A DNA stretch of 64,000 nucleotides. Source: Pseudoleptotrichia goodfellowii (lineage in GTDB: Bacteria; Fusobacteriota; Fusobacteriia; Fusobacteriales; Leptotrichiaceae). The notes below the pieces were generated by a model. It saw only the letters and a program-made list of their open reading frames with translations. It was not told the origin of the DNA and did no database searches. The position numbers and the translations under genes were made by a program. Positions 1-64,000 of the stretch are shown here, piece by piece; the stretch's first letter is position 1, and each line of letters begins with the position of its first letter. The stretch is taken from the NCBI RefSeq assembly GCF_007990505.1, contig NZ_AP019822.1:1736001-1800000 (forward strand), in the 5' to 3' direction.

Positions 1-784
1 CAAGGATTATTTTGTCAGTTCTCAATACTTTTTCTCCGTTTACTACAACATCTTTATCTTTATTTATTTTTCCTACACCTTTAAAGATTTTTACGCTGTT
101 ACTTTTTAATAATCCCTGAACTCCGTTAGTCAATGTTTTGACTATTTCATTTTTAAGGCTTATTACTTTAGGCATATCCACTTTGAATTTTTCACTTTCC
201 AAAATAATTCCTCTTTTTGCGGACATTTCTATTCCTTCGATTATTTCCGCATTTTTAAGGAAAGTTTTTGTTGGGATACATCCTCTGTTCAAGCATGTTC
301 CTCCAAGCTCACTTTTTTCAACTACCGCTATTTTTCCGCCTAATTGAGCTGCTCTGATTGCCGCAACATAACCTGCAGGCCCTCCTCCGATTACTACTAC
401 GTCAAATTCATCTTCGCCTTTTTCAGCTTTAGCAGCAGGTTTAACTTCTTCAGATTTAGTTTCTTTTTGCACAGGTTCGGCTTTTTGAGGTGCAGATTCA
501 CTTGCCGGAGCTGCACTCGGAGCATCTCCCGCAGGAGCTGCTTCTCCTTCTGCACCAATATATCCGATAACTTGTGTTACCGGTACAGTTTCTCCTTCTC
601 CTTTTAATATTTTAATTAAATATCCCGATTCTTCGGCTTCCAATTCCATACTTGTTTTGTCGGTCATAATTTCAAGCAGAATTTCTCCCGCTTCAACTTT
701 ATCCCCTTCTTTTTTATTCCATTTTATTATCTGCCCTTCAGTCATATCTATTCCGGCTTTAGGCATTATAATTTCAGTTGCCAT
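1..784 (-). CDS. lpdA: Dihydrolipoamide dehydrogenase (E3) with N-terminal lipoyl domain, partial
   Basis: This is the E3 component of a 2-oxo acid dehydrogenase complex, which reoxidises the dihydrolipoyl group using FAD and NAD+. The gene runs off the left edge, so only the N-terminal 261 residues are visible. Residues 1-75 are a biotinyl/lipoyl domain with the lipoylation motif TDKTSM, making Lys43 the probable attachment site. An Ala/Pro/Glu-rich linker of about 50 residues follows. From residue 128 there is an FAD-binding fold (VVVIGGGPAGYVAA) and the redox-active disulfide in GGTCLNRGCIPTK (Cys164, Cys169). The start ATG at 784 lies 14 bases after the E2 stop with a purine-rich site before it. 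It is the last visible gene of the pdh operon. The lipoyl domain matters because the E2 next door has none. Confidence 0.95.
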   Translation of the reverse strand, partial: MATEIIMPKAGIDMTEGQIIKWNKKEGDKVEAGEILLEIMTDKTSMELEAEESGYLIKILKGEGETVPVTQVIGYIGAEGEAAPAGDAPSAAPASESAPQKAEPVQKETKSEEVKPAAKAEKGEDEFDVVVIGGGPAGYVAAIRAAQLGGKIAVVEKSELGGTCLNRGCIPTKTFLKNAEIIEGIEMSAKRGIILESEKFKVDMPKVISLKNEIVKTLTNGVQGLLKSNSVKIFKGVGKINKDKDVVVNGEKVLRTDKIIL

Positions 785-798
785 TCAATTCACTTCCT

Positions 799-1833
799 TT
801 ACACTAACATTGATATAGGATTTTCCAATAATTTTTTCAGATCCTGCATGAATTTTGCCCCTGCAAGTCCGTCTACTACTCTGTGATCTATTGTCAGACT
901 TAAAGTCATAATAGGTCTTACTACGATTTCCCCGTTTACTACAACAGGTTTATCTACTGTTCCCGCAACTCCCAATATAGCCGAGTTAGGCTGATTTATA
1001 ATAGGATTGAAACTTTGAACTCCGTACATTCCCAAATTACTTATAGTAAATGTACTTCCTGACTGTTCGGCAGGAGAAAGTTTCATTGCAAGAGCTTTTG
1101 ATACTATTTCTTTAGAGTTTACAACCAGTTCGGACAATGACATTTTATCCGCATTTTTTATTACCGGTACAAGAAGTCCGTCATCCATTCCCACTGCTAT
1201 TGCCAAACTTACGTAATTATGGAAAATAATCTGACTTCCGTCTTCGGATAAACTCGAATTTATATATTTGTGTTTCATTAATGTTTTTACTACTGCAAAT
1301 GCTACTATATCTGTAATAGTAACTTTTTTACCTGTATTTTCCAATATTGTATCCAATATTTTCGTTCTTAATGCTTTTATTTCAGTCATATCTATTTCAT
1401 AATTCAACGTAAACGTAGGTGCAGTGAAATAGCTTTCCGACATTCTCTTGGAAATTACTTTTCTCATAGGCGACATAGGTATCATTTCTATATCTTCTTC
1501 TGTAACCTGTTTTGCTTCCACTGTTTTAGGCACTTCATGTCTTATGAGTTCTTCTTTTTCCTGAGGTTTTGCAATCAATTTCAATATATCATCTCTCATT
1601 ATTTTACCGTTATGACCGCTTCCGACTACATTATCCAAATTTATGTCATAATCTTTAGCTATTTTAGCGGCAAGAGGCGATATATGAATTCTTTTTTCAT
1701 AATTGAAAATTTCTACATCTTCTTTATGAACTCTGCCTTTTGCTCCACTTCCCTGAACTCTGAAAAGATCTACTCCAAGTCTTTTAGCCAGATTTCTTGC
1801 AGCGGGTGTGGCTCTCAATTTATCATTTTCCAT
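799..1833 (-). CDS. pdhC: Dihydrolipoamide acyltransferase (E2) lacking a lipoyl domain
   Basis: This is the E2 acyltransferase core of the pyruvate (or acetoin) dehydrogenase complex and transfers the acyl group to CoA. It is 344 residues long, short for the family. There is no N-terminal lipoyl domain. The protein opens directly with two peripheral-subunit-binding domains in tandem, about residues 8-44 (ATPAARNLAKRLGVDLFRV) and 49-86 (ISPLAAKIAKDYDINLDNVV). The catalytic domain follows from about residue 115 and carries the active-site motif DHRVVDG near the C-terminus. The domain signatures are clear. The missing lipoyl domain is probably supplied by the E3 encoded immediately downstream. 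Pyruvate versus acetoin as substrate cannot be settled from sequence. Confidence 0.93.
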   Translation of the reverse strand: MENDKLRATPAARNLAKRLGVDLFRVQGSGAKGRVHKEDVEIFNYEKRIHISPLAAKIAKDYDINLDNVVGSGHNGKIMRDDILKLIAKPQEKEELIRHEVPKTVEAKQVTEEDIEMIPMSPMRKVISKRMSESYFTAPTFTLNYEIDMTEIKALRTKILDTILENTGKKVTITDIVAFAVVKTLMKHKYINSSLSEDGSQIIFHNYVSLAIAVGMDDGLLVPVIKNADKMSLSELVVNSKEIVSKALAMKLSPAEQSGSTFTISNLGMYGVQSFNPIINQPNSAILGVAGTVDKPVVVNGEIVVRPIMTLSLTIDHRVVDGLAGAKFMQDLKKLLENPISMLV

Positions 1834-1847
1834 ATTTTCACCTTCTA

Positions 1848-2846
1848 CTATTGTTTATTCATTACTTTATGAATTGCATTTTTTATTTTTTCAACACTCG
1901 GTACTATAGCAGTTTCAAGTGTATGGTTATAAGGAACAGGCACATCTTCCGAAGCCAATCTTACGATAGGACTGTCAAGAAAATCAAATGCGTCGCTTTC
2001 GCAAATCATTGAAGCTATTTCTCCGATGTATCCGTTTGTTTTATGAGCATCGTTTACAAGAATCACTCTTCCTGTTTTCTTTACTGAATTTAAAATTAAC
2101 TCTTTATCCAAAGGAATCAATGTTCTCGGATCTACAACTTCTACGCTTATTCCTTCTTTTTCCACTTCTTCAGCAGCTTTCATAACTCTTTCAAGCATTC
2201 TTCCGTATGTTACTATTGTTATATCGCTTCCTTCTTTTTTAATTTCCCCTTTTCCTAAAGGAATGACAAAGTCCGGATCAAGAGGTACTTCGCCTTTCAT
2301 ATTGTACTGTGCTTTATATTCCAAAAATATTACAGGGTTGTTATCTCTAATAGCCGATTTCAAAAGCCCTTTCACATCTGCAGGTGTTCCCGGTGCTACG
2401 ACTTTCAATCCCGGTATATGACAGAACCATGACTCCAATGATTGCGAGTGTTGTGCCGCAGATCCTACTCCCGATCCCGCTGCACATCTGAATGTTACAG
2501 GTACCTGTCCCTTTCCTCCGAACATATATCTTGTTTTTGCAGCCTGATTTACTATATTATCCATCATATATACTATAAAATCCATAAATGTCACATCGAC
2601 AATAGGTCTTAATCCTGTCATTGCAGCACCTATAGCTGTTCCTGATATTGCCGATTCTGAAATAGGAGTATCTTTTATTCTTTCAGGACCGAATTCTTCA
2701 AGCATTCCTACTGATGTTCCGAAATCCCCTCCGAATATTCCTACATCTTCTCCCATTAAAAATATATTTTCATCTCTTCTCATTTCTTCAGACATTGCTG
2801 TTATTATTGCTTCTTTTACAGTCATTAACTTTGTTTGATCACTCAT
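1848..2846 (-). CDS. pdhB: Pyruvate dehydrogenase E1 component, beta subunit
   Basis: This is the beta subunit of the thiamine-diphosphate-dependent E1 decarboxylase, which pairs with the alpha subunit encoded just upstream. It is 332 residues, the normal length. The N-terminal half contains the transketolase pyrimidine-binding region (EDVGIFGGDFGTSVGMLEEF, then TPISESAISGTAIGAA). The C-terminal half is the transketolase C domain (DITIVTYGRMLERVMKAAEE, then DPRTLIPLD). A good AGGAGG site precedes the ATG. It lies 14 bases before E2 in the same operon. The alternative is the acetoin dehydrogenase beta subunit, which is a close paralogue. Confidence 0.93.
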   Translation of the reverse strand: MSDQTKLMTVKEAIITAMSEEMRRDENIFLMGEDVGIFGGDFGTSVGMLEEFGPERIKDTPISESAISGTAIGAAMTGLRPIVDVTFMDFIVYMMDNIVNQAAKTRYMFGGKGQVPVTFRCAAGSGVGSAAQHSQSLESWFCHIPGLKVVAPGTPADVKGLLKSAIRDNNPVIFLEYKAQYNMKGEVPLDPDFVIPLGKGEIKKEGSDITIVTYGRMLERVMKAAEEVEKEGISVEVVDPRTLIPLDKELILNSVKKTGRVILVNDAHKTNGYIGEIASMICESDAFDFLDSPIVRLASEDVPVPYNHTLETAIVPSVEKIKNAIHKVMNKQ

Positions 2847-2863
2847 TTTCTTTTTTCCTCCTA

Positions 2864-2887
2864 CGTGATTTCTAACGTGATTTCTAA
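2864..2887. repeat. Two tandem copies of a 12-bp unit
   Basis: CGTGATTTCTAA occurs twice back to back in the 87-bp gap between the E1 alpha and E1 beta genes. It looks like a simple local duplication. No function is evident. Confidence 0.8.
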
Positions 2888-2933
2888 AGTTGTTTCTTTT
2901 TATTTTCTGATACTTTTCCTCACAAACCGCATT

Positions 2934-3899
2934 TTAGTCGGCATAAATATCTTCAAAAGCCGATTCGATAGTCGGCTCAGGGCTGTTTTTTGCAAATTCT
3001 ACCGCATCTTCTATTTTCTGTTTTGAAATCTCATCCAATTTATCCAATTCTTCCTGAGTTGCTATTTTATTTTCAACTAAATATTTTCCGAATTTAAGTA
3101 TAGGATCTTTTTTCTTCCATTCATCCACTTCTTCTTTTGTTCTGTATTTTCCAGGATCCGAACTCGAATGTCCGAACCATCTGTATGTAACACTTTCTAT
3201 TAATACAGGTCCGTTTCCTTCTCTTACGTATTTTACAGCTTCTTCAAATTTTTTATAAACTTCAAGAACGTCATTTCCGTCTTCTATAAAGTATCCCGGT
3301 ATTCCGTATGCAGCAGCTCTCTCATATATATGCTCAGTATTCATAACTTTTTTTATGGAAGTGCTGATTCCGTATCCGTTATTTATAGAATAGAAAATAA
3401 CAGGTACTTTCCAGACTGAAGCCAAGTTCAATGTTTCATGAAAACTTCCTTCATTTGTAGCTCCGTCTCCGAAAAAGCATACGACTATTTTTCCTGTCTT
3501 TTTAACCTTTTGTGTATATGCGGCTCCGACTGCTATTCCCTGTCCTCCACCGACAATTCCGTTAGCACCGAGATTTCCGTTTTCAAGGTCGGCAATGTGC
3601 ATAGATCCGCCTTTTCCTTTACATGTTCCTGTAGCTTTTCCCATTATTTCAGCCATCATTCCGTTAAGGTCTATCCCTTTTCCTATAACCTGACCGTGTC
3701 CTCTGTGATTGGATGTAATAATATCATCAGGATTTAAAGCTGACAAAGCTCCTATGTTTGCAGCTTCCTCACCTACCGATAAATGTGTCATTCCCGGTAC
3801 CATACCTCTTTTTACAAGCTGGTTTACTTTTAAATCGAAATTTCTTATGTCCAGCATCAATTCGTACATGTTCAACAATCTGTTTTTAGAAAGTTCCAT
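2934..3899 (-). CDS. pdhA: Pyruvate dehydrogenase E1 component, alpha subunit
   Basis: This is the alpha subunit of the E1 decarboxylase and first gene of the pdh operon. It is 321 residues. The ThDP-binding motif begins GDGATNEGSFHETLNLAS and continues to a downstream Asn in INNGYGIST. The conserved HRGHG and KGGSMH segments that line the cofactor site are present. GGAGGAAG precedes the ATG. The operon order alpha, beta, E2, E3 is standard. The organism also has pyruvate formate-lyase (55.5-57.7 kb), so it can make acetyl-CoA by two routes. The AcoA-type acetoin dehydrogenase subunit is the main alternative identity. Confidence 0.93.
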   Translation of the reverse strand: MELSKNRLLNMYELMLDIRNFDLKVNQLVKRGMVPGMTHLSVGEEAANIGALSALNPDDIITSNHRGHGQVIGKGIDLNGMMAEIMGKATGTCKGKGGSMHIADLENGNLGANGIVGGGQGIAVGAAYTQKVKKTGKIVVCFFGDGATNEGSFHETLNLASVWKVPVIFYSINNGYGISTSIKKVMNTEHIYERAAAYGIPGYFIEDGNDVLEVYKKFEEAVKYVREGNGPVLIESVTYRWFGHSSSDPGKYRTKEEVDEWKKKDPILKFGKYLVENKIATQEELDKLDEISKQKIEDAVEFAKNSPEPTIESAFEDIYAD

Positions 3900-4023
3900 T
3901 TTCTTCCTCCATTATAAATTTTGACTAATTTGAAAACATCTTACTCAATTTTTTTAATATGATTTTATTTTTTACTTTCATATTATAAAATTTAAGTATC
4001 AAAATATTTTACTATACAAAATA

Positions 4024-4052
4024 ATTTTACCACATATTTTCCATTAAAACAA
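4024..4052 (-). promoter_or_regulatory. Promoter of the pdh operon
   Basis: On the minus strand, TTGTTT (4047-4052) lies 17 bases from TAAAAT (4024-4029), with a TG extension before the -10 box. It stands about 125 bases upstream of the E1 alpha start, leaving a long AU-rich leader in which no clear riboswitch was seen. Confidence 0.55.
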
Positions 4053-4090
4053 TAGTTTATCCCTTGTGAAAATAAGAATTTAACAAAACT

Positions 4091-4123
4091 AAAAAAAACG
4101 ACAGTTATATTGCTTGACTGTCG
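4091..4123 (-). terminator. Rho-independent terminator after rpsP
   Basis: CGACAGT (4099-4105) pairs with ACTGTCG (4117-4123), and on the minus strand the hairpin is followed by eight T residues. It lies 35 bases beyond the rpsP stop. Confidence 0.85.
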
Positions 4124-4157
4124 AATTTTCCTCCATAATTATTACTCTTTTTGATTT

Positions 4158-4430
4158 TTATTTTTTCTTTTTAGTCGCCTGAAACTTCTCCCATACGCCT
4201 GCTTTAGTTAAAATACTTTTTACAGTTTCTGTAGGTTGTGCTCCGTTAGAAAGGAATCTCAATATTTCTTCTTCTTTCAAAACTACCTGTTTATCTTCTT
4301 CAACTAAAGGATTGTATGTTCCCAAATAAGCTATTGCTTTACCGTCTCTTTGTGTCAATGCTTCCATTGCAGCTATTCTGTAAAAAGGAACTTTTTTTCT
4401 TCCCAATCTTGTTAATCTTAATTTTACCAT
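4158..4430 (-). CDS. rpsP: 30S ribosomal protein S16
   Basis: Small ribosomal subunit protein S16, 90 residues. The N-terminus MVKLRLTRLGRKKVPFYRIA is the family signature, followed by the conserved R-DG-AI-LGTYNP segment. The C-terminus ends in a short Lys-rich tail. GGAGG precedes the ATG. In many bacteria rpsP heads an operon with rimM and trmD. Here it is followed by a terminator and stands alone. Confidence 0.98.
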   Translation of the reverse strand: MVKLRLTRLGRKKVPFYRIAAMEALTQRDGKAIAYLGTYNPLVEEDKQVVLKEEEILRFLSNGAQPTETVKSILTKAGVWEKFQATKKKK

Positions 4431-4570
4431 TTTAAATTTACCTCCGAATTTTTCTTATGTGATTATTATACACAATCAAAAAAAGTTTGTCAAGTATTTT
4501 TTCTTTACAACTTGTACTTAGTTCAAATTAAAAAATATATTCTTATCTAATTATTTTTCATAATTACTTA

Positions 4571-5239
4571 TTAATACTTAATTGTAATTGTTTTATCAGG
4601 GTTAATTCTTGCTTTCTCATAAAGCTCTTTTCTTTCATTATATTTTTCAAAGTTTTTTCCGACTTTTTGATTTTCTGTATAAGGATTATCTCCTAAACTC
4701 GAATGTATTGGAATTCCCAATCCTGGAACTACAATATCAAAATTCATTATTACTTTCTCAAAATTATCATCGGCATAAAAACTGTACCCTTCATAGCCTG
4801 ATCCCCGACCTTCATCATAATAGATATAGTTATGATATTCCACTTTGATAATATTTTTTAATTCGGTCTTATTTTTCTTATCGTAAATAATCGCTTTATT
4901 ATTTTCTACCAGTTCAGCTATTTTATTTTTCAAATTGTATTTTACAGCCTCTTTATCTGTGAGTGTATTTTTTAACTTATTCAATTTATTTGTGTTATCA
5001 CTGTTATAAAGATTTAACAACTCATTTTTATTCATTATTACATTGTAATTTTCCAATTTTAAAGTGACACTATTTTTACTATCTATAGAAATTGAGTTTA
5101 ATTTTATATTTCCCATAACTTTCAAATTCAGTTCTTTATATCTTTTTTTACTTTTTTCATATGTTCCCTTTACAACTGTTTCTGAAAAAGCCTGTATTGA
5201 CAATATTAAAGTCATCAGTACTATTATAATTTTTTTCAT
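4571..5239 (-). CDS. Hypothetical exported protein
   Basis: I do not recognise this 222-residue protein. It begins with a clear signal peptide (MKKIIIVLMTLILSIQAFSE, cleavage probably after residue 18-19) and has no lipobox, so it is probably periplasmic or surface-exposed. The mature part is rich in Lys, Asn and Tyr, with a predicted mixed beta/alpha character and a Gly/Tyr-rich patch (YYDEGRGSGYEGYSFY) around residues 140-155. GGAGG precedes the start. It lies 49 bases downstream of another hypothetical gene in the same direction and may be co-transcribed with it. Confidence 0.6.
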   Translation of the reverse strand: MKKIIIVLMTLILSIQAFSETVVKGTYEKSKKRYKELNLKVMGNIKLNSISIDSKNSVTLKLENYNVIMNKNELLNLYNSDNTNKLNKLKNTLTDKEAVKYNLKNKIAELVENNKAIIYDKKNKTELKNIIKVEYHNYIYYDEGRGSGYEGYSFYADDNFEKVIMNFDIVVPGLGIPIHSSLGDNPYTENQKVGKNFEKYNERKELYEKARINPDKTITIKY

Positions 5240-5288
5240 TATTTTTTATCCTCCGTTTTTTATGAATATCTTTCCATTTACTTGAATT

Positions 5289-5678
5289 TTATTTCAATGT
5301 CAATTTTAAAAATCCTATCGTTGTCATCAAAATAAAGTTTATTATTAATGCTAATATTACTGCTATAAAAAGATAATTTCCTAAAATCTGCATATAGGCT
5401 GTTAAAACTAAAAATATGTTAATTAAAAAAGCTATCAAAAATACTGTATAATTAAAAGTCAATACTACTTCAGTATCTTCACTTATAATATCTACTTTTA
5501 ATTCATTGCTTTTCATCATAAAATTTTCATACACCCTTAAAGTATTTTCCCCTGAATCGACTTGAATTTCCTGTTTTCCCTCTGATAACAATATTGACTT
5601 TTCTCCGTTTATTTTCAAATGAAGATCGCTGCTTTTCATTCCCGGTATCGTTTTATAATTTAAAATTACCTTCGACAT
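5289..5678 (-). CDS. Hypothetical two-helix membrane protein
   Basis: An unrecognised 129-residue protein. Residues 1-75 look like a soluble beta-rich domain (LHLKINGEKSILLSEGKQEI), of the kind seen in small immunoglobulin-like or PEGA-like folds. Residues 78-125 form two hydrophobic helices (about 78-98 and 103-123). The soluble domain precedes the membrane anchor. GAGGAG precedes the start. The adjoining exported protein gene suggests a joint envelope role, but nothing names it. Confidence 0.55.
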   Translation of the reverse strand: MSKVILNYKTIPGMKSSDLHLKINGEKSILLSEGKQEIQVDSGENTLRVYENFMMKSNELKVDIISEDTEVVLTFNYTVFLIAFLINIFLVLTAYMQILGNYLFIAVILALIINFILMTTIGFLKLTLK

Positions 5679-5880
5679 AAAAATTTTCTCCTCTAATTAT
5701 CTTTTTGTTTTTATTATAACAAACTTCTTTAAGTTTTTCTATTTTATTTTTTTGATAAATTTATTATTTATACAAAAAAATCGAGAAATATTTTCCATAT
5801 AAAATATATTTCGGGATTATAATAATTATAGTTAAAAAATGGAAAGAATTTATTAAAGCCGACCCCTAAAAAATAATAAT

Positions 5881-5915
5881 ACAAAAAGATACCGCTATTT
5901 TCAGACGGTATCTTT
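5881..5915 (-). terminator. Terminator of the heme operon
   Basis: AAAGATACCG (5885-5894) and CGGTATCTTT (5906-5915) form a perfect 10-bp stem. On the minus strand it runs into TTTTTGT, 13 bases after the flavodoxin stop. Confidence 0.9.
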
Positions 5916-5927
5916 CTTTATTTTTTC

Positions 5928-6443
5928 TTAAAATCCTTCAAAAGCTCTTTTTGCATTTTCAAAGTCTTCCTCATTGGGATGTTTAGCTGCTTCAGCCCAA
6001 CGTTTTTCAGCTTCGGGCGTTGCCGCATGATGTCCTGTCATTCCTTCGGCTGTCATTTTTCTGAATTTATCCAGAAGTTTCGGATCTATCGCTCCACGGC
6101 ATATAAACTCTCTTTCTACTTTATTGCCGTTTTCTTCAAGAAAAGTCTTAACTTTCTCAAGACATCTTTTGGCATGGTCAGAATCAGGCTTTGCTCCCAA
6201 TGTCCCGAAAGCTCCGACAGTCTTATTTTTCACTTTTGCCATAAATTTTTTCATTCTTTCGTCAGCATCGCCTTTATCTACCCAGTAACCGAATATTATT
6301 TTGTCGAATTTTTCAAAGTTCTCTGTTTTTTCAACTTCCGATACATTTTTCAGTTCTTTTTCGCCGCTTATTGCCTCAAATACAGCTTCAGCTACTTTTT
6401 TAGTATTTCCTGTCAATGTCGAATATACAACCAATGTACTCAT
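5928..6443 (-). CDS. Flavodoxin-family protein of the heme-degradation cluster (HmuF-like)
   Basis: A 171-residue flavodoxin. The FMN phosphate loop is YSTLTGNT at residues 7-14, and the second flavin loop region is around GAFGTLGAKPDSDHAKR. A charged Ala/Glu/His C-terminal tail (about 135-171) extends the core. The start lies 4 bases after the stop of the radical-SAM heme gene, and its ribosome site (GGGAGG) lies inside that gene, so the two are translationally coupled. A flavodoxin next to the HmuW/ChuW-type enzyme is known from fusobacteria (HmuF), where it is proposed to supply electrons or reduce the tetrapyrrole product. The same role here is inferred from that neighbourhood. It is the last gene of the operon. 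Confidence 0.85.
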   Translation of the reverse strand: MSTLVVYSTLTGNTKKVAEAVFEAISGEKELKNVSEVEKTENFEKFDKIIFGYWVDKGDADERMKKFMAKVKNKTVGAFGTLGAKPDSDHAKRCLEKVKTFLEENGNKVEREFICRGAIDPKLLDKFRKMTAEGMTGHHAATPEAEKRWAEAAKHPNEEDFENAKRAFEGF

Positions 6444-6447
6444 ATAT

Positions 6448-7692
6448 CTAACCTCCCAAACATATTTTTATAACTTCACTGTCTATATTGTTTCCCCAGA
6501 ATAAACCGTCAACAGTTATCTCATAACGGTCATCATACAGCTTTAAGTATTTCTTTTCATCAAATATTTTAAACAGATTATGTATTTTGTCAAATACTCC
6601 TTCGAGTATGTATTTTTTTATTTCTGAAAAATAAACAACAGGATATTGTAATAATCCGCTTAAAGTTTTAAGTTTCCTTTCTTCTTCGGAAGCTGCCATA
6701 AAAAACTGTTTATCAGGACTCATTCTGAATATATCAAAATTACCCAATTTCCCTCCTGCCCCTACTCCTATGGGAAGAGTGTCCGTCTGAGAATTTAAAA
6801 GTTTTATATATTTATACTTATCTCCGTTTTTTCTTACGATTTTCGTGTGTTCCAATATTTCGTAATCTCCTTTGGAAAGCAGTCTTTTAACGAAAGCATT
6901 GTGGAGTTTTCTGTCTGTTTCCAGTTTATAATCAAGTTCCAGTCTGTTTTCTTTTATATCTTTGGACATTTTTGATCCGTCAAATATTATAAGCGAATAA
7001 AAACTCGAACTGTCCAGTTTCAAATCTGCAATAATATCTGCATCTTCAGTTGCTTCCTCTACTGTTTCTTCAGGATAATTATAAATTATGTCAATGCAGA
7101 CAAGCCCGTCAAAATTATCTTTTACTTTTTTCAGCCTTTTTACGGTTTCCTCTTTGGTGTATGTTCTGTTCAAAGTGTCCCGACCTTTAGGCGAAAAAGA
7201 CTGTATTCCTATACTTAGTCTGTTCACTCCGTTTTTTTGCAGAATTTCCAATTTTTTATCATTAAGATTATGCAATGTACTTTCAAAAGTGAACTCATAA
7301 TCTTCGGTAAAATTATAATTTTGTTTTATACACTTCAATATTTTTTCAATTTGATGCTCACGTAATATTGTAGGAGTCCCTCCTCCGAAAAATGCTGCAT
7401 CCAGCTTTTTGCTTTTCATATAATCGGTTTTTCCGTACTTTTCAAATTCTTTAATCAGAAAGTCCGTATAATCTTCCAAATCATTATCCAACTGTTTTCT
7501 GTTAAGATTACAAAAAGAACATATTTTATCACAATAAGGAATATGGACGTACATTGCTCCTTTTTCCTCTTTTGCCTTTGTCATAAGCATTTTTTCCACT
7601 TCTGTAGGCGGAACGGGTCTTTTCATATGCCCGAAGTGCTGTAAAATAATCCCTCCTACATCATGATGCGATTTAAAACGTTGACTGAACAT
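6448..7692 (-). CDS. hutW: Radical SAM anaerobilin synthase, ChuW/HutW/HmuW family
   Basis: An oxygen-independent heme-opening enzyme: radical SAM chemistry breaks the porphyrin ring, releases iron and yields a linear tetrapyrrole (anaerobilin). The protein is 414 residues. The 4Fe-4S motif is CDKICSFC (Cys54, Cys58, Cys61), followed by the SAM-binding FGGGTPTIL. The rest resembles the coproporphyrinogen dehydrogenase/HemW superfamily, but the N-terminal GGIILQHFGHMKRP segment is of the ChuW/HutW type. I chose the ATG at 7692 over an in-frame ATG 36 bases upstream because AAGGAGAAAG sits immediately before it and overlaps the HugZ-like stop. The cytoplasmic step follows import by the upstream receptor and ABC transporter. 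Confidence 0.88.
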   Translation of the reverse strand: MFSQRFKSHHDVGGIILQHFGHMKRPVPPTEVEKMLMTKAKEEKGAMYVHIPYCDKICSFCNLNRKQLDNDLEDYTDFLIKEFEKYGKTDYMKSKKLDAAFFGGGTPTILREHQIEKILKCIKQNYNFTEDYEFTFESTLHNLNDKKLEILQKNGVNRLSIGIQSFSPKGRDTLNRTYTKEETVKRLKKVKDNFDGLVCIDIIYNYPEETVEEATEDADIIADLKLDSSSFYSLIIFDGSKMSKDIKENRLELDYKLETDRKLHNAFVKRLLSKGDYEILEHTKIVRKNGDKYKYIKLLNSQTDTLPIGVGAGGKLGNFDIFRMSPDKQFFMAASEEERKLKTLSGLLQYPVVYFSEIKKYILEGVFDKIHNLFKIFDEKKYLKLYDDRYEITVDGLFWGNNIDSEVIKICLGG

Positions 7693-7702
7693 AACTTTCT
7701 CC

Positions 7703-8485
7703 TTATTTTTCCTTATGCCCGTAAACATGACCGTCTTGAGTTATATGTTTTATCTCTCCGTTTTCAGCTATATCATAAGCTTTGCCTATTCCTTTAATAT
7801 ATCTTCCTTTTATAAGTTTCAGTTTTACGAGGTAAAAATCTTTCATAGTACGTGTCATTTTTATAAGGCTGTCTTTTTGCTGAAATTCATCCATAATCTC
7901 TTCAAATTGAGCATTTCTTTCGAGAAATTCTGCAACGGCTTTGTATCTGACTCTTGTTCTTGCAGAAATCATTTTGGATTTTTCTTCATCTTCTATAAAC
8001 AGCACTTCAAGTTTTCCGTTATTTTTCAGATTATCAAAATGATCTCCTGTTGTACTTATAAAAATATAGTCATCTCCTCTAAATCTTAAAAACGGAGCAT
8101 AAGTAACATTAGGTTCTCCATCTTCAGTTACTGTTCCCAATATAACCGACTTAAATTTTCTTATAAAGTCATTTATTTCGATTTTTATTTCTTCTTCCTG
8201 TAAATGACTTTTATCTTTGTATCTTTCAGGAGCGGGAATTCCTAATTCTTTTCTTGCTATTTTCGCCATTTTTACCATTTCGAGGTGCATATGCTCAAAT
8301 TCAGTTCTTTTTGTAAACTTCACTTTTACATCTTCATTCCCGTTTACATGCAATGTCATTTCTTCTTCGTTTACATCTATTAATCTTGCTTCTTTTACAT
8401 CATCTCTTTTATTAAAATAACGCACATATAATGCAAGTACATCGTTATGATCTTCATTCATATGATTTAAAATTCTGTCTTTCAT
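7703..8485 (-). CDS. HugZ/HutZ-family heme utilisation protein
   Basis: A 260-residue cytoplasmic protein of two parts. Residues 1-85 are a DUF2470-type domain (ILNHMNEDHNDVLALYVRYF). About 105-245 is a pyridoxamine-5'-phosphate-oxidase-like split barrel (ILGTVTEDGEPNVTYAPFLR). This is the HugZ/HutZ arrangement, known to bind and in some cases degrade heme. The C-terminal tail carries three His residues (247, 253, 257) in KHITQDGHVYGHK, where HugZ-type proteins use a C-terminal His as a heme ligand. It sits between tonB and the radical SAM gene. In an anaerobe it may act as a heme carrier or chaperone and need not be an oxygenase. That role is inference. Confidence 0.85.
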   Translation of the reverse strand: MKDRILNHMNEDHNDVLALYVRYFNKRDDVKEARLIDVNEEEMTLHVNGNEDVKVKFTKRTEFEHMHLEMVKMAKIARKELGIPAPERYKDKSHLQEEEIKIEINDFIRKFKSVILGTVTEDGEPNVTYAPFLRFRGDDYIFISTTGDHFDNLKNNGKLEVLFIEDEEKSKMISARTRVRYKAVAEFLERNAQFEEIMDEFQQKDSLIKMTRTMKDFYLVKLKLIKGRYIKGIGKAYDIAENGEIKHITQDGHVYGHKEK

Positions 8486-8523
8486 TCTTTCACCTTTTCT
8501 TTTATATTTTTTGTCTTTTCAAT

Positions 8524-9291
8524 TTATCTCGGATTAAATCGGAACGGCTTTGTTATAGTACATTTCAATGTTTCGGGATTTTTTATCCTTACTTTTATTC
8601 TGCTTGCCGACTTCTTCGCTTCACTTTGAAATATACCGTTTCCTCCTGAAACTCCTATAACTGAAACATTTCCGTTACTGTTAAAATTAAGTCTTACATT
8701 TACTACAACAGTATTTTTCGTTCCAAGTCTTTCTGCTGCAACGGGATACTGTAAATCGGGATTATACACAACTGTAAAGTCTATCCCTTCACGGCACACA
8801 TTTCCGTTATCTCTGCTATGTCCTGTCGTATTTCCTTTTTTAGCAGATTCAGTATTTTCTGAGACTCCTGTACTTCGTGCTTCCTTGCCTTTACTACCCG
8901 AACTTTCTCCTGAAGACTGACTGACTGAATTATTTTGATGACTACTGTTATTATTATTTATTACAGCATTTTCATTTCTTGTATTTTCAGTTGTTTTATT
9001 ATCAGTATGATTATTCTGAATTTTGTTTATCGGCACATTATTCTGTTTTATTTCGGGCTTATTGGCATTAAACTCTTTTATTTCAGGTTTTTGAGCTGTT
9101 ATTACTTCCTCTTTATGAGCTTTCTGTTTATTTTTATCGGAACTTTCTTCGCTCAAATTTTCCGAAACAAAATTATCCAGATTTACAGTTATAGTTTCAT
9201 TCGTATCTTTTCCAGTATTTTGCGACAAAACAAAAGCAGGTATAAACAAAATACCTATATTTAAAATTATTGAAGCAATATAAAATTTCAT
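8524..9291 (-). CDS. tonB: TonB-like energy-transducing protein
   Basis: A 255-residue TonB homologue that couples the proton motive force to the outer-membrane receptor. There is one N-terminal membrane helix (residues 4-22), then a long linker of about 150 residues that is Asn/Ser/Glu/Lys-rich where classical TonB is Pro/Lys-rich. The TonB C-terminal domain is at about 178-255 (YPVAAERLGTKNTVVVNVRL, then QSEAKKSASRIK). A single Cys pair is possible (CREG around 165, CTIT around 243). It lies inside the heme operon, far from exbBD but on the same transcript, so it is probably dedicated to heme uptake. Confidence 0.85.
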   Translation of the reverse strand: MKFYIASIILNIGILFIPAFVLSQNTGKDTNETITVNLDNFVSENLSEESSDKNKQKAHKEEVITAQKPEIKEFNANKPEIKQNNVPINKIQNNHTDNKTTENTRNENAVINNNNSSHQNNSVSQSSGESSGSKGKEARSTGVSENTESAKKGNTTGHSRDNGNVCREGIDFTVVYNPDLQYPVAAERLGTKNTVVVNVRLNFNSNGNVSVIGVSGGNGIFQSEAKKSASRIKVRIKNPETLKCTITKPFRFNPR

Positions 9292-9328
9292 GTTATACCT
9301 CTACTCTAAAATAAATCCGATAAATTTA

Positions 9329-10210
9329 TCAGTTTTTTTCCGTTTTTTCATAAACTTCGGCAATATGATCCACTATTCTCGGAGATCCTCTTAAAACCTG
9401 ATTGGAATCTAAAACTATAAATTTTCTGTTTTTTATTGCCGATACATCTTTAATTTGAGGATTTGCTTTTACTATTTCCTCGGGATTTTTTACCAAAGTC
9501 AGAATTACATCGGGATTTTCTTTTATTAAAAATTCAGGAGTCAAAATAGGACTGTTTCCCGGCATATTATCCGATATATTTTGTATATTAAGCAGTCGCA
9601 TAATACTGTCGGGCAAAGTACCTTTTCCGAACACTCTCATCGGTGCCGAAGATAGTATAAATACACCTTTTTTCTCTTTTGTTTCAAGTTTTTTTATATT
9701 TTCCAGTTTTTCTTTTTTTTCGGCAATTATTTTTTCGGCTTCTTTTTCTTTTCCAAGCATTTTCCCTATTTCCTGAAAATTAGTAAAAACTTCGTCTATG
9801 GAATTTGCTCCGACCTTTTTCAGTTCTATATTATTGGACTTCAATACTTCTTCAAAGCCCTGAGGAACATAGAAAGCTGATGCTATAACCAAATCAGGCT
9901 TTAAAGACAAAACTTTTTCTACCGAAACATTTGTAAATGTTCCTACACTTTCCAATTTTTCAGTTTTTTCTTCAGGCCATATTTTTGATCTTTGAAGTTT
10001 TGCAATTCCGACTATTTTATCTTCGGAATTAAGTAAATAAAACATTTCAACTACTGCAGGGTCCATAACTATTATTCTTTTATATTTGGAGTTTTCCGTT
10101 TCGCTTTTATTATCGCTTTTTTCTTTTTTGGAGCATGAAACTATTACTGAAAGTAATAAAAAAAAGAAAAGAAAACCTTTTTTTACAATTTTGTTTTTTA
10201 TATTTATCAT
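9329..10210 (-). CDS. hmuT: Heme ABC transporter substrate-binding lipoprotein
   Basis: A periplasmic binding lipoprotein of the FhuD/BtuF/HmuT type, 293 residues. The lipobox VIVSC places the lipidated Cys at residue 26, followed by a Lys/Ser/Asn-rich spacer and the binding-protein fold (RIIVMDPAVVEMFYLLNSED, then LKPDLVIAS). I start it at the ATG 18 bases inside the longest frame, because the upstream TTG is part of the AAGGAGG ribosome site. It is followed on the transcript by tonB and preceded by the ATPase 26 bases upstream. Heme as ligand is inferred from the operon, and siderophore or cobalamin remain possible for the fold. Confidence 0.85.
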   Translation of the reverse strand: MINIKNKIVKKGFLFFFLLLSVIVSCSKKEKSDNKSETENSKYKRIIVMDPAVVEMFYLLNSEDKIVGIAKLQRSKIWPEEKTEKLESVGTFTNVSVEKVLSLKPDLVIASAFYVPQGFEEVLKSNNIELKKVGANSIDEVFTNFQEIGKMLGKEKEAEKIIAEKKEKLENIKKLETKEKKGVFILSSAPMRVFGKGTLPDSIMRLLNIQNISDNMPGNSPILTPEFLIKENPDVILTLVKNPEEIVKANPQIKDVSAIKNRKFIVLDSNQVLRGSPRIVDHIAEVYEKTEKN

Positions 10211-10236
10211 AAAAACTACCTCCTTCAATGGGTATT

Positions 10237-11019
10237 TTATAATTTTTTAGGTATTACGTAATAATTATCGTTATATTTTGCTATTTCACACTGAAAACCG
10301 TATATTTCATGAAAAATTTCAGGCTTAAAAAGTTCTTCGGGAGTTCCTCTGTATCTTATCTTTCCGTTCTTTAAAAATATAAGATTATCACAATACATAG
10401 AAGCCAGATTCAGATCGTGCATTACCATTATTCCTGTCATATTTTCATTTTTTACAAAATTAAAAACGAGTTTCATTATTTCCAACGCATAATTCATATC
10501 AAGAGCGGAAGTAGGCTCGTCAAGCATTATAATTTCAGTATCCTGAGCAAGTGCCCTTGCAAGCAGAACTCTTTGAAATTCTCCTCCCGACAATGAAAAT
10601 ATATTTCTCTGTCTGAACTTTTCAAGTTCAAGTTTTTTCATTACTTCATTTACTTTTTCATCATCTTCTCTGTCAAAACCTGCCCATTTATTTTTCATAT
10701 AAGGCACTCTGCCCATATAAACCACTTCTTCTACGGTCATAGGCATGGAAAGAGAGGATTTTTGAGGAACAAAACTCAATATTTTTGAAAGTTCCTCCTG
10801 CCTGTAATCTTTCAGCTTTTTATTCTGCAATTCCACTATTCCGCTCTGAGGAAAAAGATATTTCAATATTATTTTCAGAAGAGTGGACTTACCGCAACCG
10901 TTAGGTCCGAGTATTCCCGTAAACTCCCCTTTTTTTATATTCAGATTTATTCCGTTCAAAAGAAGTTCTTTTTTATCATAAGAAAAATTTATGTTTTCGG
11001 TATATATGTCCGTTTTCAT
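10237..11019 (-). CDS. hmuV: Heme ABC transporter ATP-binding protein
   Basis: A cytoplasmic ATPase of an FecCD-type importer, 260 residues. The Walker A is GPNGCGKST, the Q-loop lies in FVPQKSSL, the ABC signature is LSGGEFQR, the Walker B IIMLDEPTSALD and the switch His is in VMHDLNLA. GGAGG precedes the start, which lies 3 bases after the permease stop. It pairs with the permease and lipoprotein encoded on either side. Confidence 0.92.
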   Translation of the reverse strand: MKTDIYTENINFSYDKKELLLNGINLNIKKGEFTGILGPNGCGKSTLLKIILKYLFPQSGIVELQNKKLKDYRQEELSKILSFVPQKSSLSMPMTVEEVVYMGRVPYMKNKWAGFDREDDEKVNEVMKKLELEKFRQRNIFSLSGGEFQRVLLARALAQDTEIIMLDEPTSALDMNYALEIMKLVFNFVKNENMTGIMVMHDLNLASMYCDNLIFLKNGKIRYRGTPEELFKPEIFHEIYGFQCEIAKYNDNYYVIPKKL

Positions 11020-11022
11020 AAA

Positions 11023-12015
11023 CTATCCTCCTTTTCTCATTGCCAAATACAGAAAAAAAGGAGCTCCGAAAAAAGCCGTTACCACTCCTATGGGTATTTC
11101 CACAGGATAAAGTATTGTTCTCCCTATTGTGTCGCAAATAAGAAGAAACAGTCCTCCTCCTAAAGTTGCAAGAGGAATGAGTTTTACATTACTGCTGCTT
11201 TTTGTGAGAAGTCTTATTGTGTGAGGTGCTATAAGCCCTACAAAACCTATCATTCCCGTAAATGCCACAGAAAAGCCCACAATAAGTGCCGAAATTATAA
11301 GCATATTTTTTTTCAGCTTTCCGACATCAAGTCCTAAAGAATGTGCCTCTTCATCTCCGCTTAAGAGCAAATCCAGCTCGTATCTTTTCAAATAAAAATA
11401 CGTAACCGATATTACGAGCGGAATAAGAAGAATACTCACTTTAGTCCACGAAGAAGTCCCTATATATCCCATCATCCACGCCACTATTTTAAACGAGTCC
11501 TGTCCGATAAGATACATACTGAATGAAGTAAAGGCCCCTAAAAAAGAGGATATTGCAATTCCTATTATTAACAAGGAAGTTATATCCGTTCCGTTTTTTC
11601 TTTTGGATAATCTGAATATTATCAATATTACTATTACGGAAGTAATAAATCCTGATATTCCGTACATTATATCGGGAAGTTCCAGTATAAAAGCTATTAT
11701 CGCACCGAATGTGGCACTCGCCGAAATCCCTATTATATAAGGATCTGCCAAAGGATTTCGGAAAACGGTCTGTACGACCGTTCCCGAACTTGCCAGCAAC
11801 ATTCCTATTAATACGGACATTATTATTCTCGGCAATCTTATATTCAGCACAATATTTTTTGTGGAATCGTCTACATAACTTTTGTTAAACAGAGAACCTA
11901 CTGTATCTTTTAAAGGAATATTTATATCTCCGGCACCTAAAGCAATAAATATGAATATAAACAGGAACAGTACAAGTCCTGCATATATCTTTTTCATATT
12001 TATATTAGAATTCAT
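11023..12015 (-). CDS. hmuU: Heme ABC transporter permease, FecCD family
   Basis: An inner-membrane permease of 330 residues with about ten helices. Family signatures are visible: LNIRLPRIIMSVLIG, GTVVQTVFRNPLADPYIIG and the cytoplasmic-loop region GFVGLIAPHTIRLL. The start ATG overlaps the receptor gene by 11 bases with GGGAG before it, so the two are coupled. The family transports heme, siderophores or B12, and the neighbours indicate heme. Confidence 0.92.
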   Translation of the reverse strand: MNSNINMKKIYAGLVLFLFIFIFIALGAGDINIPLKDTVGSLFNKSYVDDSTKNIVLNIRLPRIIMSVLIGMLLASSGTVVQTVFRNPLADPYIIGISASATFGAIIAFILELPDIMYGISGFITSVIVILIIFRLSKRKNGTDITSLLIIGIAISSFLGAFTSFSMYLIGQDSFKIVAWMMGYIGTSSWTKVSILLIPLVISVTYFYLKRYELDLLLSGDEEAHSLGLDVGKLKKNMLIISALIVGFSVAFTGMIGFVGLIAPHTIRLLTKSSSNVKLIPLATLGGGLFLLICDTIGRTILYPVEIPIGVVTAFFGAPFFLYLAMRKGG

Positions 12016-13984
12016 AGTTTACTCCCAAGTAATATTGTCTTTCTCCAGCAGGAGTATAAGCATTTCCATTTTGGAATAAATTGTATTTTTTACCGAATAC
12101 ATTTTTAACTCCGGCATCCAATCCCCAACCGCTTTCATGTTTATAACTTACACCTAAATCTGTTGTCGAATATCCTTTTATTTTGTTATTATTACCGTCT
12201 ACAGAACCTGACAGATAGTTTACATCTGCTTTCAATGTCAATCCTGAAAGAACATCATAATTTACTCCCAATGTAGCTTTTGTTGAAGGAACATAAGCTA
12301 TTTTCTGACCTTTTTTATCTCCTTTTGTTATTTTTGCATTTACATAGGAAATTGATTCATTTATTCTAAAGTTGCCTAAATACTGCTCTGCAAATAACTC
12401 TGCACCTTTTCTTTCAGTTTCTTCAAGGTTTCTGTATATCCAGTTTCTCATAAATGTAGCACCTTGCCATTTAATAGCTATCTCGTTTTTAGTTTTTGTG
12501 TAAAATCCTGTTAAGCTCACAAAAGACGGACCTACCATATCTTTTATACCTATTTCGTAAGTATCGTAAGTTTCAGGTTTTACATCATTCAGAGTGTAGG
12601 CTCCTCCTTTTTTTATATCTTTATCTACCAATTCCGTAGGACTTGGAGATCTGAATCCTCTTTCATATTTCGCATATACATTTCCCGTATCGGAATATTT
12701 AAAGTTCAAAGATGCTTCGTAAGCATTGTTATTTTCTTTAGATTTTGATTTCAAAGAACTTCTTCCGTCAGTTCTGAATATATCATATTTTGCAGACTCA
12801 AATCTGTATCCTAAAGTTCCTTCCAATCTATCAGTGAAAGAATGTCTTTCAAGTAAAAATGCAGAATTTGTTTTTTTGGATAATTCTATTTTTGTATCCG
12901 ACAATGTTCTTGTTCTTCCTCTCATTGTCATTGTATTTACAGATCTTCTGAGCATTTTGTTATCTACATATTCATAACCGAATACAAGATTTCCGCTTCC
13001 GTAATTAAAGTTTCCTTTTAGATTTGCTCCGTTTTTCTTATCTCTGAATAATCCGTTATTTCTGATTCCCATTCCGTAATCCTGATCATACGTTCTTTCA
13101 TTTTTCTGATTATATCCCAAAACTGTAAATTCAAGATTGTCTACCGGCTTAAAGTTATACTCAAGAGTATATTCTTTTCTTAAAGCTTTTGTAAGACTTT
13201 CATTTTCTCCTGCCTGTCTTCTGTTTTTGCTGAGTTCTTCCCAACTCAATCCGTTTGTTGTTTCTCCGTCTTCGTTGTATCTTGTAGCTTTAAATCTTAA
13301 TTTTTGTTTTTCACCTTGAAGTGTAAATCCTCCGTATAAAAATTCATTGGAATTTTTGTCTTTTTCTCTGTAACCTTTTCCGTTTATATTTTCATACCCC
13401 AAGTCTATGGAGAAATTATCGTTAAATTTGATTCCTGCTCTTCCTCCGGCTTTATTTGTACTGTATGAACTGTTTTCATAGTAAATTTTCCCGTGTGCTC
13501 CTTCTTTTTCAGGCGTTTTCGTAATGATGTTTATTACTCCTCCTGCAGTTCCGTTTCCGTAAAGAACCGAACCTCCTCCGGGAATAATCTCTATTCTTTC
13601 TATTTCTTCTACAGACACTGAGTTTACAGGTACCAGTCCATGTGACAAATCAAGTATATTCATGGAAACTCCGTCTACAAGTATTTTCACACGTCCTGAT
13701 GCTTTTTCAGGTCCCTGTCCTCTTATGTCGACGATTTCTCCGAATCCGTTATTTACAAAGTTTACTCCCGGTGTTCTTCTAAGTATTTCTTCTACCGAGC
13801 TGTACCCTTTATTTTTAATATCGTTACTTGTAATAACGGTAACATTTTTTATCTGCTTTTCGACATTTTCATTAAAGCCCGTAGCCGTTACAACGCTTTC
13901 TTCCATTTTCCCTTCATATTTTGATTCAGCCTGTAACAATGCTGCTACTGCCAACAAACTTAAAATTCCGATTCTTTTCATCAT
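12005..13984 (-). CDS. TonB-dependent outer-membrane receptor, probably for heme
   Basis: A 659-residue outer-membrane receptor. It has a signal peptide (residues 1-19), a TonB box region (EESVVTATG), a plug domain (SSVEEILRRTPGVNFVNNG, then DIRGQGPEKASGRVKILVDG, then GGGSVLYGNGTAGGVINIIT) and a C-terminal 22-strand barrel ending in the aromatic GVNYEF. A FRAP-like box reads FRSPSPTEL. The NPNL box of classical heme receptors is not evident and NDVKPETYDTYEIG occupies that place. The start is a double ATG with no clear Shine-Dalgarno, overlapped by the stop of a possible 13-codon leader. Heme as ligand is inferred from the degradation genes downstream. Confidence 0.88.
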   Translation of the reverse strand: MMKRIGILSLLAVAALLQAESKYEGKMEESVVTATGFNENVEKQIKNVTVITSNDIKNKGYSSVEEILRRTPGVNFVNNGFGEIVDIRGQGPEKASGRVKILVDGVSMNILDLSHGLVPVNSVSVEEIERIEIIPGGGSVLYGNGTAGGVINIITKTPEKEGAHGKIYYENSSYSTNKAGGRAGIKFNDNFSIDLGYENINGKGYREKDKNSNEFLYGGFTLQGEKQKLRFKATRYNEDGETTNGLSWEELSKNRRQAGENESLTKALRKEYTLEYNFKPVDNLEFTVLGYNQKNERTYDQDYGMGIRNNGLFRDKKNGANLKGNFNYGSGNLVFGYEYVDNKMLRRSVNTMTMRGRTRTLSDTKIELSKKTNSAFLLERHSFTDRLEGTLGYRFESAKYDIFRTDGRSSLKSKSKENNNAYEASLNFKYSDTGNVYAKYERGFRSPSPTELVDKDIKKGGAYTLNDVKPETYDTYEIGIKDMVGPSFVSLTGFYTKTKNEIAIKWQGATFMRNWIYRNLEETERKGAELFAEQYLGNFRINESISYVNAKITKGDKKGQKIAYVPSTKATLGVNYDVLSGLTLKADVNYLSGSVDGNNNKIKGYSTTDLGVSYKHESGWGLDAGVKNVFGKKYNLFQNGNAYTPAGERQYYLGVNYEF

Positions 13985-14022
13985 AATCTGTACGTATGTC
14001 GGATTAATATACTTCTCCGCAT
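13981..14022 (-). CDS. Possible 13-codon leader peptide before the receptor
   Basis: The receptor ATG has no ribosome site, but AAAGGAG lies 40 bases upstream, just before an ATG that opens a short frame MRRSILIRHTYRL. That frame ends in TGA overlapping the receptor ATGATG. This would give translational coupling by stop-start overlap. The Shine-Dalgarno spacing to the leader ATG is short (3-4 bases), so the case is suggestive only. Confidence 0.35.
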   Translation of the reverse strand: MRRSILIRHTYRL

Positions 14023-14040
14023 ACTCTCCTTTCTTTTGTA

Positions 14041-14463
14041 TTATTTATTATTTTTTTGTATATTGAGATTGACGTTTTTCACATTCTGATCTTTTAATCT
14101 CCCCATAACATTGACTATTGTTCCGTATTCCAGATGCTCGTCCGCAGTAAGTGTTACACTTTCAAGAAGTTTCGGACTTAATTCCGAAAGTTCCGTTTTT
14201 AAATCTTCAGGAGTTATACTTTTTATATTTCCTCCGACCTTAAAAAAATAATTCATATCTTTGTCAATTATGACTTCCACAGTTTGTTCATTTTTATTAT
14301 TTTCCATCTTTGTATCCGATTTGGGTACTGCCAAATGAAATTGTGCGTAATTGTTAAATGTTGTCGTTATCATAAAAAATATTAGCAGCATAAATATAAC
14401 ATCTATCAAATTCAGCATTGATATTTCGGCATTTCTTTTACTTCTTCTATTTGTAAATCTCAT
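14041..14463 (-). CDS. exbD: Biopolymer transport protein ExbD
   Basis: A 140-residue ExbD/TolR-family inner-membrane protein. There is a short cytoplasmic N-terminus (RRSKRNAEISMLNLIDV), one membrane helix (about 20-40) with the conserved acidic Asp of the proton path in NLIDVIFMLLIFF, and a periplasmic domain ending in MGRLKDQNVKNVNLNIQ. It partners ExbB, encoded 29 bases upstream, to drive TonB. Its stop is 18 bases from the putative leader of the receptor. Confidence 0.92.
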   Translation of the reverse strand: MRFTNRRSKRNAEISMLNLIDVIFMLLIFFMITTTFNNYAQFHLAVPKSDTKMENNKNEQTVEVIIDKDMNYFFKVGGNIKSITPEDLKTELSELSPKLLESVTLTADEHLEYGTIVNVMGRLKDQNVKNVNLNIQKNNK

Positions 14464-14492
14464 TTTTTCTCCATTCTGTATTATTTACAAAT

Positions 14493-15128
14493 TTACTGTT
14501 CCGTGTTCTGAAATCTGTTTAGAAACTGAAGAGAAACTCTTTCCATTTCCAAAACCGTATCATCTATTTTTTTATTGAAATAATTATAAAATACTAAAAA
14601 CGGTATGGCTACCATAAGCCCGAATGCAGTCGTATAAAGTGCTTCTGATATTCCTGATGCTACAGTCCTCGCACTTTCGGTATTATTTGTACTCAATGCC
14701 GAAAAAGATACTATCATTCCTGTAACTGTTCCGAGCAGACCTAATTGAGGGGCTGTATTTACTACCACTCCCAATAACCACATTCCTTTTTCCAGTTTCA
14801 TCGTCTGTTCCAAAATATTTTCCGTTATAATTTCTTCCACGTACTGTTTATGAGAATGATCGGCTTTATCAAGGTCTATTTCCATATTGTTTACAGTTTT
14901 TACAAGAATTTGCGAAACAGAATCTTTCCTTTCACTGCACAAATCGAGTATTTCCTTTTTATTTCCCTTTTTTAGAGTTTTATATAATTTTCTCTTAAAT
15001 TCTTCTGTCAATTTTTTTTCTTTTGTCAGAAACAGAGCTGCTTTTTCGAGAATAACCGCAAGACCGCATATCGAAGCTAACAGTATTCCCCACATAAATA
15101 TTCCGCCTGCAATAAAATAATGTAACAT
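14493..15128 (-). CDS. exbB: Biopolymer transport protein ExbB
   Basis: The first gene of the heme operon, 211 residues, of the ExbB/TolQ/MotA family. Three membrane helices lie at about 8-28, 115-140 and 160-182. The conserved region LGVVVNTAPQLGLLGTVTGM and the third-helix segment EALYTTAFGLMVAIPFLVFY are present. With ExbD it forms the proton-driven motor for TonB. AAAGGAAAAG precedes the ATG. Confidence 0.93.
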   Translation of the reverse strand: MLHYFIAGGIFMWGILLASICGLAVILEKAALFLTKEKKLTEEFKRKLYKTLKKGNKKEILDLCSERKDSVSQILVKTVNNMEIDLDKADHSHKQYVEEIITENILEQTMKLEKGMWLLGVVVNTAPQLGLLGTVTGMIVSFSALSTNNTESARTVASGISEALYTTAFGLMVAIPFLVFYNYFNKKIDDTVLEMERVSLQFLNRFQNTEQ

Positions 15129-15173
15129 TTTACTTTTCCTTTCAAATTAAAAAAATACTTTGTTTATAAAACT

Positions 15174-15202
15174 ATTTTATTATATAAATTGATAATAGTC
15201 AA
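15174..15202 (-). promoter_or_regulatory. Promoter of the heme operon with overlapping dyad
   Basis: On the minus strand TTGACT (15197-15202) lies 17 bases from TAAAAT (15174-15179), 46 bases upstream of exbB. The -35 box begins the dyad TTGA-N6-TCAA (TTGACTATTATCAA). An iron regulator such as Fur acting here is plausible but the match to a Fur box is partial. Confidence 0.65.
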
Positions 15203-15229
15203 ATTATTTTTTTATTATAATTTTTTCAT

Positions 15230-15258
15230 TTGATTTTTTTTTTCATTCATTATACAAT
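15230..15258 (+). promoter_or_regulatory. Promoter of the hemolysin III gene
   Basis: TTGATT (15230-15235) lies 17 bases from TACAAT (15253-15258), 33 bases before the ATG. It is divergent from the heme promoter. Confidence 0.55.
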
Positions 15259-15291
15259 AAATATACATAATAAACTGAAAGGAATTTAAAA

Positions 15292-15948
15292 ATGGAAAAT
15301 AATATAAAAAATACAGGACTTGAGGCTGATACTTCAAGAGGAGAGGAAATAGCAAACTTTGTAAGCCATACTGTAGGAGCGGGACTTTCTATCATCGCAT
15401 TTATTTTACTTACAATAAGAGCCAGTTGGACAAGAGATGTACCAACTATTCTGTCGTTTATGATATTCGGTTTCGGACTTATTGTTCTTTATACTATGTC
15501 GGCTATTTATCACGGACTAAGACCCGGAACTGCAAAAAGAATTTTTGAAATATTCGATCATTCGGCTATTTATATATTGATTGCAGCTACATATACACCT
15601 TTTCTTGTACTTGTAGTAAAATCCAAAACAGGAATTATAATTTTATGGATACAGTGGGCTGTCTGTATTTTAGGGATATTGTTTAAATCCTTTTTTACAG
15701 GAAAATTAAAAATGTTTTCAACATTACTTTATTTATTTATGGGTTGGATGATTGTTTTTGCTTTTAATGAACTTAAACAGAATATCAATCCCGTTTCATT
15801 TGTATATTTGGTAGCAGGAGGTATTTTATACTCTCTCGGAACTATTTTTTATACTTGGAAGATTTGTAAATTCAACCATATGATATGGCATATATTTGTA
15901 ATACTGGGAAGTTTGGCACACTTTTTCGCAGTGTGGTGTTTGGTTTAA
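15292..15948 (+). CDS. Hemolysin III / YqfA family membrane protein
   Basis: A 218-residue protein with seven membrane helices of the PAQR/HlyIII family. The conserved polar residues are present: HTVGAGLS near residue 28, MSAIYHGLRPG near 80, FDHSAIYILIAATYTPF near 92 and the C-terminal HMIWHIFVILGSLAHFF. These His, Ser and Asp residues form a probable metal-dependent hydrolase site in the superfamily. The true function of bacterial members is uncertain, and haemolysis is only a historical name. AAAGGAAT precedes the ATG. It is a single-gene transcript. Confidence 0.9.
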   Translation: MENNIKNTGLEADTSRGEEIANFVSHTVGAGLSIIAFILLTIRASWTRDVPTILSFMIFGFGLIVLYTMSAIYHGLRPGTAKRIFEIFDHSAIYILIAATYTPFLVLVVKSKTGIIILWIQWAVCILGILFKSFFTGKLKMFSTLLYLFMGWMIVFAFNELKQNINPVSFVYLVAGGILYSLGTIFYTWKICKFNHMIWHIFVILGSLAHFFAVWCLV

Positions 15949-16007
15949 TAAAAATCAGTTTATCGAAAAATATATATTTTACAAGTAAAACATAACATAA
16001 ATAAAAA

Positions 16008-16044
16008 CAACCTTCAGATTTTACACCTGAAAATCTGTCGGTTG
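16008..16044. repeat. 37-bp internally deleted copy of the intergenic palindrome
   Basis: CAACC (16008-16012) and GGTTG (16040-16044) close a hairpin whose inner arms are CAGATTTT and AAAATCTG. The left arm is nearly identical to the left end of the 63589-63695 element, so this looks like the two tips of that palindrome joined with the middle lost. Confidence 0.65.
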
Positions 16045-16064
16045 ATATTTAAAAATCATCTTTT

Positions 16065-16140
16065 CCCCGCATTTTCGGAGTCGACGCAGTCGCGTAGAAC
16101 GCGGATAGCGAGAGTATGAGGGCGGCAATGAGCCCTCATA
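16065..16140. terminator. GC-rich multi-hairpin element between convergent genes
   Basis: Three hairpins follow one another in an otherwise AT-rich genome: CGAC-gca-GTCG (16082-16092), CGCG-tagaa-CGCG (16091-16103) and TATGAGGGC/GCCCTCATA (16115-16123 with 16132-16140). The last is the strongest and is followed on the plus strand by AATTTTATTTTATT, so it may terminate the hemolysin III transcript. It probably also ends gpmI, which stops 5 bases away on the other strand. Confidence 0.5.
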
Positions 16141-16144
16141 AATT

Positions 16145-17686
16145 TTATTTTATTATTAAAGTCTCCCCATCCATTTCAGCAGGTTTTTCAAGTCCTAACA
16201 AATCAAGCATTGTAGGAGTCAAGTCTGCTAATTTACCGTCTGTTCTAAGTTTTGCATCTTCCATATCGTTTGTTATCAATATAAACGGAACAGGGTTTAC
16301 AGTATGTGCAGTGTAAGGGGCTCCTGTTTCAGGGTCTACAAGCAAGTCGGCATTTCCGTGATCGGCTGTTATCAATACCGCTCCGTCAAGCTCCAACACT
16401 TTATTTACAATCTGTCCTGTACAGTTATCCACAGCCTGACAAGCTGCTATTACCGCATCTACAACTCCTGTATGTCCTACCATATCAGGATTTGCAAAGT
16501 TCAATATAACAGTATCCACTTTTCCTGTGTTCAATTCTTCTATTAATCTGTCTTTTACTTTATAAGCACTCATTTCAGGCTGCAAGTCATAAGTCGCTAC
16601 TTTCGGAGAGTCAGAAAGAAGTCTGATTTCTCCTTCGTAAGGCTCTTCCACTCCGCCGTTAAAGAAGAAAGTTACGTGAGCATATTTTTCAGTTTCGGCA
16701 GTTCTCACTTGAATTAATCCCGCTTTAGAAACTACTTCTCCGAATCCGTTCACTATTTTTTGAGGCGGATAAGCCACAGGTACGTCAAATGTCGAATCAT
16801 ACTGTGCCATACATACAAAGTTTACTTTCGGATGAACTTTTCTTGTAAATCCTTTGAAATCATCTTCAATTATAGCTCTTGTAAGCTGTCTTGCTCTGTC
16901 CGGTCTGAAGTTTGCAAATATTACTCCGTCGCCTTCTTTTATAATTCCTGCAGGAGTTCCGTTTTCAACTACTTTTAAAGGTTTTACGAACTCGTCTGTT
17001 ACTCCTTCGGCGTAAGATGCTTTTATTCCTTCTTCTGCAGAAGCTGCTGTTGCCTCTTCTCCTGAAAATAAAGCATTATAAGCTAATTCTATTCTGTCCC
17101 AGTTATTGTCTCTGTCCATTCCGTAATATCTTCCTATAACAGAAACTATTTTTCCTAATCCTATTTCATCCAATGCTTTCTGCATTTCAGTCAAATATCC
17201 CGCTCCGCTTTCAGGCGGTGTATCTCTTCCGTCCATTAATGCGTGTACATAAACTTCGGACAATCCTTTTTTCTTAGCCATATCGACTAATCCTATTATG
17301 TGATTAATGTGGGAATGAACTCCTCCGTCAGACATAAGCCCCATTATATGCAATGCTTTTCCGCTTTCTTTAGTTTTATTCATTACATCGGAAAGAGGTT
17401 TATTATCTAAAATCAATCCTTCTCTTATTTCTTTCGTAATCTTAGGCAATAACTGATAAACTACTCTTCCTGCCCCGATATTCAAGTGTCCTACTTCAGA
17501 ATTTCCGAATTGCCCCTCAGGTAATCCTACAAATTCTCCGTCCGCTCTTAATTCAGTGAACGGGTATTCTTTTTTGTATCTTTCAAAATTTACCGGATGT
17601 GCCAATCTTACCGCATCCACCTGTTCAGTATGATGGTTCATCCCCCAACCGTCTAAAATTATTAAAACTACAGGTCTTTTTTTCAT
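16145..17686 (-). CDS. gpmI: 2,3-bisphosphoglycerate-independent phosphoglycerate mutase
   Basis: A glycolytic enzyme converting 3- to 2-phosphoglycerate, dependent on two manganese ions, about 513 residues. Metal-site and nucleophile motifs are ILDGWG near the N-terminus and FGNSEVGHLNIGAGR, whose Ser is phosphorylated. Later motifs include MDGRDTPPESG, NFRPDRARQ, ADHGN and TAHTVNPVPFI. I prefer the second ATG (17686): the first, at 17695, directly abuts the AAAGG ribosome site with no spacing. It has its own promoter and stands as a single gene. Confidence 0.96.
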   Translation of the reverse strand: MKKRPVVLIILDGWGMNHHTEQVDAVRLAHPVNFERYKKEYPFTELRADGEFVGLPEGQFGNSEVGHLNIGAGRVVYQLLPKITKEIREGLILDNKPLSDVMNKTKESGKALHIMGLMSDGGVHSHINHIIGLVDMAKKKGLSEVYVHALMDGRDTPPESGAGYLTEMQKALDEIGLGKIVSVIGRYYGMDRDNNWDRIELAYNALFSGEEATAASAEEGIKASYAEGVTDEFVKPLKVVENGTPAGIIKEGDGVIFANFRPDRARQLTRAIIEDDFKGFTRKVHPKVNFVCMAQYDSTFDVPVAYPPQKIVNGFGEVVSKAGLIQVRTAETEKYAHVTFFFNGGVEEPYEGEIRLLSDSPKVATYDLQPEMSAYKVKDRLIEELNTGKVDTVILNFANPDMVGHTGVVDAVIAACQAVDNCTGQIVNKVLELDGAVLITADHGNADLLVDPETGAPYTAHTVNPVPFILITNDMEDAKLRTDGKLADLTPTMLDLLGLEKPAEMDGETLIIK

Positions 17687-17735
17687 CTTTTTCATCCTTT
17701 CAATATTAAATTTATTTTTTCACTTTTACTCGTAC

Positions 17736-17764
17736 ATTATACTCGCTTTTTCATAATTTATCAA
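17736..17764 (-). promoter_or_regulatory. Promoter of gpmI
   Basis: TTGATA (17759-17764) is 17 bases from TATAAT (17736-17741) on the minus strand, a near-consensus promoter 49 bases before the chosen start. Confidence 0.75.
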
Positions 17765-17782
17765 GATTTTTAAAAGATTTTA

Positions 17783-17811
17783 TTGTACATATTTTCGGAT
17801 TGTATTATAAT
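17783..17811 (+). promoter_or_regulatory. Promoter of ogt
   Basis: TTGTAC (17783-17788) is 17 bases from TATAAT (17806-17811), 21 bases before the ATG, so the leader is very short. Confidence 0.7.
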
Positions 17812-17832
17812 TATACAAAGTGAGGTGAAATT

Positions 17833-18327
17833 ATGAGATACGTTTATTTTTATGATACAAAGACAAAGGAGTTAGGTACAATAGGAATTGCTGCCGATGA
17901 AAATCATATTACAAATTTATTTTTTGAATACGAAATTGAAAATATTAAAAAAGATAAAAATTATATTTTAAGGGAGACTTTTCTTATTAAAAAAGCTTCC
18001 GAGCAGTTGTTTGAATATTTAACAGGAAAAAGAAAAGATTTTGAACTTCCCCTTTTAAAAGACGGTACCGATTTTCAAATATCCGTCTGGAATGAACTTA
18101 TAAAAATTCCATACGGAGAAACCCGTTCTTATAAAGATATAGCTGTTGCGATTAACAATGAAAAAGCAGTAAGAGCCGTAGGAATGGCAAACAACAGAAA
18201 TAAAATCTCTATTTTTATTCCTTGCCACAGAGTTATCGGGAGCGATAAAAAGCTCGTAGGATATGGAGGAGGACTTGAAATAAAAAAATTTTTACTTAAT
18301 CTTGAAAAGATGAATCTTTTTGTTTAG
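17833..18327 (+). CDS. ogt: Methylated-DNA-protein cysteine methyltransferase
   Basis: A DNA-repair suicide enzyme that takes alkyl groups from O6-alkylguanine, 164 residues. The active-site motif is IPCHRVIG with the acceptor Cys131. The helix-turn-helix region reads YGETRSYKDIAVAI and the C-terminus GYGGGLEIKKFLLNLE is typical. The N-terminal half is the degenerate ribonuclease-like domain. GAGGTG precedes the ATG. It is a single gene with its own promoter and terminator. Confidence 0.95.
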   Translation: MRYVYFYDTKTKELGTIGIAADENHITNLFFEYEIENIKKDKNYILRETFLIKKASEQLFEYLTGKRKDFELPLLKDGTDFQISVWNELIKIPYGETRSYKDIAVAINNEKAVRAVGMANNRNKISIFIPCHRVIGSDKKLVGYGGGLEIKKFLLNLEKMNLFV

Positions 18328-18367
18328 TGAAGATTTAAAAAACATTTTGTATTTCAAATAAAAATAT

Positions 18368-18411
18368 AAAAAGAGCTTATTTCAAAAACTCTGATTGAGA
18401 AAGCTCTTTTT
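18368..18411 (+). terminator. Terminator after ogt
   Basis: AAAAAGAGCTT (18368-18378) pairs perfectly with AAGCTCTTTTT (18401-18411). The A and T arms make it work in both directions, also serving the membrane gene on the other strand. Confidence 0.85.
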
Positions 18412-18441
18412 ATTGTCAGACTTTACAAAAATCTGTCAAAT

Positions 18442-18770
18442 TTAGTGAGAAAAATCATTTCTTTTAAAGTACAACAACACTATATATATAATCGGCATAG
18501 AAATTATACCAAACAACATTATTCCCTCTTTTTTTGAAGGTAATTTCTTTTGATATAAAATACGATTTAATAATAAAATTATACTAAACAAGCTGAATGG
18601 TAACGAAATTATCATAAAGCTCAAAATTTCATTTCCTATATAATCTTCTAATAAAGAATATACAATTTGAAAAGATATACAAATAAAGTACGAACAAAAA
18701 AATTATCAAATATAGTATTTTTTCTAAATGAGTATTTATATACTTTTTCTATATTTTTATTTAATTTCAT
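18442..18770 (-). pseudogene. Small membrane protein gene broken by a one-base frameshift
   Basis: From an ATG at 18770 with GGGAGG before it, the frame encodes MKLNKNIEKVYKYSF and then stops. Adding one base in the run of seven A residues (18696-18702, T on the coding strand) shifts into a frame that continues without a stop to 18442. The joined product would be about 109 residues with roughly three membrane helices, ending KRNDFSH. The two halves fit end to end, which favours one damaged gene over two small ones. A sequencing error or slippage in the run cannot be excluded. The product is not recognised. Confidence 0.55.
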
Positions 18771-19047
18771 TTTTCCTCCCGCTTTTTTATCGTATTTCGA
18801 TACATTATAGAAATTATTATTAAAAATAAATATATCAGTTTTTTTCAATTTATTGTGGATATCTTAACCTTTCTGTTGCAACTTCAATAAATTTTTATAT
18901 TACTATGTGATGTTAAAATAAAATTTAAAATTCTTTTTATTATTCTGTTATACTCCTGTTGAAAAATTTATTTTACTGAAACAATTCTGAAATTTCTATT
19001 TTAAAAATCTGTTATTGATGTTCGTGTATTTTCGCCTTTTTTCTAAG

Positions 19048-19404
19048 TTATTTCTCCATTATTATTTCTGTTTTAAAAAATCTTTCTTGAAACTCTACAA
19101 GAGCTTTTATTTGTTCAACAGAATATTTTTTATCCTCTGCAGTAACAATTAATTTATTTTCTTTATCATCTATTCTATAAATTATTGCCCGACATACTCC
19201 TTCAAATTCTTCTAACGGAGCAAATACCCCTAAAATATAAACATCTATTTCTTCACCGTCTTCACTTTCAGTATTAGGGATATAACCATAATTTAAAGGA
19301 TAAATATATTCATATTCCGGATGCCTATCTCCTAATTTTCTATCTACTTTTACTTTTATTTTTTGATTTAAATATTTTTTATAAATCAACAATCTCTTTT
19401 TCAT
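19048..19404 (-). CDS. Short inorganic pyrophosphatase-like protein
   Basis: A 118-residue protein resembling the core of family I inorganic pyrophosphatases. Landmarks are GDRHPEYEYIYPLNYGYIPN (residues 25-44) and the signature-like DGEEIDVYILG (49-59), in which the usual central Asp of DxDPxD is Glu. It stops well short of the usual 160-180 residues, so the C-terminal metal-binding helix region is reduced. GAAAGGTG precedes the start. Hydrolysis of pyrophosphate is likely by family but the truncated form may act on another phosphoanhydride. Confidence 0.75.
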   Translation of the reverse strand: MKKRLLIYKKYLNQKIKVKVDRKLGDRHPEYEYIYPLNYGYIPNTESEDGEEIDVYILGVFAPLEEFEGVCRAIIYRIDDKENKLIVTAEDKKYSVEQIKALVEFQERFFKTEIIMEK

Positions 19405-19541
19405 TTTATTTACACCTTTCTTTTGAGTTCATCAGTATTCGTTCTTTCAATTTTTTATTTTATCCGATATCTCGTAACCAAAAAAATTAATTTTTAAATT
19501 ATTTAAAATTTTATATTTTTTCATCTCCTTGAACTTTTCTT

Positions 19542-22500
19542 CTAAACCTCCAAAATCCGTGTAAAAATCTCATATTCTCCGTTAGTTTTTTCAAAGAGTA
19601 TTTGTTTATATTCTTCGAGCTGTTGCTTATACTTTTCATTTTCAGTAGGCTCATATCCTGTCTTATAATCATATATAAAGATTTTTCTGTTTTCTTCGTC
19701 TATATTTATTCTGTCGATAATTCTTTTATTATTTTCCCTGTCATATATTTCAAATTCCGTGTAGACTTTGTATTTGGCATCATATATTTCTTTATTCTCA
19801 AATATAAACTTTTTCATTCTTTCAAGGAGTTCAGTTATGATTTTCTTTCCGAGCATATTTCCGTATCTGCTCAGAAAAGCCGACTCGGCATTTTTTCTGT
19901 CATTTTCAAAGTCATTTGTCATATGCTCAAAATAATAGTGCATTGCAAGTCCTTTTTTCCTTTTAAATTCCCCTTCTAAATCGGTTTCATATTTACTAGC
20001 CGTATACTTTAACACATTATCCTCAAAATAAGACATTATATCCTTAAGTCCCTCAAAATCGGCATTTTCAGAAATTTTAATTTCTTCCTTTTTACTTTCA
20101 GAAATTTTTCCCGACGAATGCCAAATTTCACTTTTATAAACATCAATAATTCTTTTTACAAGCTCTCCTTTAACCTCTCCTTTGGAACTTACAACCTTCT
20201 CAAAAAATAATAACAGATTTTTCTTTGCCCTTGTCAATGCCACATAATCATTATTAATACTTTCCATTTTTTCTTTCTGTTCACTTTTTTCATTTATTTC
20301 CGAATATTCACTGTCAATGAAAGTCTTTTCGTATTTAGGAAAAGTTACCAGAAATTTATTTATTTTCTCAAATTTTTCATCATAATCGAAAAACACCCTC
20401 AAATCTCTGTCGTTGTCCTTACTGTGAGATTCTTTTTTATAATAAATTACCGTATCAAATTCCAGTCCTTTAGATTTATGGATAGTCATAAGGTTTACAG
20501 CGTCACTGTCCTCGCTGCTTAACTGCTTCAATTTATCCTTTTCATCTTCGATATAAGTTACAAACTCAAATAAATCACTGTATTCTTTTAAAATATTGAA
20601 AAATTTGAAAATGTTTTTTATATCGCTTTTTGTCGAATAAAAATCCGTTACATAAAATTCTTCTGTCAGTTTTTTTGAAAAATTTTCTTTTAAATATTTG
20701 CTGTTTAAACTTCTCGAAAGATTTTTCAATTTTTTTATTTTAAACAATATATTTGAAAATAGGAGATTATTTCTTTTCATCTCGTCTATTTCTTTATATT
20801 CAGGCAAAGTTTCATTTTCCAATTGGCTGTTTACAAAGTCGGAAAATTTTTCTTCGCCTATTTTTCTTATGTATCTTTCTATTTCGTGTTTATTTTCCAG
20901 CAAATATTTCACATGACTGTTCAGACATCCGATTAAGTCAGATCTCATAAATTCAAGCAAATATATATAATTATTGAAAACAAAATATTTTATCAGTTTA
21001 TATAAAGGCTTGATTACATCATGTTCCAAAAGGGAAAAACTGCTGTTTAATGTGTAAGGAATATTCTCTTTATTCAGCCTTTCGGCAATTTCATTCAAAT
21101 GACCGTTTGTTCTGCATATTATACATGTTTTCCCGAGATTTTGTATTTCCCCTTCTTTTATCATTTCTATCGCTTTTTCATAAGCCGCTTCAGGACGAAT
21201 CTCATCACCTTTATATGAGGGTTTTCTTTCCTGTAAATAATATCCGAAATATCCTTTGGAGTATTCTTCATCATCTCTGTATTTTACAGGATTGTAGTTC
21301 CATTCTTCACTATATTTTTCAAATATTCTGTTTACATTTTCGATTACTTCTTTGTAGCTTCTGTAAGATTTATCAAGGTTTTCCACAGTTCCGTTTATAA
21401 GGGTTTCAAGCTTTTCAAACAGTTCCTTTTCTCCGCCCCGCCAATGATAAATACTCTGCTTTTCATCTCCTACACATATTATATTTTTCGCACTGTTAAG
21501 GAGTAATTTCAATATTTTCCACTGAAGAACGCTCGTATCCTGAAATTCATCAATCATAACAGTTTCCACATTTCCGCCTATCAGCTCAAGAAAATCCGAA
21601 GTTACCTTTTTATCTTTTATAAATCCTAACTCTTCATTGAATATAAATTTATAAGTATATACAGAAATATCATCGTGAGTAAATCTTTTAGTTGAAAATT
21701 TCATTTCCTCAGCTATATTATAAATCATATTTGCCGCCTCACAGATTTTCTCGTGTAAAGGGATCACTTCATTTACAAATATATAATCGGAAAAACTTTT
21801 ACTAAGCAGATCTCTGCTTTCTTTCATTTCATAAATTATATTTTCTACGCTTTTTCCTTTTATTTTACTGCCATTCCAAATATTTTTTACAGGGAAAAAT
21901 AATTCCTGATTTTTCTGAATAATTTCTATTTTTTCTCTTTTATTTTCTATTTTATCTTTGGAAATTCTTTCGTTCACTCCTTTTATTTCATCATAAACGC
22001 TTCTGAAATCAGTATTTACAAAATCTTTCACATTTCCGTCTTTATTTTCGGCTACTGACCCGATCATATCAAAAATTTCTTCTAAATAATCGACAAATTT
22101 CGTATTAGCTTTTTTATCATTTTCTATTTTGTAATTTCCCGCTAAAATAAAGTCTTTTCTTATATTGATTATATTTTTTATAAATTTGACATATTTTTTT
22201 ATATCTTTTCTTTCTTTTTTTTCTTCAAATACAAAACTGAATTTTTCAAAATATTCGTTATTATTAAGTATTTTTACTAAAATATCCTCGTAAAATCCGT
22301 CGTCTTCCTCATCCAGTGTTTCATAGCCGTATATTCCGAAAAAAGGAGCGATAGTATTTTTAAATATCTGATTTGTAAAGCCGTCTATTGTATAAATACG
22401 AATTTCGTCTTTATTTTTTATCATCTTGAAATATATATTCTGCAAACTGTTTTTATCTATTTCACCGCCCTGAAATCCGTATATTTCCTTTAAACTTTTC

Positions 22501-22709
22501 TCCAATTCTTCAAATTTATATTTTTCAAAAGCAATCTGATACAAAAAATCGTAAATTCTGTCTTTTATTTCGGCAGTGGCTTTTTTCGTAAAAGTCATTA
22601 CGATAATATTTTTGTAACTTATCCCTTTTATAAGATTTGCTATATATTCAAGGGATAATCTGTAAGTTTTTCCTGTTCCTGCACTTGCTTTCAATATTTT
22701 TTTACTCAT
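19542..22709 (-). CDS. addA: ATP-dependent helicase/nuclease AddA
   Basis: The helicase-nuclease subunit of the AddAB double-strand-break resection enzyme, about 1055 residues. It shows UvrD-type helicase motifs in order: Walker A KASAGTGKTYRLS, motif II MIDEFQDTS, motif III/IV VGDEKQSIYHWRGGE, motif V LMTIHKSKGLEF and motif VI VALTRAKKN. A RecB-type nuclease motif IYDYKTG is near the C-terminus. I place the start at 22709, where GGAGG precedes ATGAGTAAA and overlaps the addB stop by 8 bases. A longer frame reaching 22787 has no ribosome site. The tight overlap implies equal synthesis of both subunits. Confidence 0.92.
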   Translation of the reverse strand: MSKKILKASAGTGKTYRLSLEYIANLIKGISYKNIIVMTFTKKATAEIKDRIYDFLYQIAFEKYKFEELEKSLKEIYGFQGGEIDKNSLQNIYFKMIKNKDEIRIYTIDGFTNQIFKNTIAPFFGIYGYETLDEEDDGFYEDILVKILNNNEYFEKFSFVFEEKKERKDIKKYVKFIKNIINIRKDFILAGNYKIENDKKANTKFVDYLEEIFDMIGSVAENKDGNVKDFVNTDFRSVYDEIKGVNERISKDKIENKREKIEIIQKNQELFFPVKNIWNGSKIKGKSVENIIYEMKESRDLLSKSFSDYIFVNEVIPLHEKICEAANMIYNIAEEMKFSTKRFTHDDISVYTYKFIFNEELGFIKDKKVTSDFLELIGGNVETVMIDEFQDTSVLQWKILKLLLNSAKNIICVGDEKQSIYHWRGGEKELFEKLETLINGTVENLDKSYRSYKEVIENVNRIFEKYSEEWNYNPVKYRDDEEYSKGYFGYYLQERKPSYKGDEIRPEAAYEKAIEMIKEGEIQNLGKTCIICRTNGHLNEIAERLNKENIPYTLNSSFSLLEHDVIKPLYKLIKYFVFNNYIYLLEFMRSDLIGCLNSHVKYLLENKHEIERYIRKIGEEKFSDFVNSQLENETLPEYKEIDEMKRNNLLFSNILFKIKKLKNLSRSLNSKYLKENFSKKLTEEFYVTDFYSTKSDIKNIFKFFNILKEYSDLFEFVTYIEDEKDKLKQLSSEDSDAVNLMTIHKSKGLEFDTVIYYKKESHSKDNDRDLRVFFDYDEKFEKINKFLVTFPKYEKTFIDSEYSEINEKSEQKEKMESINNDYVALTRAKKNLLLFFEKVVSSKGEVKGELVKRIIDVYKSEIWHSSGKISESKKEEIKISENADFEGLKDIMSYFEDNVLKYTASKYETDLEGEFKRKKGLAMHYYFEHMTNDFENDRKNAESAFLSRYGNMLGKKIITELLERMKKFIFENKEIYDAKYKVYTEFEIYDRENNKRIIDRINIDEENRKIFIYDYKTGYEPTENEKYKQQLEEYKQILFEKTNGEYEIFTRILEV

Positions 22710-25461
22710 CGCCCAATTCCTCCTCTCTTCTGGCAATATCGCTGTAAACTCTTGAAATGTATGTTTCTTTTCTTTCTCCCAAATCATAGTAATCGGTCTT
22801 ATAATAATTTTCTATAACTTCTTTTATATCTTCTTTTTCGAGTATATCGTTTTCTTTCCTATCTTCATCGGTACTTTTTTCTCCGGTCCACGCATTTATG
22901 ACCCATTTTTCAGTCTTTTTATTTTTATTTTCCGGTAATATTACCGAATAATAGTCCAGTTGGTTAAATGCCCTGTTTTTATTCTGCTGATTGTCCTTTC
23001 CCGATTTATAATCCACAAGTATTTCGCTATCCTCTGTTTCTATGTATAAATCAACCACTCCGCTTATACGGACATTTTCAGCAATGTCTTTTTCAGCTTT
23101 TTTCTTTATTTTTTCTTCAGAATGAATTTTTATATTTCTTTTCATAAGCAGATATTGTGTCAGTTCTTTTAAAAATCTTTCTGTAGATTTTACTATTTCA
23201 GTAAAAGAGATTTTTCTGTAAAATATAATGTATTCTTTCGGTATTTTGTACTCGAGTGAATCAAGTATTCTGTTCAATGTTTTTTCTATTTCACCGTTAC
23301 TTACTGTAAATTCTCCCTTTTCAAGTGCTTCTTTATTTTCCATAACGATTTTTTCATACAGAACATGTATTATGTTTCCGAACATAAGGGCCTCGATTTT
23401 ATCCTCTATTTTCTCGACTTCTTTTTCGCCTGTCATTTTTTCAAGATAAAATCCGTACTCAAAATCTTTCATTTTTTCAAAATCATAAAATCCCAAACTT
23501 AAATCTTCACTTCTCATTTTCTCCTTATTTTTTTCAAGTTTCGATTTTATAAATTTGCCGATTTTCCTTTGAATTTTACTTTTATTAAAATACTCTTTTA
23601 CAAAATTCAGCTCTTCTTCTTCGGATATTTCATTTTTTACAGGCTCTATACCGTATTTCAGCTTTATCTCCTCTATAACTCCCGCCGAATCGATTTTCTC
23701 ATCAATATTTTTTACATAAGACAAATAAATATTTTTTGCCCCTAAAACATTTTGATAAAATTTAAAAATTTCTATCTGCTTTTCTTCATCGCTTATAGGC
23801 AATCCCATTTTAGCCCTTTGAATTTTTGAAAACAGATAATTATTTATCTTCACTTTAGGAAAAGAATCCTGTATATTTAAAAACATTATATTTTCTTTTG
23901 CAGTTTCCGATATTGAAGAAAAAGGATTTATCATGTATTTTCTTTCGTTTTCCTGTTCTTCTATCTTTTCCAAATCAAGACTTACAGCTTTTTTATCCAG
24001 ATATTTCAAAAACAGCTTTAACAAACTTGCCGACATATTCAGTCCGAAAAAATCCGTCCAGAGATCATCAAAACTCAAGTCTTCCAGAACAGTCATTTCC
24101 GACAATGCTTCAAAATACTTATCTCTTATATTTACGTCCTTTTCTCCGCTCTGAACAAATATTTTTTCCAAAAATTCCGCATACTCACTCAATGTTTTAT
24201 ATGAATATATTTCTTCAATTTTTTCAAGAAAATTTACAAAACTTTTTACTTCGTTTTCCATGTGTTTATATCTGTCGACATTTTCCGAAAGTTCCTTAAG
24301 TTTTTCACAGGAAATATACTTATAATCATCTAAAACCAAATCCTGAAATAGCCGATAATTTTCTTTCAATCCAAATGTTTTCAGAAAATCTCTCGATTTA
24401 AAAGCATCATGCAACTCTTTCATTCTGAAAAGACAGATTTTATCTTCTTTACTTTTAAAAACTACTTTTATATTCTCCAAAACATTATAAATCAAATCAA
24501 GAGTTTTATATATTTTCGTTTTTTGCATGGTAATTTCAAGATTATAAGTAATTTTATTCTGATTCAGCAAATGGTAATCTTTTTCATTGTCGGAATTTTC
24601 ATCCTGAGCGTCATATATTTTATATAAGGACTTATTTTCAACGGTTAAAAGTTTTTCTTTTTTCAATTCTTTATCGAGTTTTTTTACTATTCCCAAAAGC
24701 TGTGCAAATTTATTTTCAAACTCATGTATTTCAACGTTTACATTATATTTTTTCTCAAATTCATCTTTATCAGGCAATCCGAATGTTTCACTTATTTTCA
24801 GTTTTTCTTCATTAAAGTCTTTTTTGTCAAGTTGCAGAATATTTTCAATTTCTATTCCTTTTTTTTCAATAACGTCAAAAATCTCCTTTTCCAAAGGAGT
24901 GAATTTTACTTTATTTACAAAACATATTTTTTTATATTTTTTAAGAAAATTTTCCGATATATTTTCGGATTTTCTCAGCATATAAGGAAGTATAAGTCCT
25001 TTTTCATCTGATTTTTTATTGATTTGCCCGTTTATTTTCAGCAATGTTTCAAAGGTATTTTTCTGCCATTTTTCGATTTCTATTTTATTAAGGTCTATTT
25101 TATATTCCTGCAATTCAGAAAAAAGTCCGTAAAAATTATACGCAATATCTATCACATCATAGTAATTGTTTATTTTCAGTTCCTTTTTTATCTCGTCAGT
25201 CAAAGAATTATAAAATAAAACTACCTGTTTTTCTTCTTTTAAAACGATTTTATCCGTTTGAAAAAGTTTTTCATAAAAATCATATAATTTTAATAATTTA
25301 AAATTATAAAATAACTTTTCTCCAGATTTTAAATACTCTCTTTTAATTTCAAAAAACGAAGAGGTATTTTCAAATACATATAAAATCTCTTCGTTTTTCT
25401 TAAATTCTTTAAACAGTATTTCTTTCAAATCCGATCCGAGTCCAAAATATTTTATATTCAT
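22702..25461 (-). CDS. addB: AddB-like nuclease subunit
   Basis: The partner of AddA, 919 residues. It has no Walker A, as expected for the inactivated helicase-like half of AddB. The C-terminal third holds a PD-(D/E)XK nuclease domain: FGNIIHVLYEKIV, GVVDLYIE and the catalytic ILVDYKSGKD, then the helix RAFNQLDYYSV. No Cys occurs anywhere in the C-terminal 400 residues, so the 4Fe-4S staple known from Bacillus AddB is absent. AAAGGAG precedes the ATG. Identity rests on the nuclease motifs plus the position before addA. Confidence 0.85.
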   Translation of the reverse strand: MNIKYFGLGSDLKEILFKEFKKNEEILYVFENTSSFFEIKREYLKSGEKLFYNFKLLKLYDFYEKLFQTDKIVLKEEKQVVLFYNSLTDEIKKELKINNYYDVIDIAYNFYGLFSELQEYKIDLNKIEIEKWQKNTFETLLKINGQINKKSDEKGLILPYMLRKSENISENFLKKYKKICFVNKVKFTPLEKEIFDVIEKKGIEIENILQLDKKDFNEEKLKISETFGLPDKDEFEKKYNVNVEIHEFENKFAQLLGIVKKLDKELKKEKLLTVENKSLYKIYDAQDENSDNEKDYHLLNQNKITYNLEITMQKTKIYKTLDLIYNVLENIKVVFKSKEDKICLFRMKELHDAFKSRDFLKTFGLKENYRLFQDLVLDDYKYISCEKLKELSENVDRYKHMENEVKSFVNFLEKIEEIYSYKTLSEYAEFLEKIFVQSGEKDVNIRDKYFEALSEMTVLEDLSFDDLWTDFFGLNMSASLLKLFLKYLDKKAVSLDLEKIEEQENERKYMINPFSSISETAKENIMFLNIQDSFPKVKINNYLFSKIQRAKMGLPISDEEKQIEIFKFYQNVLGAKNIYLSYVKNIDEKIDSAGVIEEIKLKYGIEPVKNEISEEEELNFVKEYFNKSKIQRKIGKFIKSKLEKNKEKMRSEDLSLGFYDFEKMKDFEYGFYLEKMTGEKEVEKIEDKIEALMFGNIIHVLYEKIVMENKEALEKGEFTVSNGEIEKTLNRILDSLEYKIPKEYIIFYRKISFTEIVKSTERFLKELTQYLLMKRNIKIHSEEKIKKKAEKDIAENVRISGVVDLYIETEDSEILVDYKSGKDNQQNKNRAFNQLDYYSVILPENKNKKTEKWVINAWTGEKSTDEDRKENDILEKEDIKEVIENYYKTDYYDLGERKETYISRVYSDIARREEELGDE

Positions 25462-25505
25462 CAGATTTCTCCTTTTAGTTTTTTCTGATAAATATTATAT
25501 CATTT

Positions 25506-26261
25506 TTATTTAAGATACTCCAATATTTCTTTTTTGTATTTTAAAAATTTTTCGGACATTTCTATTTCCTGATTATTTCCGTTTCTGTCTATTTCTATTT
25601 TTATTTCAGCCGTTATTTGACCCGGACTTCCCGCAAGGATATAAATTCTGTCCGAAAGAAGTATCGCCTCGTCAATATCGTGAGTTATAAACAATGTGGA
25701 CATTTTTATCTGTTTCATTATGTCCAGATACCAAAGGTGCATTTTATGCTTTGTTATAGCATCCAATGCACTGAACGGCTCATCCAGCAAAGCAATTTCC
25801 CGAGAAAACATATACGTCCTCAAAAGTGCAGCTCTCTGTTTCATTCCTCCCGATAATTGGCTCGGGTATTTTTTCTGTGTTCCTTCAAGTCCGAACTGCT
25901 CAAAATACTTTTCAGCCTTTTCTCTTGCTGTTTTTTTACTTTCTCCTTTTATAACAAGAGGAAGAGACACATTATCGATAACCGTTTTAAAAGGCAGTAA
26001 CAAATCTTTTTGAAGCATATAGCTTATATTTCCCGACTTCCCTGTTATGTTTTGACCGTTCATCTCCACAGACCCTTTATCCGGAGAAATCAGTCCCGCA
26101 ATAACATTAAAAAGTGTGCTTTTTCCTACTCCGCTCAGTCCCAAAATACAGACAAGCTCATTTTCATAAAGTTTTACCGAAATATTTTCTATAATTTTTT
26201 TATCTTCAAATTTTACCGAAACATTTTTCGTTTCCAGTTTGATTTTTTTCTCTGTATTCAT
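25506..26261 (-). CDS. thiZ: ABC transporter ATP-binding protein, ThiZ-like
   Basis: A 251-residue ATPase of the nitrate/sulfonate/taurine (SsuB/TauB) family. The Walker A is GLSGVGKST, the Q-loop YMLQKD, the signature LSGGMKQR, the Walker B IALLDEPFSALD and the switch His is in FITHDIDEA. It is the last gene of the thiamine-related cluster, 152 bases after the binding protein. No obvious structure was seen in that gap. It energises the permease encoded upstream. Confidence 0.85.
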   Translation of the reverse strand: MNTEKKIKLETKNVSVKFEDKKIIENISVKLYENELVCILGLSGVGKSTLFNVIAGLISPDKGSVEMNGQNITGKSGNISYMLQKDLLLPFKTVIDNVSLPLVIKGESKKTAREKAEKYFEQFGLEGTQKKYPSQLSGGMKQRAALLRTYMFSREIALLDEPFSALDAITKHKMHLWYLDIMKQIKMSTLFITHDIDEAILLSDRIYILAGSPGQITAEIKIEIDRNGNNQEIEMSEKFLKYKKEILEYLK

Positions 26262-26413
26262 ATTTTTGCTGCCTTTCTCATAATAATTGCCTATAACTGA
26301 AAATCACAAATAGCTGAAAATTTTGAAAGTTTAACAATCTTTCTTTATAAACACAGCTGTCATAAACATTTCAGCATTTGCAATAATTAATAATCTTTCC
26401 CTCATAAATTTTT

Positions 26414-27436
26414 CTATTTTAAATATTCGTTGGAAAATCCGTATCCTTTAGGAATTTCTTTTTTAACAAGTCCGTTTTTGAAAAGCCATTCATAAAACGT
26501 ATCCCAACGATTTGCGTCTATTACTCCCCATTCTGCAACATCGGCTTTATATCTTGTAGCAAGCCATTTCTGGCTGGCTATCGCCAATTCAGGTTTCAAT
26601 TCGGGAGCATTTTTCACCAATACTTTTGCCGCTTCTTCAGGATTTGCAATAGCGTATTCATATCCTTTTTTTATTGCTCTTAAAACTTTTTTGGCTTCTT
26701 CGGGATTTTTTTTCAAATAATCATTATTCGCAATAATCACAGGACTGTAGTAATCAAGATCTTTCCCGTAATCGGCAAAATTCAAAAAGTTCGTTTTAAG
26801 TCCGGCAAGCTCTGTTGCAATTCCGTCCCACGCATAATATACCCAAACTGCATCTATATCAGTCTGCAATGCAGTAACAACATCAGTTACTGTATTCGGT
26901 ATCATTTTGACCTTATTAAAATCTCCACCGTCATCAGTTATAATTTTTTTCAATACAGCCTTTTCTATTTCATCATCCCAAGTAGCATATTTATGATTTT
27001 CCATTTTTTTAGGACTGTCTATCCCTTTGTCTTTCAGGGATATTATTCCTGATGTGTTATGCTGAATAATCGCAGCAACGGCAGTTACAGGAACAGGAGC
27101 ATCTGTCGCAAAAGATTTTGCCAGTGTGTCCTGAAAACTTATCCCGAATTGAGCTCCGCCTGCTCCTATTAATGCAGTTGTACTTCCTTCAGGGGGCTGA
27201 ACTATTTCTACATTTTCAAGCCCCTCTTCTTTAAAATATCCCAATTCCTTCGCAACGAACAATCCTGTGTGATTTGTATTCGGTGTCCAGTCAAGCACAA
27301 TGCTTATTTTTTTTGAAGGACTTTCATTTCCTGTTTTTGCTTTATCTTCTGTTTTATTTTGACTTTCACTTTTTCCGCATGATATAGCTAAAATTCCTAA
27401 AATACACAATAATAAGATCTTTACAAATTTTTTCAT
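26414..27436 (-). CDS. thiY: ABC substrate-binding lipoprotein for a thiamine precursor, ThiY-like
   Basis: A 340-residue lipoprotein of the NMT1/ThiY family. The lipobox AISC puts the lipidated Cys at residue 20, followed by a Ser/Lys/Glu-rich spacer. The mature N-terminus ISIVLDWTPNTNHTGLFVAK is typical of ThiY, which binds formylaminopyrimidine, a thiamine breakdown product. Other landmarks are GAQFGISFQ and YYAWDGIATE. AAGGAG precedes the ATG. It is separated from the permease gene by a 376-bp block of palindromes. The riboswitch upstream supports a thiamine-related ligand. Confidence 0.85.
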   Translation of the reverse strand: MKKFVKILLLCILGILAISCGKSESQNKTEDKAKTGNESPSKKISIVLDWTPNTNHTGLFVAKELGYFKEEGLENVEIVQPPEGSTTALIGAGGAQFGISFQDTLAKSFATDAPVPVTAVAAIIQHNTSGIISLKDKGIDSPKKMENHKYATWDDEIEKAVLKKIITDDGGDFNKVKMIPNTVTDVVTALQTDIDAVWVYYAWDGIATELAGLKTNFLNFADYGKDLDYYSPVIIANNDYLKKNPEEAKKVLRAIKKGYEYAIANPEEAAKVLVKNAPELKPELAIASQKWLATRYKADVAEWGVIDANRWDTFYEWLFKNGLVKKEIPKGYGFSNEYLK

Positions 27437-27463
27437 TTTATTTCAACTCCTTAATTTAGATTC

Positions 27464-27484
27464 GTGAGGGTTCGTCACCCTCAC
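27464..27484. repeat. Hairpin in the thiY leader
   Basis: GTGAGGG (27464-27470) pairs with CCCTCAC (27478-27484) across a 7-base loop, 27 bases upstream of the thiY ATG. There is no T-tract, so it is not a classical terminator. Similar GTGAGG hairpins lie next to related repeats at 61439 and 16115. Confidence 0.6.
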
Positions 27485-27492
27485 ACTCCCAC

Positions 27493-27605
27493 CTACAACC
27501 CCAAATTTTATATACTCAAAAATGCACGTTCGCTACGAAAACAAAAAAATTGTTTTCGTTTACGCTCACTAACACATTTTTATCGTTATAAAATTTGAAG
27601 GTTAG
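27493..27605. repeat. Intergenic palindrome, copy 1 (about 110 bp)
   Basis: An imperfect palindrome with outer arms AAATTTTATA / TATAAAATTT, middle blocks AAAAATGCACGTTCGC and CTCACTAACACATTTTT, and a centre GAAAACAA-AAAAA-TTGTTTTC. It aligns along its length with the elements at 54496 and (inverted) 63589. It lies between the permease and thiY, inside what should be one operon. Confidence 0.85.
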
Positions 27606-27654
27606 AATAAGTTTGGGATTTTTAATAAATAAAATACTGAATTTTATATTTCCC

Positions 27655-27780
27655 TCGACATTTAAAATTTTACTTTGAAAAATGCGAATGAAGCGTTATA
27701 AAAACAACTGTTCGAGCATAGCGAGTTTGTTGTTTTTATAGCAGAATGAACCATTTTGAATTAGTAAAATTTTAAGTCGA
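27655..27780. repeat. Intergenic palindrome, divergent subtype (126 bp)
   Basis: The arms TCGACATTTAAAATTTTACT and AGTAAAATTTTAAGTCGA close the element, with an inner stem ATAAAAACAAC / GTTGTTTTTAT. The loop of about 20 bases contains CGAGCATAGCGAG. It has the same layout as copy 1 but different arms and a larger loop. The 16101-16112 stretch in the GC-rich element shares ATAGCGAG. Confidence 0.75.
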
Positions 27781-27790
27781 AAGTTTTTCG

Positions 27791-27812
27791 CTTCCTTTTT
27801 CCAAAAAGGAAG
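27791..27812. repeat. Hairpin abutting the permease stop
   Basis: CTTCCTTTTT-cc-AAAAAGGAAG forms a perfect 10-bp stem ending at the base before the permease stop codon. The same hairpin with the same following CGAAAAA stands beside the palindrome at 54496, so the two seem to travel together. It may act as a weak terminator. Confidence 0.65.
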
Positions 27813-28580
27813 TCACTCCCACGGCATCGCCACTTTCTGCACTTTTTTCACTGCATACATCAAAAATAAACTTATCGCCGATACAAAAAATATTACTGCA
27901 AACATTTTATCAAAAGAATAAGATTTTCTGACTCTCGTCATATACACTCCAAGTCCGTCAAATCCTCCCAGCCATTCAGCCACTACCGCACCGATAATAG
28001 AATAGGATACTGATATTCTAAGCCCTGCAAAGAAATATCCGATAGAACTCGGGAATTTTATGTGAATAAAATTTTGAAAAGGTGTAGCTCCCATTGTTTT
28101 CAATAAATTCAAAGCATCCTTGTCAGCCGATTTAAATCCGTCCAGCAACCCTACAGTTATCGGAAAAAATGATGTAATAACTATCAATGTTATTTTAGGC
28201 ATTATTCCGTAACCCAGCCACAGCACCAAAAGCGGTGCTATCGCAACTGTCGGAATAGTTTGAGTGATTACAAGTACAGGATAAATAGCCTTATATGCAA
28301 ATTCAAATCTATCCATTACAACAGCCGTTACAAATCCTAAAATTATTCCCAAACCCAGTCCCAAAAATGCTTCGGTTAAAGTTATTACAGTATGATGCAT
28401 TAACAGTCCGAAATCCGAGAAAAAAGCCTTTATCACATTAAAAGGTGAAGGCAACATAAATTTCGGTACGATTCCTGTCATAGACAGTATCTGCCATAAA
28501 ATAAGTATAAAAACTATTATTATAAACGGTGCAGTTTTATCGGTTATTTTATTTAGAGTGTTTCGAGATTTTTTGCTCAA
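27813..28580 (-). CDS. thiX: ABC transporter permease, ThiX-like
   Basis: A 255-residue inner-membrane permease with about six helices, of the SsuC/TauC/ThiX family. The cytoplasmic coupling region reads LLKTMGATPFQNFIHIKFPS followed by GLRISVSYSIIGAVVAEWLG. The only workable start is TTG at 28580, which overlaps the end of the upstream gene by 32 bases and has AAGGAG about 12 bases before it. It is the second gene under the TPP riboswitch. It should pair with the ThiZ-like ATPase and ThiY-like binding protein downstream. Confidence 0.85.
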   Translation of the reverse strand: MSKKSRNTLNKITDKTAPFIIIVFILILWQILSMTGIVPKFMLPSPFNVIKAFFSDFGLLMHHTVITLTEAFLGLGLGIILGFVTAVVMDRFEFAYKAIYPVLVITQTIPTVAIAPLLVLWLGYGIMPKITLIVITSFFPITVGLLDGFKSADKDALNLLKTMGATPFQNFIHIKFPSSIGYFFAGLRISVSYSIIGAVVAEWLGGFDGLGVYMTRVRKSYSFDKMFAVIFFVSAISLFLMYAVKKVQKVAMPWE

Positions 28581-28857
28581 TCGTCAGCACATCTCCTTTC
28601 GGCTTATAATTAATTTTTACATAAGACATTACTCCGAGAGCTCCCGCTTTTACTGCTATAATCTGACATTCTTTTACGATTTCCATTAATTCTTCGTATT
28701 TTCCTTCTATTGTAGTTTCAAAAGGACCTACGTGAGTATTCAGATTTTTACTCTTAATATAGGCTATTACTTGGTCCACGATCCTCACAGTTTCTTCATT
28801 TCCTTGAACATTGGGTAAAACCTGTATTGCAATACTTGCATCTATTTCTTTTGACAT
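28549..28857 (-). CDS. Thiamine-binding protein, MTH1187/YkoF-type
   Basis: A 102-residue cytoplasmic protein of the MTH1187 (thiamine_BP) family, a ferredoxin-like fold that binds thiamine or its pyrimidine part. Landmarks are SIAIQVLPN, NTHVGPFETTIEGKYEELME and AGALGVMSYVKINYKP. It is the first gene after the TPP riboswitch. Its AGGAGG site lies in the 3' arm of a hairpin. Its 3' end overlaps the permease gene, so the two are translated together. Confidence 0.88.
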   Translation of the reverse strand: MSKEIDASIAIQVLPNVQGNEETVRIVDQVIAYIKSKNLNTHVGPFETTIEGKYEELMEIVKECQIIAVKAGALGVMSYVKINYKPKGDVLTIEQKISKHSK

Positions 28858-28864
28858 AAAAAAT

Positions 28865-28886
28865 CCTCCTTTTTTGACAAAGGAGG
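28865..28886 (-). promoter_or_regulatory. Hairpin sequestering the ribosome site of the TPP-controlled operon
   Basis: On the minus strand CCTCCTTT (28879-28886) pairs with AAAGGAGG (28865-28872), 8 bp. The 3' arm is the Shine-Dalgarno, and ATTTTTT follows directly before the ATG. It can therefore hide the ribosome site and may also act as a weak terminator. It is the likely expression platform of the riboswitch, about 90 bases downstream of the aptamer. Confidence 0.7.
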
Positions 28887-28978
28887 TACTTTATATATTT
28901 TTACAACTATTTTTTGTGTAAATTTTTCGTCAAAGCTTTTCTATAACTGCTTTTCAGATTTTATTGTAAAATATTAAA

Positions 28979-29070
28979 CGGTACTCCCTTCGTCGGCATT
29001 ATCCGAATCAGGTCTAACGGGTTAAGTTGTTACTACAACTACTCTCAGCAATAAGCTCCCCGGTATTCCG
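28979..29070 (-). promoter_or_regulatory. TPP riboswitch (THI element)
   Basis: On the minus strand the conserved aptamer blocks appear in order: CGGGGAGC, GCTGAGAG, a variable stem-loop (GTTGTAGTAACAAC), ACCTGATTCGGATAATGCCG and GAAGGGAGT. The ends pair through CGG/CCG and TAC/GTA to form P1. Thiamine pyrophosphate binding should lower expression of the downstream uptake genes. Confidence 0.95.
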
Positions 29071-29089
29071 ATTTTCTTTTGTTAATAAT

Positions 29090-29118
29090 AGTATATATTT
29101 TAATTTTTTTAAAGTCAA
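29090..29118 (-). promoter_or_regulatory. Promoter of the TPP-controlled operon
   Basis: TTGACT (29113-29118) lies 17 bases from TATACT (29090-29095) on the minus strand, placing the RNA start just before the riboswitch aptamer. Confidence 0.8.
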
Positions 29119-29134
29119 GAAAATTTTTACTATA

Positions 29135-29162
29135 TTGACAATTTTATAATTTATGCTATAAT
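29135..29162 (+). promoter_or_regulatory. Promoter P1 of small-RNA/peptide locus 1
   Basis: TTGACA (29135-29140), 16 bases, then TATAAT (29157-29162) with TG before the -10 (TGCTATAAT): a full-consensus promoter. It would start RNA at G29169. The same layout (16-base spacer, extended -10, RNA starting GUAA) occurs at locus 2. Confidence 0.85.
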
Positions 29163-29168
29163 AATTAT

Positions 29169-29250
29169 GTAATTCCTGAAGGATTGCACTTATTAGTGAT
29201 AAATTAAAATTGGGATAAAAAAGGCTGGACTTGTTTCAGCCTTTTTTATA
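29169..29250 (+). ncRNA. Small RNA 1, putative antitoxin RNA
   Basis: The predicted transcript of about 80 nt starts GTAATTCC and ends at a strong terminator, AAAAAAGGCTG (29217-29227) paired with CAGCCTTTTTT (29237-29247). A small 5' stem-loop TCC-tgaa-GGA follows the start. ATTGGG (29209-29214) is the exact complement of the loop of the peptide mRNA (CCCAAT, 29267-29272). ATAAATTA (29199-29206) complements TAATTTAT (29277-29284). 29189-29196 complements CTGGTAAG (29287-29294) with two G-U pairs, reaching the first bases of the Shine-Dalgarno. It contains no convincing reading frame. A role as antisense repressor is inference. Confidence 0.7.
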
Positions 29251-29254
29251 TAAT
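29226..29254 (+). promoter_or_regulatory. Promoter P2 of locus 1, nested in the small-RNA terminator
   Basis: TGGACT (29226-29231) lies 17 bases from TATAAT (29249-29254). The -35 box covers the top of the terminator hairpin and the T-tract is the spacer. RNA would begin near A29261, so the mRNA opens with the stem-loop AGGTTA-cccaa-TAACCT (29261-29277). Confidence 0.65.
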
Positions 29255-29304
29255 TAAATTAGGTTACCCAATAACCTAATTTATTTCTGGTAAGGAGGTA
29301 TACG

Positions 29305-29364
29305 ATGCGTATATTATTTTTTGTATTAGTGTTGTTTTTACTGATACAAAGATTTTCATACTAA
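29305..29364 (+). CDS. 19-residue hydrophobic peptide, putative type I toxin 1
   Basis: ATG at 29305 follows AAGGAGG (29292-29298) with ideal spacing. The frame encodes MRILFFVLVLFLLIQRFSY and ends in TAA. One basic residue, a 12-residue hydrophobic stretch and a polar tail fit a single membrane-spanning peptide. In length and layout it resembles the Ibs/ShoB class of type I toxins, but homology is not claimed. The 5' leader of about 44 nt carries a stem-loop whose loop is complementary to the small RNA made upstream. A weak hairpin AGCC-tttcgg-GGCT with a short T-run follows at 29375-29390. A second locus at 49.8-50.1 kb has the same organisation. Confidence 0.75.
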   Translation: MRILFFVLVLFLLIQRFSY

Positions 29365-29398
29365 GCGTATCCTCAGCCTTTCGGGGCTTTTAAACTTT

Positions 29399-30190
29399 TT
29401 ACTCTAATAAACTCGATCTGACATTTATTATTTCCTTTTTTATAATTTCCCAAATCTCATTTCCGTAATTATCATTCAAACAATTATAAAGTTCAGTTTC
29501 CTGCTCATATTCTTCTTTCCGTGCTTTATCCAGTACGATTTCTTTATAATACTTCTTTTGTAACTCAAAATGAATGCTTGAAAGAAAATAACTCCCATTC
29601 CCGAATTTCCCTTTAATTATTGCCGTTTTACCGTTTTCAAACTTTGCTATTGCCTCATAACTGTCATCATTTTTATCATCAGGAATAAATGTCGGTCCAC
29701 CATGATAATAATACATTTTTTCTTTTACCGTGCTGTATTTCCCGTCAAATTTCAAAGGTACAAAAGCCTTGGCATATACACTTTCATCATAATATCTTCC
29801 ATTTGTCAGTTCCGCCAAAGACCCTTTGGCAACCCCTTTAAAAAATTCTAATTCCCATTTGTCGACTACATCATATTCTTCTCCGTGAAAATCCAATCTG
29901 TCACAGGCGTAGTAAGCTCCCGCACAAATCCCCAAGTAAACTCCCCCATTTTTCAAATATTCACGGATTTTTTTATTTCCTATACCGTTTAACTTGTTAC
30001 AATAAGGCATGGCTACTCCTCCAGGAAATACAACCATAGCAGCCTTATCTAAAATATTATCATTGATTATATCACTTGCGAATATTTCTTTTACCGGGTG
30101 CCCCATTTTTTCTTTACAAGCTTTAAGGAGAGATGACACACCTACTCGACTTGCACCTTCATCTCCGTAAATCAGTATAACTTTTCCCAT
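29399..30190 (-). CDS. BPL_N-type class I amidotransferase-like protein
   Basis: A 263-residue cytoplasmic protein resembling the N-terminal domain of eukaryotic biotin-protein ligase (BPL_N), a class I glutamine-amidotransferase-like fold. The N-terminus KVILIYGDEGASRVGVSSLL and the nucleophile elbow GICAGAYYACDRLDF, with the Cys of GICAG, are characteristic. A His in YYYHGGPTFIPD may complete the site. The substrate is unknown. AAGGAG precedes the ATG. It follows the OppA-like lipoprotein by 26 bases and is probably co-transcribed with it. The peptide transcript of locus 1 converges on its 3' end. Confidence 0.75.
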   Translation of the reverse strand: MGKVILIYGDEGASRVGVSSLLKACKEKMGHPVKEIFASDIINDNILDKAAMVVFPGGVAMPYCNKLNGIGNKKIREYLKNGGVYLGICAGAYYACDRLDFHGEEYDVVDKWELEFFKGVAKGSLAELTNGRYYDESVYAKAFVPLKFDGKYSTVKEKMYYYHGGPTFIPDDKNDDSYEAIAKFENGKTAIIKGKFGNGSYFLSSIHFELQKKYYKEIVLDKARKEEYEQETELYNCLNDNYGNEIWEIIKKEIINVRSSLLE

Positions 30191-30216
30191 TATTCTCCTT
30201 ATATTTTAGATTTTTA

Positions 30217-31836
30217 TTATTTCAAATATACTTTATAAAAATCAATGGAATTTCCTGCTGCTCTTATTATAAGATCTTCCACATCTGTACTTTGTAAATA
30301 TGTGCCTACCTGAAAATAAAGTCCTGAATATACGAAATCATTTATAAGTATCTTTTCCGCATTTTCCATAGCTTTAATTCTAAGTTTGGCATTTATACTT
30401 TCCTGTGCAAAATTTACAAGTTTGTCATATTCGGGATTAGAGTATTTTGCTGTATTAAGCCCTGAATTTGTCATAAATATCTCCAAATAGGTCATAGCAT
30501 CTACATAGTCTGGTCCCCAACTGTTTCTTAAAATATCAAAATTTCCTTCAGTTGCTCTTGTTATCATTTCTTTATAAGTTACTACGTCTACTTTTACTTC
30601 CAGTCCTAATTTTTTCTTCCATTGCTCCTGATAAAATTCCGCTTCTTTTCTTCCTGTTCCTCTTTCATCCACTGTCAATGTTAATTTCACATTTTCTTTT
30701 GTCAATCCGCTTTCTTTTAATCCTGTTTCAAATATCGTTTTTAAATCTGCATCTTTATATTGAGCGTATAAATCTCCGTTTTCTTCTCTAAAGTCTTTCT
30801 CCACTCCCGGTATTCCTTTTGCTACCAGTCCTGAAGCTTTTATTCCTACACCGTCCAATACATTATTAACAAGTTCCTCTCTATTTATAGCCAATATCAT
30901 TGCTTTTCTTATATTTTTATTTTTAAATACGGGATTTTTCGTATTTAAAGCTAAATACCATACTCTTCCGTCAGGATAGGGCTTTAACTCGGGTTTCCCT
31001 TTAAATTCACGGATTTTTTCAAGAGAAATTCTTGTAAAATTAACTTCTTTATTTTCAAATAATTTTGCCGAAACATCCATATCTGCAATCATTATTAAAT
31101 TTATCTTTTTACTTTTTATTTCTTTTTCATTCCAATAATCGGGATTTTTTTCCAAAACCATTCTATCTTCGTGTTTCCATTTAGTCAATATATACGGCCC
31201 GTTATATACTGCCATTTCTGCTTCTGTTCCGTATTTTTCCTTATTTTTATTTATCACTTTTTCATTTACAGGTAAATATATCGGTGTTATCAAAGTTTTC
31301 CCAAAATAAGCTACAGGTTTTGCAAGAGTTATTTCAAGAGTATAGTCATCTTTTACTTTTATCCCTACTTTATTGAAATCTTTAAGTTCTCCGGTATTGT
31401 ATTCTTTTGCTCCCTGAATATAATACATAATAAATGAATATGCCGCTGCGGTTTCAGGTTCCAGTCCTCTTTTCATTCCCCTCGCATAATCATAAGCCGT
31501 TACAGTATCTCCGTTTGACCATTTCGTTCCTTTTCTGATACTAAAAGTCCATATTTTGCCGTCTTCGGACACAGTCCAACTTTCGGCTCCTGCAGGTATT
31601 ATTTCACTGTTTTCGTCCAATCTTACAAGCCCTTCATAAAGTTTATCCGCCAAAACATATCCGCTTACATCTTTTATTAACTGGGGATCCAATGTTTCAG
31701 GTTCACTTTCTAAATTTGTTGTAAAATATCTTTCCGTATTTTTCTTATTTAACTTATTATCACACGATATTATAAATATAAAACTTAATATCAAGAAAAA
31801 TATTAAACTGTTTAATCGGGGTTTTACCGTTTTCAT
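30217..31836 (-). CDS. oppA: Oligopeptide ABC transporter substrate-binding lipoprotein, OppA family
   Basis: A 539-residue SBP_bac_5 protein. The lipobox IISC places the lipidated Cys at residue 25. Family motifs include EPETLDPQLIKDVSGYVLAD near the mature N-terminus, WSNGDTVTAYDYARGMKR around 110 and IRKAMILAINREELV around 300. It should bind peptides in the periplasm. No permease or ATPase genes lie next to it, so it must feed a transporter encoded elsewhere, or act as a receptor. It follows rclA by 41 bases. Confidence 0.9.
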   Translation of the reverse strand: MKTVKPRLNSLIFFLILSFIFIISCDNKLNKKNTERYFTTNLESEPETLDPQLIKDVSGYVLADKLYEGLVRLDENSEIIPAGAESWTVSEDGKIWTFSIRKGTKWSNGDTVTAYDYARGMKRGLEPETAAAYSFIMYYIQGAKEYNTGELKDFNKVGIKVKDDYTLEITLAKPVAYFGKTLITPIYLPVNEKVINKNKEKYGTEAEMAVYNGPYILTKWKHEDRMVLEKNPDYWNEKEIKSKKINLIMIADMDVSAKLFENKEVNFTRISLEKIREFKGKPELKPYPDGRVWYLALNTKNPVFKNKNIRKAMILAINREELVNNVLDGVGIKASGLVAKGIPGVEKDFREENGDLYAQYKDADLKTIFETGLKESGLTKENVKLTLTVDERGTGRKEAEFYQEQWKKKLGLEVKVDVVTYKEMITRATEGNFDILRNSWGPDYVDAMTYLEIFMTNSGLNTAKYSNPEYDKLVNFAQESINAKLRIKAMENAEKILINDFVYSGLYFQVGTYLQSTDVEDLIIRAAGNSIDFYKVYLK

Positions 31837-31877
31837 TAGCTGTAATCTCCTTTTTTATAATTTCTCTTTATTTTATC

Positions 31878-33239
31878 TTATTTTACACTTCCAAACAAGT
31901 CATTCAATGCTTCACTCATTGTAGGATGAGTAAATATCATATCTTTTAAAAATGTATATTTCTGTTCCGCTTTCATTGCAGCAGCTACAATATTTATCAT
32001 TTCGTGAGAAGTATTGCACAACAAAGTACATCCTAAAATCTTGTCTGTTTTTATATCTATCACTGTTTTCAATAACCCGTCAGTTTGTCCTTCAATTTTT
32101 GCTTTAGGAATAGCCATCGCTTCAAGTCTTCCCGTTTTTACTTCATGTCCTTTGGCAACAGCTTCACTTTCAGTCATTCCCACTCTTGATAAAGGCGGAT
32201 TTACAAATACACTGTAAGGTACTACATTTCTGTCATTTACAGTTCTGTTACCGTTTCCGTAAATATTATCTCTTATTATTCTGAAATCGTCAAGAGAAAT
32301 ATATGTAAATTGTAGTCCTCCTTTTACATCTCCCATTGCCCATATATTATCGGCAGTTGTTTGTAATGTTTCGTTCACGATAACTGCACCTTTTTCATCT
32401 ATTTTTACTTCTGCCGCTTCAAGATTAAGTCCTTCTGTATTAGGTTTTCTTCCCACAGCCACAAGGATGGCATTTACTTCAACTTCTTCTTCCGAGACTT
32501 TAACATAACCTTTTCCGTTTTTATCAAAAACTTCTTCTATTTTCGATTTCAATAAGAATTTTATTCCTTTTGCTTCCAATATTGATTTTACTCTTTTTGC
32601 AATTTCTTCATCTTCCCTCGGCAATAGTTTTTCAGCTGCATCAATAACAGTAACTTCGGAGCCGAATTCGGAATACATCGAAGCAAACTCAAGACCTATA
32701 TATCCTGCACCGATTATTACAAGTTTTTCCGGTAATTCTTCCAAATCCATAAGAGTTGTGCTTGTATAAACATATTTACTTTCTTTTAATCCTTTTATAT
32801 CAGGAATTACAGTCATTGAACCTGTATTTATAAAAATTTTTTCTCCTTCTATCTGTACATTTTCTCCGTTATTGTCGACATTTACAATATTTTTAGAAAC
32901 AAAACTCCCTGTCCCGTTATAGATATCTATTGTATCCTTTGTAGCAAGTATTTCATAATTTTTACCTCTTAATGCCCCTATTAAAGCATTTTTATTGTTT
33001 ATACTTTCAGTATAAAAATTTTTTTTATCTTTGATACTGTTCAACCCTTTATTTTTAAGAACTTTTGTACTGTTCACAAGTTTTTTTGAAGGAATACATC
33101 CTACATTTATACATGTTCCTCCGTACATTTTATCAGATTTTTCTATTAAAGCTACATTCTGTCCTTTTCCTGCCAAAAATCCTGCTAAAGTTTTTCCACC
33201 TTTTCCGAATCCTATTATTACTGCATCATATTTTTTCAT
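31878..33239 (-). CDS. rclA: RclA-like pyridine nucleotide-disulfide oxidoreductase
   Basis: A 453-residue flavoprotein disulfide reductase closest by eye to RclA, the hypochlorous-acid-resistance and copper(II) reductase. It shows FAD binding VIIGFGKGGKTLAGFLA, the redox pair in YGGTCINVGCIPSKK, an NAD(P) site VIIGAGYIGLEFASMYSEFG and the second FAD motif IWAMGDVKGGLQFTYISLDD. The C-terminus YTFLKDMIFTHPTMSEALND matches the RclA dimer interface. AGGAGG precedes the ATG. It protects against oxidative or chlorine stress in the known cases. A perfect dyad lies 63 bases upstream. Confidence 0.9.
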   Translation of the reverse strand: MKKYDAVIIGFGKGGKTLAGFLAGKGQNVALIEKSDKMYGGTCINVGCIPSKKLVNSTKVLKNKGLNSIKDKKNFYTESINNKNALIGALRGKNYEILATKDTIDIYNGTGSFVSKNIVNVDNNGENVQIEGEKIFINTGSMTVIPDIKGLKESKYVYTSTTLMDLEELPEKLVIIGAGYIGLEFASMYSEFGSEVTVIDAAEKLLPREDEEIAKRVKSILEAKGIKFLLKSKIEEVFDKNGKGYVKVSEEEVEVNAILVAVGRKPNTEGLNLEAAEVKIDEKGAVIVNETLQTTADNIWAMGDVKGGLQFTYISLDDFRIIRDNIYGNGNRTVNDRNVVPYSVFVNPPLSRVGMTESEAVAKGHEVKTGRLEAMAIPKAKIEGQTDGLLKTVIDIKTDKILGCTLLCNTSHEMINIVAAAMKAEQKYTFLKDMIFTHPTMSEALNDLFGSVK

Positions 33240-33301
33240 TTTTTCCTCCTGCTATATTTGATTTTTACAATTTATTTTATCATATTTTTGTTATTTTGTA
33301 T

Positions 33302-33318
33302 ATGCAATCGGTTTGCAT
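33302..33318. promoter_or_regulatory. Perfect dyad ATGCAA-N5-TTGCAT, probable operator
   Basis: ATGCAA (33302-33307) and TTGCAT (33313-33318) form an exact inverted repeat in the 322-bp gap between rclA and the TIR gene, 63-79 bases upstream of the rclA ATG. A -10-like TGATAAAAT for rclA lies between the two on the minus strand. The rest of the gap, 33319-33489, is AT-rich with nothing recognisable. Confidence 0.55.
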
Positions 33319-33489
33319 TTGAGTAAAAAATATTACTATAGATTACATTTTAAGATGTTCAAATTTTTATAAAAAACAGAAATTCTAATTTTTTTTGTAT
33401 ATAAAAAAATACTCTTGAAAATTTTTGTGAAAGGTGTCCAAAAATTCCGTTTTTAATTTAGGAATATATTTGAATCATTTTAAATTTTG

Positions 33490-33517
33490 TTTACTTTCTT
33501 ATAATATGTGTTATAAT
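33490..33517 (+). promoter_or_regulatory. Promoter of the TIR/RyR-like operon
   Basis: TTTACT (33490-33495), 16 bases, then TATAAT (33512-33517) with TG before it (TGTTATAAT). It lies 45 bases from the ATG. A second TATAAT overlaps upstream, so the exact start is uncertain. Confidence 0.55.
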
Positions 33518-33561
33518 TAATATGGAATTCAAAATCTGAATGAAAACTGAAGGAGGAAACT

Positions 33562-36500
33562 ATGCCTGAAAATAAAGAAGATTTACAAAATAAGAAAAAT
33601 GAAAATTCCGAAAGAAAATATAAATACGATGCTTTTATAAGTTACAGACATACCGAACCTGATTTTACAATAGCAAAGAATCTTCATTCTATGATTGAAA
33701 AGTTTAAAGTACCGAAACATCTCTCTGAAAATTCGTCAAATGAAACAAGAGAGTTCAGAGTATTTCGGGATCGTGAAGAACTTTCCACAAAAGACTTAAG
33801 TACAATGATACAGGAAGGATTGAAGGAATCGGAAAACCTGATCGTAATCTGTTCCAGAAGAACTCCGCTCAGTCCATGGTGTCGAAAAGAGGTGCAGTTA
33901 TTCAAAGAAATGCACGGCTCTGACAATATTATTCCCGTGCTTATCGAAGGAAACCCTGACGAATCCTTTATTGATGAATTGAAAAACTTAAAAATGACAT
34001 TTATAAATTCAAACAATGAAGAAGAGGAAAAAGACATAGAACTTCTTGCAGCAGACCTTAGACCCGAAGAAATAAAATCTTCTTCTTTTAAAGGATATGA
34101 AACTTTACAAAATGAGAAAGCTCCTGAATTAAACGAACTTACAAAAAAATCTCTAAACATTTTGAAAAAATCTGAAATCTACAGAATAATGGCGAGTATG
34201 CTGAATGTGAACTACGGAGATTTGAAATTAAGACATCAGGAAAGACGTATGAAAAGGATTATTTATGCTTCAATAAGTGCTGTTCTTGTTATGTTCCTGT
34301 TTATTGTAAGTGTAACAACCCTTTATTTAAAATCTGTTGTGTCCGAAAGAAAAGCCAACGAACAGTCGGTACTCATGACACTGAATATGGCGAACGATGC
34401 GAACAGCCAAGGTAACCGAGCTCTCGCAATGCTTATTGCCAAAGAAGCCATGAAAAATTCCACTTCCAAAATGGATCAATACGATAAACTGATTGCTCAA
34501 TACACTAACATTTTAAATAATTCATTGATTACTCTGCCTTTTTCAAATGAATTTATCTTGCCTACCGAAAGTGAAACAGCTGCTTTCAGTATAAGTTCCG
34601 ACAGCAAAAGGCTCGTAAGTCCGGGCTCTTTCAATAGTGCAAATATTTGGGATTTGGAAAACGGCGGTATTATAAAAACATTGACATTTGATGCCCCTGT
34701 TACTTCACTTGCACTTTCTCCCGACAATAAGAAAATATATGCAGGGACTGCAAGTAACAAACTTTTTGAAGTAAACACTGATAATTATGAGATTAAAGAA
34801 GCATTTGAAGCATCTCAACTTCCTGTAAATGCGATTATTATTTCCAAAAACAATAAATATATGTATGTTTTAAGAGGTTTTTTGATTTTTGATGTTTTTG
34901 ATATACAAAATCATAAAAAATTGCATTCTTTCTCATTTGACTTTGAAAACAGAATAACAGGATTTAAGGAAAATCCTGTAACAAATAATTTCTTTATACT
35001 GAAAAAAGATAACTCAATTACTGAATATAATATAAATACAGGGCAGGTTGCGGCAATTCATGCTCCTGCAATACCTCCTGAAAGCAGTTTCAGAAGAGAG
35101 CTTGAAATTTCCGATAACGGCATACTTTTTTATTCGGATATGGAAAATAATTCAGTAAAAATTGTTATGAAAAATCTTCAAACAGGACAAATTAACACAG
35201 CAAATAATTTAAAAGTTTCAACTTTCGATATTGAAGTGGATAAAGAAGCAAAAGTATTATACACACATTCTTTCGGTAATTTTGTTACAAGATTTGATTT
35301 ATCGAACTTAAAGCCTAATGAAGAAATAAATACACCACAAAGAATGATGTATCTTAATATTGAAAATAATGAAAGTATAAAAAATATAAAATTGAGTCCT
35401 GATGACAATACTCTTGCAGTCATTTTGGCAAACAGAACTGTAGGTGCTTTTACAAACTTGAAAAATATGCCTCAAAATTCTGTTTCACAATTTATACTTA
35501 ATGAAAAAAGTACCCACAAAAACACTGTCAATATAATAAAATTTACTCCTGACAGTAAAAAAATCATTACTTCTGCGGCGGATTCCACAATAAGAGTTAT
35601 GAATACAAAAGCATATTTAGGAGAAATACAGTCATTAAACGGAAAAATTGTTTCATCTTCACGGGATAAAAATTCCATATTGATTTTATCGGGAGATCAG
35701 CTTTCAAAATACAGTTTTGCGGATAATAAAGAAGTTCCTTTAGCTCATTTACATCCTAAATATCTTCATATACTCCAAATGTTCGCAACGACAAATGACG
35801 TTTCACTGGTTGCACTTTCTCCGGGAAATAGTACTTCAGCAGATGTTTTTGATGTAAAACAGAATAAAAAAGTATACACTACAAAACCTCATGCTGTTAA
35901 ACCGGGAAATATTCCTGTACTTTCAAAAATAAGTTTCAGTAATGACGGAAAGTTCTTATTTACATTAGGACCTGACAGCTGTTTATTTGTACATGATGCC
36001 AAAACAGGAAAGTTTCTCTTTTCTCTTGAAGATAAAGAAAACGGAATAGCAGCTTCATTTGTATTGAGTAACGATGATAATTTTGTTGCTCTGAATTATA
36101 CGACAGGAAAGTCAACTATTTTCTCTCTTGAAACGAAAAAGATTGTACAAAAGTTGGACGGAGAAATTTTGGCAGTTAACAGTGAAAACAAAAAAATTAA
36201 AATTATTTACGGGCAGGTTGAAAACAAATTGTTTTATTCAACTTCAAATAACAAAATCATTAAATATGCCGACAATAAAATTAAAACTGCTACAGGAACT
36301 ACAAAATTCAATACTGTAAATATTTCTTTTGACGGAAAATACTATATTTCAGGGATTCCGAAAAATAATACAGTAATAACCGACTTAAATACCGGAGAAA
36401 CAATAAGAACTCTATATACCGACACGAATAAATATTTTGTTTCTCTTCCTGTTATAAATAAAGATAACAGAAAAATTGCGTATAACAATGATGAAAACAG

Positions 36501-36615
36501 AATAATTATAACGGATATGTACTCTCTCGAGGAACTTTCAAAAAAAGCGGATGAAATGCTGAAAGGCAGAAAAATGACAGAATCTGAATTGAACTCAATC
36601 GGAAGGAGAAAATAA
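33562..36615 (+). CDS. Membrane TIR-domain protein with beta-propeller
   Basis: A 1017-residue protein in three parts. Residues 20-160 are a TIR domain: KYDAFISYRH at the start, FRDREEL, and LIVICSRRTPLSPWCRKEV, where Glu110 is at the position of the catalytic Glu in NAD-cleaving TIR domains. Residues 161-230 form a helical linker (IMASMLNVNYGDLKLRHQER). One membrane helix lies at about 232-256. From about 320 to the end there are repeated WD40-like blades: LSPDNKKIYAGTAS, FTPDSKKIITSAADSTIRVM and FSNDGKFLFTLGPDSCLFVH are examples, enough for one or two propellers. A cytoplasmic TIR joined to a propeller sensor by a membrane helix is expected. GGAGG precedes the ATG. The next gene begins 3 bases after its stop. 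Confidence 0.85.
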   Translation: MPENKEDLQNKKNENSERKYKYDAFISYRHTEPDFTIAKNLHSMIEKFKVPKHLSENSSNETREFRVFRDREELSTKDLSTMIQEGLKESENLIVICSRRTPLSPWCRKEVQLFKEMHGSDNIIPVLIEGNPDESFIDELKNLKMTFINSNNEEEEKDIELLAADLRPEEIKSSSFKGYETLQNEKAPELNELTKKSLNILKKSEIYRIMASMLNVNYGDLKLRHQERRMKRIIYASISAVLVMFLFIVSVTTLYLKSVVSERKANEQSVLMTLNMANDANSQGNRALAMLIAKEAMKNSTSKMDQYDKLIAQYTNILNNSLITLPFSNEFILPTESETAAFSISSDSKRLVSPGSFNSANIWDLENGGIIKTLTFDAPVTSLALSPDNKKIYAGTASNKLFEVNTDNYEIKEAFEASQLPVNAIIISKNNKYMYVLRGFLIFDVFDIQNHKKLHSFSFDFENRITGFKENPVTNNFFILKKDNSITEYNINTGQVAAIHAPAIPPESSFRRELEISDNGILFYSDMENNSVKIVMKNLQTGQINTANNLKVSTFDIEVDKEAKVLYTHSFGNFVTRFDLSNLKPNEEINTPQRMMYLNIENNESIKNIKLSPDDNTLAVILANRTVGAFTNLKNMPQNSVSQFILNEKSTHKNTVNIIKFTPDSKKIITSAADSTIRVMNTKAYLGEIQSLNGKIVSSSRDKNSILILSGDQLSKYSFADNKEVPLAHLHPKYLHILQMFATTNDVSLVALSPGNSTSADVFDVKQNKKVYTTKPHAVKPGNIPVLSKISFSNDGKFLFTLGPDSCLFVHDAKTGKFLFSLEDKENGIAASFVLSNDDNFVALNYTTGKSTIFSLETKKIVQKLDGEILAVNSENKKIKIIYGQVENKLFYSTSNNKIIKYADNKIKTATGTTKFNTVNISFDGKYYISGIPKNNTVITDLNTGETIRTLYTDTNKYFVSLPVINKDNRKIAYNNDENRIIITDMYSLEELSKKADEMLKGRKMTESELNSIGRRK

Positions 36616-36618
36616 CAG

Positions 36619-38475
36619 ATGAAAAAATTTTTTAAAACTTTGAAACATCACTTTAACAAAAACTTATGGATTATTTATTTGTTAGGGCTTTCTTTAAGCC
36701 TAATAGGAAGTTTTCAGGTTTATCACGGAAAATATGACAGTGTAATAAAAGAAATTTCCGTAATTTTTATTTCTGTTTTAAAGCTGTTTCTTTTTTCTCC
36801 TCTTGAGGGCTTTACAAAACAAAATCCTTTAGCATACGAGCTTGCTATATGGTTTGCACCTGTTACTATGTTTTTTGCTATATTTTCAATATTCGCAAAA
36901 TTATATAACGATATAAAACTGAAATTTATTCATTTTCGTAAAAAACATATAATCGTTATGGGATACAATAATTACAGTCTTACATTTATGAAAAACTTTA
37001 TTAATTCTAAAAATAAAGAAAGACTTTTATGTATCTTACCCGAAGATATTCAGGAAAGTAATATAAAATCTTTGAATAAATCGGGAATTTTAACCTGTAC
37101 TCTCGATTATTCGTCAGGACTGAGTAACGAAAATATAAGAACTGCATCGGAATATGATTTTGCCTCGGTAAATACTGTTATCTGTTTTGAAGAAGAACCT
37201 AAAAATTACGGATATTTAAAACTTATTTCGGAACTTATAGATGTAAATAAAAAAGATAAAAACAATAAAGTTAAAGTGTACGTAAGCATTGTAAATAAAT
37301 ATATAAGAGAGATTATTCAACATCAAATGGACAAAATCAAGATTTTTAATATAAAATATTTTAATATATTCGATTTAATTTCATATAATTTAATTAACGA
37401 AAAAAATTTCAAGCTTTATGAAACAAAGGAATTAAAGTATGATTGGAATGAACCGAAGAAATCATTGAAAAATAATTTTTCTTTTGATGATTTTTCAGAC
37501 TTAATCGGTAATCCTCATCTTCTTTTAATAGGCTTCAAAGATCGCGGAAAAAGTTTATTTGAATCGGCAGTAAATCAAACTGCAATTAACGTAAAAGAAA
37601 AAATGAAAATTACAGTTGTCGATCGGAAAATAAACGATTTGGCGGAAGAATATAAAGCGACCGTAAGAGAATTGGAAAAAGTAGCAGATATTGATTTTAT
37701 TGACGGGGATATCAGTCATATTTCAACGCAGAACAAAATAAAGAAAATTCATTCAAAAAATCCTTTTTCGGCGGTTATTTTTTCTACGAAAAACTGCTCT
37801 GAAAATCTTGTATTTATGGACTTAGTCGGAGATGAACTGTTTAAAAATGTAAATATCGCTCTGTATTCTGAAAACATTAGGGAAAACGGACCTTTAATAG
37901 AAAGTATTGCTTTTAAATATCCTAATATTACAGTTTTCGGCGAATTATCACATTTGTTAAATTTGGAAACTATTGCAAATGAGCCTTTGGACATAAAAGC
38001 TAAAAATTTTAACGCATATTATAACAAAGTTACCGCAGATATTATGAATTTCCCTACGGAGGATTTGTCCCCTGATAAACAGTGGAACTCTCTTTCAAAT
38101 ATAAAAAAAGAATCGAGCAGAAATCAGTGTATGCACCAAAATATAAAAAAAGTCCTTCTTGGAAAAATAGCTGAAATAGAAGGTTTTTCCTCTGCAAAAG
38201 AACTTCTGCAATCATGGAAAAATCAAATTGACAATCTTTCCCCTACCGAACAGGTCAATATTATAGAAAATAATCCTTTTATGAATTATATGACTGCATT
38301 AGAACATAAGCGTTGGAATAATTTCTATTATATGAAAAATTTTGTTTATTCCGATGAGAAAAATGAAGTAAATCGAACACATAATTCATTGATTGATGAT
38401 TGGGATGAATTTCTGAGAAGTGATCAGAGTGATAAGGCTGTATATGACTTTATTTCTGTATTGAGTGCGGAATAA
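36619..38475 (+). CDS. Membrane protein with two Rossmann (TrkA-N-like) domains and a C-terminal RyR-like domain
   Basis: A 618-residue protein. The N-terminus has three hydrophobic helices (about 17-37, 45-64 and 74-97) with no potassium-channel selectivity signature. Two Rossmann-like domains follow: KHIIVMGYNNYSLTFMKNFI (about 109-250) and HLLLIGFKDRGKSLFESAVN (about 298-460), resembling the TrkA-N/RCK domains that bind nucleotides. The C-terminal 65 residues (ALEHKRWNNFYYMKNFVYSD, then THNSLIDDWDEF and KAVYDFISVL) fit the prokaryotic RyR domain pattern of H-RW and a later THNSL-W-E. The ribosome site AAGGAG lies in the end of the TIR gene, so the two are translated as a pair. It may be the sensor or effector of a TIR-made nucleotide. 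Confidence 0.75.
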   Translation: MKKFFKTLKHHFNKNLWIIYLLGLSLSLIGSFQVYHGKYDSVIKEISVIFISVLKLFLFSPLEGFTKQNPLAYELAIWFAPVTMFFAIFSIFAKLYNDIKLKFIHFRKKHIIVMGYNNYSLTFMKNFINSKNKERLLCILPEDIQESNIKSLNKSGILTCTLDYSSGLSNENIRTASEYDFASVNTVICFEEEPKNYGYLKLISELIDVNKKDKNNKVKVYVSIVNKYIREIIQHQMDKIKIFNIKYFNIFDLISYNLINEKNFKLYETKELKYDWNEPKKSLKNNFSFDDFSDLIGNPHLLLIGFKDRGKSLFESAVNQTAINVKEKMKITVVDRKINDLAEEYKATVRELEKVADIDFIDGDISHISTQNKIKKIHSKNPFSAVIFSTKNCSENLVFMDLVGDELFKNVNIALYSENIRENGPLIESIAFKYPNITVFGELSHLLNLETIANEPLDIKAKNFNAYYNKVTADIMNFPTEDLSPDKQWNSLSNIKKESSRNQCMHQNIKKVLLGKIAEIEGFSSAKELLQSWKNQIDNLSPTEQVNIIENNPFMNYMTALEHKRWNNFYYMKNFVYSDEKNEVNRTHNSLIDDWDEFLRSDQSDKAVYDFISVLSAE

Positions 38476-38545
38476 ACTTCAAAATCGATTTTAAAATCTA
38501 CAAAAAGATATTTGTTTTAACATTTTCCTACAAAACGAATCCAAA

Positions 38546-38591
38546 CAAAAAGGGGATTTTCAATATTGATTATTAACTTTGAAATATCCCC
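38546..38591 (-). terminator. Terminator of the PTS/aldolase operon
   Basis: GGGGAT and TTCAA (38552-38563) pair with TTGAA and ATCCCC (38579-38591). On the minus strand CCCC is followed by TTTTTG. It lies about 110 bases beyond the yjbQ stop. On the plus strand it also sits 75 bases after the RyR-like gene. Confidence 0.75.
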
Positions 38592-38702
38592 TGAAATAAA
38601 TTTTAGTTATAAATAATTCTGAATATTTTTTAACTATTTTACATAAAGTAGTTTGTACTGAAAATATCAATAACTTTTAATATAATAAAACTTATAATTT
38701 TT

Positions 38703-39218
38703 CTAATCCCCCATTACCAGCACATTAACTTTTCTGGTTCTTTCTCTAAGCTGATCCCAATCTGCAAAATATATTTTTCCCAGCGAACCCAATCTGATTT
38801 CTCCGTCTTTAATGATGAATGTTAATGAATTATTACCGAAAATAGAAGACTTTATATGAGCATCCGTATTTAACATCGTCCATTTTTCCTGAGGATAAGC
38901 AGGATCAACTAATCCTAATCCGAAGTCAATATGCTCAGGACCCGGACTAAAGTATTGTGTTTCCGTATTACATTTAGGTACAATTTTATCCATAATATTA
39001 TTTATATCTACTTGAATATACTCGTCTCCATAATAATTTTTATCATGCATATACTCTTCAAAAAATAATGAACATGTAGTATGCGAACTGCTTAAGACTA
39101 CTATTCCGTTTTTTATTTCAGATTTTTCTATAATTTCTTTTGTTTCTTTCGTTATACAATGATAAGAAACCCTATTTGATACTGTTTTCACTACTATATC
39201 ATGATGTTTATACTTCAC
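38703..39218 (-). CDS. yjbQ: YjbQ-family protein (UPF0047)
   Basis: A 171-residue member of the YjbQ family. Conserved parts are IKNGIVVLSSSHTTCSLFFE, FGLGLVDPAYPQEKW, NTDAHIKSSIFGNNSLTF and GEIRLGSLGKIYFADWD. Family members show weak thiamine-phosphate synthase activity in vitro, but the biological role is unsettled. The start is GTG overlapping the TIM stop (GTGA), with AAAGGGAG before it. As the last gene of a PTS-aldolase-TIM operon it more likely serves sugar-phosphate metabolism than thiamine synthesis. That is inference. Confidence 0.88.
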   Translation of the reverse strand: MKYKHHDIVVKTVSNRVSYHCITKETKEIIEKSEIKNGIVVLSSSHTTCSLFFEEYMHDKNYYGDEYIQVDINNIMDKIVPKCNTETQYFSPGPEHIDFGLGLVDPAYPQEKWTMLNTDAHIKSSIFGNNSLTFIIKDGEIRLGSLGKIYFADWDQLRERTRKVNVLVMGD

Positions 39219-39904
39219 TGTTTACACTCCCTTTCCTGATAAGCTTTTTTCAATGCTGTTACCATTTTTTCCATCATATCTTCAGGATCGTCTGCAAGAA
39301 CTATTCCGCTTGTACAACCTGTTGCATCAGCTCCTTTTAGAATTATATTATATACATCTTCAGGTGTTGTTACACCGGCAGCTTGCATTACGTATATATT
39401 TGAATCAATTTCCCTTATTATTTCACTACTTTTCTCAATATAATCATCTCCGCTGGTAATTCCCGTTCCGATTAGTTCTGTAGGTTCACATAATATTGAA
39501 AACGGCTTTAATGACGATATATATTTTACTTCTTCATAAGTTCCTGCACAAACTATGGTGTCAAGATTTAATTCTTTTGCTCTTTCTATTGTTAATTCCA
39601 GTTTTTCATTATTTAACTTATGTTCCGCATGATTTAATACGACAGCTTTAACTCCTGAATTTATTAACATTTCTCCTATAATATGTCCCATTCCTCTTCC
39701 TATTTTAGTTTCATCCATATGTTGTGCTGTCAGTATTATATTTTCAGTTATTTGACTTATGTTTTTTAATTCAACAAACGGAGCGGTAAAATATATTTTT
39801 ATATCATATTTTTTAGCTATTTCATCTGCTTTTAAAGCTAATTTTTCCAATCTTTCTCCATATAAGTATGATTTAGGATTTACTACAAAAAACGGTTTTT
39901 TCAT
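39215..39904 (-). CDS. Triosephosphate isomerase-like protein, short type
   Basis: A 229-residue TIM barrel, about 20 residues shorter than the usual bacterial enzyme and closer to the archaeal form. Catalytic residues can be placed: Lys11 in VNPKSY, His92 in LNHAEHKL and Glu140 in CEPTELIGTG. The phosphate-binding end AAGVTTPEDVYNIILKGADA is also present. It should interconvert dihydroxyacetone phosphate and glyceraldehyde-3-phosphate, or a related aldose/ketose phosphate, released by the aldolase. Its ATG overlaps the aldolase stop (TAATG). It is probably a pathway-specific paralogue of the housekeeping tpiA. Confidence 0.85.
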   Translation of the reverse strand: MKKPFFVVNPKSYLYGERLEKLALKADEIAKKYDIKIYFTAPFVELKNISQITENIILTAQHMDETKIGRGMGHIIGEMLINSGVKAVVLNHAEHKLNNEKLELTIERAKELNLDTIVCAGTYEEVKYISSLKPFSILCEPTELIGTGITSGDDYIEKSSEIIREIDSNIYVMQAAGVTTPEDVYNIILKGADATGCTSGIVLADDPEDMMEKMVTALKKAYQERECKQ

Positions 39905-40740
39905 TATTTCATCTCCTTTGTATCAAATACTTTGAAATAGTGTCTCAACTTATTTTTTATAGCTTCTTTCATAGCATTTTTATTATCAAAATATCCCATT
40001 TTAGAATCATTTGCATTTTGAGCTGCAATTATAAAATCCGTATAAATATTTATCTTATTAATCCCGTTTTTAGCACATTTATTAAGATTCTCATCTCCCG
40101 ATGAAGAACCTCCATGTAAAACAAGAGGAATGCTTAATTCTTTTCTTATTTCCTGTAATCTTTCAAAATTTATTTTCGGTTTTCCTTTGTAACTTCCGTG
40201 TACTGTTCCTATGGAAATAGCTAACGAATCTGTAGAGGTTAATTTTGCAAATTTTATTGCTTCTTCTTTACTTGTATAAACGGTGTCATCATCTGCTGAA
40301 CATGATATCCCCGTTAATTCTCCACTTCCGACATGACCTATTTCTGATTCAACAAATATGTTTTTACTATGTGCAAATTCTACAACTCTTTTTGTTATTT
40401 TTACATTTTCCTCAAACGGTAAGCCGGATCCGTCTATCATAATCGAATCAAAACCAAGTTCCATAGCTTCATTTATAATTTCTGTACTTTGTCCATGATC
40501 CAAATGAATTACTGCATTTAAATTATATTTTTTTATATAATATTCTGCCAACAAGAATGCTTCTTTTAAATCAATATAGATTAAATGTGATTCTGCTATA
40601 GAAAAAATTATAGGTAATTTAGTTTCATTCACAACTTCTGCATAAGCCCTTATCATTTCTCTATCTACAAAATTAACTGAAGGAATAGCAAAATTTTCTT
40701 TCATAGCTATTTCAAACATTTTATACATCTTGTTTCTCAT
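39904..40740 (-). CDS. Class II ketose-bisphosphate aldolase
   Basis: A 278-residue zinc aldolase of the tagatose/fructose-bisphosphate (GatY/KbaY/Fba) family. Zinc and catalytic motifs are VIHLDHGQS, ESEIGHVGSGE, IGTVHGSYKGKP and LVLHGGSSSGDENL. The phosphate-binding INKINIYTDF follows. It cleaves the phosphorylated sugar delivered by the PTS to triose phosphates or a related pair. Whether the substrate is tagatose-1,6-bisphosphate or a less common sugar phosphate is open. GAGGGAT precedes the ATG, 4 bases after the IIB stop. Confidence 0.9.
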   Translation of the reverse strand: MRNKMYKMFEIAMKENFAIPSVNFVDREMIRAYAEVVNETKLPIIFSIAESHLIYIDLKEAFLLAEYYIKKYNLNAVIHLDHGQSTEIINEAMELGFDSIMIDGSGLPFEENVKITKRVVEFAHSKNIFVESEIGHVGSGELTGISCSADDDTVYTSKEEAIKFAKLTSTDSLAISIGTVHGSYKGKPKINFERLQEIRKELSIPLVLHGGSSSGDENLNKCAKNGINKINIYTDFIIAAQNANDSKMGYFDNKNAMKEAIKNKLRHYFKVFDTKEMK

Positions 40741-40744
40741 ATTA

Positions 40745-41029
40745 TTATCCCTCTATCTCTTTTTTTATTTTTTCATACATTTCATTAATTCCTACACCTG
40801 TAAGAAGCGGCATTCCATTAATAATTTTATCTTTATATTCGTCAGGTACTAAAGTTGTTGATATTATTATGTCATAATTATTAAATCTATTTATTTCTTC
40901 AGCTATTTTTCCTTGATATATTTTTACATATTCACTTAATTTGTTTGCTTCCAACCATTTTTTTACTTTATTTACAACAACTGTAGATGTGGCAACTCCT
41001 GTTCCGCACATAATCAATATTTTTTTCAT
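40745..41029 (-). CDS. gatB: PTS system galactitol-type IIB component
   Basis: A 94-residue PTS IIB protein. The phosphorylated Cys lies in the P-loop IMCGTGVATSTVV near the N-terminus, as in GatB. It passes phosphate from IIA (42388-42822) to the sugar bound by IIC. It starts 1 base after the IIC stop with GGAG before it. Confidence 0.93.
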   Translation of the reverse strand: MKKILIMCGTGVATSTVVVNKVKKWLEANKLSEYVKIYQGKIAEEINRFNNYDIIISTTLVPDEYKDKIINGMPLLTGVGINEMYEKIKKEIEG

Positions 41030-41030
41030 A

Positions 41031-42356
41031 TTAATTTTCTCCTTTTTTTAGTTTAGATTGATAAATCAATAACCCTGTCATTATTATCCCGAATCCTATT
41101 ACTCCTATATATGCAGCATATTTTGCAAAAAATACAAATAAAGCTGTAGGCCATAATGATCCATCTGCCAAAGATGATATATTTACATTTCCTTTAAAAT
41201 CAAAATTAGCATTTTGTGCCATTTTTGTAAATAATGGCGAAATCCATGTTGCAATATACAACCCCAATCCCATATACATTGTTCCGCCAATTACAGTTCT
41301 AATTATATTTCCTTTAAAAACTGCTGCCATTAAACAAACTATAAATGGTATTGTTGCCAAATCTCCAAAAGGTAACACTCTATTTCCCGGTAATATAACT
41401 GCCAGTAAGATTGTTATAGGTACGAGTATTAAGGACGATGATAAAACTGCAGGATGACCCACTGATAAGGCAGAATCCATTCCAAGATAAATATCTCTTG
41501 TCGGAAAACGTTTTTTTATAAATTCACTTGCTGCTTCCGATATAGGTTCCAATCCTTCCATTAGTAACGAAACCATTCGAGGCATTAACATCATAACCGC
41601 TGCTGTTTGCATACCTAAATTTAAAATTTTACTTACATCATATCCTGCAAGTATCCCCATTATTAACCCTATTATTAGACCCATTACAGTTGAATCTCCG
41701 AATAATCCGAATTTTTTTTGAATTTGTTCAGGACTTATATCCCAATTTTTAAATCCGGGTATTCTATCAAAAATATAATTTAACGGTTTTGCTATAATAT
41801 ATCCGGGTGCACTTGTTCCATGCGGAAAAGTAATATTAGGAAAACCGTAAAATTCAGATATCACGGGTTCCATATAATCTGCTATCCAAAATATAAACAA
41901 ATAATATGAAATTATAGTCAATATACCTAAAAGAAAACTATTTGTTGTTGCATAAATGATTGAGCCTATAAATGCACCATGCCAAAAATTCCATAAATCT
42001 ATATCCAATGTCTTTGTTAATCCGAATATCAATAATACCATGTTTACGACTATTCCTATCGGAATTGCCATTGTTCCTAAAGCTGTACTGTAAGCTATTG
42101 CTGACGTTGCAGGCCATCCTACATCTATAACATCTAATCTAAGTCCAAAATTTGCTATCATTCCCTGGGCTGCAGTTCCTAATGACTCACTTAATAAGCC
42201 TATGACAAGATTCAATCCTATAAAACCTATCCCGATTGTTATACCTGCTTTAACAGCTCTTGTCGGTTTTGTTCCCAACAAAATTGCAAATATTATTAAC
42301 AATAAAGGTATCATTACTGTTGCCCCTAAATTAATAAACCACTGTAAAATAAACAT
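41031..42356 (-). CDS. gatC: PTS system galactitol-type IIC component
   Basis: A 441-residue membrane permease with about 10-12 helices, of the PTS-Gat family. Recognisable parts are FIGLNLVIGLLSESLG, GWPATSAIAYSTALGTMAIPIG, LGMDSALSVGHPAVLSSSLIL and LLPFGDLATIPF-like VLPFGDLATIPFIV. It imports and phosphorylates a polyol or ketose together with IIA and IIB. AAGGAGG precedes the ATG. The exact sugar cannot be read from sequence. Confidence 0.92.
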   Translation of the reverse strand: MFILQWFINLGATVMIPLLLIIFAILLGTKPTRAVKAGITIGIGFIGLNLVIGLLSESLGTAAQGMIANFGLRLDVIDVGWPATSAIAYSTALGTMAIPIGIVVNMVLLIFGLTKTLDIDLWNFWHGAFIGSIIYATTNSFLLGILTIISYYLFIFWIADYMEPVISEFYGFPNITFPHGTSAPGYIIAKPLNYIFDRIPGFKNWDISPEQIQKKFGLFGDSTVMGLIIGLIMGILAGYDVSKILNLGMQTAAVMMLMPRMVSLLMEGLEPISEAASEFIKKRFPTRDIYLGMDSALSVGHPAVLSSSLILVPITILLAVILPGNRVLPFGDLATIPFIVCLMAAVFKGNIIRTVIGGTMYMGLGLYIATWISPLFTKMAQNANFDFKGNVNISSLADGSLWPTALFVFFAKYAAYIGVIGFGIIMTGLLIYQSKLKKGEN

Positions 42357-42387
42357 AAAAATTCCTCCTTGTATAATTATTTATTTT

Positions 42388-42822
42388 TTATTCATATAAC
42401 TCTTTTAAATCTTCTACTTTTTTTGCTTCAGATACTTTCCGATAAAATTCTTTTTCTCCAATTATTTCAATCAATTTTCCCAATATCGTTGTTTGATCTT
42501 CCCCATTTTTTATTAGTAACATTATAAAAATTTTTATCGGTATTTTTTTATTTGTTACGACTTCTCTATATTCAATTTCATTCTTTAATCTAATTAATAT
42601 AATCTTCTGTACTGATATATGTTCTGCATCCGTATGCGGAAGTCCGATATTATATCCGTCAAATTCAAATCCTGTAGGATATTTTTTTTCCCGCTCTAAA
42701 ACAGATTTTAAATAAGTTTCTTTTACATATCTCTTCTCTTTAAAAACTTTTGCCATTTTTTCAAATAATTCAATGTAATTTTTTGCATCAACATCTAAAT
42801 ATATATCTTCTTTTTGAAACAT
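42388..42822 (-). CDS. gatA: PTS IIA component (fructose/mannitol-type domain)
   Basis: A 144-residue PTS EIIA type-2 domain. The phosphorylated His is in GLPHTDAEH, preceded by REKKYPTGFEFDGYNI. It receives phosphate from HPr and passes it to IIB. AAAGGATG precedes the ATG. It lies 31 bases before IIC and 17 bases after the regulator, in one operon. Confidence 0.92.
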   Translation of the reverse strand: MFQKEDIYLDVDAKNYIELFEKMAKVFKEKRYVKETYLKSVLEREKKYPTGFEFDGYNIGLPHTDAEHISVQKIILIRLKNEIEYREVVTNKKIPIKIFIMLLIKNGEDQTTILGKLIEIIGEKEFYRKVSEAKKVEDLKELYE

Positions 42823-42839
42823 TTCTTTTCATCCTTTCT

Positions 42840-44852
42840 TTAATTTATTAGATAATTAATAATTGAAATTTTATCTCTTTCTCTTAACAATTTTTTGAAT
42901 TGTCTTTTAAGTACTTTGTTTATTACATTACTCACCTCTTTACTTATATTCTTTTTATCTTTAATAGCAAAACATACAATTGTATCAATTTTTTCTTTAG
43001 TATTTTCCATTAATATCGGATTTTTAAGTTTTAATATTGATACTCCGTTTTTATGAACATTATCTTTATTAACTGCATGAGGTAACATAACTCCGTTATA
43101 TCTTATTATTTGTCTCTGATTATTTATAAATACATCTAATACTTCTTCTGTATATGTTGAGTCCGTGTAATCTTTTTCCAAGTTTTTACAACACTCTCTT
43201 ATTGCATCCACAATATTTTCAGCTTTATAATCAAAAATTATATTTTTCGATAACAATATATCTTCATTTCCGGTAAATTCACTTATATCATTTATTATTC
43301 TATCATTAAAATTATTCATCAAGTTTTCAATTAAATTATTTTTATTTCCGATTTTACAATTTTCAGAAATAACCTCTATCAGATTAGATAAATTTATTTT
43401 ATTATTGTTACTTCTAAATCCTAATAAATCTAATTTTTGCTTATCTTCAAAACTTAAAATTGTATTTATTTTTATTATCTTACTTTTATATTTATTTTCT
43501 TCAATATCTATAGTTGTAAGTATATACTTTATATTTTTATGCTTTTTAAGAACTGAATCTAAATTATATAAAGGGCCTATATAAACTACATTTACCAAAA
43601 ATTTACTTTTAATATTGTCTATTAAAATTTTATTACTTCCTGAACCTAATGATGTGACAATAGCAATCTCCAGAGGTACTGTTTTCAGCTTATTTATTCG
43701 TTCAATTGAAGCTAAGAAATGTATTTTCAAAAGGTGTATCTCATTATTTTCAATTTCACTACCCAACTGTTGACTTATTAATTTCAAAGAATCTTTGATG
43801 GTCATATATAGCTTATCTTCATCTCTTTCTTCTACTATTATAGAATCTTTTAATTTATACCCTTTTTGAGTTCTGTATATTAATGCTTTAAGATGTTGTA
43901 TTAAAAATTCTTCCAATAATTTATCTTTTGTTATTTGTATTGATATTTTATTTTCTACTGTTTTTATTATATTTTTTACTAAAACTTCAATACTTAATAA
44001 ATCTTGAAAAAAATCTTCGTAACTCTCATATGATTTTATCCATGATACTAAATTAGATAATTCATTTACTTTTTTAACATTCAGTTCTTTGAGTAATTTT
44101 AACTCTTTCAGCTTTTTTTCAACATATTCTTTATAATCAGAATCATGACAATTTCTATTCTTATAACTGTCCTCATAAAAAATATTTAGAACTTGTGAAT
44201 AAAAATATTTATAATTTAAATCATCCAGTTTTATTTTATTTTCACTGATAACTTCATCAACAAATACCTTAATTTTTTTCAACGTTTTTTCACTAATTAT
44301 TTTAAATATAATTTCCTTTATTTGATTAACATACTCACTATAATCCTCTTTAAATAATAACTCAAGTTGTTCAGATAAAATAAAAATTTTATATTTTTTT
44401 ATATTATCGGTATTCCCAATGATCGAGAGGCCTTTATTATTTTCTATTTTCAGTCCTCTAATATTTAAAGTTTTATTTATTTCTTTTATGTCACTATTGA
44501 TACTCACTCTGGTCAATTGAAATTTTTCCATTAGATATTTAATGTTTACTTTTTCTTCAGAAAACATTAAATACATTTGAATTAATGTTTGCCTTCTGCT
44601 TTTATTTATCGGTTCTAATTCCTTTATTACATCCAACAATCTTGTCGAATTGTTTTCCAATATATATTTACTTTTTCCTATTTTTTTAATCGGAGCTATT
44701 TTGATAAATTCTAATAAAGTATTAATTTCATTAATATTGTATCTAATCATTCTTTCAGATACAGAAAATTCTTTAGAGAGTTCAGACAATAATACTGTTT
44801 TATTCTTGTAAAATTTCTCTAAAATTTTTACTTCTCTTTCATTCAAAATCAT
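42840..44852 (-). CDS. PRD-containing transcriptional regulator (MtlR/LicR/BglG type)
   Basis: A 670-residue modular regulator of the PTS operon. Domains in order: N-terminal HTH (LLSELSKEFSVSERMIRYNI), a second HTH-like region (YLMEKFQLTRVSINSDIKEI), two PTS-regulation domains (about 175-385), an EIIB-like domain (EIAIVTSLGSGSNKILIDNI, about 400-490) and an EIIA-like domain (about 515-670) with His in VMLPHAVNK. The EIIB-like domain has no Cys in its P-loop position. I start it at 44852: ATG with GAGGTG 7 bases before, where a longer frame begins at a GTG that is part of that site. Phosphorylation by HPr and the cognate IIA/IIB probably sets its activity. Confidence 0.88.
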   Translation of the reverse strand: MILNEREVKILEKFYKNKTVLLSELSKEFSVSERMIRYNINEINTLLEFIKIAPIKKIGKSKYILENNSTRLLDVIKELEPINKSRRQTLIQMYLMFSEEKVNIKYLMEKFQLTRVSINSDIKEINKTLNIRGLKIENNKGLSIIGNTDNIKKYKIFILSEQLELLFKEDYSEYVNQIKEIIFKIISEKTLKKIKVFVDEVISENKIKLDDLNYKYFYSQVLNIFYEDSYKNRNCHDSDYKEYVEKKLKELKLLKELNVKKVNELSNLVSWIKSYESYEDFFQDLLSIEVLVKNIIKTVENKISIQITKDKLLEEFLIQHLKALIYRTQKGYKLKDSIIVEERDEDKLYMTIKDSLKLISQQLGSEIENNEIHLLKIHFLASIERINKLKTVPLEIAIVTSLGSGSNKILIDNIKSKFLVNVVYIGPLYNLDSVLKKHKNIKYILTTIDIEENKYKSKIIKINTILSFEDKQKLDLLGFRSNNNKINLSNLIEVISENCKIGNKNNLIENLMNNFNDRIINDISEFTGNEDILLSKNIIFDYKAENIVDAIRECCKNLEKDYTDSTYTEEVLDVFINNQRQIIRYNGVMLPHAVNKDNVHKNGVSILKLKNPILMENTKEKIDTIVCFAIKDKKNISKEVSNVINKVLKRQFKKLLRERDKISIINYLIN

Positions 44853-44874
44853 CTTAAACACCTCTTTATTATTA

Positions 44875-44902
44875 ATTATAATATGTTATTTCTATTTTTC
44901 AA
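44875..44902 (-). promoter_or_regulatory. Promoter of the PTS/aldolase operon
   Basis: TTGAAA (44897-44902) lies 16 bases from TATAAT (44875-44880) on the minus strand, close to the regulator start. The region 44903-45108 is AT-rich and shows no further structure that I recognise. Confidence 0.6.
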
Positions 44903-45108
44903 TACTAAACTTATAGTCTATTTTTTTGGAAATAAACTTTTCAATATCTAATTTTATTAAGCTCTTATTTTCCAAGCAAAATTGAAATCATTTCCAAAAC
45001 CCGGGAAGTAATTTTTTTAATCTTACTATCAAAATATAAAAATTAATCTACTTCAAAATTCTCTAAAAATAAAGATAAGATAGGTTCTATTTATTTTAAT
45101 AATAATTA

Positions 45109-45153
45109 GAAAAACAGACATTTTGAATATATAAATTCAACTGCCTGTTTTTC
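45109..45153 (-). terminator. Terminator after gmhA
   Basis: GAAAAACAG (45109-45117) pairs with CTGTTTTTC (45145-45153), with a second inner stem TTGAAT/ATTCAA. On the minus strand it ends in a T-run, 33 bases after the gmhA stop. Confidence 0.75.
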
Positions 45154-45185
45154 TTTCAGTTACCTTTTATTAAAAATAAATGTTA

Positions 45186-45770
45186 TTAATAATTCTCAGG
45201 AAATAATATTCTTTCCACTCCTTCGATTATTATGTGTAAAATCATCATATGAACTTCCTGTATTCTGTCTGACGTTTCTCCGGGAATTATAAACTCATAA
45301 TCACACATTCCTTTCATTTTCCCACCGTCTTTTCCCAACAATCCTACAGTTTTCAATCCTTTTTCTTTAGCAACTTTCATCGCTTCTATAATATTCTGCG
45401 AATTTCCCGATGTAGATATTCCGAAAAAGAAATCGCCTTTTTGCCCGAAAGCTTCTACGCCTTTGGCAAAGATAAAGTTAAATCCGTAATCATTTCCTAC
45501 GCACGTAATATGTGAAGAATCGCTTATACTCAAAGAAGGCAGTGCTTTTCTGTCTTTTCTGAATCTTCCCGTAAACTCTTCGGCAAAATGCATCGCATCA
45601 CAGTTACTTCCTCCGTTCCCCGCTATCAGAGATTTATTCCCGTTTTTATAAGCCTGTGCCAATTCTTCGGATATTTTTACAGTTTTTTCAATATTCTCAT
45701 CATTTTCAACAAAGTTTTTTACAGTTTCATAAGCTGTAAAATATGAATTTTTAATATGTTCTTTTAACAA
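45186..45770 (-). CDS. gmhA: Phosphoheptose isomerase
   Basis: A SIS-domain enzyme that converts sedoheptulose-7-phosphate to D-glycero-D-manno-heptose-7-phosphate, for lipopolysaccharide inner core. Landmarks are AGNGGSNCDAMHFAEEFTGR, CVGNDYGFN, GISTSGNSQNIIEAM and DRIQEVHMMILHIIIEGVE, including the zinc-binding residues. I place the start at TTG 45770: GAGGTGAT lies at the right distance, while the frame's upstream GTG is part of that site. This gives 194 residues, matching the family. Its presence supports a lipopolysaccharide-bearing outer membrane. Confidence 0.92.
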   Translation of the reverse strand: MLKEHIKNSYFTAYETVKNFVENDENIEKTVKISEELAQAYKNGNKSLIAGNGGSNCDAMHFAEEFTGRFRKDRKALPSLSISDSSHITCVGNDYGFNFIFAKGVEAFGQKGDFFFGISTSGNSQNIIEAMKVAKEKGLKTVGLLGKDGGKMKGMCDYEFIIPGETSDRIQEVHMMILHIIIEGVERILFPENY

Positions 45771-45811
45771 AATTATCACCTCGTTATAAATTTATAATAC
45801 ATTTTACCATA

Positions 45812-46708
45812 TTATCTCATTCTTCTGTCTGTGAATAATTCTCTATTTATCTTATAACTTTCCAAAAATTCGACAAATTTTGTGATTCCTTCTTTTTCTT
45901 CATTTTCTCTGATAAATACAATCTGAAATTTATCTTCGGATTTTTCAAAACTGTAAATTACTTTAAGAGTTCCTTTTTTTATCTCTTCATATACACTGTA
46001 ATAAGGCAACACAGCAAATCCCAAACCGTTTTTTATAAGATTTTTCATTGTTTCAATACTTCCGTTTATGGAAATTCTTTTATCGAGATTAAATCCTATT
46101 ATTTTTTCAAACAAATCAAGATATTTATTTGTCAGCATTGTGTCCCTTTTCAATAAAGGAATATCTATCAACTCTCTGTAATCTCTCACTTCTGTCCCGG
46201 ATACTACTACAAAAGGATATTCTTCAGTTTCTATAACTTTAATTTCCTTATCCTCTATAAAATACTCTTCCATTAAAGCTATATCTACAGTTCCTTCCTT
46301 CAGATGTTTTACAAGAGATTCCTTATTTTTTATGTATAAATCGAACTCTATTTCGGGATTGTTTTTTCTGAATTCTATCATTATTCCCGGCAAAACGGGC
46401 TCTCCTATATTATGAGTGGCTCCGATAGATATTTTTCCTTTTTTGTATTGCAGGATTTTTCTCATTTCATTTTCCATTCTCGAAATTTTTTCAAAAATAT
46501 CTTTTGACATTCTGAAAAGCTCTTTTCCTGCAAAAGTCAGTTTAAAATTTTTGGAATTTCTTTCTATTAACTGTAATCCTAAAGTATGTTCAAGTTTTTT
46601 TATCTGTATCGATACTGCCGACTGACTTATGTATAATTTTTTAGCGGCTTTTGTAAAACTTTTTTCGTTAGACGCTTCATAAAAGATTTTTAAATGATGT
46701 ATATCCAT
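45812..46708 (-). CDS. LysR-family transcriptional regulator
   Basis: A 298-residue LysR-type regulator. The N-terminal winged HTH is the family standard (IFYEASNEKSFTKAAKKLYI, then SQSAVSIQIKKLEHTLGLQL). The C-terminal half is the effector-binding domain (KGKISIGATHNIGEPVLPGI), resembling the CysB/CysL-type sulfur regulators. The target is unknown. It lies 41 bases upstream of gmhA in the same direction but is not functionally linked in any obvious way. GGAGAAG precedes the ATG. Confidence 0.9.
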   Translation of the reverse strand: MDIHHLKIFYEASNEKSFTKAAKKLYISQSAVSIQIKKLEHTLGLQLIERNSKNFKLTFAGKELFRMSKDIFEKISRMENEMRKILQYKKGKISIGATHNIGEPVLPGIMIEFRKNNPEIEFDLYIKNKESLVKHLKEGTVDIALMEEYFIEDKEIKVIETEEYPFVVVSGTEVRDYRELIDIPLLKRDTMLTNKYLDLFEKIIGFNLDKRISINGSIETMKNLIKNGLGFAVLPYYSVYEEIKKGTLKVIYSFEKSEDKFQIVFIRENEEKEGITKFVEFLESYKINRELFTDRRMR

Positions 46709-46824
46709 TTACTTTACTTCTCCAATCATTAATTTCATTTATGGTATTATATAACATCCTTAATCATTTGTCCAGTATATTTTTAGAAGCTGTTTTATTT
46801 ATCTTTTCAAATAAATTTAAAACC

Positions 46825-47508
46825 CTACAAATGCAATCGTTTTTTAAATTCTTCTTTGTATGCCTTATATGCGTATCGCAGCATAACATTTAAAACAAAG
46901 AGAGGTACCGATGCCCAAATAGACCATGAAAGTCTTCGGCTTATGATAAATTCAAGTATAAGTAGAAATACTCCCACAAAAAACAGAAAAAAATTCATTA
47001 TCTTTATCCTGTCAGATTTATGCTTGTCCCAAACAAAGGAAAATATAAATGATACAAAATAATATGCTTCTGCAATGGGTATTCCTGTTCTTAAACTCCA
47101 TGTAAGTTCTTTATTTCCGTAATCAAGTATCAAAAAGTAAACTGTCAGCCCTGTAAATATCAAAAACAGATTTTGCCTTAGCGTATGTGAATTAAGCAGC
47201 ACAAAAAGCATCAAATCGAAAATCAGAATAGAAGGAATAGCGTAGTATCCCCATTTCATTTCTCCATATACAATCATATTTTGAAAAAAAACTTCCAGTA
47301 TGGATATTATTGATATTGTGAAAAACGATAAAAATACCGCTTTTTTTATTTTTTTTATTTTCAGTTCGTATAAATTTATATTAATTATAGGATATTCAGG
47401 ATCATAGATTACATTTTCCTCATCTGTCGTTTTTAAAACAGGTGTTTCACAAAGAGGGCATTTTTCAACTCCTTCATCCAGTTCCGCTCCGCATTTCACA
47501 CAATACAT
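46825..47508 (-). CDS. Zinc-ribbon membrane protein, DUF6320-like
   Basis: A 227-residue protein. The N-terminus is a zinc ribbon with Cys3, Cys6, Cys17 and Cys20 (YCVKCGAELDEGVEKCPLC). About six to seven hydrophobic helices follow from residue 57, ending in a basic tail. It resembles DUF6320 proteins, which lie beside alcohol-acetyltransferase-like genes in several Firmicutes, and here too the preceding gene is such an acyltransferase. Its biochemical role is not known. The gap to that gene is 59 bases. Confidence 0.7.
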   Translation of the reverse strand: MYCVKCGAELDEGVEKCPLCETPVLKTTDEENVIYDPEYPIININLYELKIKKIKKAVFLSFFTISIISILEVFFQNMIVYGEMKWGYYAIPSILIFDLMLFVLLNSHTLRQNLFLIFTGLTVYFLILDYGNKELTWSLRTGIPIAEAYYFVSFIFSFVWDKHKSDRIKIMNFFLFFVGVFLLILEFIISRRLSWSIWASVPLFVLNVMLRYAYKAYKEEFKKRLHL

Positions 47509-47567
47509 AATTTATTCCTCACAGCTGTATTTACGTTTATTCAAGGGCAACGTATAACCCTTGTATC

Positions 47568-48830
47568 TTAATAATTAGTCGATATTTTTACTCTTATTCC
47601 TCTTTTTCTCAAATAAATAAAATAATCTCTTTCAATTTCATGGTTTGTACTTAAATTTCCGAAAGTCAGATAAACTTTATTTTCATCGCTTATAATTCCG
47701 ATTTTTATTTTGCATCTTTTACTCGGAGGAGGTAAAAATCTGAATCCTTTTATATACTCCGAATATTTTTTATCCAATTTTAAAATTCCCAAATTGGAAA
47801 ATCCTGTCGTGTAGCCCTTTTCTCCGTAGTAATCGAATACAAAAGGATAAAATATCCTTTTTATAAAATAAGGAATCGACTTTACAAGTACGTTTCTCAT
47901 AGGATTTATAGCCTTGTAAATACTTTTATAAAATTCTTTTTTATTTACTTTCATTTTAAAATAATTTTCAAGATATTCTATAATTTCTTCAAGAGTATAG
48001 TTTCCCAAACTGGGATCAACAGTCGGAGTTATATTTATGAAAAAATTTCTGTAAGTTTTTTCAGAAAATATCTTTCTTAAATCCACAGGTACTCCTATTA
48101 CAATCTGTTTTTTTATATTCGGATATTTATCCAAAAGGACTTTAAAATAAACAGCAAGCAAATATCTTCCTACTGTCGTCCTGTATTTTCGACTTTCATT
48201 TTTTATATCCTCTACGGCAATCTCTCCTGTCGTTATATGATACTGCCCTTTTTCAAGTATTTTTATAGGCAGATGAAATGCCGATTTCACTGTTTTTTCT
48301 TTGTTCACTTTTTTCATATATTTGCTGTATAAATCAGTATAATCAGTATTTTCTTTTAAAACTGCCGTTTCAAAATCGCATTTCTCATTTTTTTCATACT
48401 CATCTTCTATTTTTTTATTAAAATACTTTATTTCCAGATACTTTTCAATTAAATCTTTTAAAAACTCTGTCGCTCCTACTCCGTCAGTCAGAAAATGAGC
48501 AATTTCTATGGATATCTTCTTTTTATAATAAATTATTCTTAAGGGATTTTTCTTTTTTATATCCGTACATGGATACGTAGTCTCCAAATCTACAGTAAAA
48601 TTTTCTTTTTTATGCTGCAAATAATTCCAAAAAATACCTTTTTTCAATTCCGAATTATAGAAAGGGTATTTTTCCTGCAAGATTAGAGCAACTTTTTTCA
48701 ACAGTTCTACGTCTATTTCTTTAGATAGCAAAACGGACAACCGAAAACAAGTTGTCCTTCCTTCACTTATTATTGATGAATATGTTTTTGCAAAAGCATC
48801 CAGTTTATACCATTTTTTCTGAACTTTCAT
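47568..48830 (-). CDS. Condensation/alcohol acetyltransferase-family protein
   Basis: A protein of about 420 residues of the CoA-dependent acyltransferase superfamily (condensation domain/alcohol O-acetyltransferase). The active-site HxxxDG is AHFLTDGVGATEFL near residue 135. A later DFGWG-equivalent region reads YTTGFSNLGILKLDKK. I chose the ATG at 48830 because the upstream ATG directly abuts AAAAGGA with no spacing. It could make or break ester bonds in lipids or small acyl conjugates. With the patatin upstream and the DUF6320-like membrane protein downstream it suggests a lipid-related operon. Confidence 0.75.
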   Translation of the reverse strand: MKVQKKWYKLDAFAKTYSSIISEGRTTCFRLSVLLSKEIDVELLKKVALILQEKYPFYNSELKKGIFWNYLQHKKENFTVDLETTYPCTDIKKKNPLRIIYYKKKISIEIAHFLTDGVGATEFLKDLIEKYLEIKYFNKKIEDEYEKNEKCDFETAVLKENTDYTDLYSKYMKKVNKEKTVKSAFHLPIKILEKGQYHITTGEIAVEDIKNESRKYRTTVGRYLLAVYFKVLLDKYPNIKKQIVIGVPVDLRKIFSEKTYRNFFINITPTVDPSLGNYTLEEIIEYLENYFKMKVNKKEFYKSIYKAINPMRNVLVKSIPYFIKRIFYPFVFDYYGEKGYTTGFSNLGILKLDKKYSEYIKGFRFLPPPSKRCKIKIGIISDENKVYLTFGNLSTNHEIERDYFIYLRKRGIRVKISTNY

Positions 48831-48856
48831 TTTCATTCCTTTTCATTGTCGAAAAT

Positions 48857-49711
48857 CTACTCGGACAAATATTTCATCATTGCTTCGTATCTTTTTTCAG
48901 CTTCTTTATAACCTTCGTTATACACTGCTGTTAATTTTTCTCTGTTTTTTTCTATTCTTCCTAAATTCAAGGGTTTTTCAGGCTGAATAATAAATAAATT
49001 TCCCGCCTTTTCCTGCCCGTATATGTATTCCAGAATTTCATTATATCTTGAATATCTTGTATTCATAAGTTTAACAAGTTTAGGATATTTTTTATACCTT
49101 ATTGCCGAAATTTTTCCCAATTTACTTTGTTTTTTTCTGTAATTTTTATCTCTTGTCATTATAATTACATTTTTGGTATTCCCGTTTTCTATAGACTTTT
49201 TTATCGGGATAGAATCCGATATTCCTCCGTCAAGATAAAGTCCCCCATCAATTTTTACCATTCTTGAAAGAAAAGGCAGAGAACTTGATGCTCTTATATA
49301 GTCTACATCTTTTTTCATATCCTTTACATAAGGATATTCGGGCTCTCCTGTTTCACAATTTGTTATAACCGCCTGAAATTTCGTTTCTCCTTTTAAATAG
49401 GCTTCGTTATCTATAGGATTTAAAACATCGGGTATTTCCCCGTAAACAAAGTCTACTCCAAATAAATCTCCTGTTTTTATCAAGCTGTAAAAACTGCAGT
49501 ATCTCTTATCATCTAAATAATCTACGGAAACATTGTATGCTCTTTTATACTGTTTGGACAAATAGCTGCACGCATGACACGCCCCTGCAGACACCCCTAT
49601 GCATCCGTCAAATTCAATATTTTTTTCAAGAAAAAAATCCAATACTCCAGCAGTAAATATTCCCCTCAATCCTCCGCCTTCAAGAACTAATCCTGTTTTA
49701 TTTTCTTTCAT
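48857..49711 (-). CDS. Patatin-like phospholipase
   Basis: A 284-residue patatin-family serine hydrolase. The oxyanion loop is LEGGGLRGIFTAGVL, the nucleophile elbow GVSAGA with Ser41, and the catalytic Asp161 lies in LYLDGGISDSIP. No signal peptide or membrane helix is visible, so it is cytoplasmic or secreted by other means. It closely resembles the YjjU-type bacterial patatins. GGGGAAAA precedes the ATG. The next gene begins 26 bases downstream. Confidence 0.9.
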   Translation of the reverse strand: MKENKTGLVLEGGGLRGIFTAGVLDFFLEKNIEFDGCIGVSAGACHACSYLSKQYKRAYNVSVDYLDDKRYCSFYSLIKTGDLFGVDFVYGEIPDVLNPIDNEAYLKGETKFQAVITNCETGEPEYPYVKDMKKDVDYIRASSSLPFLSRMVKIDGGLYLDGGISDSIPIKKSIENGNTKNVIIMTRDKNYRKKQSKLGKISAIRYKKYPKLVKLMNTRYSRYNEILEYIYGQEKAGNLFIIQPEKPLNLGRIEKNREKLTAVYNEGYKEAEKRYEAMMKYLSE

Positions 49712-49855
49712 TTTGATTTTCCCCTTTTTTCCGTTATGATATTATTATACCACTTTTTAGCGGAAATTTATACTGTTTTTACCATTTTCTATCTTGATTT
49801 ATTTCGTTTTGCATTTATTTTTTATATTATACCCCTAAAGGTGAGGAAATTAAAA

Positions 49856-49915
49856 TTAGAGTAGGAAATACTGTATTATGAAAAATAATACAACAATCCA
49901 AATCAATAATTTCAT
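49856..49915 (-). CDS. 19-residue hydrophobic peptide, putative type I toxin 2
   Basis: The ATG at 49915 follows AGGAGGG (49919-49925). The frame encodes MKLLIWIVVLFFIIQYFLL and stops at TAA, the same length as the peptide of locus 1. Both have a basic residue at position 2, a hydrophobic core and Gln at position 15. The mRNA leader starts with a stem-loop GTAGTTT-cacca-AAACTAC (49957-49939). Downstream, ACC-tttagg-GGT (49842-49831) lies in a conserved CCTCA..CCTTT.GGGG block shared with locus 1. The leader is complementary to the small RNA encoded just upstream. Toxicity is inferred from the layout. Confidence 0.75.
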   Translation of the reverse strand: MKLLIWIVVLFFIIQYFLL

Positions 49916-49962
49916 AATCCCTCCTATAAAATGAAATTGTAGTTTTGGTGAAACTACGACTA

Positions 49963-49991
49963 ATTATAACAAAAAAGGCTGCATAATTCCA
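49963..49991 (-). promoter_or_regulatory. Promoter P2 of locus 2, nested in the small-RNA terminator
   Basis: TGGAAT (49986-49991) lies 17 bases from TATAAT (49963-49968) on the minus strand. As at locus 1, the -35 lies in the terminator hairpin and the T-tract is the spacer. The mRNA would start at about 49957. Confidence 0.65.
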
Positions 49992-50045
49992 GCCTTTTTA
50001 GCACCAAATTTAATTTCATTTTATAATTTCCCTTAAGGGATTTAC
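49971..50045 (-). ncRNA. Small RNA 2, putative antitoxin RNA
   Basis: The predicted transcript of about 75 nt starts GTAAATCC, with a short 5' stem-loop TCCC-ttaa-GGGA, and ends at AAAAAGGCTG paired with CAGCCTTTTT. TTTGGTG (50008-50002) is the exact complement of CACCAAA (49950-49944), the loop of the peptide mRNA. TATAAAATGAAATT (50025-50012) is the exact complement of 14 bases (49938-49925) that end at the first base of the Shine-Dalgarno. The two pairing blocks are separated by 3 and 5 unpaired bases, against 2 and 4 at locus 1. Confidence 0.72.
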
Positions 50046-50051
50046 AAATTT

Positions 50052-50079
50052 ATTATATCACAATTCAGAAAAAAGTCAA
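50052..50079 (-). promoter_or_regulatory. Promoter P1 of small-RNA/peptide locus 2
   Basis: TTGACT (50074-50079), 16 bases, then TATAAT (50052-50057) with TG before it (TGATATAAT), on the minus strand. It is back to back with the uvrB promoter, which begins 2 bases away on the other strand. Confidence 0.85.
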
Positions 50080-50080
50080 A

Positions 50081-50109
50081 TTGAGTTTTTTCTCCATATT
50101 TGCTATAAT
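50081..50109 (+). promoter_or_regulatory. Promoter of uvrB
   Basis: TTGAGT (50081-50086) lies 17 bases from TATAAT (50104-50109), 36 bases before the ATG. No clear LexA-type dyad was seen around it. Confidence 0.75.
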
Positions 50110-50144
50110 TATAACAAATATATCCGATATTGAAAGAAGGAAAA

Positions 50145-52118
50145 ATGGATTTTAAAATACATTCAAAATTTCAGCCCACAGGTGATCAGCCTCAAGCGAT
50201 AGATAAAATAGTGGAAAATATTGAAAATGGTATTACTGACCAGATTCTTTTAGGTGTAACAGGGTCGGGAAAAACTTTTACCGTTGCCAATGTAATCGAA
50301 CGGATAAACCGTCCTGCACTGATTATGGCTCCGAATAAAACTCTTGCGGCACAATTATATAATGAATACAAACATTTTTTCCCTGAAAATGCGGTGGAAT
50401 ATTTTGTTTCATATTATGATTACTACCAGCCGGAAGCCTATATAATGCAGACAGATACTTATATTGAAAAAGATTCTTCGGTAAATGATGAAATCGACAA
50501 ATTTCGACACGCTGCAACAGCTGCTCTTCTTAATCGACGAGATGTAATAATAGTTGCTTCGGTTTCAGCCATTTATGGATTGGGATCTCCCGAAGCCTAT
50601 AAAAAACGTTCTATCCCTATTGATGTGTCTACAGGATTTGACAGGAACGAACTTATAAAAAGACTTATTTCATTGAGATACGAGCGAAATGACATTGCTT
50701 TTGAGAGGGGAAAATTCAGAGTGAAAGGCGATGTACTTGACTTACATCCAAGTTATCAGGACACAGGATACAGATTTGAGTTTTTCGGAGATGATTTGGA
50801 GAGCATTGCGGAGATTAACACTCTTACAGGACAGAAAATAAGAGAGATACAAAGATTGACAATAATGCCCGCTACTCACTATTTATCAACCGAAGATTCT
50901 GAGAAAATGTTTGAAAGTATTAAATCTGAACTGCATGACAGAATAAACTTTTTTGAAATACAGAATAAACTTCTCGAAGCACAGAGAATAAAGCAGAGAA
51001 CTGAATATGATTTGGAAATGATAGCAGAAATAGGCTATTGCAAAGGAGTCGAAAATTATTCGAGATATTTGACAGGAAAAAATGAGGGAGAGGCTCCCGA
51101 TACTCTTATTGACTATTTTCCCGATGATATGGTAGTTTTTCTTGACGAGTCGCATATATCTGTTCCCCAAATAAACGGAATGTACAAAGGAGACAGAGCA
51201 AGAAAAGAGTCTCTTGTAAATAACGGCTTCCGATTGCCGAGTGCTTTTGACAACAGGCCTTTAAAATTTGAAGAATTTTTTGCAAAAGTTCCTCAAGTAG
51301 TATATATTTCAGCAACTCCGAGTGATTATGAACTGGAACAGTCCAAAGAAGAAATAATTGAACAGCTTGTGAGACCTACAGGAATTGTAGAACCTGATAT
51401 TGAAATAAGACCGACTAAAAATCAGATTGACGATTTAATGGATGAAATAAAAATAAGAACTGCAAAAAAAGAAAGAGTATTAGTTACAACCCTCACAAAA
51501 AAAATGGCAGAGGAGCTTACCGACTATTATCTTGAATTCGGGATAAAAGTGAAATACATGCACTCGGATATTGATACTCTTGAAAGAACCGAAATAATTA
51601 GAGGACTTAGAAAAGGGGAATTTGATGTGCTGGTCGGAATAAACCTTTTAAGAGAGGGACTGGATATTCCTGAAGTTTCCCTTGTTGCAATACTTGAAGC
51701 TGACAAAGAAGGATATTTGCGTTCAAGACGTTCATTGATACAGACGATGGGTCGTGCTGCCAGAAACGTAAACGGACAGGTTATCCTCTATGCCGACACT
51801 GTAACAGGCTCTATGAAAGAAGCTATCGACGAAGTTAATCGTCGTCGTGAAGTTCAGGAAAAATATAACATTGACAACAATATAAATCCGAAAACTATTG
51901 AAAGAGAGATAGCCGAATCTATTGTAGATTACGAAATTATAAAAGAAGACAGCGTGGATAGAGTCAAAAAAGACTATAAAAATCAGGCTGAAATTGAAAA
52001 AGAAATCAAACGGCTTAATAAAGAAATTAAAAAAGCTGCCGAAGAGCTCAATTTTGAAGAAGCTATAAAACTTCGAGATAAAATGAATGAGCTGAAAAAG
52101 CTGATACTGGAATTGTAG
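50145..52118 (+). CDS. uvrB: UvrABC system protein B
   Basis: The damage-verifying helicase-like subunit of nucleotide excision repair, about 657 residues. Motifs: Walker A GVTGSGKTFT, the beta-hairpin region YYDYYQPEAYIMQTDTYIEK, DEXH VVFLDESH, motif VI QTMGRAARN and the C-terminal UVR domain EIEKEIKRLNKEIKKAAEEL for UvrC contact. I start it at ATG 50145 with GAAGGAA before it. A TTG 15 bases upstream is in frame but lacks its own site. It heads a run of plus-strand genes that includes xseA. Confidence 0.97.
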   Translation: MDFKIHSKFQPTGDQPQAIDKIVENIENGITDQILLGVTGSGKTFTVANVIERINRPALIMAPNKTLAAQLYNEYKHFFPENAVEYFVSYYDYYQPEAYIMQTDTYIEKDSSVNDEIDKFRHAATAALLNRRDVIIVASVSAIYGLGSPEAYKKRSIPIDVSTGFDRNELIKRLISLRYERNDIAFERGKFRVKGDVLDLHPSYQDTGYRFEFFGDDLESIAEINTLTGQKIREIQRLTIMPATHYLSTEDSEKMFESIKSELHDRINFFEIQNKLLEAQRIKQRTEYDLEMIAEIGYCKGVENYSRYLTGKNEGEAPDTLIDYFPDDMVVFLDESHISVPQINGMYKGDRARKESLVNNGFRLPSAFDNRPLKFEEFFAKVPQVVYISATPSDYELEQSKEEIIEQLVRPTGIVEPDIEIRPTKNQIDDLMDEIKIRTAKKERVLVTTLTKKMAEELTDYYLEFGIKVKYMHSDIDTLERTEIIRGLRKGEFDVLVGINLLREGLDIPEVSLVAILEADKEGYLRSRRSLIQTMGRAARNVNGQVILYADTVTGSMKEAIDEVNRRREVQEKYNIDNNINPKTIEREIAESIVDYEIIKEDSVDRVKKDYKNQAEIEKEIKRLNKEIKKAAEELNFEEAIKLRDKMNELKKLILEL

Positions 52119-52216
52119 AGGAGAAAATATTTTGCCATAGGACTATTTTTCGGAGATAAAATAAAGAACTTAATAAAAAACAACAAATTTTTAAAATTTA
52201 AAGGAGAGAAAAAGAA

Positions 52217-52567
52217 ATGAGAATATATTATTACCCGTCATGCAGTACGTGCAAAAAAGCTTTGAAATGGTTGGATAACAATGAAATTGCTTATGAGAAA
52301 AAACATATTGTAGATGCAAAACTCACAACAAAAGAAATAGAAGATATTTTCAAAAAAAGCGGTCTGCCTATTCAAAAGCTTTTTAATACAAGCGGCAGAG
52401 TTTATAAAGAGTTGAATTTAAAAGATAAACTGAAAGATATGACAGAAAAAGAAAAACTCGAATTACTCGCATCAGACGGAATGCTTTTGAAAAGACCTAT
52501 TCTTGTAAACAGAACATTTGCGTTGATAGGATTTAAAGAAGACGAATACAAAGAAAAATTAGTATAG
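52217..52567 (+). CDS. Spx/ArsC-family protein
   Basis: A 116-residue thioredoxin-fold protein of the ArsC/Spx family. The redox pair is CSTC (Cys9, Cys12) in YYPSCSTCKKALKWLDNN. LKRPILVNRTFALIGFKEDE carries the conserved RP of the family. Members either reduce arsenate or, as Spx/MgsR, bind RNA polymerase under thiol stress. No arsenic genes are nearby, and the CxxC resembles Spx/YusI types. AAAGGAGAG precedes the ATG. It lies 98 bases after uvrB. Confidence 0.85.
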   Translation: MRIYYYPSCSTCKKALKWLDNNEIAYEKKHIVDAKLTTKEIEDIFKKSGLPIQKLFNTSGRVYKELNLKDKLKDMTEKEKLELLASDGMLLKRPILVNRTFALIGFKEDEYKEKLV

Positions 52568-52583
52568 AACAAAAGGGGGAAAG

Positions 52584-53924
52584 ATGGAACAGACTGTATT
52601 TTCAGTAAGTGAAGTAAACAGGGCAGTAAAGCAGTTTCTTGAAGGAACTTCGACTTTTAAGAATATCCTTATTCAGGGAGAGTTGTCAAATATTACTTAT
52701 TACCGTTCAGGACACTTGTATTTCACTCTAAAAGATGACAAAGCAAGTGTAAAATGTGCTATATTCAAATACATTTATAAAAATATTCCTACAGATTTGA
52801 AAGAAGGCGATCAGGTAAAAATAACAGGAAGTGCTACAATATATGAAGCAAGCGGCTCCTTTCAGATAATAGCAGAAGCCCTTGAAAAAACCGACAAATT
52901 GGGCTCACTGTATGAAAAGTTGGAAAGGCTGAAAAAACTTTATCTGGAAAAGGGATATTTTGATGAGTCCAACAAAAAACCTCTCCCACTATTGCCTGTA
53001 AATATCGGAGTAGTAACTGCCGAAACTGGAGCTGCAATCAGAGATATTATAAATACCGCTCATAAAAGATTCAAAAATGTCAACATTTATCTTTACCCTG
53101 CGAAAGTCCAGGGAGAAGGCTCTGCTGCCGAAGTTTCTGCAGGAATAGAATTTTTTAATAAAATGAAAAAAGAAGAACAACTTGATACAGATGTTCTTAT
53201 AGTAGGTCGTGGAGGAGGAAGTATAGAAGATTTATGGTCATTTAATGAAGAAGCTGTAATTGAAGCTGTTTTCAGGTCTGAAATTCCTATAATTTCAGCA
53301 GTCGGTCATGAAATCGATAATCTTTTGTCAGATTTAGTTGCCGACAAAAGAGCAGCTACTCCTACTCAGGCTGCAGAAATATTGATTCCTGTAAAAGAAG
53401 AACTGATTAGAAATCTTGAAATAAGGAAAAATAATGTAAATAAACTTCTACTCAATAAAGTAACTCTTATGAAAAAAGAACTTGAACAAAGAAAAAACAA
53501 CTATTATATTAAAAATTATATTGGAATTTTAAACGATAAAAAATTTCAATTAATAGAAAAAGAACAGAGAATAACAAGAGAGCTTAAAAGAATCGTAGAA
53601 AGAGCAAGAGAACAGTTTGATTACAGAAAGAAAAAATTTGAAAAGACAGATTTAAAAATGATTTTAAATGATAAAAAAGATAAACTGAATACTTTTGAAA
53701 AAAAACTTAATAATAAAATTTCCGAAATATTAAGAGAACTGAAAAAAGATTTGGAGTATAAAACAGCAAAACTTTCAAAGTATTCCATAAATGATATATT
53801 AAAACAGGGTTACACTATTACAAGAAAAAACGGTAAAGTTGTTAAAAGAGGAATAGAATTAAGCAAATCCGACAATATTGAAATACAATTTTCCGATATG
53901 AAAGTAAAAAGTACAGTCAAGTAA
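52584..53924 (+). CDS. xseA: Exodeoxyribonuclease VII large subunit
   Basis: A 446-residue XseA. It has an N-terminal OB-fold ([20 protein letters not shown]), a catalytic core with [40 protein letters not shown] and [20 protein letters not shown], then a long coiled-coil and a C-terminal segment [15 protein letters not shown]. It degrades single-stranded DNA with XseB, whose gene is not adjacent. It lies 16 bases after the Spx-like gene with AAGGGGG before the ATG. Confidence 0.96.
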
Positions 53925-53938
53925 ATCGAGGTGATAAA

Positions 53939-54424
53939 ATGAATAAAAGAGATGACTATTTATCTTGGGACGAATATTTTATGGGTATAGCATTTTTATC
54001 GGGAATGAGAAGCAAGGATCCGTCTACTCAAGTCGGAGCCTGTATTATCGATGAGGACAAAAAAATAATCGGAATCGGGTATAACGGCTTTCCTATGGGC
54101 AGTTCCGATGACAATATGCCCTGGAATAAAGAAGGCGACTTCCTGAATACAAAATATCCTTATGTAGTTCATGCCGAATTAAATGCTATCCTTAACAGCA
54201 TAAAATCTCTTAAAAATGCGATTATTTATGTTACTCATTTTCCGTGTAATGAATGTGCAAAAGCTATCGTTCAATCGGGGATAAAAAAAGTAATCTACTT
54301 TTCCGACAAACATAAATCGCTTGATGCCACAAAGGCTTCAAGAAAAATTTTTGAAAATGCCGGTGTAGAAACTATCCATTTGGAAATAGATAAAAAAGAA
54401 ATTTTGATAAGATTTAGGGATTAG
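53939..54424 (+). CDS. dCMP deaminase
   Basis: A 161-residue zinc deaminase of the dCMP/ComEB family, converting dCMP to dUMP for thymidylate synthesis. Zinc and catalytic residues are His78 and Glu80 in [10 protein letters not shown] and Cys103/Cys106 in [19 protein letters not shown]. The N-terminal [19 protein letters not shown] is typical. GAGGTG precedes the ATG, 14 bases after xseA. Confidence 0.93.
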
Positions 54425-54461
54425 AAAAACTCCAAACTGATAGTAAAGTACTTTCTTTATT

Positions 54462-54484
54462 CTTCCTTTTTTATAAAAAGGAAG
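54462..54484 (+). terminator. Terminator-like hairpin after dCMP deaminase
   Basis: CTTCCTTTTT (54462-54471) pairs with AAAAAGGAAG (54475-54484) across a 3-base loop, 38 bases after the stop. It is followed by CGAAAAAAAAA, not a T-run, and is nearly the same hairpin as at 27791. A second hairpin of this kind, TACTTTTTT/AAAAAAGTA, lies on the far side of the palindrome near 54640-54662. Confidence 0.55.
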
Positions 54485-54495
54485 CGAAAAAAAAA

Positions 54496-54604
54496 GCAAC
54501 TCATATTTTACATACTCAAAAATGCACGTTCGTTATGAAAACAAAAAAGTTGTTTTCATAACACTCACTAATACATTTTTCACGTTGTAAAATATGAATG
54601 TTGC
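54496..54604. repeat. Intergenic palindrome, copy 2 (109 bp)
   Basis: The cleanest copy. GCAAC and GTTGC close it, then CATATTTTACA / TGTAAAATATG, AAAAATGCACGTTCG and CTCACTAATACATTTTT, with the centre GTTATGAAAACAA / TTGTTTTCATAAC. It lies between the convergent dCMP deaminase and pflA genes. Confidence 0.88.
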
Positions 54605-54668
54605 AATAATAATAAAATTTTAGTTGGTTATTTTTTGTTACTTTTTTCCTAAAAAAGTAGTATAAATA

Positions 54669-55394
54669 TCAAATCCCCACATTCAACCCATAAGATTTAA
54701 AAATTCCTTCCACTTTTTTAACTTCTTCTCTTGAAGGGGGTTTTACATCAGCAAGTTTATATTCTTTTCCTACTTCTTTCCATTTGTATCCGCCCATTTG
54801 ATGAAAAGGAAGAATATCGACTCTTGTTATATTTTTAAACTGAGAAACAAACTTTGCCCATTCATGTAAATCTTCTTCATCATCTGAATATCCCGGCACG
54901 AGAACATATCTAATCCATGCGTTTTTATTTATTTCAGACAAATATTCAGCAAATTCCAATGTATGATCAAGACTCACTGAAGTCAGCTTTTTATATTTAT
55001 TCGGATTTATATGTTTTATGTCAAGCAAAACGAGATCGGTCCACTTCAAAACTTCTTTGACTTTGTTATTAAACATATATCCTGATGTATCGACCGCAGT
55101 ATGAATATCATTTTCTTTACATAATTTGAATAATTCGGTTATAAATTCAGGCTGTAACAGCGGCTCTCCTCCTGAAACCGTAACTCCGCCTGTTCTTATA
55201 AATCCTTTTACTTTTAAGATCTCTTTCATCACTTCTTCGGGTGTCATCATAAATTTTTTATCTTTTACATTCCATGTATCGACATTATGACAATACAGGC
55301 ATCGAAGGGGGCACCCCTGCATAAATAAGACAAATCTGATTCCCGGACCGTCTTTTGTCCCGAAAGATTCAAAAGAATGTATATATCCTATCAT
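54669..55394 (-). CDS. pflA: Pyruvate formate-lyase activating enzyme
   Basis: A 241-residue radical SAM enzyme that installs the glycyl radical on PflB. The 4Fe-4S motif is CPLRCLYCHN (C-x3-C-x2-C), preceded by SFGTKDGPGIRFVLFMQG. The SAM-binding GGEPLLQPEF and DTSGY follow. Its place directly after pflB fits. The gap between the two, 116 bases, contains a strong hairpin. Confidence 0.96.
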   Translation of the reverse strand: MIGYIHSFESFGTKDGPGIRFVLFMQGCPLRCLYCHNVDTWNVKDKKFMMTPEEVMKEILKVKGFIRTGGVTVSGGEPLLQPEFITELFKLCKENDIHTAVDTSGYMFNNKVKEVLKWTDLVLLDIKHINPNKYKKLTSVSLDHTLEFAEYLSEINKNAWIRYVLVPGYSDDEEDLHEWAKFVSQFKNITRVDILPFHQMGGYKWKEVGKEYKLADVKPPSREEVKKVEGIFKSYGLNVGI

Positions 55395-55432
55395 AATAAT
55401 TATTACACCCTTTTCTTTAATTTATTTATAGA

Positions 55433-55477
55433 TTATGCCGCTTAACATAATCTTTTCCGAGCAGTCAAGCGGCATAA
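55433..55477 (-). other. Strong hairpin between pflB and pflA
   Basis: TTATGCCGCTT (55433-55443) pairs perfectly with AAGCGGCATAA (55467-55477). On the minus strand no T-run follows, so readthrough into pflA is expected. Such a structure could stabilise the pflB part of the transcript or lower pflA expression, which suits the high PflB to PflA ratio needed. Confidence 0.65.
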
Positions 55478-55510
55478 CTTTATAACAACATTTTTTATAT
55501 CTTAATAATC

Positions 55511-57742
55511 TTAGAATTTATCGGATATTGTTCTGTTTATAACATCCAATTGTTGTTCTTTAGTCAATTTTACAAAGTTTACGGCATATCCCGAAACTCT
55601 TATTGTAAGTTGAGGATAATTTTCAGGATGTTCCATTGCATCTTCCAACAATTCTCTTCCGAATACGTTTACATTCAAGTGATGTCCTGTTTGGTTGAAG
55701 TATCCGTCTAACAATCCTACCAAATTACCTTTTTTCTCTACTTCATTTTTACCTAATGTTTCAGGTGTTATTGCGAACGTATAAGAAATTCCGTCATTTG
55801 CATCTTCAAACGGCAATTTTGCGACAGAGGCAAGTGATGCCACAGCTCCTCTTGTATCTCTTCCGTGCATAGGGTTTGCTCCAGGACCGAAAGGTGCTCC
55901 TGCTCTTCTTCCGTCAGGTGTGTTTCCTGTTTTTTTACCGTACACAACATTTGAAGTTATAGTCAATACAGATTGAGTAGGTGTTGCATTTCTGTACATT
56001 TTATGACTTCTGATTTTATCCATGAATACTTTAACTACTTTTACTGCCAATTCGTCAGTTTTATCATCGTTATTTCCGAAAGGAACATATTCTCCTTCGT
56101 TTATATAATCAACGGCATCTCCGTCTTCATCTCTTACTATTTTTACTTTTCCGTACTTTATAGCTGCCAATGAATCTGCTATTATTGATAATCCTGCTAT
56201 TCCGAAAGCCTCAGTTCTTTTTATATCAATGTCATGTAATGCCATTTCCAATGCTTCGTAAGAATATTTATCGTGCATATAGTGGATAATATTTAATGCT
56301 TTAACATAAGTTTCAGCTAACCAATCCAATAACTTATCGAATTTTTCCCAAACTTCATCATATTCAAGGTAATCTCCTTCAATTTTAGGGAATTTTCCCT
56401 CAGGAGTAACCTGCATTTTGGATTTTTCGTCTTTTCCTCCGTTTATAGCATAAAGCAATGCTTTAGGTAAATTTACTCTTGCTCCGAAGAACTGCATTTG
56501 CTGACCTATCGTCATAGGCGATACACAACATGCTATTCCGTAGTTATCTCCGAATTGAGGTCTCATAATATCATCGTTTTCATATTGAACCGAAGAAGTA
56601 TCTATAGAAACTTTTGCACAGAATTTCTTCCAGTTTTCAGGTAAACTTTCACTCCACAACACTGTCAAGTTAGGTTCAGGAGATGTTCCCATGTTATATA
56701 ATGTATGTAAAATTCTGAAACTGTTTTTAGTTACAAGAGATCTTCCGTCAAGTCCCATACCTCCGATTGATTCTGTGACCCATACAGGATCTCCGGAGAA
56801 TAATGCGTCATATTCAGGAGTTCTTAAGAATCTTATTAATCTTAATTTCATTACGAAATGATCCATAAATTCCTGAGCTTCTTTTTCAGTTATTTTTCCT
56901 TCTTTCAAATCTCTTTCAATATATATATCAAGGAATGTGGAAACTCTTCCGATACTCATTGCAGCTCCATTTTGGTCTTTAGTTGCTGCAAGGTATGCAA
57001 AGTAAGTCCATTGTATTGCTTCCTGAGCAGTTTCTGCCGGTCTCGAAATGTCGTATCCGTATGCTTCAGCCATTCTTTTCAATGCTTTTAATGCTTTAAT
57101 CTGTTCAGTTATTTCTTCTCTTTGTCTTATGACATCTTCTGTCATTTCTTCAGGATCCTGAGTTTTGAATATTTGTTCTCTTTCAGCGATCAGTCTGTCC
57201 AATCCATAAAGAGCCGCTCTTCTGTAATCTCCGATAATTCTTCCTCTTCCGTAAGCATCAGGAAGACCTGTTATAATTCCTGTGTGTCTTGCTTTTTTAA
57301 TGCTGTCTGTATAAGCTGAGAATACTCCGTCATTATGTGTTTTTCTATATTTTGTAAAAATTTCTTCAGTTTCGGGATCCAATTTATAACCGAATGCTTC
57401 CAAACTGTTTTTTACCATTCTCAATCCGCCGTTTGGAAAAATAGCTCTTTTTAAAGGTGCATCAGTTTGCAGTCCTACTATTTTCTCAAGATCTTTGTTA
57501 ATGTACCCTGCTCCATAAGCATCAATTTGAGAAGGAACTTTAGTTTCCGCATCGTAAATTCCTTTTTCTCTCTCAACTTTGAATTTTTCTTTCAAAGAAT
57601 CCCACAATTGTACTGTAGCATCTGTAGGTCCTACAAGAAAACTTTCATCTCCTAAATATTCAGTATAATTTTGTTTTATAAAGTCGGTAACGTCTATTTT
57701 GTCAGTCCAGTTACCTTCTTTAAATCCTCTCCATGCGTCCAT
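55511..57742 (-). CDS. pflB: Formate C-acetyltransferase (pyruvate formate-lyase)
   Basis: A 743-residue glycyl-radical enzyme that splits pyruvate with CoA to acetyl-CoA and formate. The catalytic Cys pair is in [10 protein letters not shown]. The C-terminal glycyl-radical motif is RVSGYAVNF with Gly718. Other landmarks are [20 protein letters not shown] and [12 protein letters not shown]. The radical state implies anaerobic growth. AAAGGAAG precedes the ATG at a slightly long spacing. It has its own promoter and is followed by pflA. Confidence 0.98.
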
Positions 57743-57803
57743 GTTCAGAACACTTCCTTTCTTGGTTTCATTTTATTTATTATTAGTTTTTATTTACAAG
57801 TTT

Positions 57804-57832
57804 ATTATAACTCATTTTATCAAGAAAATCAA
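57804..57832 (-). promoter_or_regulatory. Promoter of pflBA
   Basis: TTGATT (57827-57832) lies 17 bases from TATAAT (57804-57809) on the minus strand, 62 bases before the pflB ATG. Confidence 0.75.
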
Positions 57833-58073
57833 AGGTTTTTTTTAATTTCTTCTATTTTTTCAATTTTTCGGTTTTTTTTGGACGAATCATTTTATAAAAA
57901 GTTCTTTTATTTCAGTGTTTACAGGTTTTGAAGGTTTTAAAAATTTTTATTTTTTATATCAGTAATAATTTTTTATCATTATTTTCTCATTAGAAAAATA
58001 TATATTAATGTCTATACGTTAAAACGTGATTTTTTTCCTTTATATTTTAACATACAACAAGCGATAAATCTGA
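57833..58073. other. Intergenic region between pflB and the OPT gene
   Basis: About 240 bases of T-rich sequence (on the plus strand) without a reading frame. The only structure I see is the inverted repeat ACGTT-aa-AACGT at 58016-58027, 47 bases upstream of the OPT -35 box, which could be an operator. Confidence 0.4.
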
Positions 58074-58102
58074 TTGACAAATAACATAAAAAAATGTAAA
58101 AT
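58074..58102 (+). promoter_or_regulatory. Promoter of the OPT-coaX-hydrolase operon
   Basis: TTGACA (58074-58079) lies 17 bases from TAAAAT (58097-58102), about 95 bases before the ATG. A consensus -35 box makes it one of the strongest promoters in the window. Confidence 0.75.
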
Positions 58103-58197
58103 TCCCTATATAAATATTTTATATACTTAAAATGTTTAATTTTTATTCTTTACATTTCATACTGATTTAAAAAATAATAAAATTTGAAAGGACAAAT

Positions 58198-59835
58198 ATG
58201 GCAAAATATTCAGGAAGGAGTTTAACTCCAGCTTCAATTCTTATAGGAACAATAGGTGCAGTGCTCGTTGCAGCCAGTTCTTTTTATGTAGTATTAAAAT
58301 TCGGTGCTTTACCATGGCCCACAATAATGGTTACTTTAATATCCATGTCTGCACTGGGACTTTTCGGAAGAAAAGACTCGGGAGAAATAACAGTTACTCA
58401 TACTATTATGAGTGCAGGCTCTATGGTTGCAGGGGGTGTAGCTTTTACTGTTCCCGGCTATCTTATTTTAGGAGGAAAACTTGAAAGCATAGATAAAGGT
58501 CTGTTTCTGACTACTATATTAACAGGTAGCGTTCTGGGTGCAGTTCTTTCTTTTATTTTCAGAAAGAAACTCATCGAAGAAGATAAACTGGAATTTCCTA
58601 TAGGCGATGCTGCTTATAATCTTGTAAAATCGGGAAAAAATAAAAAAAATATGAAAACAGTAACTTTCGGGATGCTTTTCAGCACAGTTGTGGCTATTTT
58701 AAGAGATTACAGTTTTCAAAAAGGCAAAGCTCCTTTTATTCCTACAATATATTCTGTAAAAAACGGTTTATTGAGTTTTTATGTTTCGCCTCTTCTCTTA
58801 GGAGTAGGATATATTTTAGGATTTATGAATACTTTTATATGGTTTTTAGGAGGAGCGGTTACTTATTTAATTGCTCAGCCTCTTTCAGCATATTATAATA
58901 TTAAAGACTTTGATATTATGAAAAACAGTTTCGGTATGGGTTTTGTCATCGGAATAGGTGCTTCGGTCATCGTAAAAATAATAATTTCTACAAAAAGGGA
59001 AAACAAATATAAAAGAATAAAAAATGATAACATTAATATAAAAATTATATTGGGAGTTTTTTCCGTAGCTGCTGTTGCTCTTATTTCTTTTGTTTATAAA
59101 CTTCCTCTGTTTCTGTCTTTTGTGTTGATTCTGATATGTATACTTTGTACTGTCATTGCAGGATACACTACAGGAAAAACAGGGATTAATCCTATGGAAA
59201 TATATGCGATTATTACAATTCTGGTAATTTCTTTTTTGAACGTGTTGCTGAACGGACTTAATATAGGGGGAATCAGATTCTCTACAAATATAAATCTCCT
59301 GATATTATTTTTACTCGCATGTATTGTTGCTGTAGCCTGCGGACTTGCGGGAGATATACTGAATGACTTTAAATCGGGATTTAAAATGAAAGTCAGTCCA
59401 GGAGAACAGTTTGCAGGAGAACTCATAGGAGCTGTTGTAAGTTCATTTGTAGTCGCTTTTCTGTTTTTCATATTTTTTGACGTTTATAAAAATATCGGTC
59501 CTAAAGAAAATTCCGAACTTATAGTATTACAGGCTTCCATCGTTGCCTCAATAATAAAAGGAATACCTTTTATTAATATATTCTGGATAGGTTTCGGAGC
59601 GGGATTTACTCTGAATATGCTGAATTTACCTGTGCTTACTTTCGGAATAGGTATTTATCTTCCTTTTTATTTGACATTACCTGTATTTGCAGGAGGATTG
59701 TTAAGTTTAATAGCTTCCCGTATATCTCAGAAGTTTTCTTCAAATATGCTTCTTTTTTCTAACGGTCTCATGTCCGGAGAAGCTATTGTAGGAGTTATTT
59801 TATCCATACTTGCTTATATTAAGCTCTTTATATGA
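58198..59835 (+). CDS. OPT-family oligopeptide/metal transporter
   Basis: A 545-residue membrane protein with about 13-14 helices of the OPT family. Recognisable segments are SFYVVLKFGALPWPTIMVTL, LEFPIGDAAYNLVKSGKN and GFGAGFTLNMLNLPVLTFGI, and the final NGLMSGEAIVGVIL. Family members move short peptides or metal-chelate complexes by proton symport. The substrate here is unknown. GAAAGGAC precedes the ATG. The next gene starts 16 bases after its stop. Confidence 0.88.
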   Translation: MAKYSGRSLTPASILIGTIGAVLVAASSFYVVLKFGALPWPTIMVTLISMSALGLFGRKDSGEITVTHTIMSAGSMVAGGVAFTVPGYLILGGKLESIDKGLFLTTILTGSVLGAVLSFIFRKKLIEEDKLEFPIGDAAYNLVKSGKNKKNMKTVTFGMLFSTVVAILRDYSFQKGKAPFIPTIYSVKNGLLSFYVSPLLLGVGYILGFMNTFIWFLGGAVTYLIAQPLSAYYNIKDFDIMKNSFGMGFVIGIGASVIVKIIISTKRENKYKRIKNDNINIKIILGVFSVAAVALISFVYKLPLFLSFVLILICILCTVIAGYTTGKTGINPMEIYAIITILVISFLNVLLNGLNIGGIRFSTNINLLILFLLACIVAVACGLAGDILNDFKSGFKMKVSPGEQFAGELIGAVVSSFVVAFLFFIFFDVYKNIGPKENSELIVLQASIVASIIKGIPFINIFWIGFGAGFTLNMLNLPVLTFGIGIYLPFYLTLPVFAGGLLSLIASRISQKFSSNMLLFSNGLMSGEAIVGVILSILAYIKLFI

Positions 59836-59851
59836 TTGGAGGATTAATATT

Positions 59852-60622
59852 ATGATTTTAGGATTTGATATAGGAAATACTCATATTGTTCCGATATTTT
59901 ATGATAACAACGGCAAAATTAAAGCGTCTTTCAGAATTCCGACACGTTTATCTTTCACTGAAGACACTTTGTTTTCCATGCTGAAAACATTGGCAGATAA
60001 CAATAATATAAATATTTACGATGTTACGGATATTGCCGTTTCTTCGGTCGTTCCTCATATTAATGAGATTTTCGAGTATCTGGGACAGAATTATTTTGAT
60101 ATTCAGCCTGAATTTATTTCTCTCGATACTATAAACGATGAAATTAAATTACTCGACGGAATGGAAAGAGGATTGGGTGCTGATAGAATAGCCGATATTT
60201 TGGCGGCTAAAAAACTTTTCCCCGAAAAAGAATTTGTAATTATCGATTTCGGTACGGCAACTACTTTTGATGCAGTTAAAAATTCCACTTATATGGGCGG
60301 TTGTATATTGCCGGGAATCGAATTATCCGTAAATACGCTATTTAACAACACGGCAAAACTTCCGAAAATTAAGTTTGAAAAGCCTGATACTGTTTTCGGA
60401 ATTGACACGGTTACACAAATTAATGCCGGTATTTTTTACGGAAATGTAGGAACAATAAAAGAACTTATCTCCCAATACAAAAAAGAAATGCCCGAAGCAT
60501 ACATAATTTCCACAGGCGGTCAAGGTAAAAAAATATCCGAATATATTTCGGAAATTGATGAATATATTCCGAAACTCGGTGAAAAAGGGATATTTGAATT
60601 TTATAAACTTCGTAAAAAATAA
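59852..60622 (+). CDS. coaX: Type III pantothenate kinase
   Basis: The first enzyme of coenzyme A synthesis, about 256 residues, of the CoaX family (ASKHA fold). Motifs: N-terminal phosphate loop GFDIGNTHIV, then RGLGADRIADILAAKKLF and VIIDFGTATTFDAV. I start at ATG 59852 after GGAGG; a longer frame from 59810 overlaps the OPT gene and has no site. CoaX enzymes use K+ or NH4+ and are not inhibited by CoA. Confidence 0.95.
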   Translation: MILGFDIGNTHIVPIFYDNNGKIKASFRIPTRLSFTEDTLFSMLKTLADNNNINIYDVTDIAVSSVVPHINEIFEYLGQNYFDIQPEFISLDTINDEIKLLDGMERGLGADRIADILAAKKLFPEKEFVIIDFGTATTFDAVKNSTYMGGCILPGIELSVNTLFNNTAKLPKIKFEKPDTVFGIDTVTQINAGIFYGNVGTIKELISQYKKEMPEAYIISTGGQGKKISEYISEIDEYIPKLGEKGIFEFYKLRKK

Positions 60623-60643
60623 CTAATCCATAAAGGAGAAAAA

Positions 60644-61435
60644 GTGAAACTGAAATCAAAAAAGATATTTGTCATTATGATAATTTTACCAATAATTACT
60701 TTTTTAAGCCTTAAAATCACGAAAATTCTTTTATATCACGAATACGATGTCAAGAAATTCGGTACTTTCAATAATGATGTTGTTATTACGTTTCACGGGA
60801 TTTACGGCGAGTATAAAGATATGGAAGTCATTGACAAAACCCTTGAAAAAGAAAGATATTCGGGCATAAATATACAATATCCGACTACAGAAGGTACTGT
60901 CGAAGAAATTTCCGAAAAATATATCGCTCCGAATGTAGAAAATATCTTGAAAACAGTCGAAGAGGATAATAAAAAAAGACGGGAACAGGGACTTCCCGAA
61001 AAGAAAGTACATTTTGTAGTCCATTCTATGGGAACAGGGATTTTGAGATATTATTTAAAAACTCACAAAATAAATAACTTAGGAAAAGTCGTTTTTATTT
61101 CCCCTCCTTCACACGGAAGTCAACTGTCTGACAATCCTATATCCGACATACTCAGAGATACTTTAGGAGAGGCAGTTGCCCAATTTAAAACTGCTCCGAA
61201 CAGTTTTATAAATTCTTTGGGAGAGCCTGATTATCCGTGCTATGTAATAATAGGAAATAAATCCAATAATTTTCTTTATTCTATTTTGATTCCGGGAGTG
61301 GACGACGGAATGGTCCCTTTTAAAACTTCAAGATTGGAAAACTGTAAATACAAAGTAATGGAAAATGACACACATACAAGTATCTTGGAGGACAAAAGAA
61401 CACTTGACGAGATTATTGAGTATTTGAGAAATTAA
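60644..61435 (+). CDS. Membrane-anchored alpha/beta hydrolase, lipase-like
   Basis: A 263-residue serine hydrolase. One N-terminal membrane helix (residues 8-30) anchors it with the catalytic domain outside. The oxyanion region is TFHGIYGEY and the nucleophile elbow VHSMGTG (Ser128). An Asp in VDDGMVPF and His in NDTHTSIL complete the triad. It resembles DUF915/lipase-type enzymes. The start is GTG 60644 with AAGGAG before it, 21 bases after coaX. Its substrate is unknown. Confidence 0.8.
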   Translation: MKLKSKKIFVIMIILPIITFLSLKITKILLYHEYDVKKFGTFNNDVVITFHGIYGEYKDMEVIDKTLEKERYSGINIQYPTTEGTVEEISEKYIAPNVENILKTVEEDNKKRREQGLPEKKVHFVVHSMGTGILRYYLKTHKINNLGKVVFISPPSHGSQLSDNPISDILRDTLGEAVAQFKTAPNSFINSLGEPDYPCYVIIGNKSNNFLYSILIPGVDDGMVPFKTSRLENCKYKVMENDTHTSILEDKRTLDEIIEYLRN

Positions 61436-61438
61436 ATT

Positions 61439-61459
61439 GTGAGGACTTATTGTCCTCAC
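61439..61459 (+). terminator. Terminator after the hydrolase
   Basis: GTGAGGAC (61439-61446) pairs with GTCCTCAC (61452-61459) over a 5-base loop, 3 bases after the stop. A T-rich stretch ATTCCTGTTTATTTTC follows. Confidence 0.65.
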
Positions 61460-61477
61460 ATTCCTGTTTATTTTCAT

Positions 61478-61497
61478 ATTGTAAAATTTGAAAGTTG
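61478..61497. repeat. Remnant of the right end of the intergenic palindrome
   Basis: ATTGTAAAATTTGAAAGTTG matches the right end of the 27493 and 54496 elements (TTGTAAAATATGAATGTTG in the latter). No left half is present. It sits between convergent genes, beside a GTGAGG hairpin. Confidence 0.5.
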
Positions 61498-61535
61498 ATA
61501 ATACTGCAGTATTTAAAATCCCGATTTTCTCATAA

Positions 61536-62900
61536 TTAAATTCTTTCCAGTCTTTTTTCCATTATTTTAATTCTCTGAATAATATCTTCTTTTACTTTTT
61601 TGTCGATTAATTTTTGCATTTCCTCTTTTCCCAATTCTTTTCCGTTATTCTGATCTCTGTATGCTAACGGAACATTTTGACCCTTGTATCTTATTTTTTC
61701 CGAATTATTTTCTTCGATTAAATAATTTGAATAACTGTCTTTATACTGAACTCCGTCAATTCTTATTCTGTAATCGGTTCTCATTTTTTCTTTTACAGAA
61801 GTTATTATTTTATCGAAAGAATTTACTTTGTAAAGTATTTGCATGTCATTTCCTATACCCGAGGGAGTCTTTTCAGAAAGTTTTTCTGTATAAGTCACAG
61901 GATCGGAAACATAGTAATTTCTTTCAGTATATTCTATAATCAATTCAGGATTGCTGTCATCTCTGTATCCTATGTCTTTTAATGTTTCCTCTATAACATT
62001 TCTGTACTTTGTATCTCCTACAATTTTATATCTGAAAAAGCCCTGTTTGCAATAAAGATTCGCTAAATTTGCAGCATCTTTATAGCCTCTTACAAAAGAA
62101 TCGGATTTTTTAAAATATTCGTATGCTTTTCTGTATTTTTCTTTTTGACTGTTTTCTTTTAAAGTTTCTTTTCCCATTTCATAATATTTTTCCGCATCTA
62201 TTAAGTCAGCTTTATTTTTATTTTCAGTATATTTATCATAAGAATTTCGGTAATTTTTTTCATAATTTTTGTATGTTTCCGAAACTTGAAAATACGATTT
62301 TTCGGCTTTTCTGTATTCTTTCATTTCTTCGTATTTTTCAGCTATTTTTATAAGATTGTCAGCTTTTGTTTTGAGAGAACTTTCATAAATTCTTTCATAT
62401 TTGGAAAATTTCATTTTATTCATTCGACTTAAAATCTGTGAAAAACCGTCATAATTTCCCAACTCTTCGGCTGCTTTATCATATAACCCCGAATCGAAAT
62501 AATCTCTGTATTTTTTCAAGATTAATTTATTTGCTTTACTGTAGAAATCCTCCCCTTTATATTTTGAAGTAAAATCGGTAAATCCTTTTGTATAATTCCT
62601 TTCTTCGAGCATTATATAAATTTTAAATAAATTTATATTCGCATTTATTTTCTGTTCCTCATTCCCGAAATTTGAAGCCATATCGCTGTAATATTCCGTA
62701 ATTTTAGAAAATTTTGATACAATCTCGTCTTTTACTTTGGAATTTACTTTTTTTATCCTGTTTTCATTTTTATCAAAATATTTTAAAGTAGTTTCAATAC
62801 TTTGGATATACTGCCCTTTTTCATATTCTTTCTGTGCCTTTTCCAAATCACATGATATCACTGCTAATATCAGTAATATAAATAATATTGCTTTTTTCAT
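61536..62900 (-). CDS. Hypothetical lipoprotein with helical repeats
   Basis: A 454-residue lipoprotein. The lipobox AVISC puts the lipidated Cys at residue 17. The mature protein is Lys/Glu/Tyr-rich and highly helical, with TPR-like pairs such as AEKYEEMKEYRKAEKSYFQV (about 185-205) and AEKYYEMGKETLKENSQKEK (about 235-255). A C-terminal domain of about 130 residues (KTPSGIGNDMQILYKVNSFD, then DYRIRIDGVQYKDSYSNYLI) is predicted to be beta-rich. The ribosome site is weak. No family is recognised. A structural or assembly role in the envelope would fit. Confidence 0.7.
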   Translation of the reverse strand: MKKAILFILLILAVISCDLEKAQKEYEKGQYIQSIETTLKYFDKNENRIKKVNSKVKDEIVSKFSKITEYYSDMASNFGNEEQKINANINLFKIYIMLEERNYTKGFTDFTSKYKGEDFYSKANKLILKKYRDYFDSGLYDKAAEELGNYDGFSQILSRMNKMKFSKYERIYESSLKTKADNLIKIAEKYEEMKEYRKAEKSYFQVSETYKNYEKNYRNSYDKYTENKNKADLIDAEKYYEMGKETLKENSQKEKYRKAYEYFKKSDSFVRGYKDAANLANLYCKQGFFRYKIVGDTKYRNVIEETLKDIGYRDDSNPELIIEYTERNYYVSDPVTYTEKLSEKTPSGIGNDMQILYKVNSFDKIITSVKEKMRTDYRIRIDGVQYKDSYSNYLIEENNSEKIRYKGQNVPLAYRDQNNGKELGKEEMQKLIDKKVKEDIIQRIKIMEKRLERI

Positions 62901-63132
62901 TTTAATTTCACAGAATTATTCTGAATAAGTTATTGATTATTTTATATGTATTTATGTTATTTATATCTCTACAAATCATACTTCGATATCTTAATTTCAG
63001 TAAATAACTCTATTTAATTCACGTCCTTTCAATTTTTGTTTTTATTGACGACGAATTTTATCACAACTGATTTTATTTTTGAAATAGAATTTTATTAGAG
63101 ATAAGTTATTTGTAGATACAGGATTTTTTCTT

Positions 63133-63519
63133 TTAAAACACTATATCTTCTATCGGATAAATCACAAATACAAGTATTTCCATAATTATAGTCAAAATAC
63201 AAAATATTGTCTTAATTTTAACACCTGATTTTCTAAGACTGAAAATTACCATCTTTGATATAAAAATTATTATAAAAATAGTCAAGATTAAAGCTATTGT
63301 TATATATCCCGATGAAAATAAATGATATTCGTTAAACAGTGTCCAATACCATAAAAACCATGAAAATAATGCAACTATACCTGCAGAAATCAAATTTTCC
63401 CAAAATATAAACGAACTTAATTCAAATTTTATTTTTATCAGACTTCTCCATTTAAAAATTTCCCATATTAAAATTGCTGTCGTTATAATTAAAGTCATTA
63501 TTTTTATATCTTCCATCAT
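63133..63519 (-). CDS. Hypothetical four-helix membrane protein
   Basis: An unrecognised 128-residue protein with about four hydrophobic helices (residues 6-22, 38-60, 72-94 and 104-122) and short charged loops. AAGGTCGG precedes a double ATG. The gap to the lipoprotein gene downstream (about 230 bases, 62901-63132) shows nothing recognisable, so co-transcription is uncertain. Confidence 0.55.
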   Translation of the reverse strand: MMEDIKIMTLIITTAILIWEIFKWRSLIKIKFELSSFIFWENLISAGIVALFSWFLWYWTLFNEYHLFSSGYITIALILTIFIIIFISKMVIFSLRKSGVKIKTIFCILTIIMEILVFVIYPIEDIVF

Positions 63520-63588
63520 TTCCGACCTTTCTTTTTAGAAATTTGTTTTTTTAATTTTAGCATAGTTATATTATTTTTACAAAAAAAT

Positions 63589-63695
63589 CAACCTTTAGAT
63601 TTTACATCGAAAAAATGTGTCAGTGAGCATTATGAAAACATCCTTTTTATTTTCACAGCTCACGTACATTTTTGAATATGTAAAATTTAAGGTTG
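63589..63695. repeat. Intergenic palindrome, copy 3 (107 bp, inverted orientation)
   Basis: CAACCTTTAGATTTTACAT and ATGTAAAATTTAAGGTTG close it, with GTGAGC/GCTCAC and GAAAA/TTTTC inside. Read on the minus strand it aligns with the 54496 copy from end to end. It lies between two minus-strand genes, next to a hairpin. Confidence 0.85.
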
Positions 63696-63706
63696 AAAAA
63701 GAGGGC

Positions 63707-63727
63707 TTAGGGGAATAATTCCCCTAA
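63707..63727 (-). terminator. Terminator after the DUF4198-like gene
   Basis: TTAGGGG (63707-63713) pairs with CCCCTAA (63721-63727) over a 7-base loop, 6 bases after the stop. On the minus strand GCCCTCTTTTTC follows. Confidence 0.6.
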
Positions 63728-63733
63728 AAAGTC

Positions 63734-64000
63734 TTACTTCACTTCAATCAATAAACTTGTATCTTCCACATATTTTTTCTCTCTGTCCACAAAAGCTTTT
63801 CCTCTTATAGACCAAAGTCCTTTATGTGGAAAAGATAACACAAAATATCCGTTATCGTCAGTATAAGTAGACATACTTACTTTTTCATTCTGTAATTTTC
63901 CTGTAAATGTTCCCTTACCTGCATCAAGTTTTCCGTTTACATAATTTACGGAAATATCAGTATTTTTCATAGGATTTCCTTTTTTATCTACAAGACGTCC
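63734..64000 (-). CDS. DUF4198-like exported protein, C-terminal part
   Basis: Only the last 89 residues are visible, since the frame runs off the right edge without a start (it opens GRLVDKKGNPMKNTDISVNY). A beta-sandwich pattern with TDDNGYFVLSFPHKGLWSIR and ending DTSLLIEVK resembles the C-terminus of DUF4198/NikM-like periplasmic proteins, often near metal or heme uptake genes. An internal ATG at 63970 is in frame, but GGNP-type strand residues upstream continue the domain, so it is not taken as the start. Confidence 0.65.
   Translation of the reverse strand, partial: GRLVDKKGNPMKNTDISVNYVNGKLDAGKGTFTGKLQNEKVSMSTYTDDNGYFVLSFPHKGLWSIRGKAFVDREKKYVEDTSLLIEVK

What the first reader, a model, noticed from the sequence alone, without database searches (positions are those of the whole stretch)
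49831..50079. Locus 2: second copy with different pairing sequences but the same geometry
On the minus strand upstream of uvrB the same order recurs: P1, small RNA beginning GUAA.UCC, terminator, P2, 5' stem-loop, Shine-Dalgarno, 19-residue peptide. Here the complementarity is stronger: 7 bp to the mRNA loop (CACCAAA) and 14 perfect base pairs that end at the first base of the Shine-Dalgarno. The pairing sequences differ from locus 1 while block order and spacing are kept. That pattern is compensatory change between an RNA and its target, and is hard to explain otherwise. It also predicts that each small RNA controls only its own peptide.
Basis: seen in the sequence. Interest (0 to 1): 0.9.

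Follow-up and report, generated by a model that had tools for sequence, protein, structure and literature searches.

The report
Tandem RNA-controlled toxin peptide family
Next to uvrB lies a small gene cassette in which an upstream small RNA can base-pair with the front of the next message and should shut off a 19-residue membrane peptide; about 45 relatives across the Fusobacteria rewrite both halves of the pairing together, so this looks like an unrecorded family of RNA-antitoxin/peptide-toxin pairs.

Summary
At 50079-49831 (minus strand) the order is P1, a ~75-nt RNA with terminator, P2, a 5' hairpin, a Shine-Dalgarno (SD), and a 19-aa hydrophobic ORF. The RNA is complementary to the hairpin loop (7 bp) and to the 14 nt just before the SD (14 perfect bp). 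This is the only perfect inverted repeat of at least 14 bp at that spacing in the window. It is not a two-copy curiosity. The host genome has five such loci. I found 33 cassettes in 18 Leptotrichiaceae genomes, and 13 analysed in Fusobacterium, one on a plasmid, with a different 29-aa peptide. Cognate pairing beats non-cognate pairing in 17 of 18 sequence clusters. The covariation score is 0.954 against 0.227 for shuffles. Loci encoding the identical peptide differ at 7 of 15 target bases, all compensated. The mRNA 3' UTR also carries a covarying anti-SD. Best reading: an undescribed, same-strand tandem type I toxin-antitoxin family with orthogonal RNA antitoxins that block ribosome access. 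Base-pairing and coevolution are well supported in silico. Toxicity, expression and repression are inferred. A P1 read-through (cis) contribution and template-switch repair of the inverted repeat are not excluded.

The parts
50052..50079 (-). P1 promoter of the small RNA: -35 TTGACT (50079-50074), 16-nt spacer, -10 TATAAT (50057-50052)
   Evidence: Sequence; 26/32 relatives have exact TATAAT and 26/32 a -35 matching at least 4/6, mostly with a 16-nt spacer
49971..50045 (-). Small RNA (predicted antitoxin), ~75 nt: 5' hairpin UCCC/GGGA (50040-50029), open middle, terminator (49999-49971)
   Evidence: Fold leaves both pairing blocks single-stranded
50012..50025 (-). RNA pairing block B, complementary to the 14 nt before the toxin SD
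   Evidence: 14 perfect bp; covariation across 27 distinct block pairs
50002..50008 (-). RNA pairing block A (UUUGGUG), complementary to the mRNA 5' hairpin loop
   Evidence: 7 bp; anchored loop test 27/33 loci with at least 6 WC bp, 0/100000 permutations as good
49963..49968 (-). P2 -10 (TATAAT, extended -10 TGT) of the toxin mRNA, directly after the terminator
   Evidence: Sequence; present at this place in 6/6 loci found by peptide/SD pattern alone
49939..49957 (-). 5' hairpin of the toxin mRNA with the loop that pairs to block A
   Evidence: Fold; hairpin in the leaders of all 33 loci
49925..49938 (-). Single-stranded target block immediately 5' of the SD
   Evidence: Unpaired in the mRNA fold; covaries with block B
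49920..49925 (-). Shine-Dalgarno AGGAGG
   Evidence: Sequence
49856..49915 (-). 19-aa hydrophobic peptide MKLLIWIVVLFFIIQYFLL (predicted toxin)
   Evidence: ORF; GRAVY 2.43; pN/pS of the IQ peptide group 0.49, MVDF group 0.31
49843..49848 (-). 3'-UTR anti-SD (UUCCUC) pairing with the SD
   Evidence: mRNA fold; family-wide SD/3'UTR covariation 0/100000 permutations, though this locus is one of the weaker ones
49831..49842 (-). Terminator-like hairpin of the toxin mRNA
   Evidence: Sequence, fold
29135..29162 (+). Locus 1 P1 (TTGACA-16-TATAAT)
29169..29247 (+). Locus 1 small RNA with terminator
29249..29254 (+). Locus 1 P2 -10
29305..29364 (+). Locus 1 19-aa peptide MRILFFVLVLFLLIQRFSY

Best explanation
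A type I toxin-antitoxin cassette of a family not previously recorded, with a same-strand tandem layout. P1 makes a short RNA (antitoxin); its terminator is followed at once by P2, which makes the toxin mRNA. The mRNA starts with a hairpin, then ~14 single-stranded nt, then an SD that is itself paired to an anti-SD in the 3' UTR. The RNA docks on the hairpin loop (block A) and zips onto the single-stranded stretch next to the SD (block B), denying ribosomes the standby/initiation site and probably marking the duplex for RNase III. If the RNA is lost, the hydrophobic 18-21-aa peptide (29 aa in Fusobacterium) would be made and insert in the membrane. Each locus has its own pairing code, so paralogous antitoxins do not substitute for one another. 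Shown here (in silico): anatomy, complementarity, coevolution, purifying selection on the peptide. Inferred: transcription, repression, toxicity, RNase III, standby mechanism.
For: 33 cassettes in 18 Leptotrichiaceae genomes. Cognate duplex mean -26.7 against non-cognate -14.3 kcal/mol; 17/18 clusters rank first; 0/100000 permutations. Anchored block B: 94.3% paired, covariation 0.954 vs 0.227 +/- 0.025 shuffled and 0.11-0.21 when slid. Same peptide with rewritten target: L133 vs L137, 7/7 differences compensated. Loop block coevolves separately. 13 Fusobacterium loci have 12-16 bp blocks, non-cognate mean 5.7, 0/100000. Peptides are 18-21 aa, hydrophobic, pN/pS 0.31-0.56 in the larger groups. 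Toxin lost or frameshifted while the RNA stays: L136, L142, L147, L204. Multiple copies per genome, one on a plasmid. Host locus 3 keeps full pairing although an IS91-family element separates RNA gene from toxin.
Against: No expression, toxicity or repression data. Two of 33 loci (L128, L155) do not pair with their neighbour. One small peptide group (host loci 4/5) has pN/pS 0.86 on few changes. In Fusobacterium loci P2 is not obvious, so part of the regulation may be in cis on a P1 read-through transcript. No match to any toxin family, so toxin status rests on analogy.
Confidence: 0.8

Rival explanations
1. Cis-attenuator. The RNA segment and the leader are one P1 transcript; terminator read-through gives an mRNA whose own 5' segment folds onto the SD, and some signal controls read-through.
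For: Same strand, same order, span 93-112 nt in nearly all loci. In Fusobacterium loci no clear P2, a short U-run, and complementarity extending past the terminator (read by eye).
Against: In Leptotrichiaceae a TATAAT sits directly after the terminator in 6/6 loci not selected for it. The RNA fold leaves both blocks open for trans pairing. Host locus 3 has a 1.36-kb IS between the halves with pairing intact, although the IS copy is 99.6% identical to another copy and so probably recent.
Confidence: 0.12
2. The complementarity is kept by template-switch (quasipalindrome) repair of an inverted repeat rather than by selection for RNA pairing.
For: Such repair creates multi-base compensatory changes (PMC8794818). 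The arms lie ~100 nt apart.
Against: Two separate complementary blocks (loop and SD-adjacent) are kept in order with non-complementary sequence between them. Positions are tied to SD and hairpin loop in every locus. It does not explain promoters, terminator, conserved peptide or the anti-SD. It may act together with selection.
Confidence: 0.06
3. The peptide is not a toxin but a small regulatory membrane protein under sRNA control.
For: No toxicity data (nothing here measures it). Short membrane peptides can be regulators (general knowledge).
Against: Multi-copy, patchy, absent from the orthologous uvrB site in a sister species, plasmid-borne relatives, and toxin loss with RNA kept are typical of toxin-antitoxin loci.
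Confidence: 0.12

Closest known systems
tisB/istR-1 (and shoB/ohsC, zor/orz, dinQ/agrB) of E. coli
   Same: A small RNA from a neighbouring gene pairs with a limited stretch of the toxin mRNA 5' UTR; small hydrophobic toxin; structured mRNA; standby-site blocking is the documented mode for tisB (PMC4147584)
   Different: Those pairs are encoded divergently and pair far upstream of the initiation site (PMC4147584). Here RNA and toxin are on the same strand in tandem, and pairing runs to the first SD base plus a hairpin loop. No sequence similarity found.
Ibs/Sib of E. coli
   Same: Very short hydrophobic peptides in several copies per genome (five copies in MG1655, PMC4147584); pairing covers the ribosome-binding region
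   Different: Sib overlaps the whole ibs reading frame in antisense (PMC4147584); here the RNA is a separate upstream gene with two short pairing blocks
Type III ToxIN
   Same: Antitoxin RNA gene, terminator and toxin gene in tandem on one strand; reported from Fusobacteria (PMC4147584)
   Different: Type III RNA is made of repeats and binds a ribonuclease protein; here no repeats, no RNase, and RNA-RNA complementarity instead
msoT1/msoA1 of Microcystis
   Same: Type I locus outside the classical phyla; its authors state type I loci were previously known only from Proteobacteria, Firmicutes and Tenericutes (PMC12390103)
   Different: Cyanobacterial; no relation found or tested

Membership tests
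Type I toxin-antitoxin (kind) | Antitoxin is a small RNA complementary to the toxin mRNA | tested here: met
   14+7 bp at this locus; coevolution over 33 + 13 loci
Type I toxin-antitoxin (kind) | Toxin is a small, usually hydrophobic peptide, under 60 aa | tested here: met
   18-21 aa, GRAVY 0.6-2.6; 29-30 aa in Fusobacterium
Type I toxin-antitoxin (kind) | Peptide is toxic when made without the RNA, and the RNA prevents it | not testable with these tools
   needs an induction experiment
Type I toxin-antitoxin (kind) | RNA and toxin mRNA are separate transcripts | tested here: inconclusive
   P1, terminator and P2 are predicted in Leptotrichiaceae; P2 unclear in Fusobacterium; no RNA data
tisB/istR-like divergent loci | Antitoxin gene divergent from the toxin gene | tested here: not met
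   same strand in all loci
Ibs/Sib | RNA encoded opposite the toxin ORF and overlapping it | tested here: not met
   RNA gene lies upstream on the same strand
Named toxin families in Pfam/NCBIfam/PADLOC | Profile match above the curated cut-off | tested here: not met
   very short peptides, so weak test
Known Rfam RNA family | Covariance-model match of the RNA or leader | tested here: not met
   window gives only TPP; 20 relatives give one unrelated sub-threshold match
Type III (ToxIN) | Antitoxin RNA of tandem repeats and an RNase toxin | tested here: not met
   no repeats in the RNA, 19-aa hydrophobic peptide

The most novel reading that the evidence does not exclude
A phylum-wide, modular regulatory chassis: one tandem RNA/leader design carries unrelated toxin peptides (several 18-21-aa types in Leptotrichiaceae, a 29-aa tryptophan-rich type in Fusobacterium) and generates mutually blind antitoxin-target codes. 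It acts both in trans as an RNA antitoxin and in cis when P1 reads through, with a third layer from the 3'-UTR anti-SD.
Probability: 0.35. Interest if true: 0.85.

Novelty: new variant of a known kind. Interest (0 to 1): 0.75.

Why it matters
Type I toxin-antitoxin pairs were said in 2025 to be known only from three phyla before a cyanobacterial case (PMC12390103). This would add Fusobacteriota, a phylum of human oral and gut bacteria, with a layout (RNA gene upstream, same strand) not described in the sources read. The dozens of loci with rewritten but matched pairing blocks form a natural set of orthogonal sRNA-target pairs, a direct test of how RNA-RNA specificity evolves and how many bases set it. 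The cassette is also a practical search signature for small toxins that protein searches miss.

Tried and rejected
Protein search with the 19-aa peptide: found host locus 3; hits in other genomes were inside longer genes or random. Rfam, Pfam, NCBIfam and PADLOC: no family. Viral contigs: chance matches except the host's own provirus copy. Phage records: only weak AT-rich matches. Plasmids: one weak match (E 0.02) led to the Fusobacterium varium cassette. Of the extra RNA-start matches, four (L057, L060, L061, L062) look like coding sequence. About 20 matches are ordinary terminators before unrelated genes. The unanchored loop test was weak (6.9 vs 5.4 WC bp); the loop-anchored version was decisive. 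RNAduplex is uninformative for about half of the Fusobacterium loci because other long complementary stretches compete; the SD-anchored run count was used instead. My first pass on the Fusobacterium loci had minus-strand loci unreversed; one search corrects it. Caveat: anchored blocks were chosen by best duplex, which favours pairing; the cognate/non-cognate tests do not have that bias.

Full report
OBSERVATION. P1 is TTGACT/TATAAT (50079-50052). The RNA starts near 50045 (GUAAAUCC) and ends in a strong terminator (to 49971). P2 -10 is at 49968-49963, a 5' hairpin at 49957-49939, the SD at 49925-49920, and a 19-codon ORF at 49915-49856. The RNA pairs 7 bp with the hairpin loop and 14 perfect bp with the stretch ending at the first base of the AGGAGG. 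In the whole 64-kb window, both strands, this is the only perfect inverted repeat of at least 14 bp at a comparable spacing.

FAMILY. The peptide pattern gave three host loci. The RNA-start pattern gave two more. The terminator+P2 pattern gave about 56 Leptotrichiaceae places with zero hits for the reversed control. Fetching these left 33 cassettes with an 18-21-aa peptide in 18 genomes and 6 genera. Besides the window loci, the host has two 18-aa loci (L168, L169) and a locus whose RNA and toxin are separated by an IS91-family element (L002; Y2_Tnp and Zn_Tnp_IS91 domains; boundaries and near-identical copies). The host is probably Pseudoleptotrichia goodfellowii (genome size, kinship, and a host locus identical to one in an IMG/VR contig; inferred, not shown by name).

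PAIRING TEST. For every RNA against every leader, the cognate duplex averages -26.7 and non-cognates -14.3 kcal/mol. After grouping similar loci into 18 clusters, the cognate is best in 17, by row and by column, and none of 100,000 random assignments reaches the observed sum. In the host's own 5x5 matrix each RNA is best on its own message. With block B written as an anchored 15-bp helix for 27 distinct loci, 94.3% of cells pair (shuffled 54.4%), 151 cells carry changes on both sides (54), and the covariation score is 0.954 (0.227 +/- 0.025; 0.11-0.21 when slid). L133 and L137 encode the identical peptide MVDFIAIFILFVIIYYSLNR, differ at 7 of 15 target positions, and all 7 are matched in the RNA. 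The loop block, tested separately with the loop fixed by folding, also coevolves (27/33 with at least 6 WC bp; 0/100,000). Exceptions: L128 and L155 do not match their neighbour.

SECOND LAYER. In the host mRNA the SD is paired with UUCCUC in the 3' UTR, while the block-B target stays open (fold z -2.66). Across the family the 3' UTR carries a CCUC-containing anti-SD whose flanks follow each SD (e.g. GGAGGGAAU/AUUCCCUC in host locus 3); 0/100,000 permutations as good. An open target 5' of a sequestered SD resembles the standby-site logic of tisB/IstR-1 (PMC4147584). This is an inference.

WIDER SPREAD. A weak plasmid match led to a Fusobacterium varium plasmid cassette with the same order but a 29-aa peptide MYIYVNTLSIHGGIAIAFFIIAWWWYKNK. 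Relatives occur in nine Fusobacteriales genomes. In 13 analysed loci the SD-adjacent block is 12-16 perfect bp, with non-cognate mean 5.7 and max 12. One genome with four loci, whose best match is identical to the F. varium plasmid peptide, has a clean diagonal (12/15/14/14 against at most 7). Their P2 is not evident, and extra complementarity crosses the terminator, so cis read-through control may matter there.

SELECTION AND TURNOVER. Peptide groups show pN/pS 0.31-0.56 except the two-member group (0.86). Several loci keep P1, RNA and terminator after losing the toxin (L136, L142, L147) or carry a frameshifted toxin (L204). The uvrB intergenic region of sister genome G002 lacks the cassette.

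KNOWN OR NEW. No Rfam, Pfam, NCBIfam or PADLOC match. Paper searches found no type I locus in Leptotrichia or clearly in Fusobacteria, and a 2025 paper lists only three phyla before its own. T1TAdb, the 2010 type I survey and the Fusobacterium nucleatum transcriptome paper could not be read, so prior listing is not fully excluded. Kind: type I toxin-antitoxin. Tandem same-strand layout, two-block pairing ending on the SD, and phylum are new relative to the sources read.

LIMITS. Nothing here measures RNA, toxicity or repression. Template switching (PMC8794818) could help keep the arms complementary, but does not explain two separate blocks tied to loop and SD.

Noticed in passing
L199:500-790 (Fusobacterium varium plasmid AP017969.1) and L200-L213: Same cassette geometry with a 29-aa tryptophan-rich peptide, several copies per genome, chromosomal and plasmid; SD-adjacent pairing 12-16 bp, locus-specific; P2 unclear and complementarity extends across the terminator.
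   Followed up: partly
L002:82-1445 (host G000:C1 ~894237-895600): IS91-family element inserted exactly between the RNA terminator and the toxin -10 of host locus 3; the transposase frame is split into two ORFs; about six near-identical copies in the genome.
   Followed up: partly
L190 (IMGVR_UViG_2506520045_000001), minus strand: Host locus 5 (MLKIAVVLIFLFISYNLF) also lies, identical over the stretch compared, in a contig classed as viral, so at least one cassette may be in or next to a provirus.
   Followed up: no
L136, L142, L147, L204: Intact P1-RNA-terminator with decayed or frameshifted toxin: the antitoxin RNA seems to outlive the toxin.
   Followed up: partly
L128 and L155: Intact-looking cassettes whose RNA does not pair with their own leader; L155's RNA has better partners among leaders of other loci (best -24.5 against own -11.5 kcal/mol). 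Possible chimeras or decay.
   Followed up: no
window 28968-29072 minus: TPP riboswitch (Rfam RF00059, 64.1 bits), ~60 nt from locus 1.
   Followed up: no
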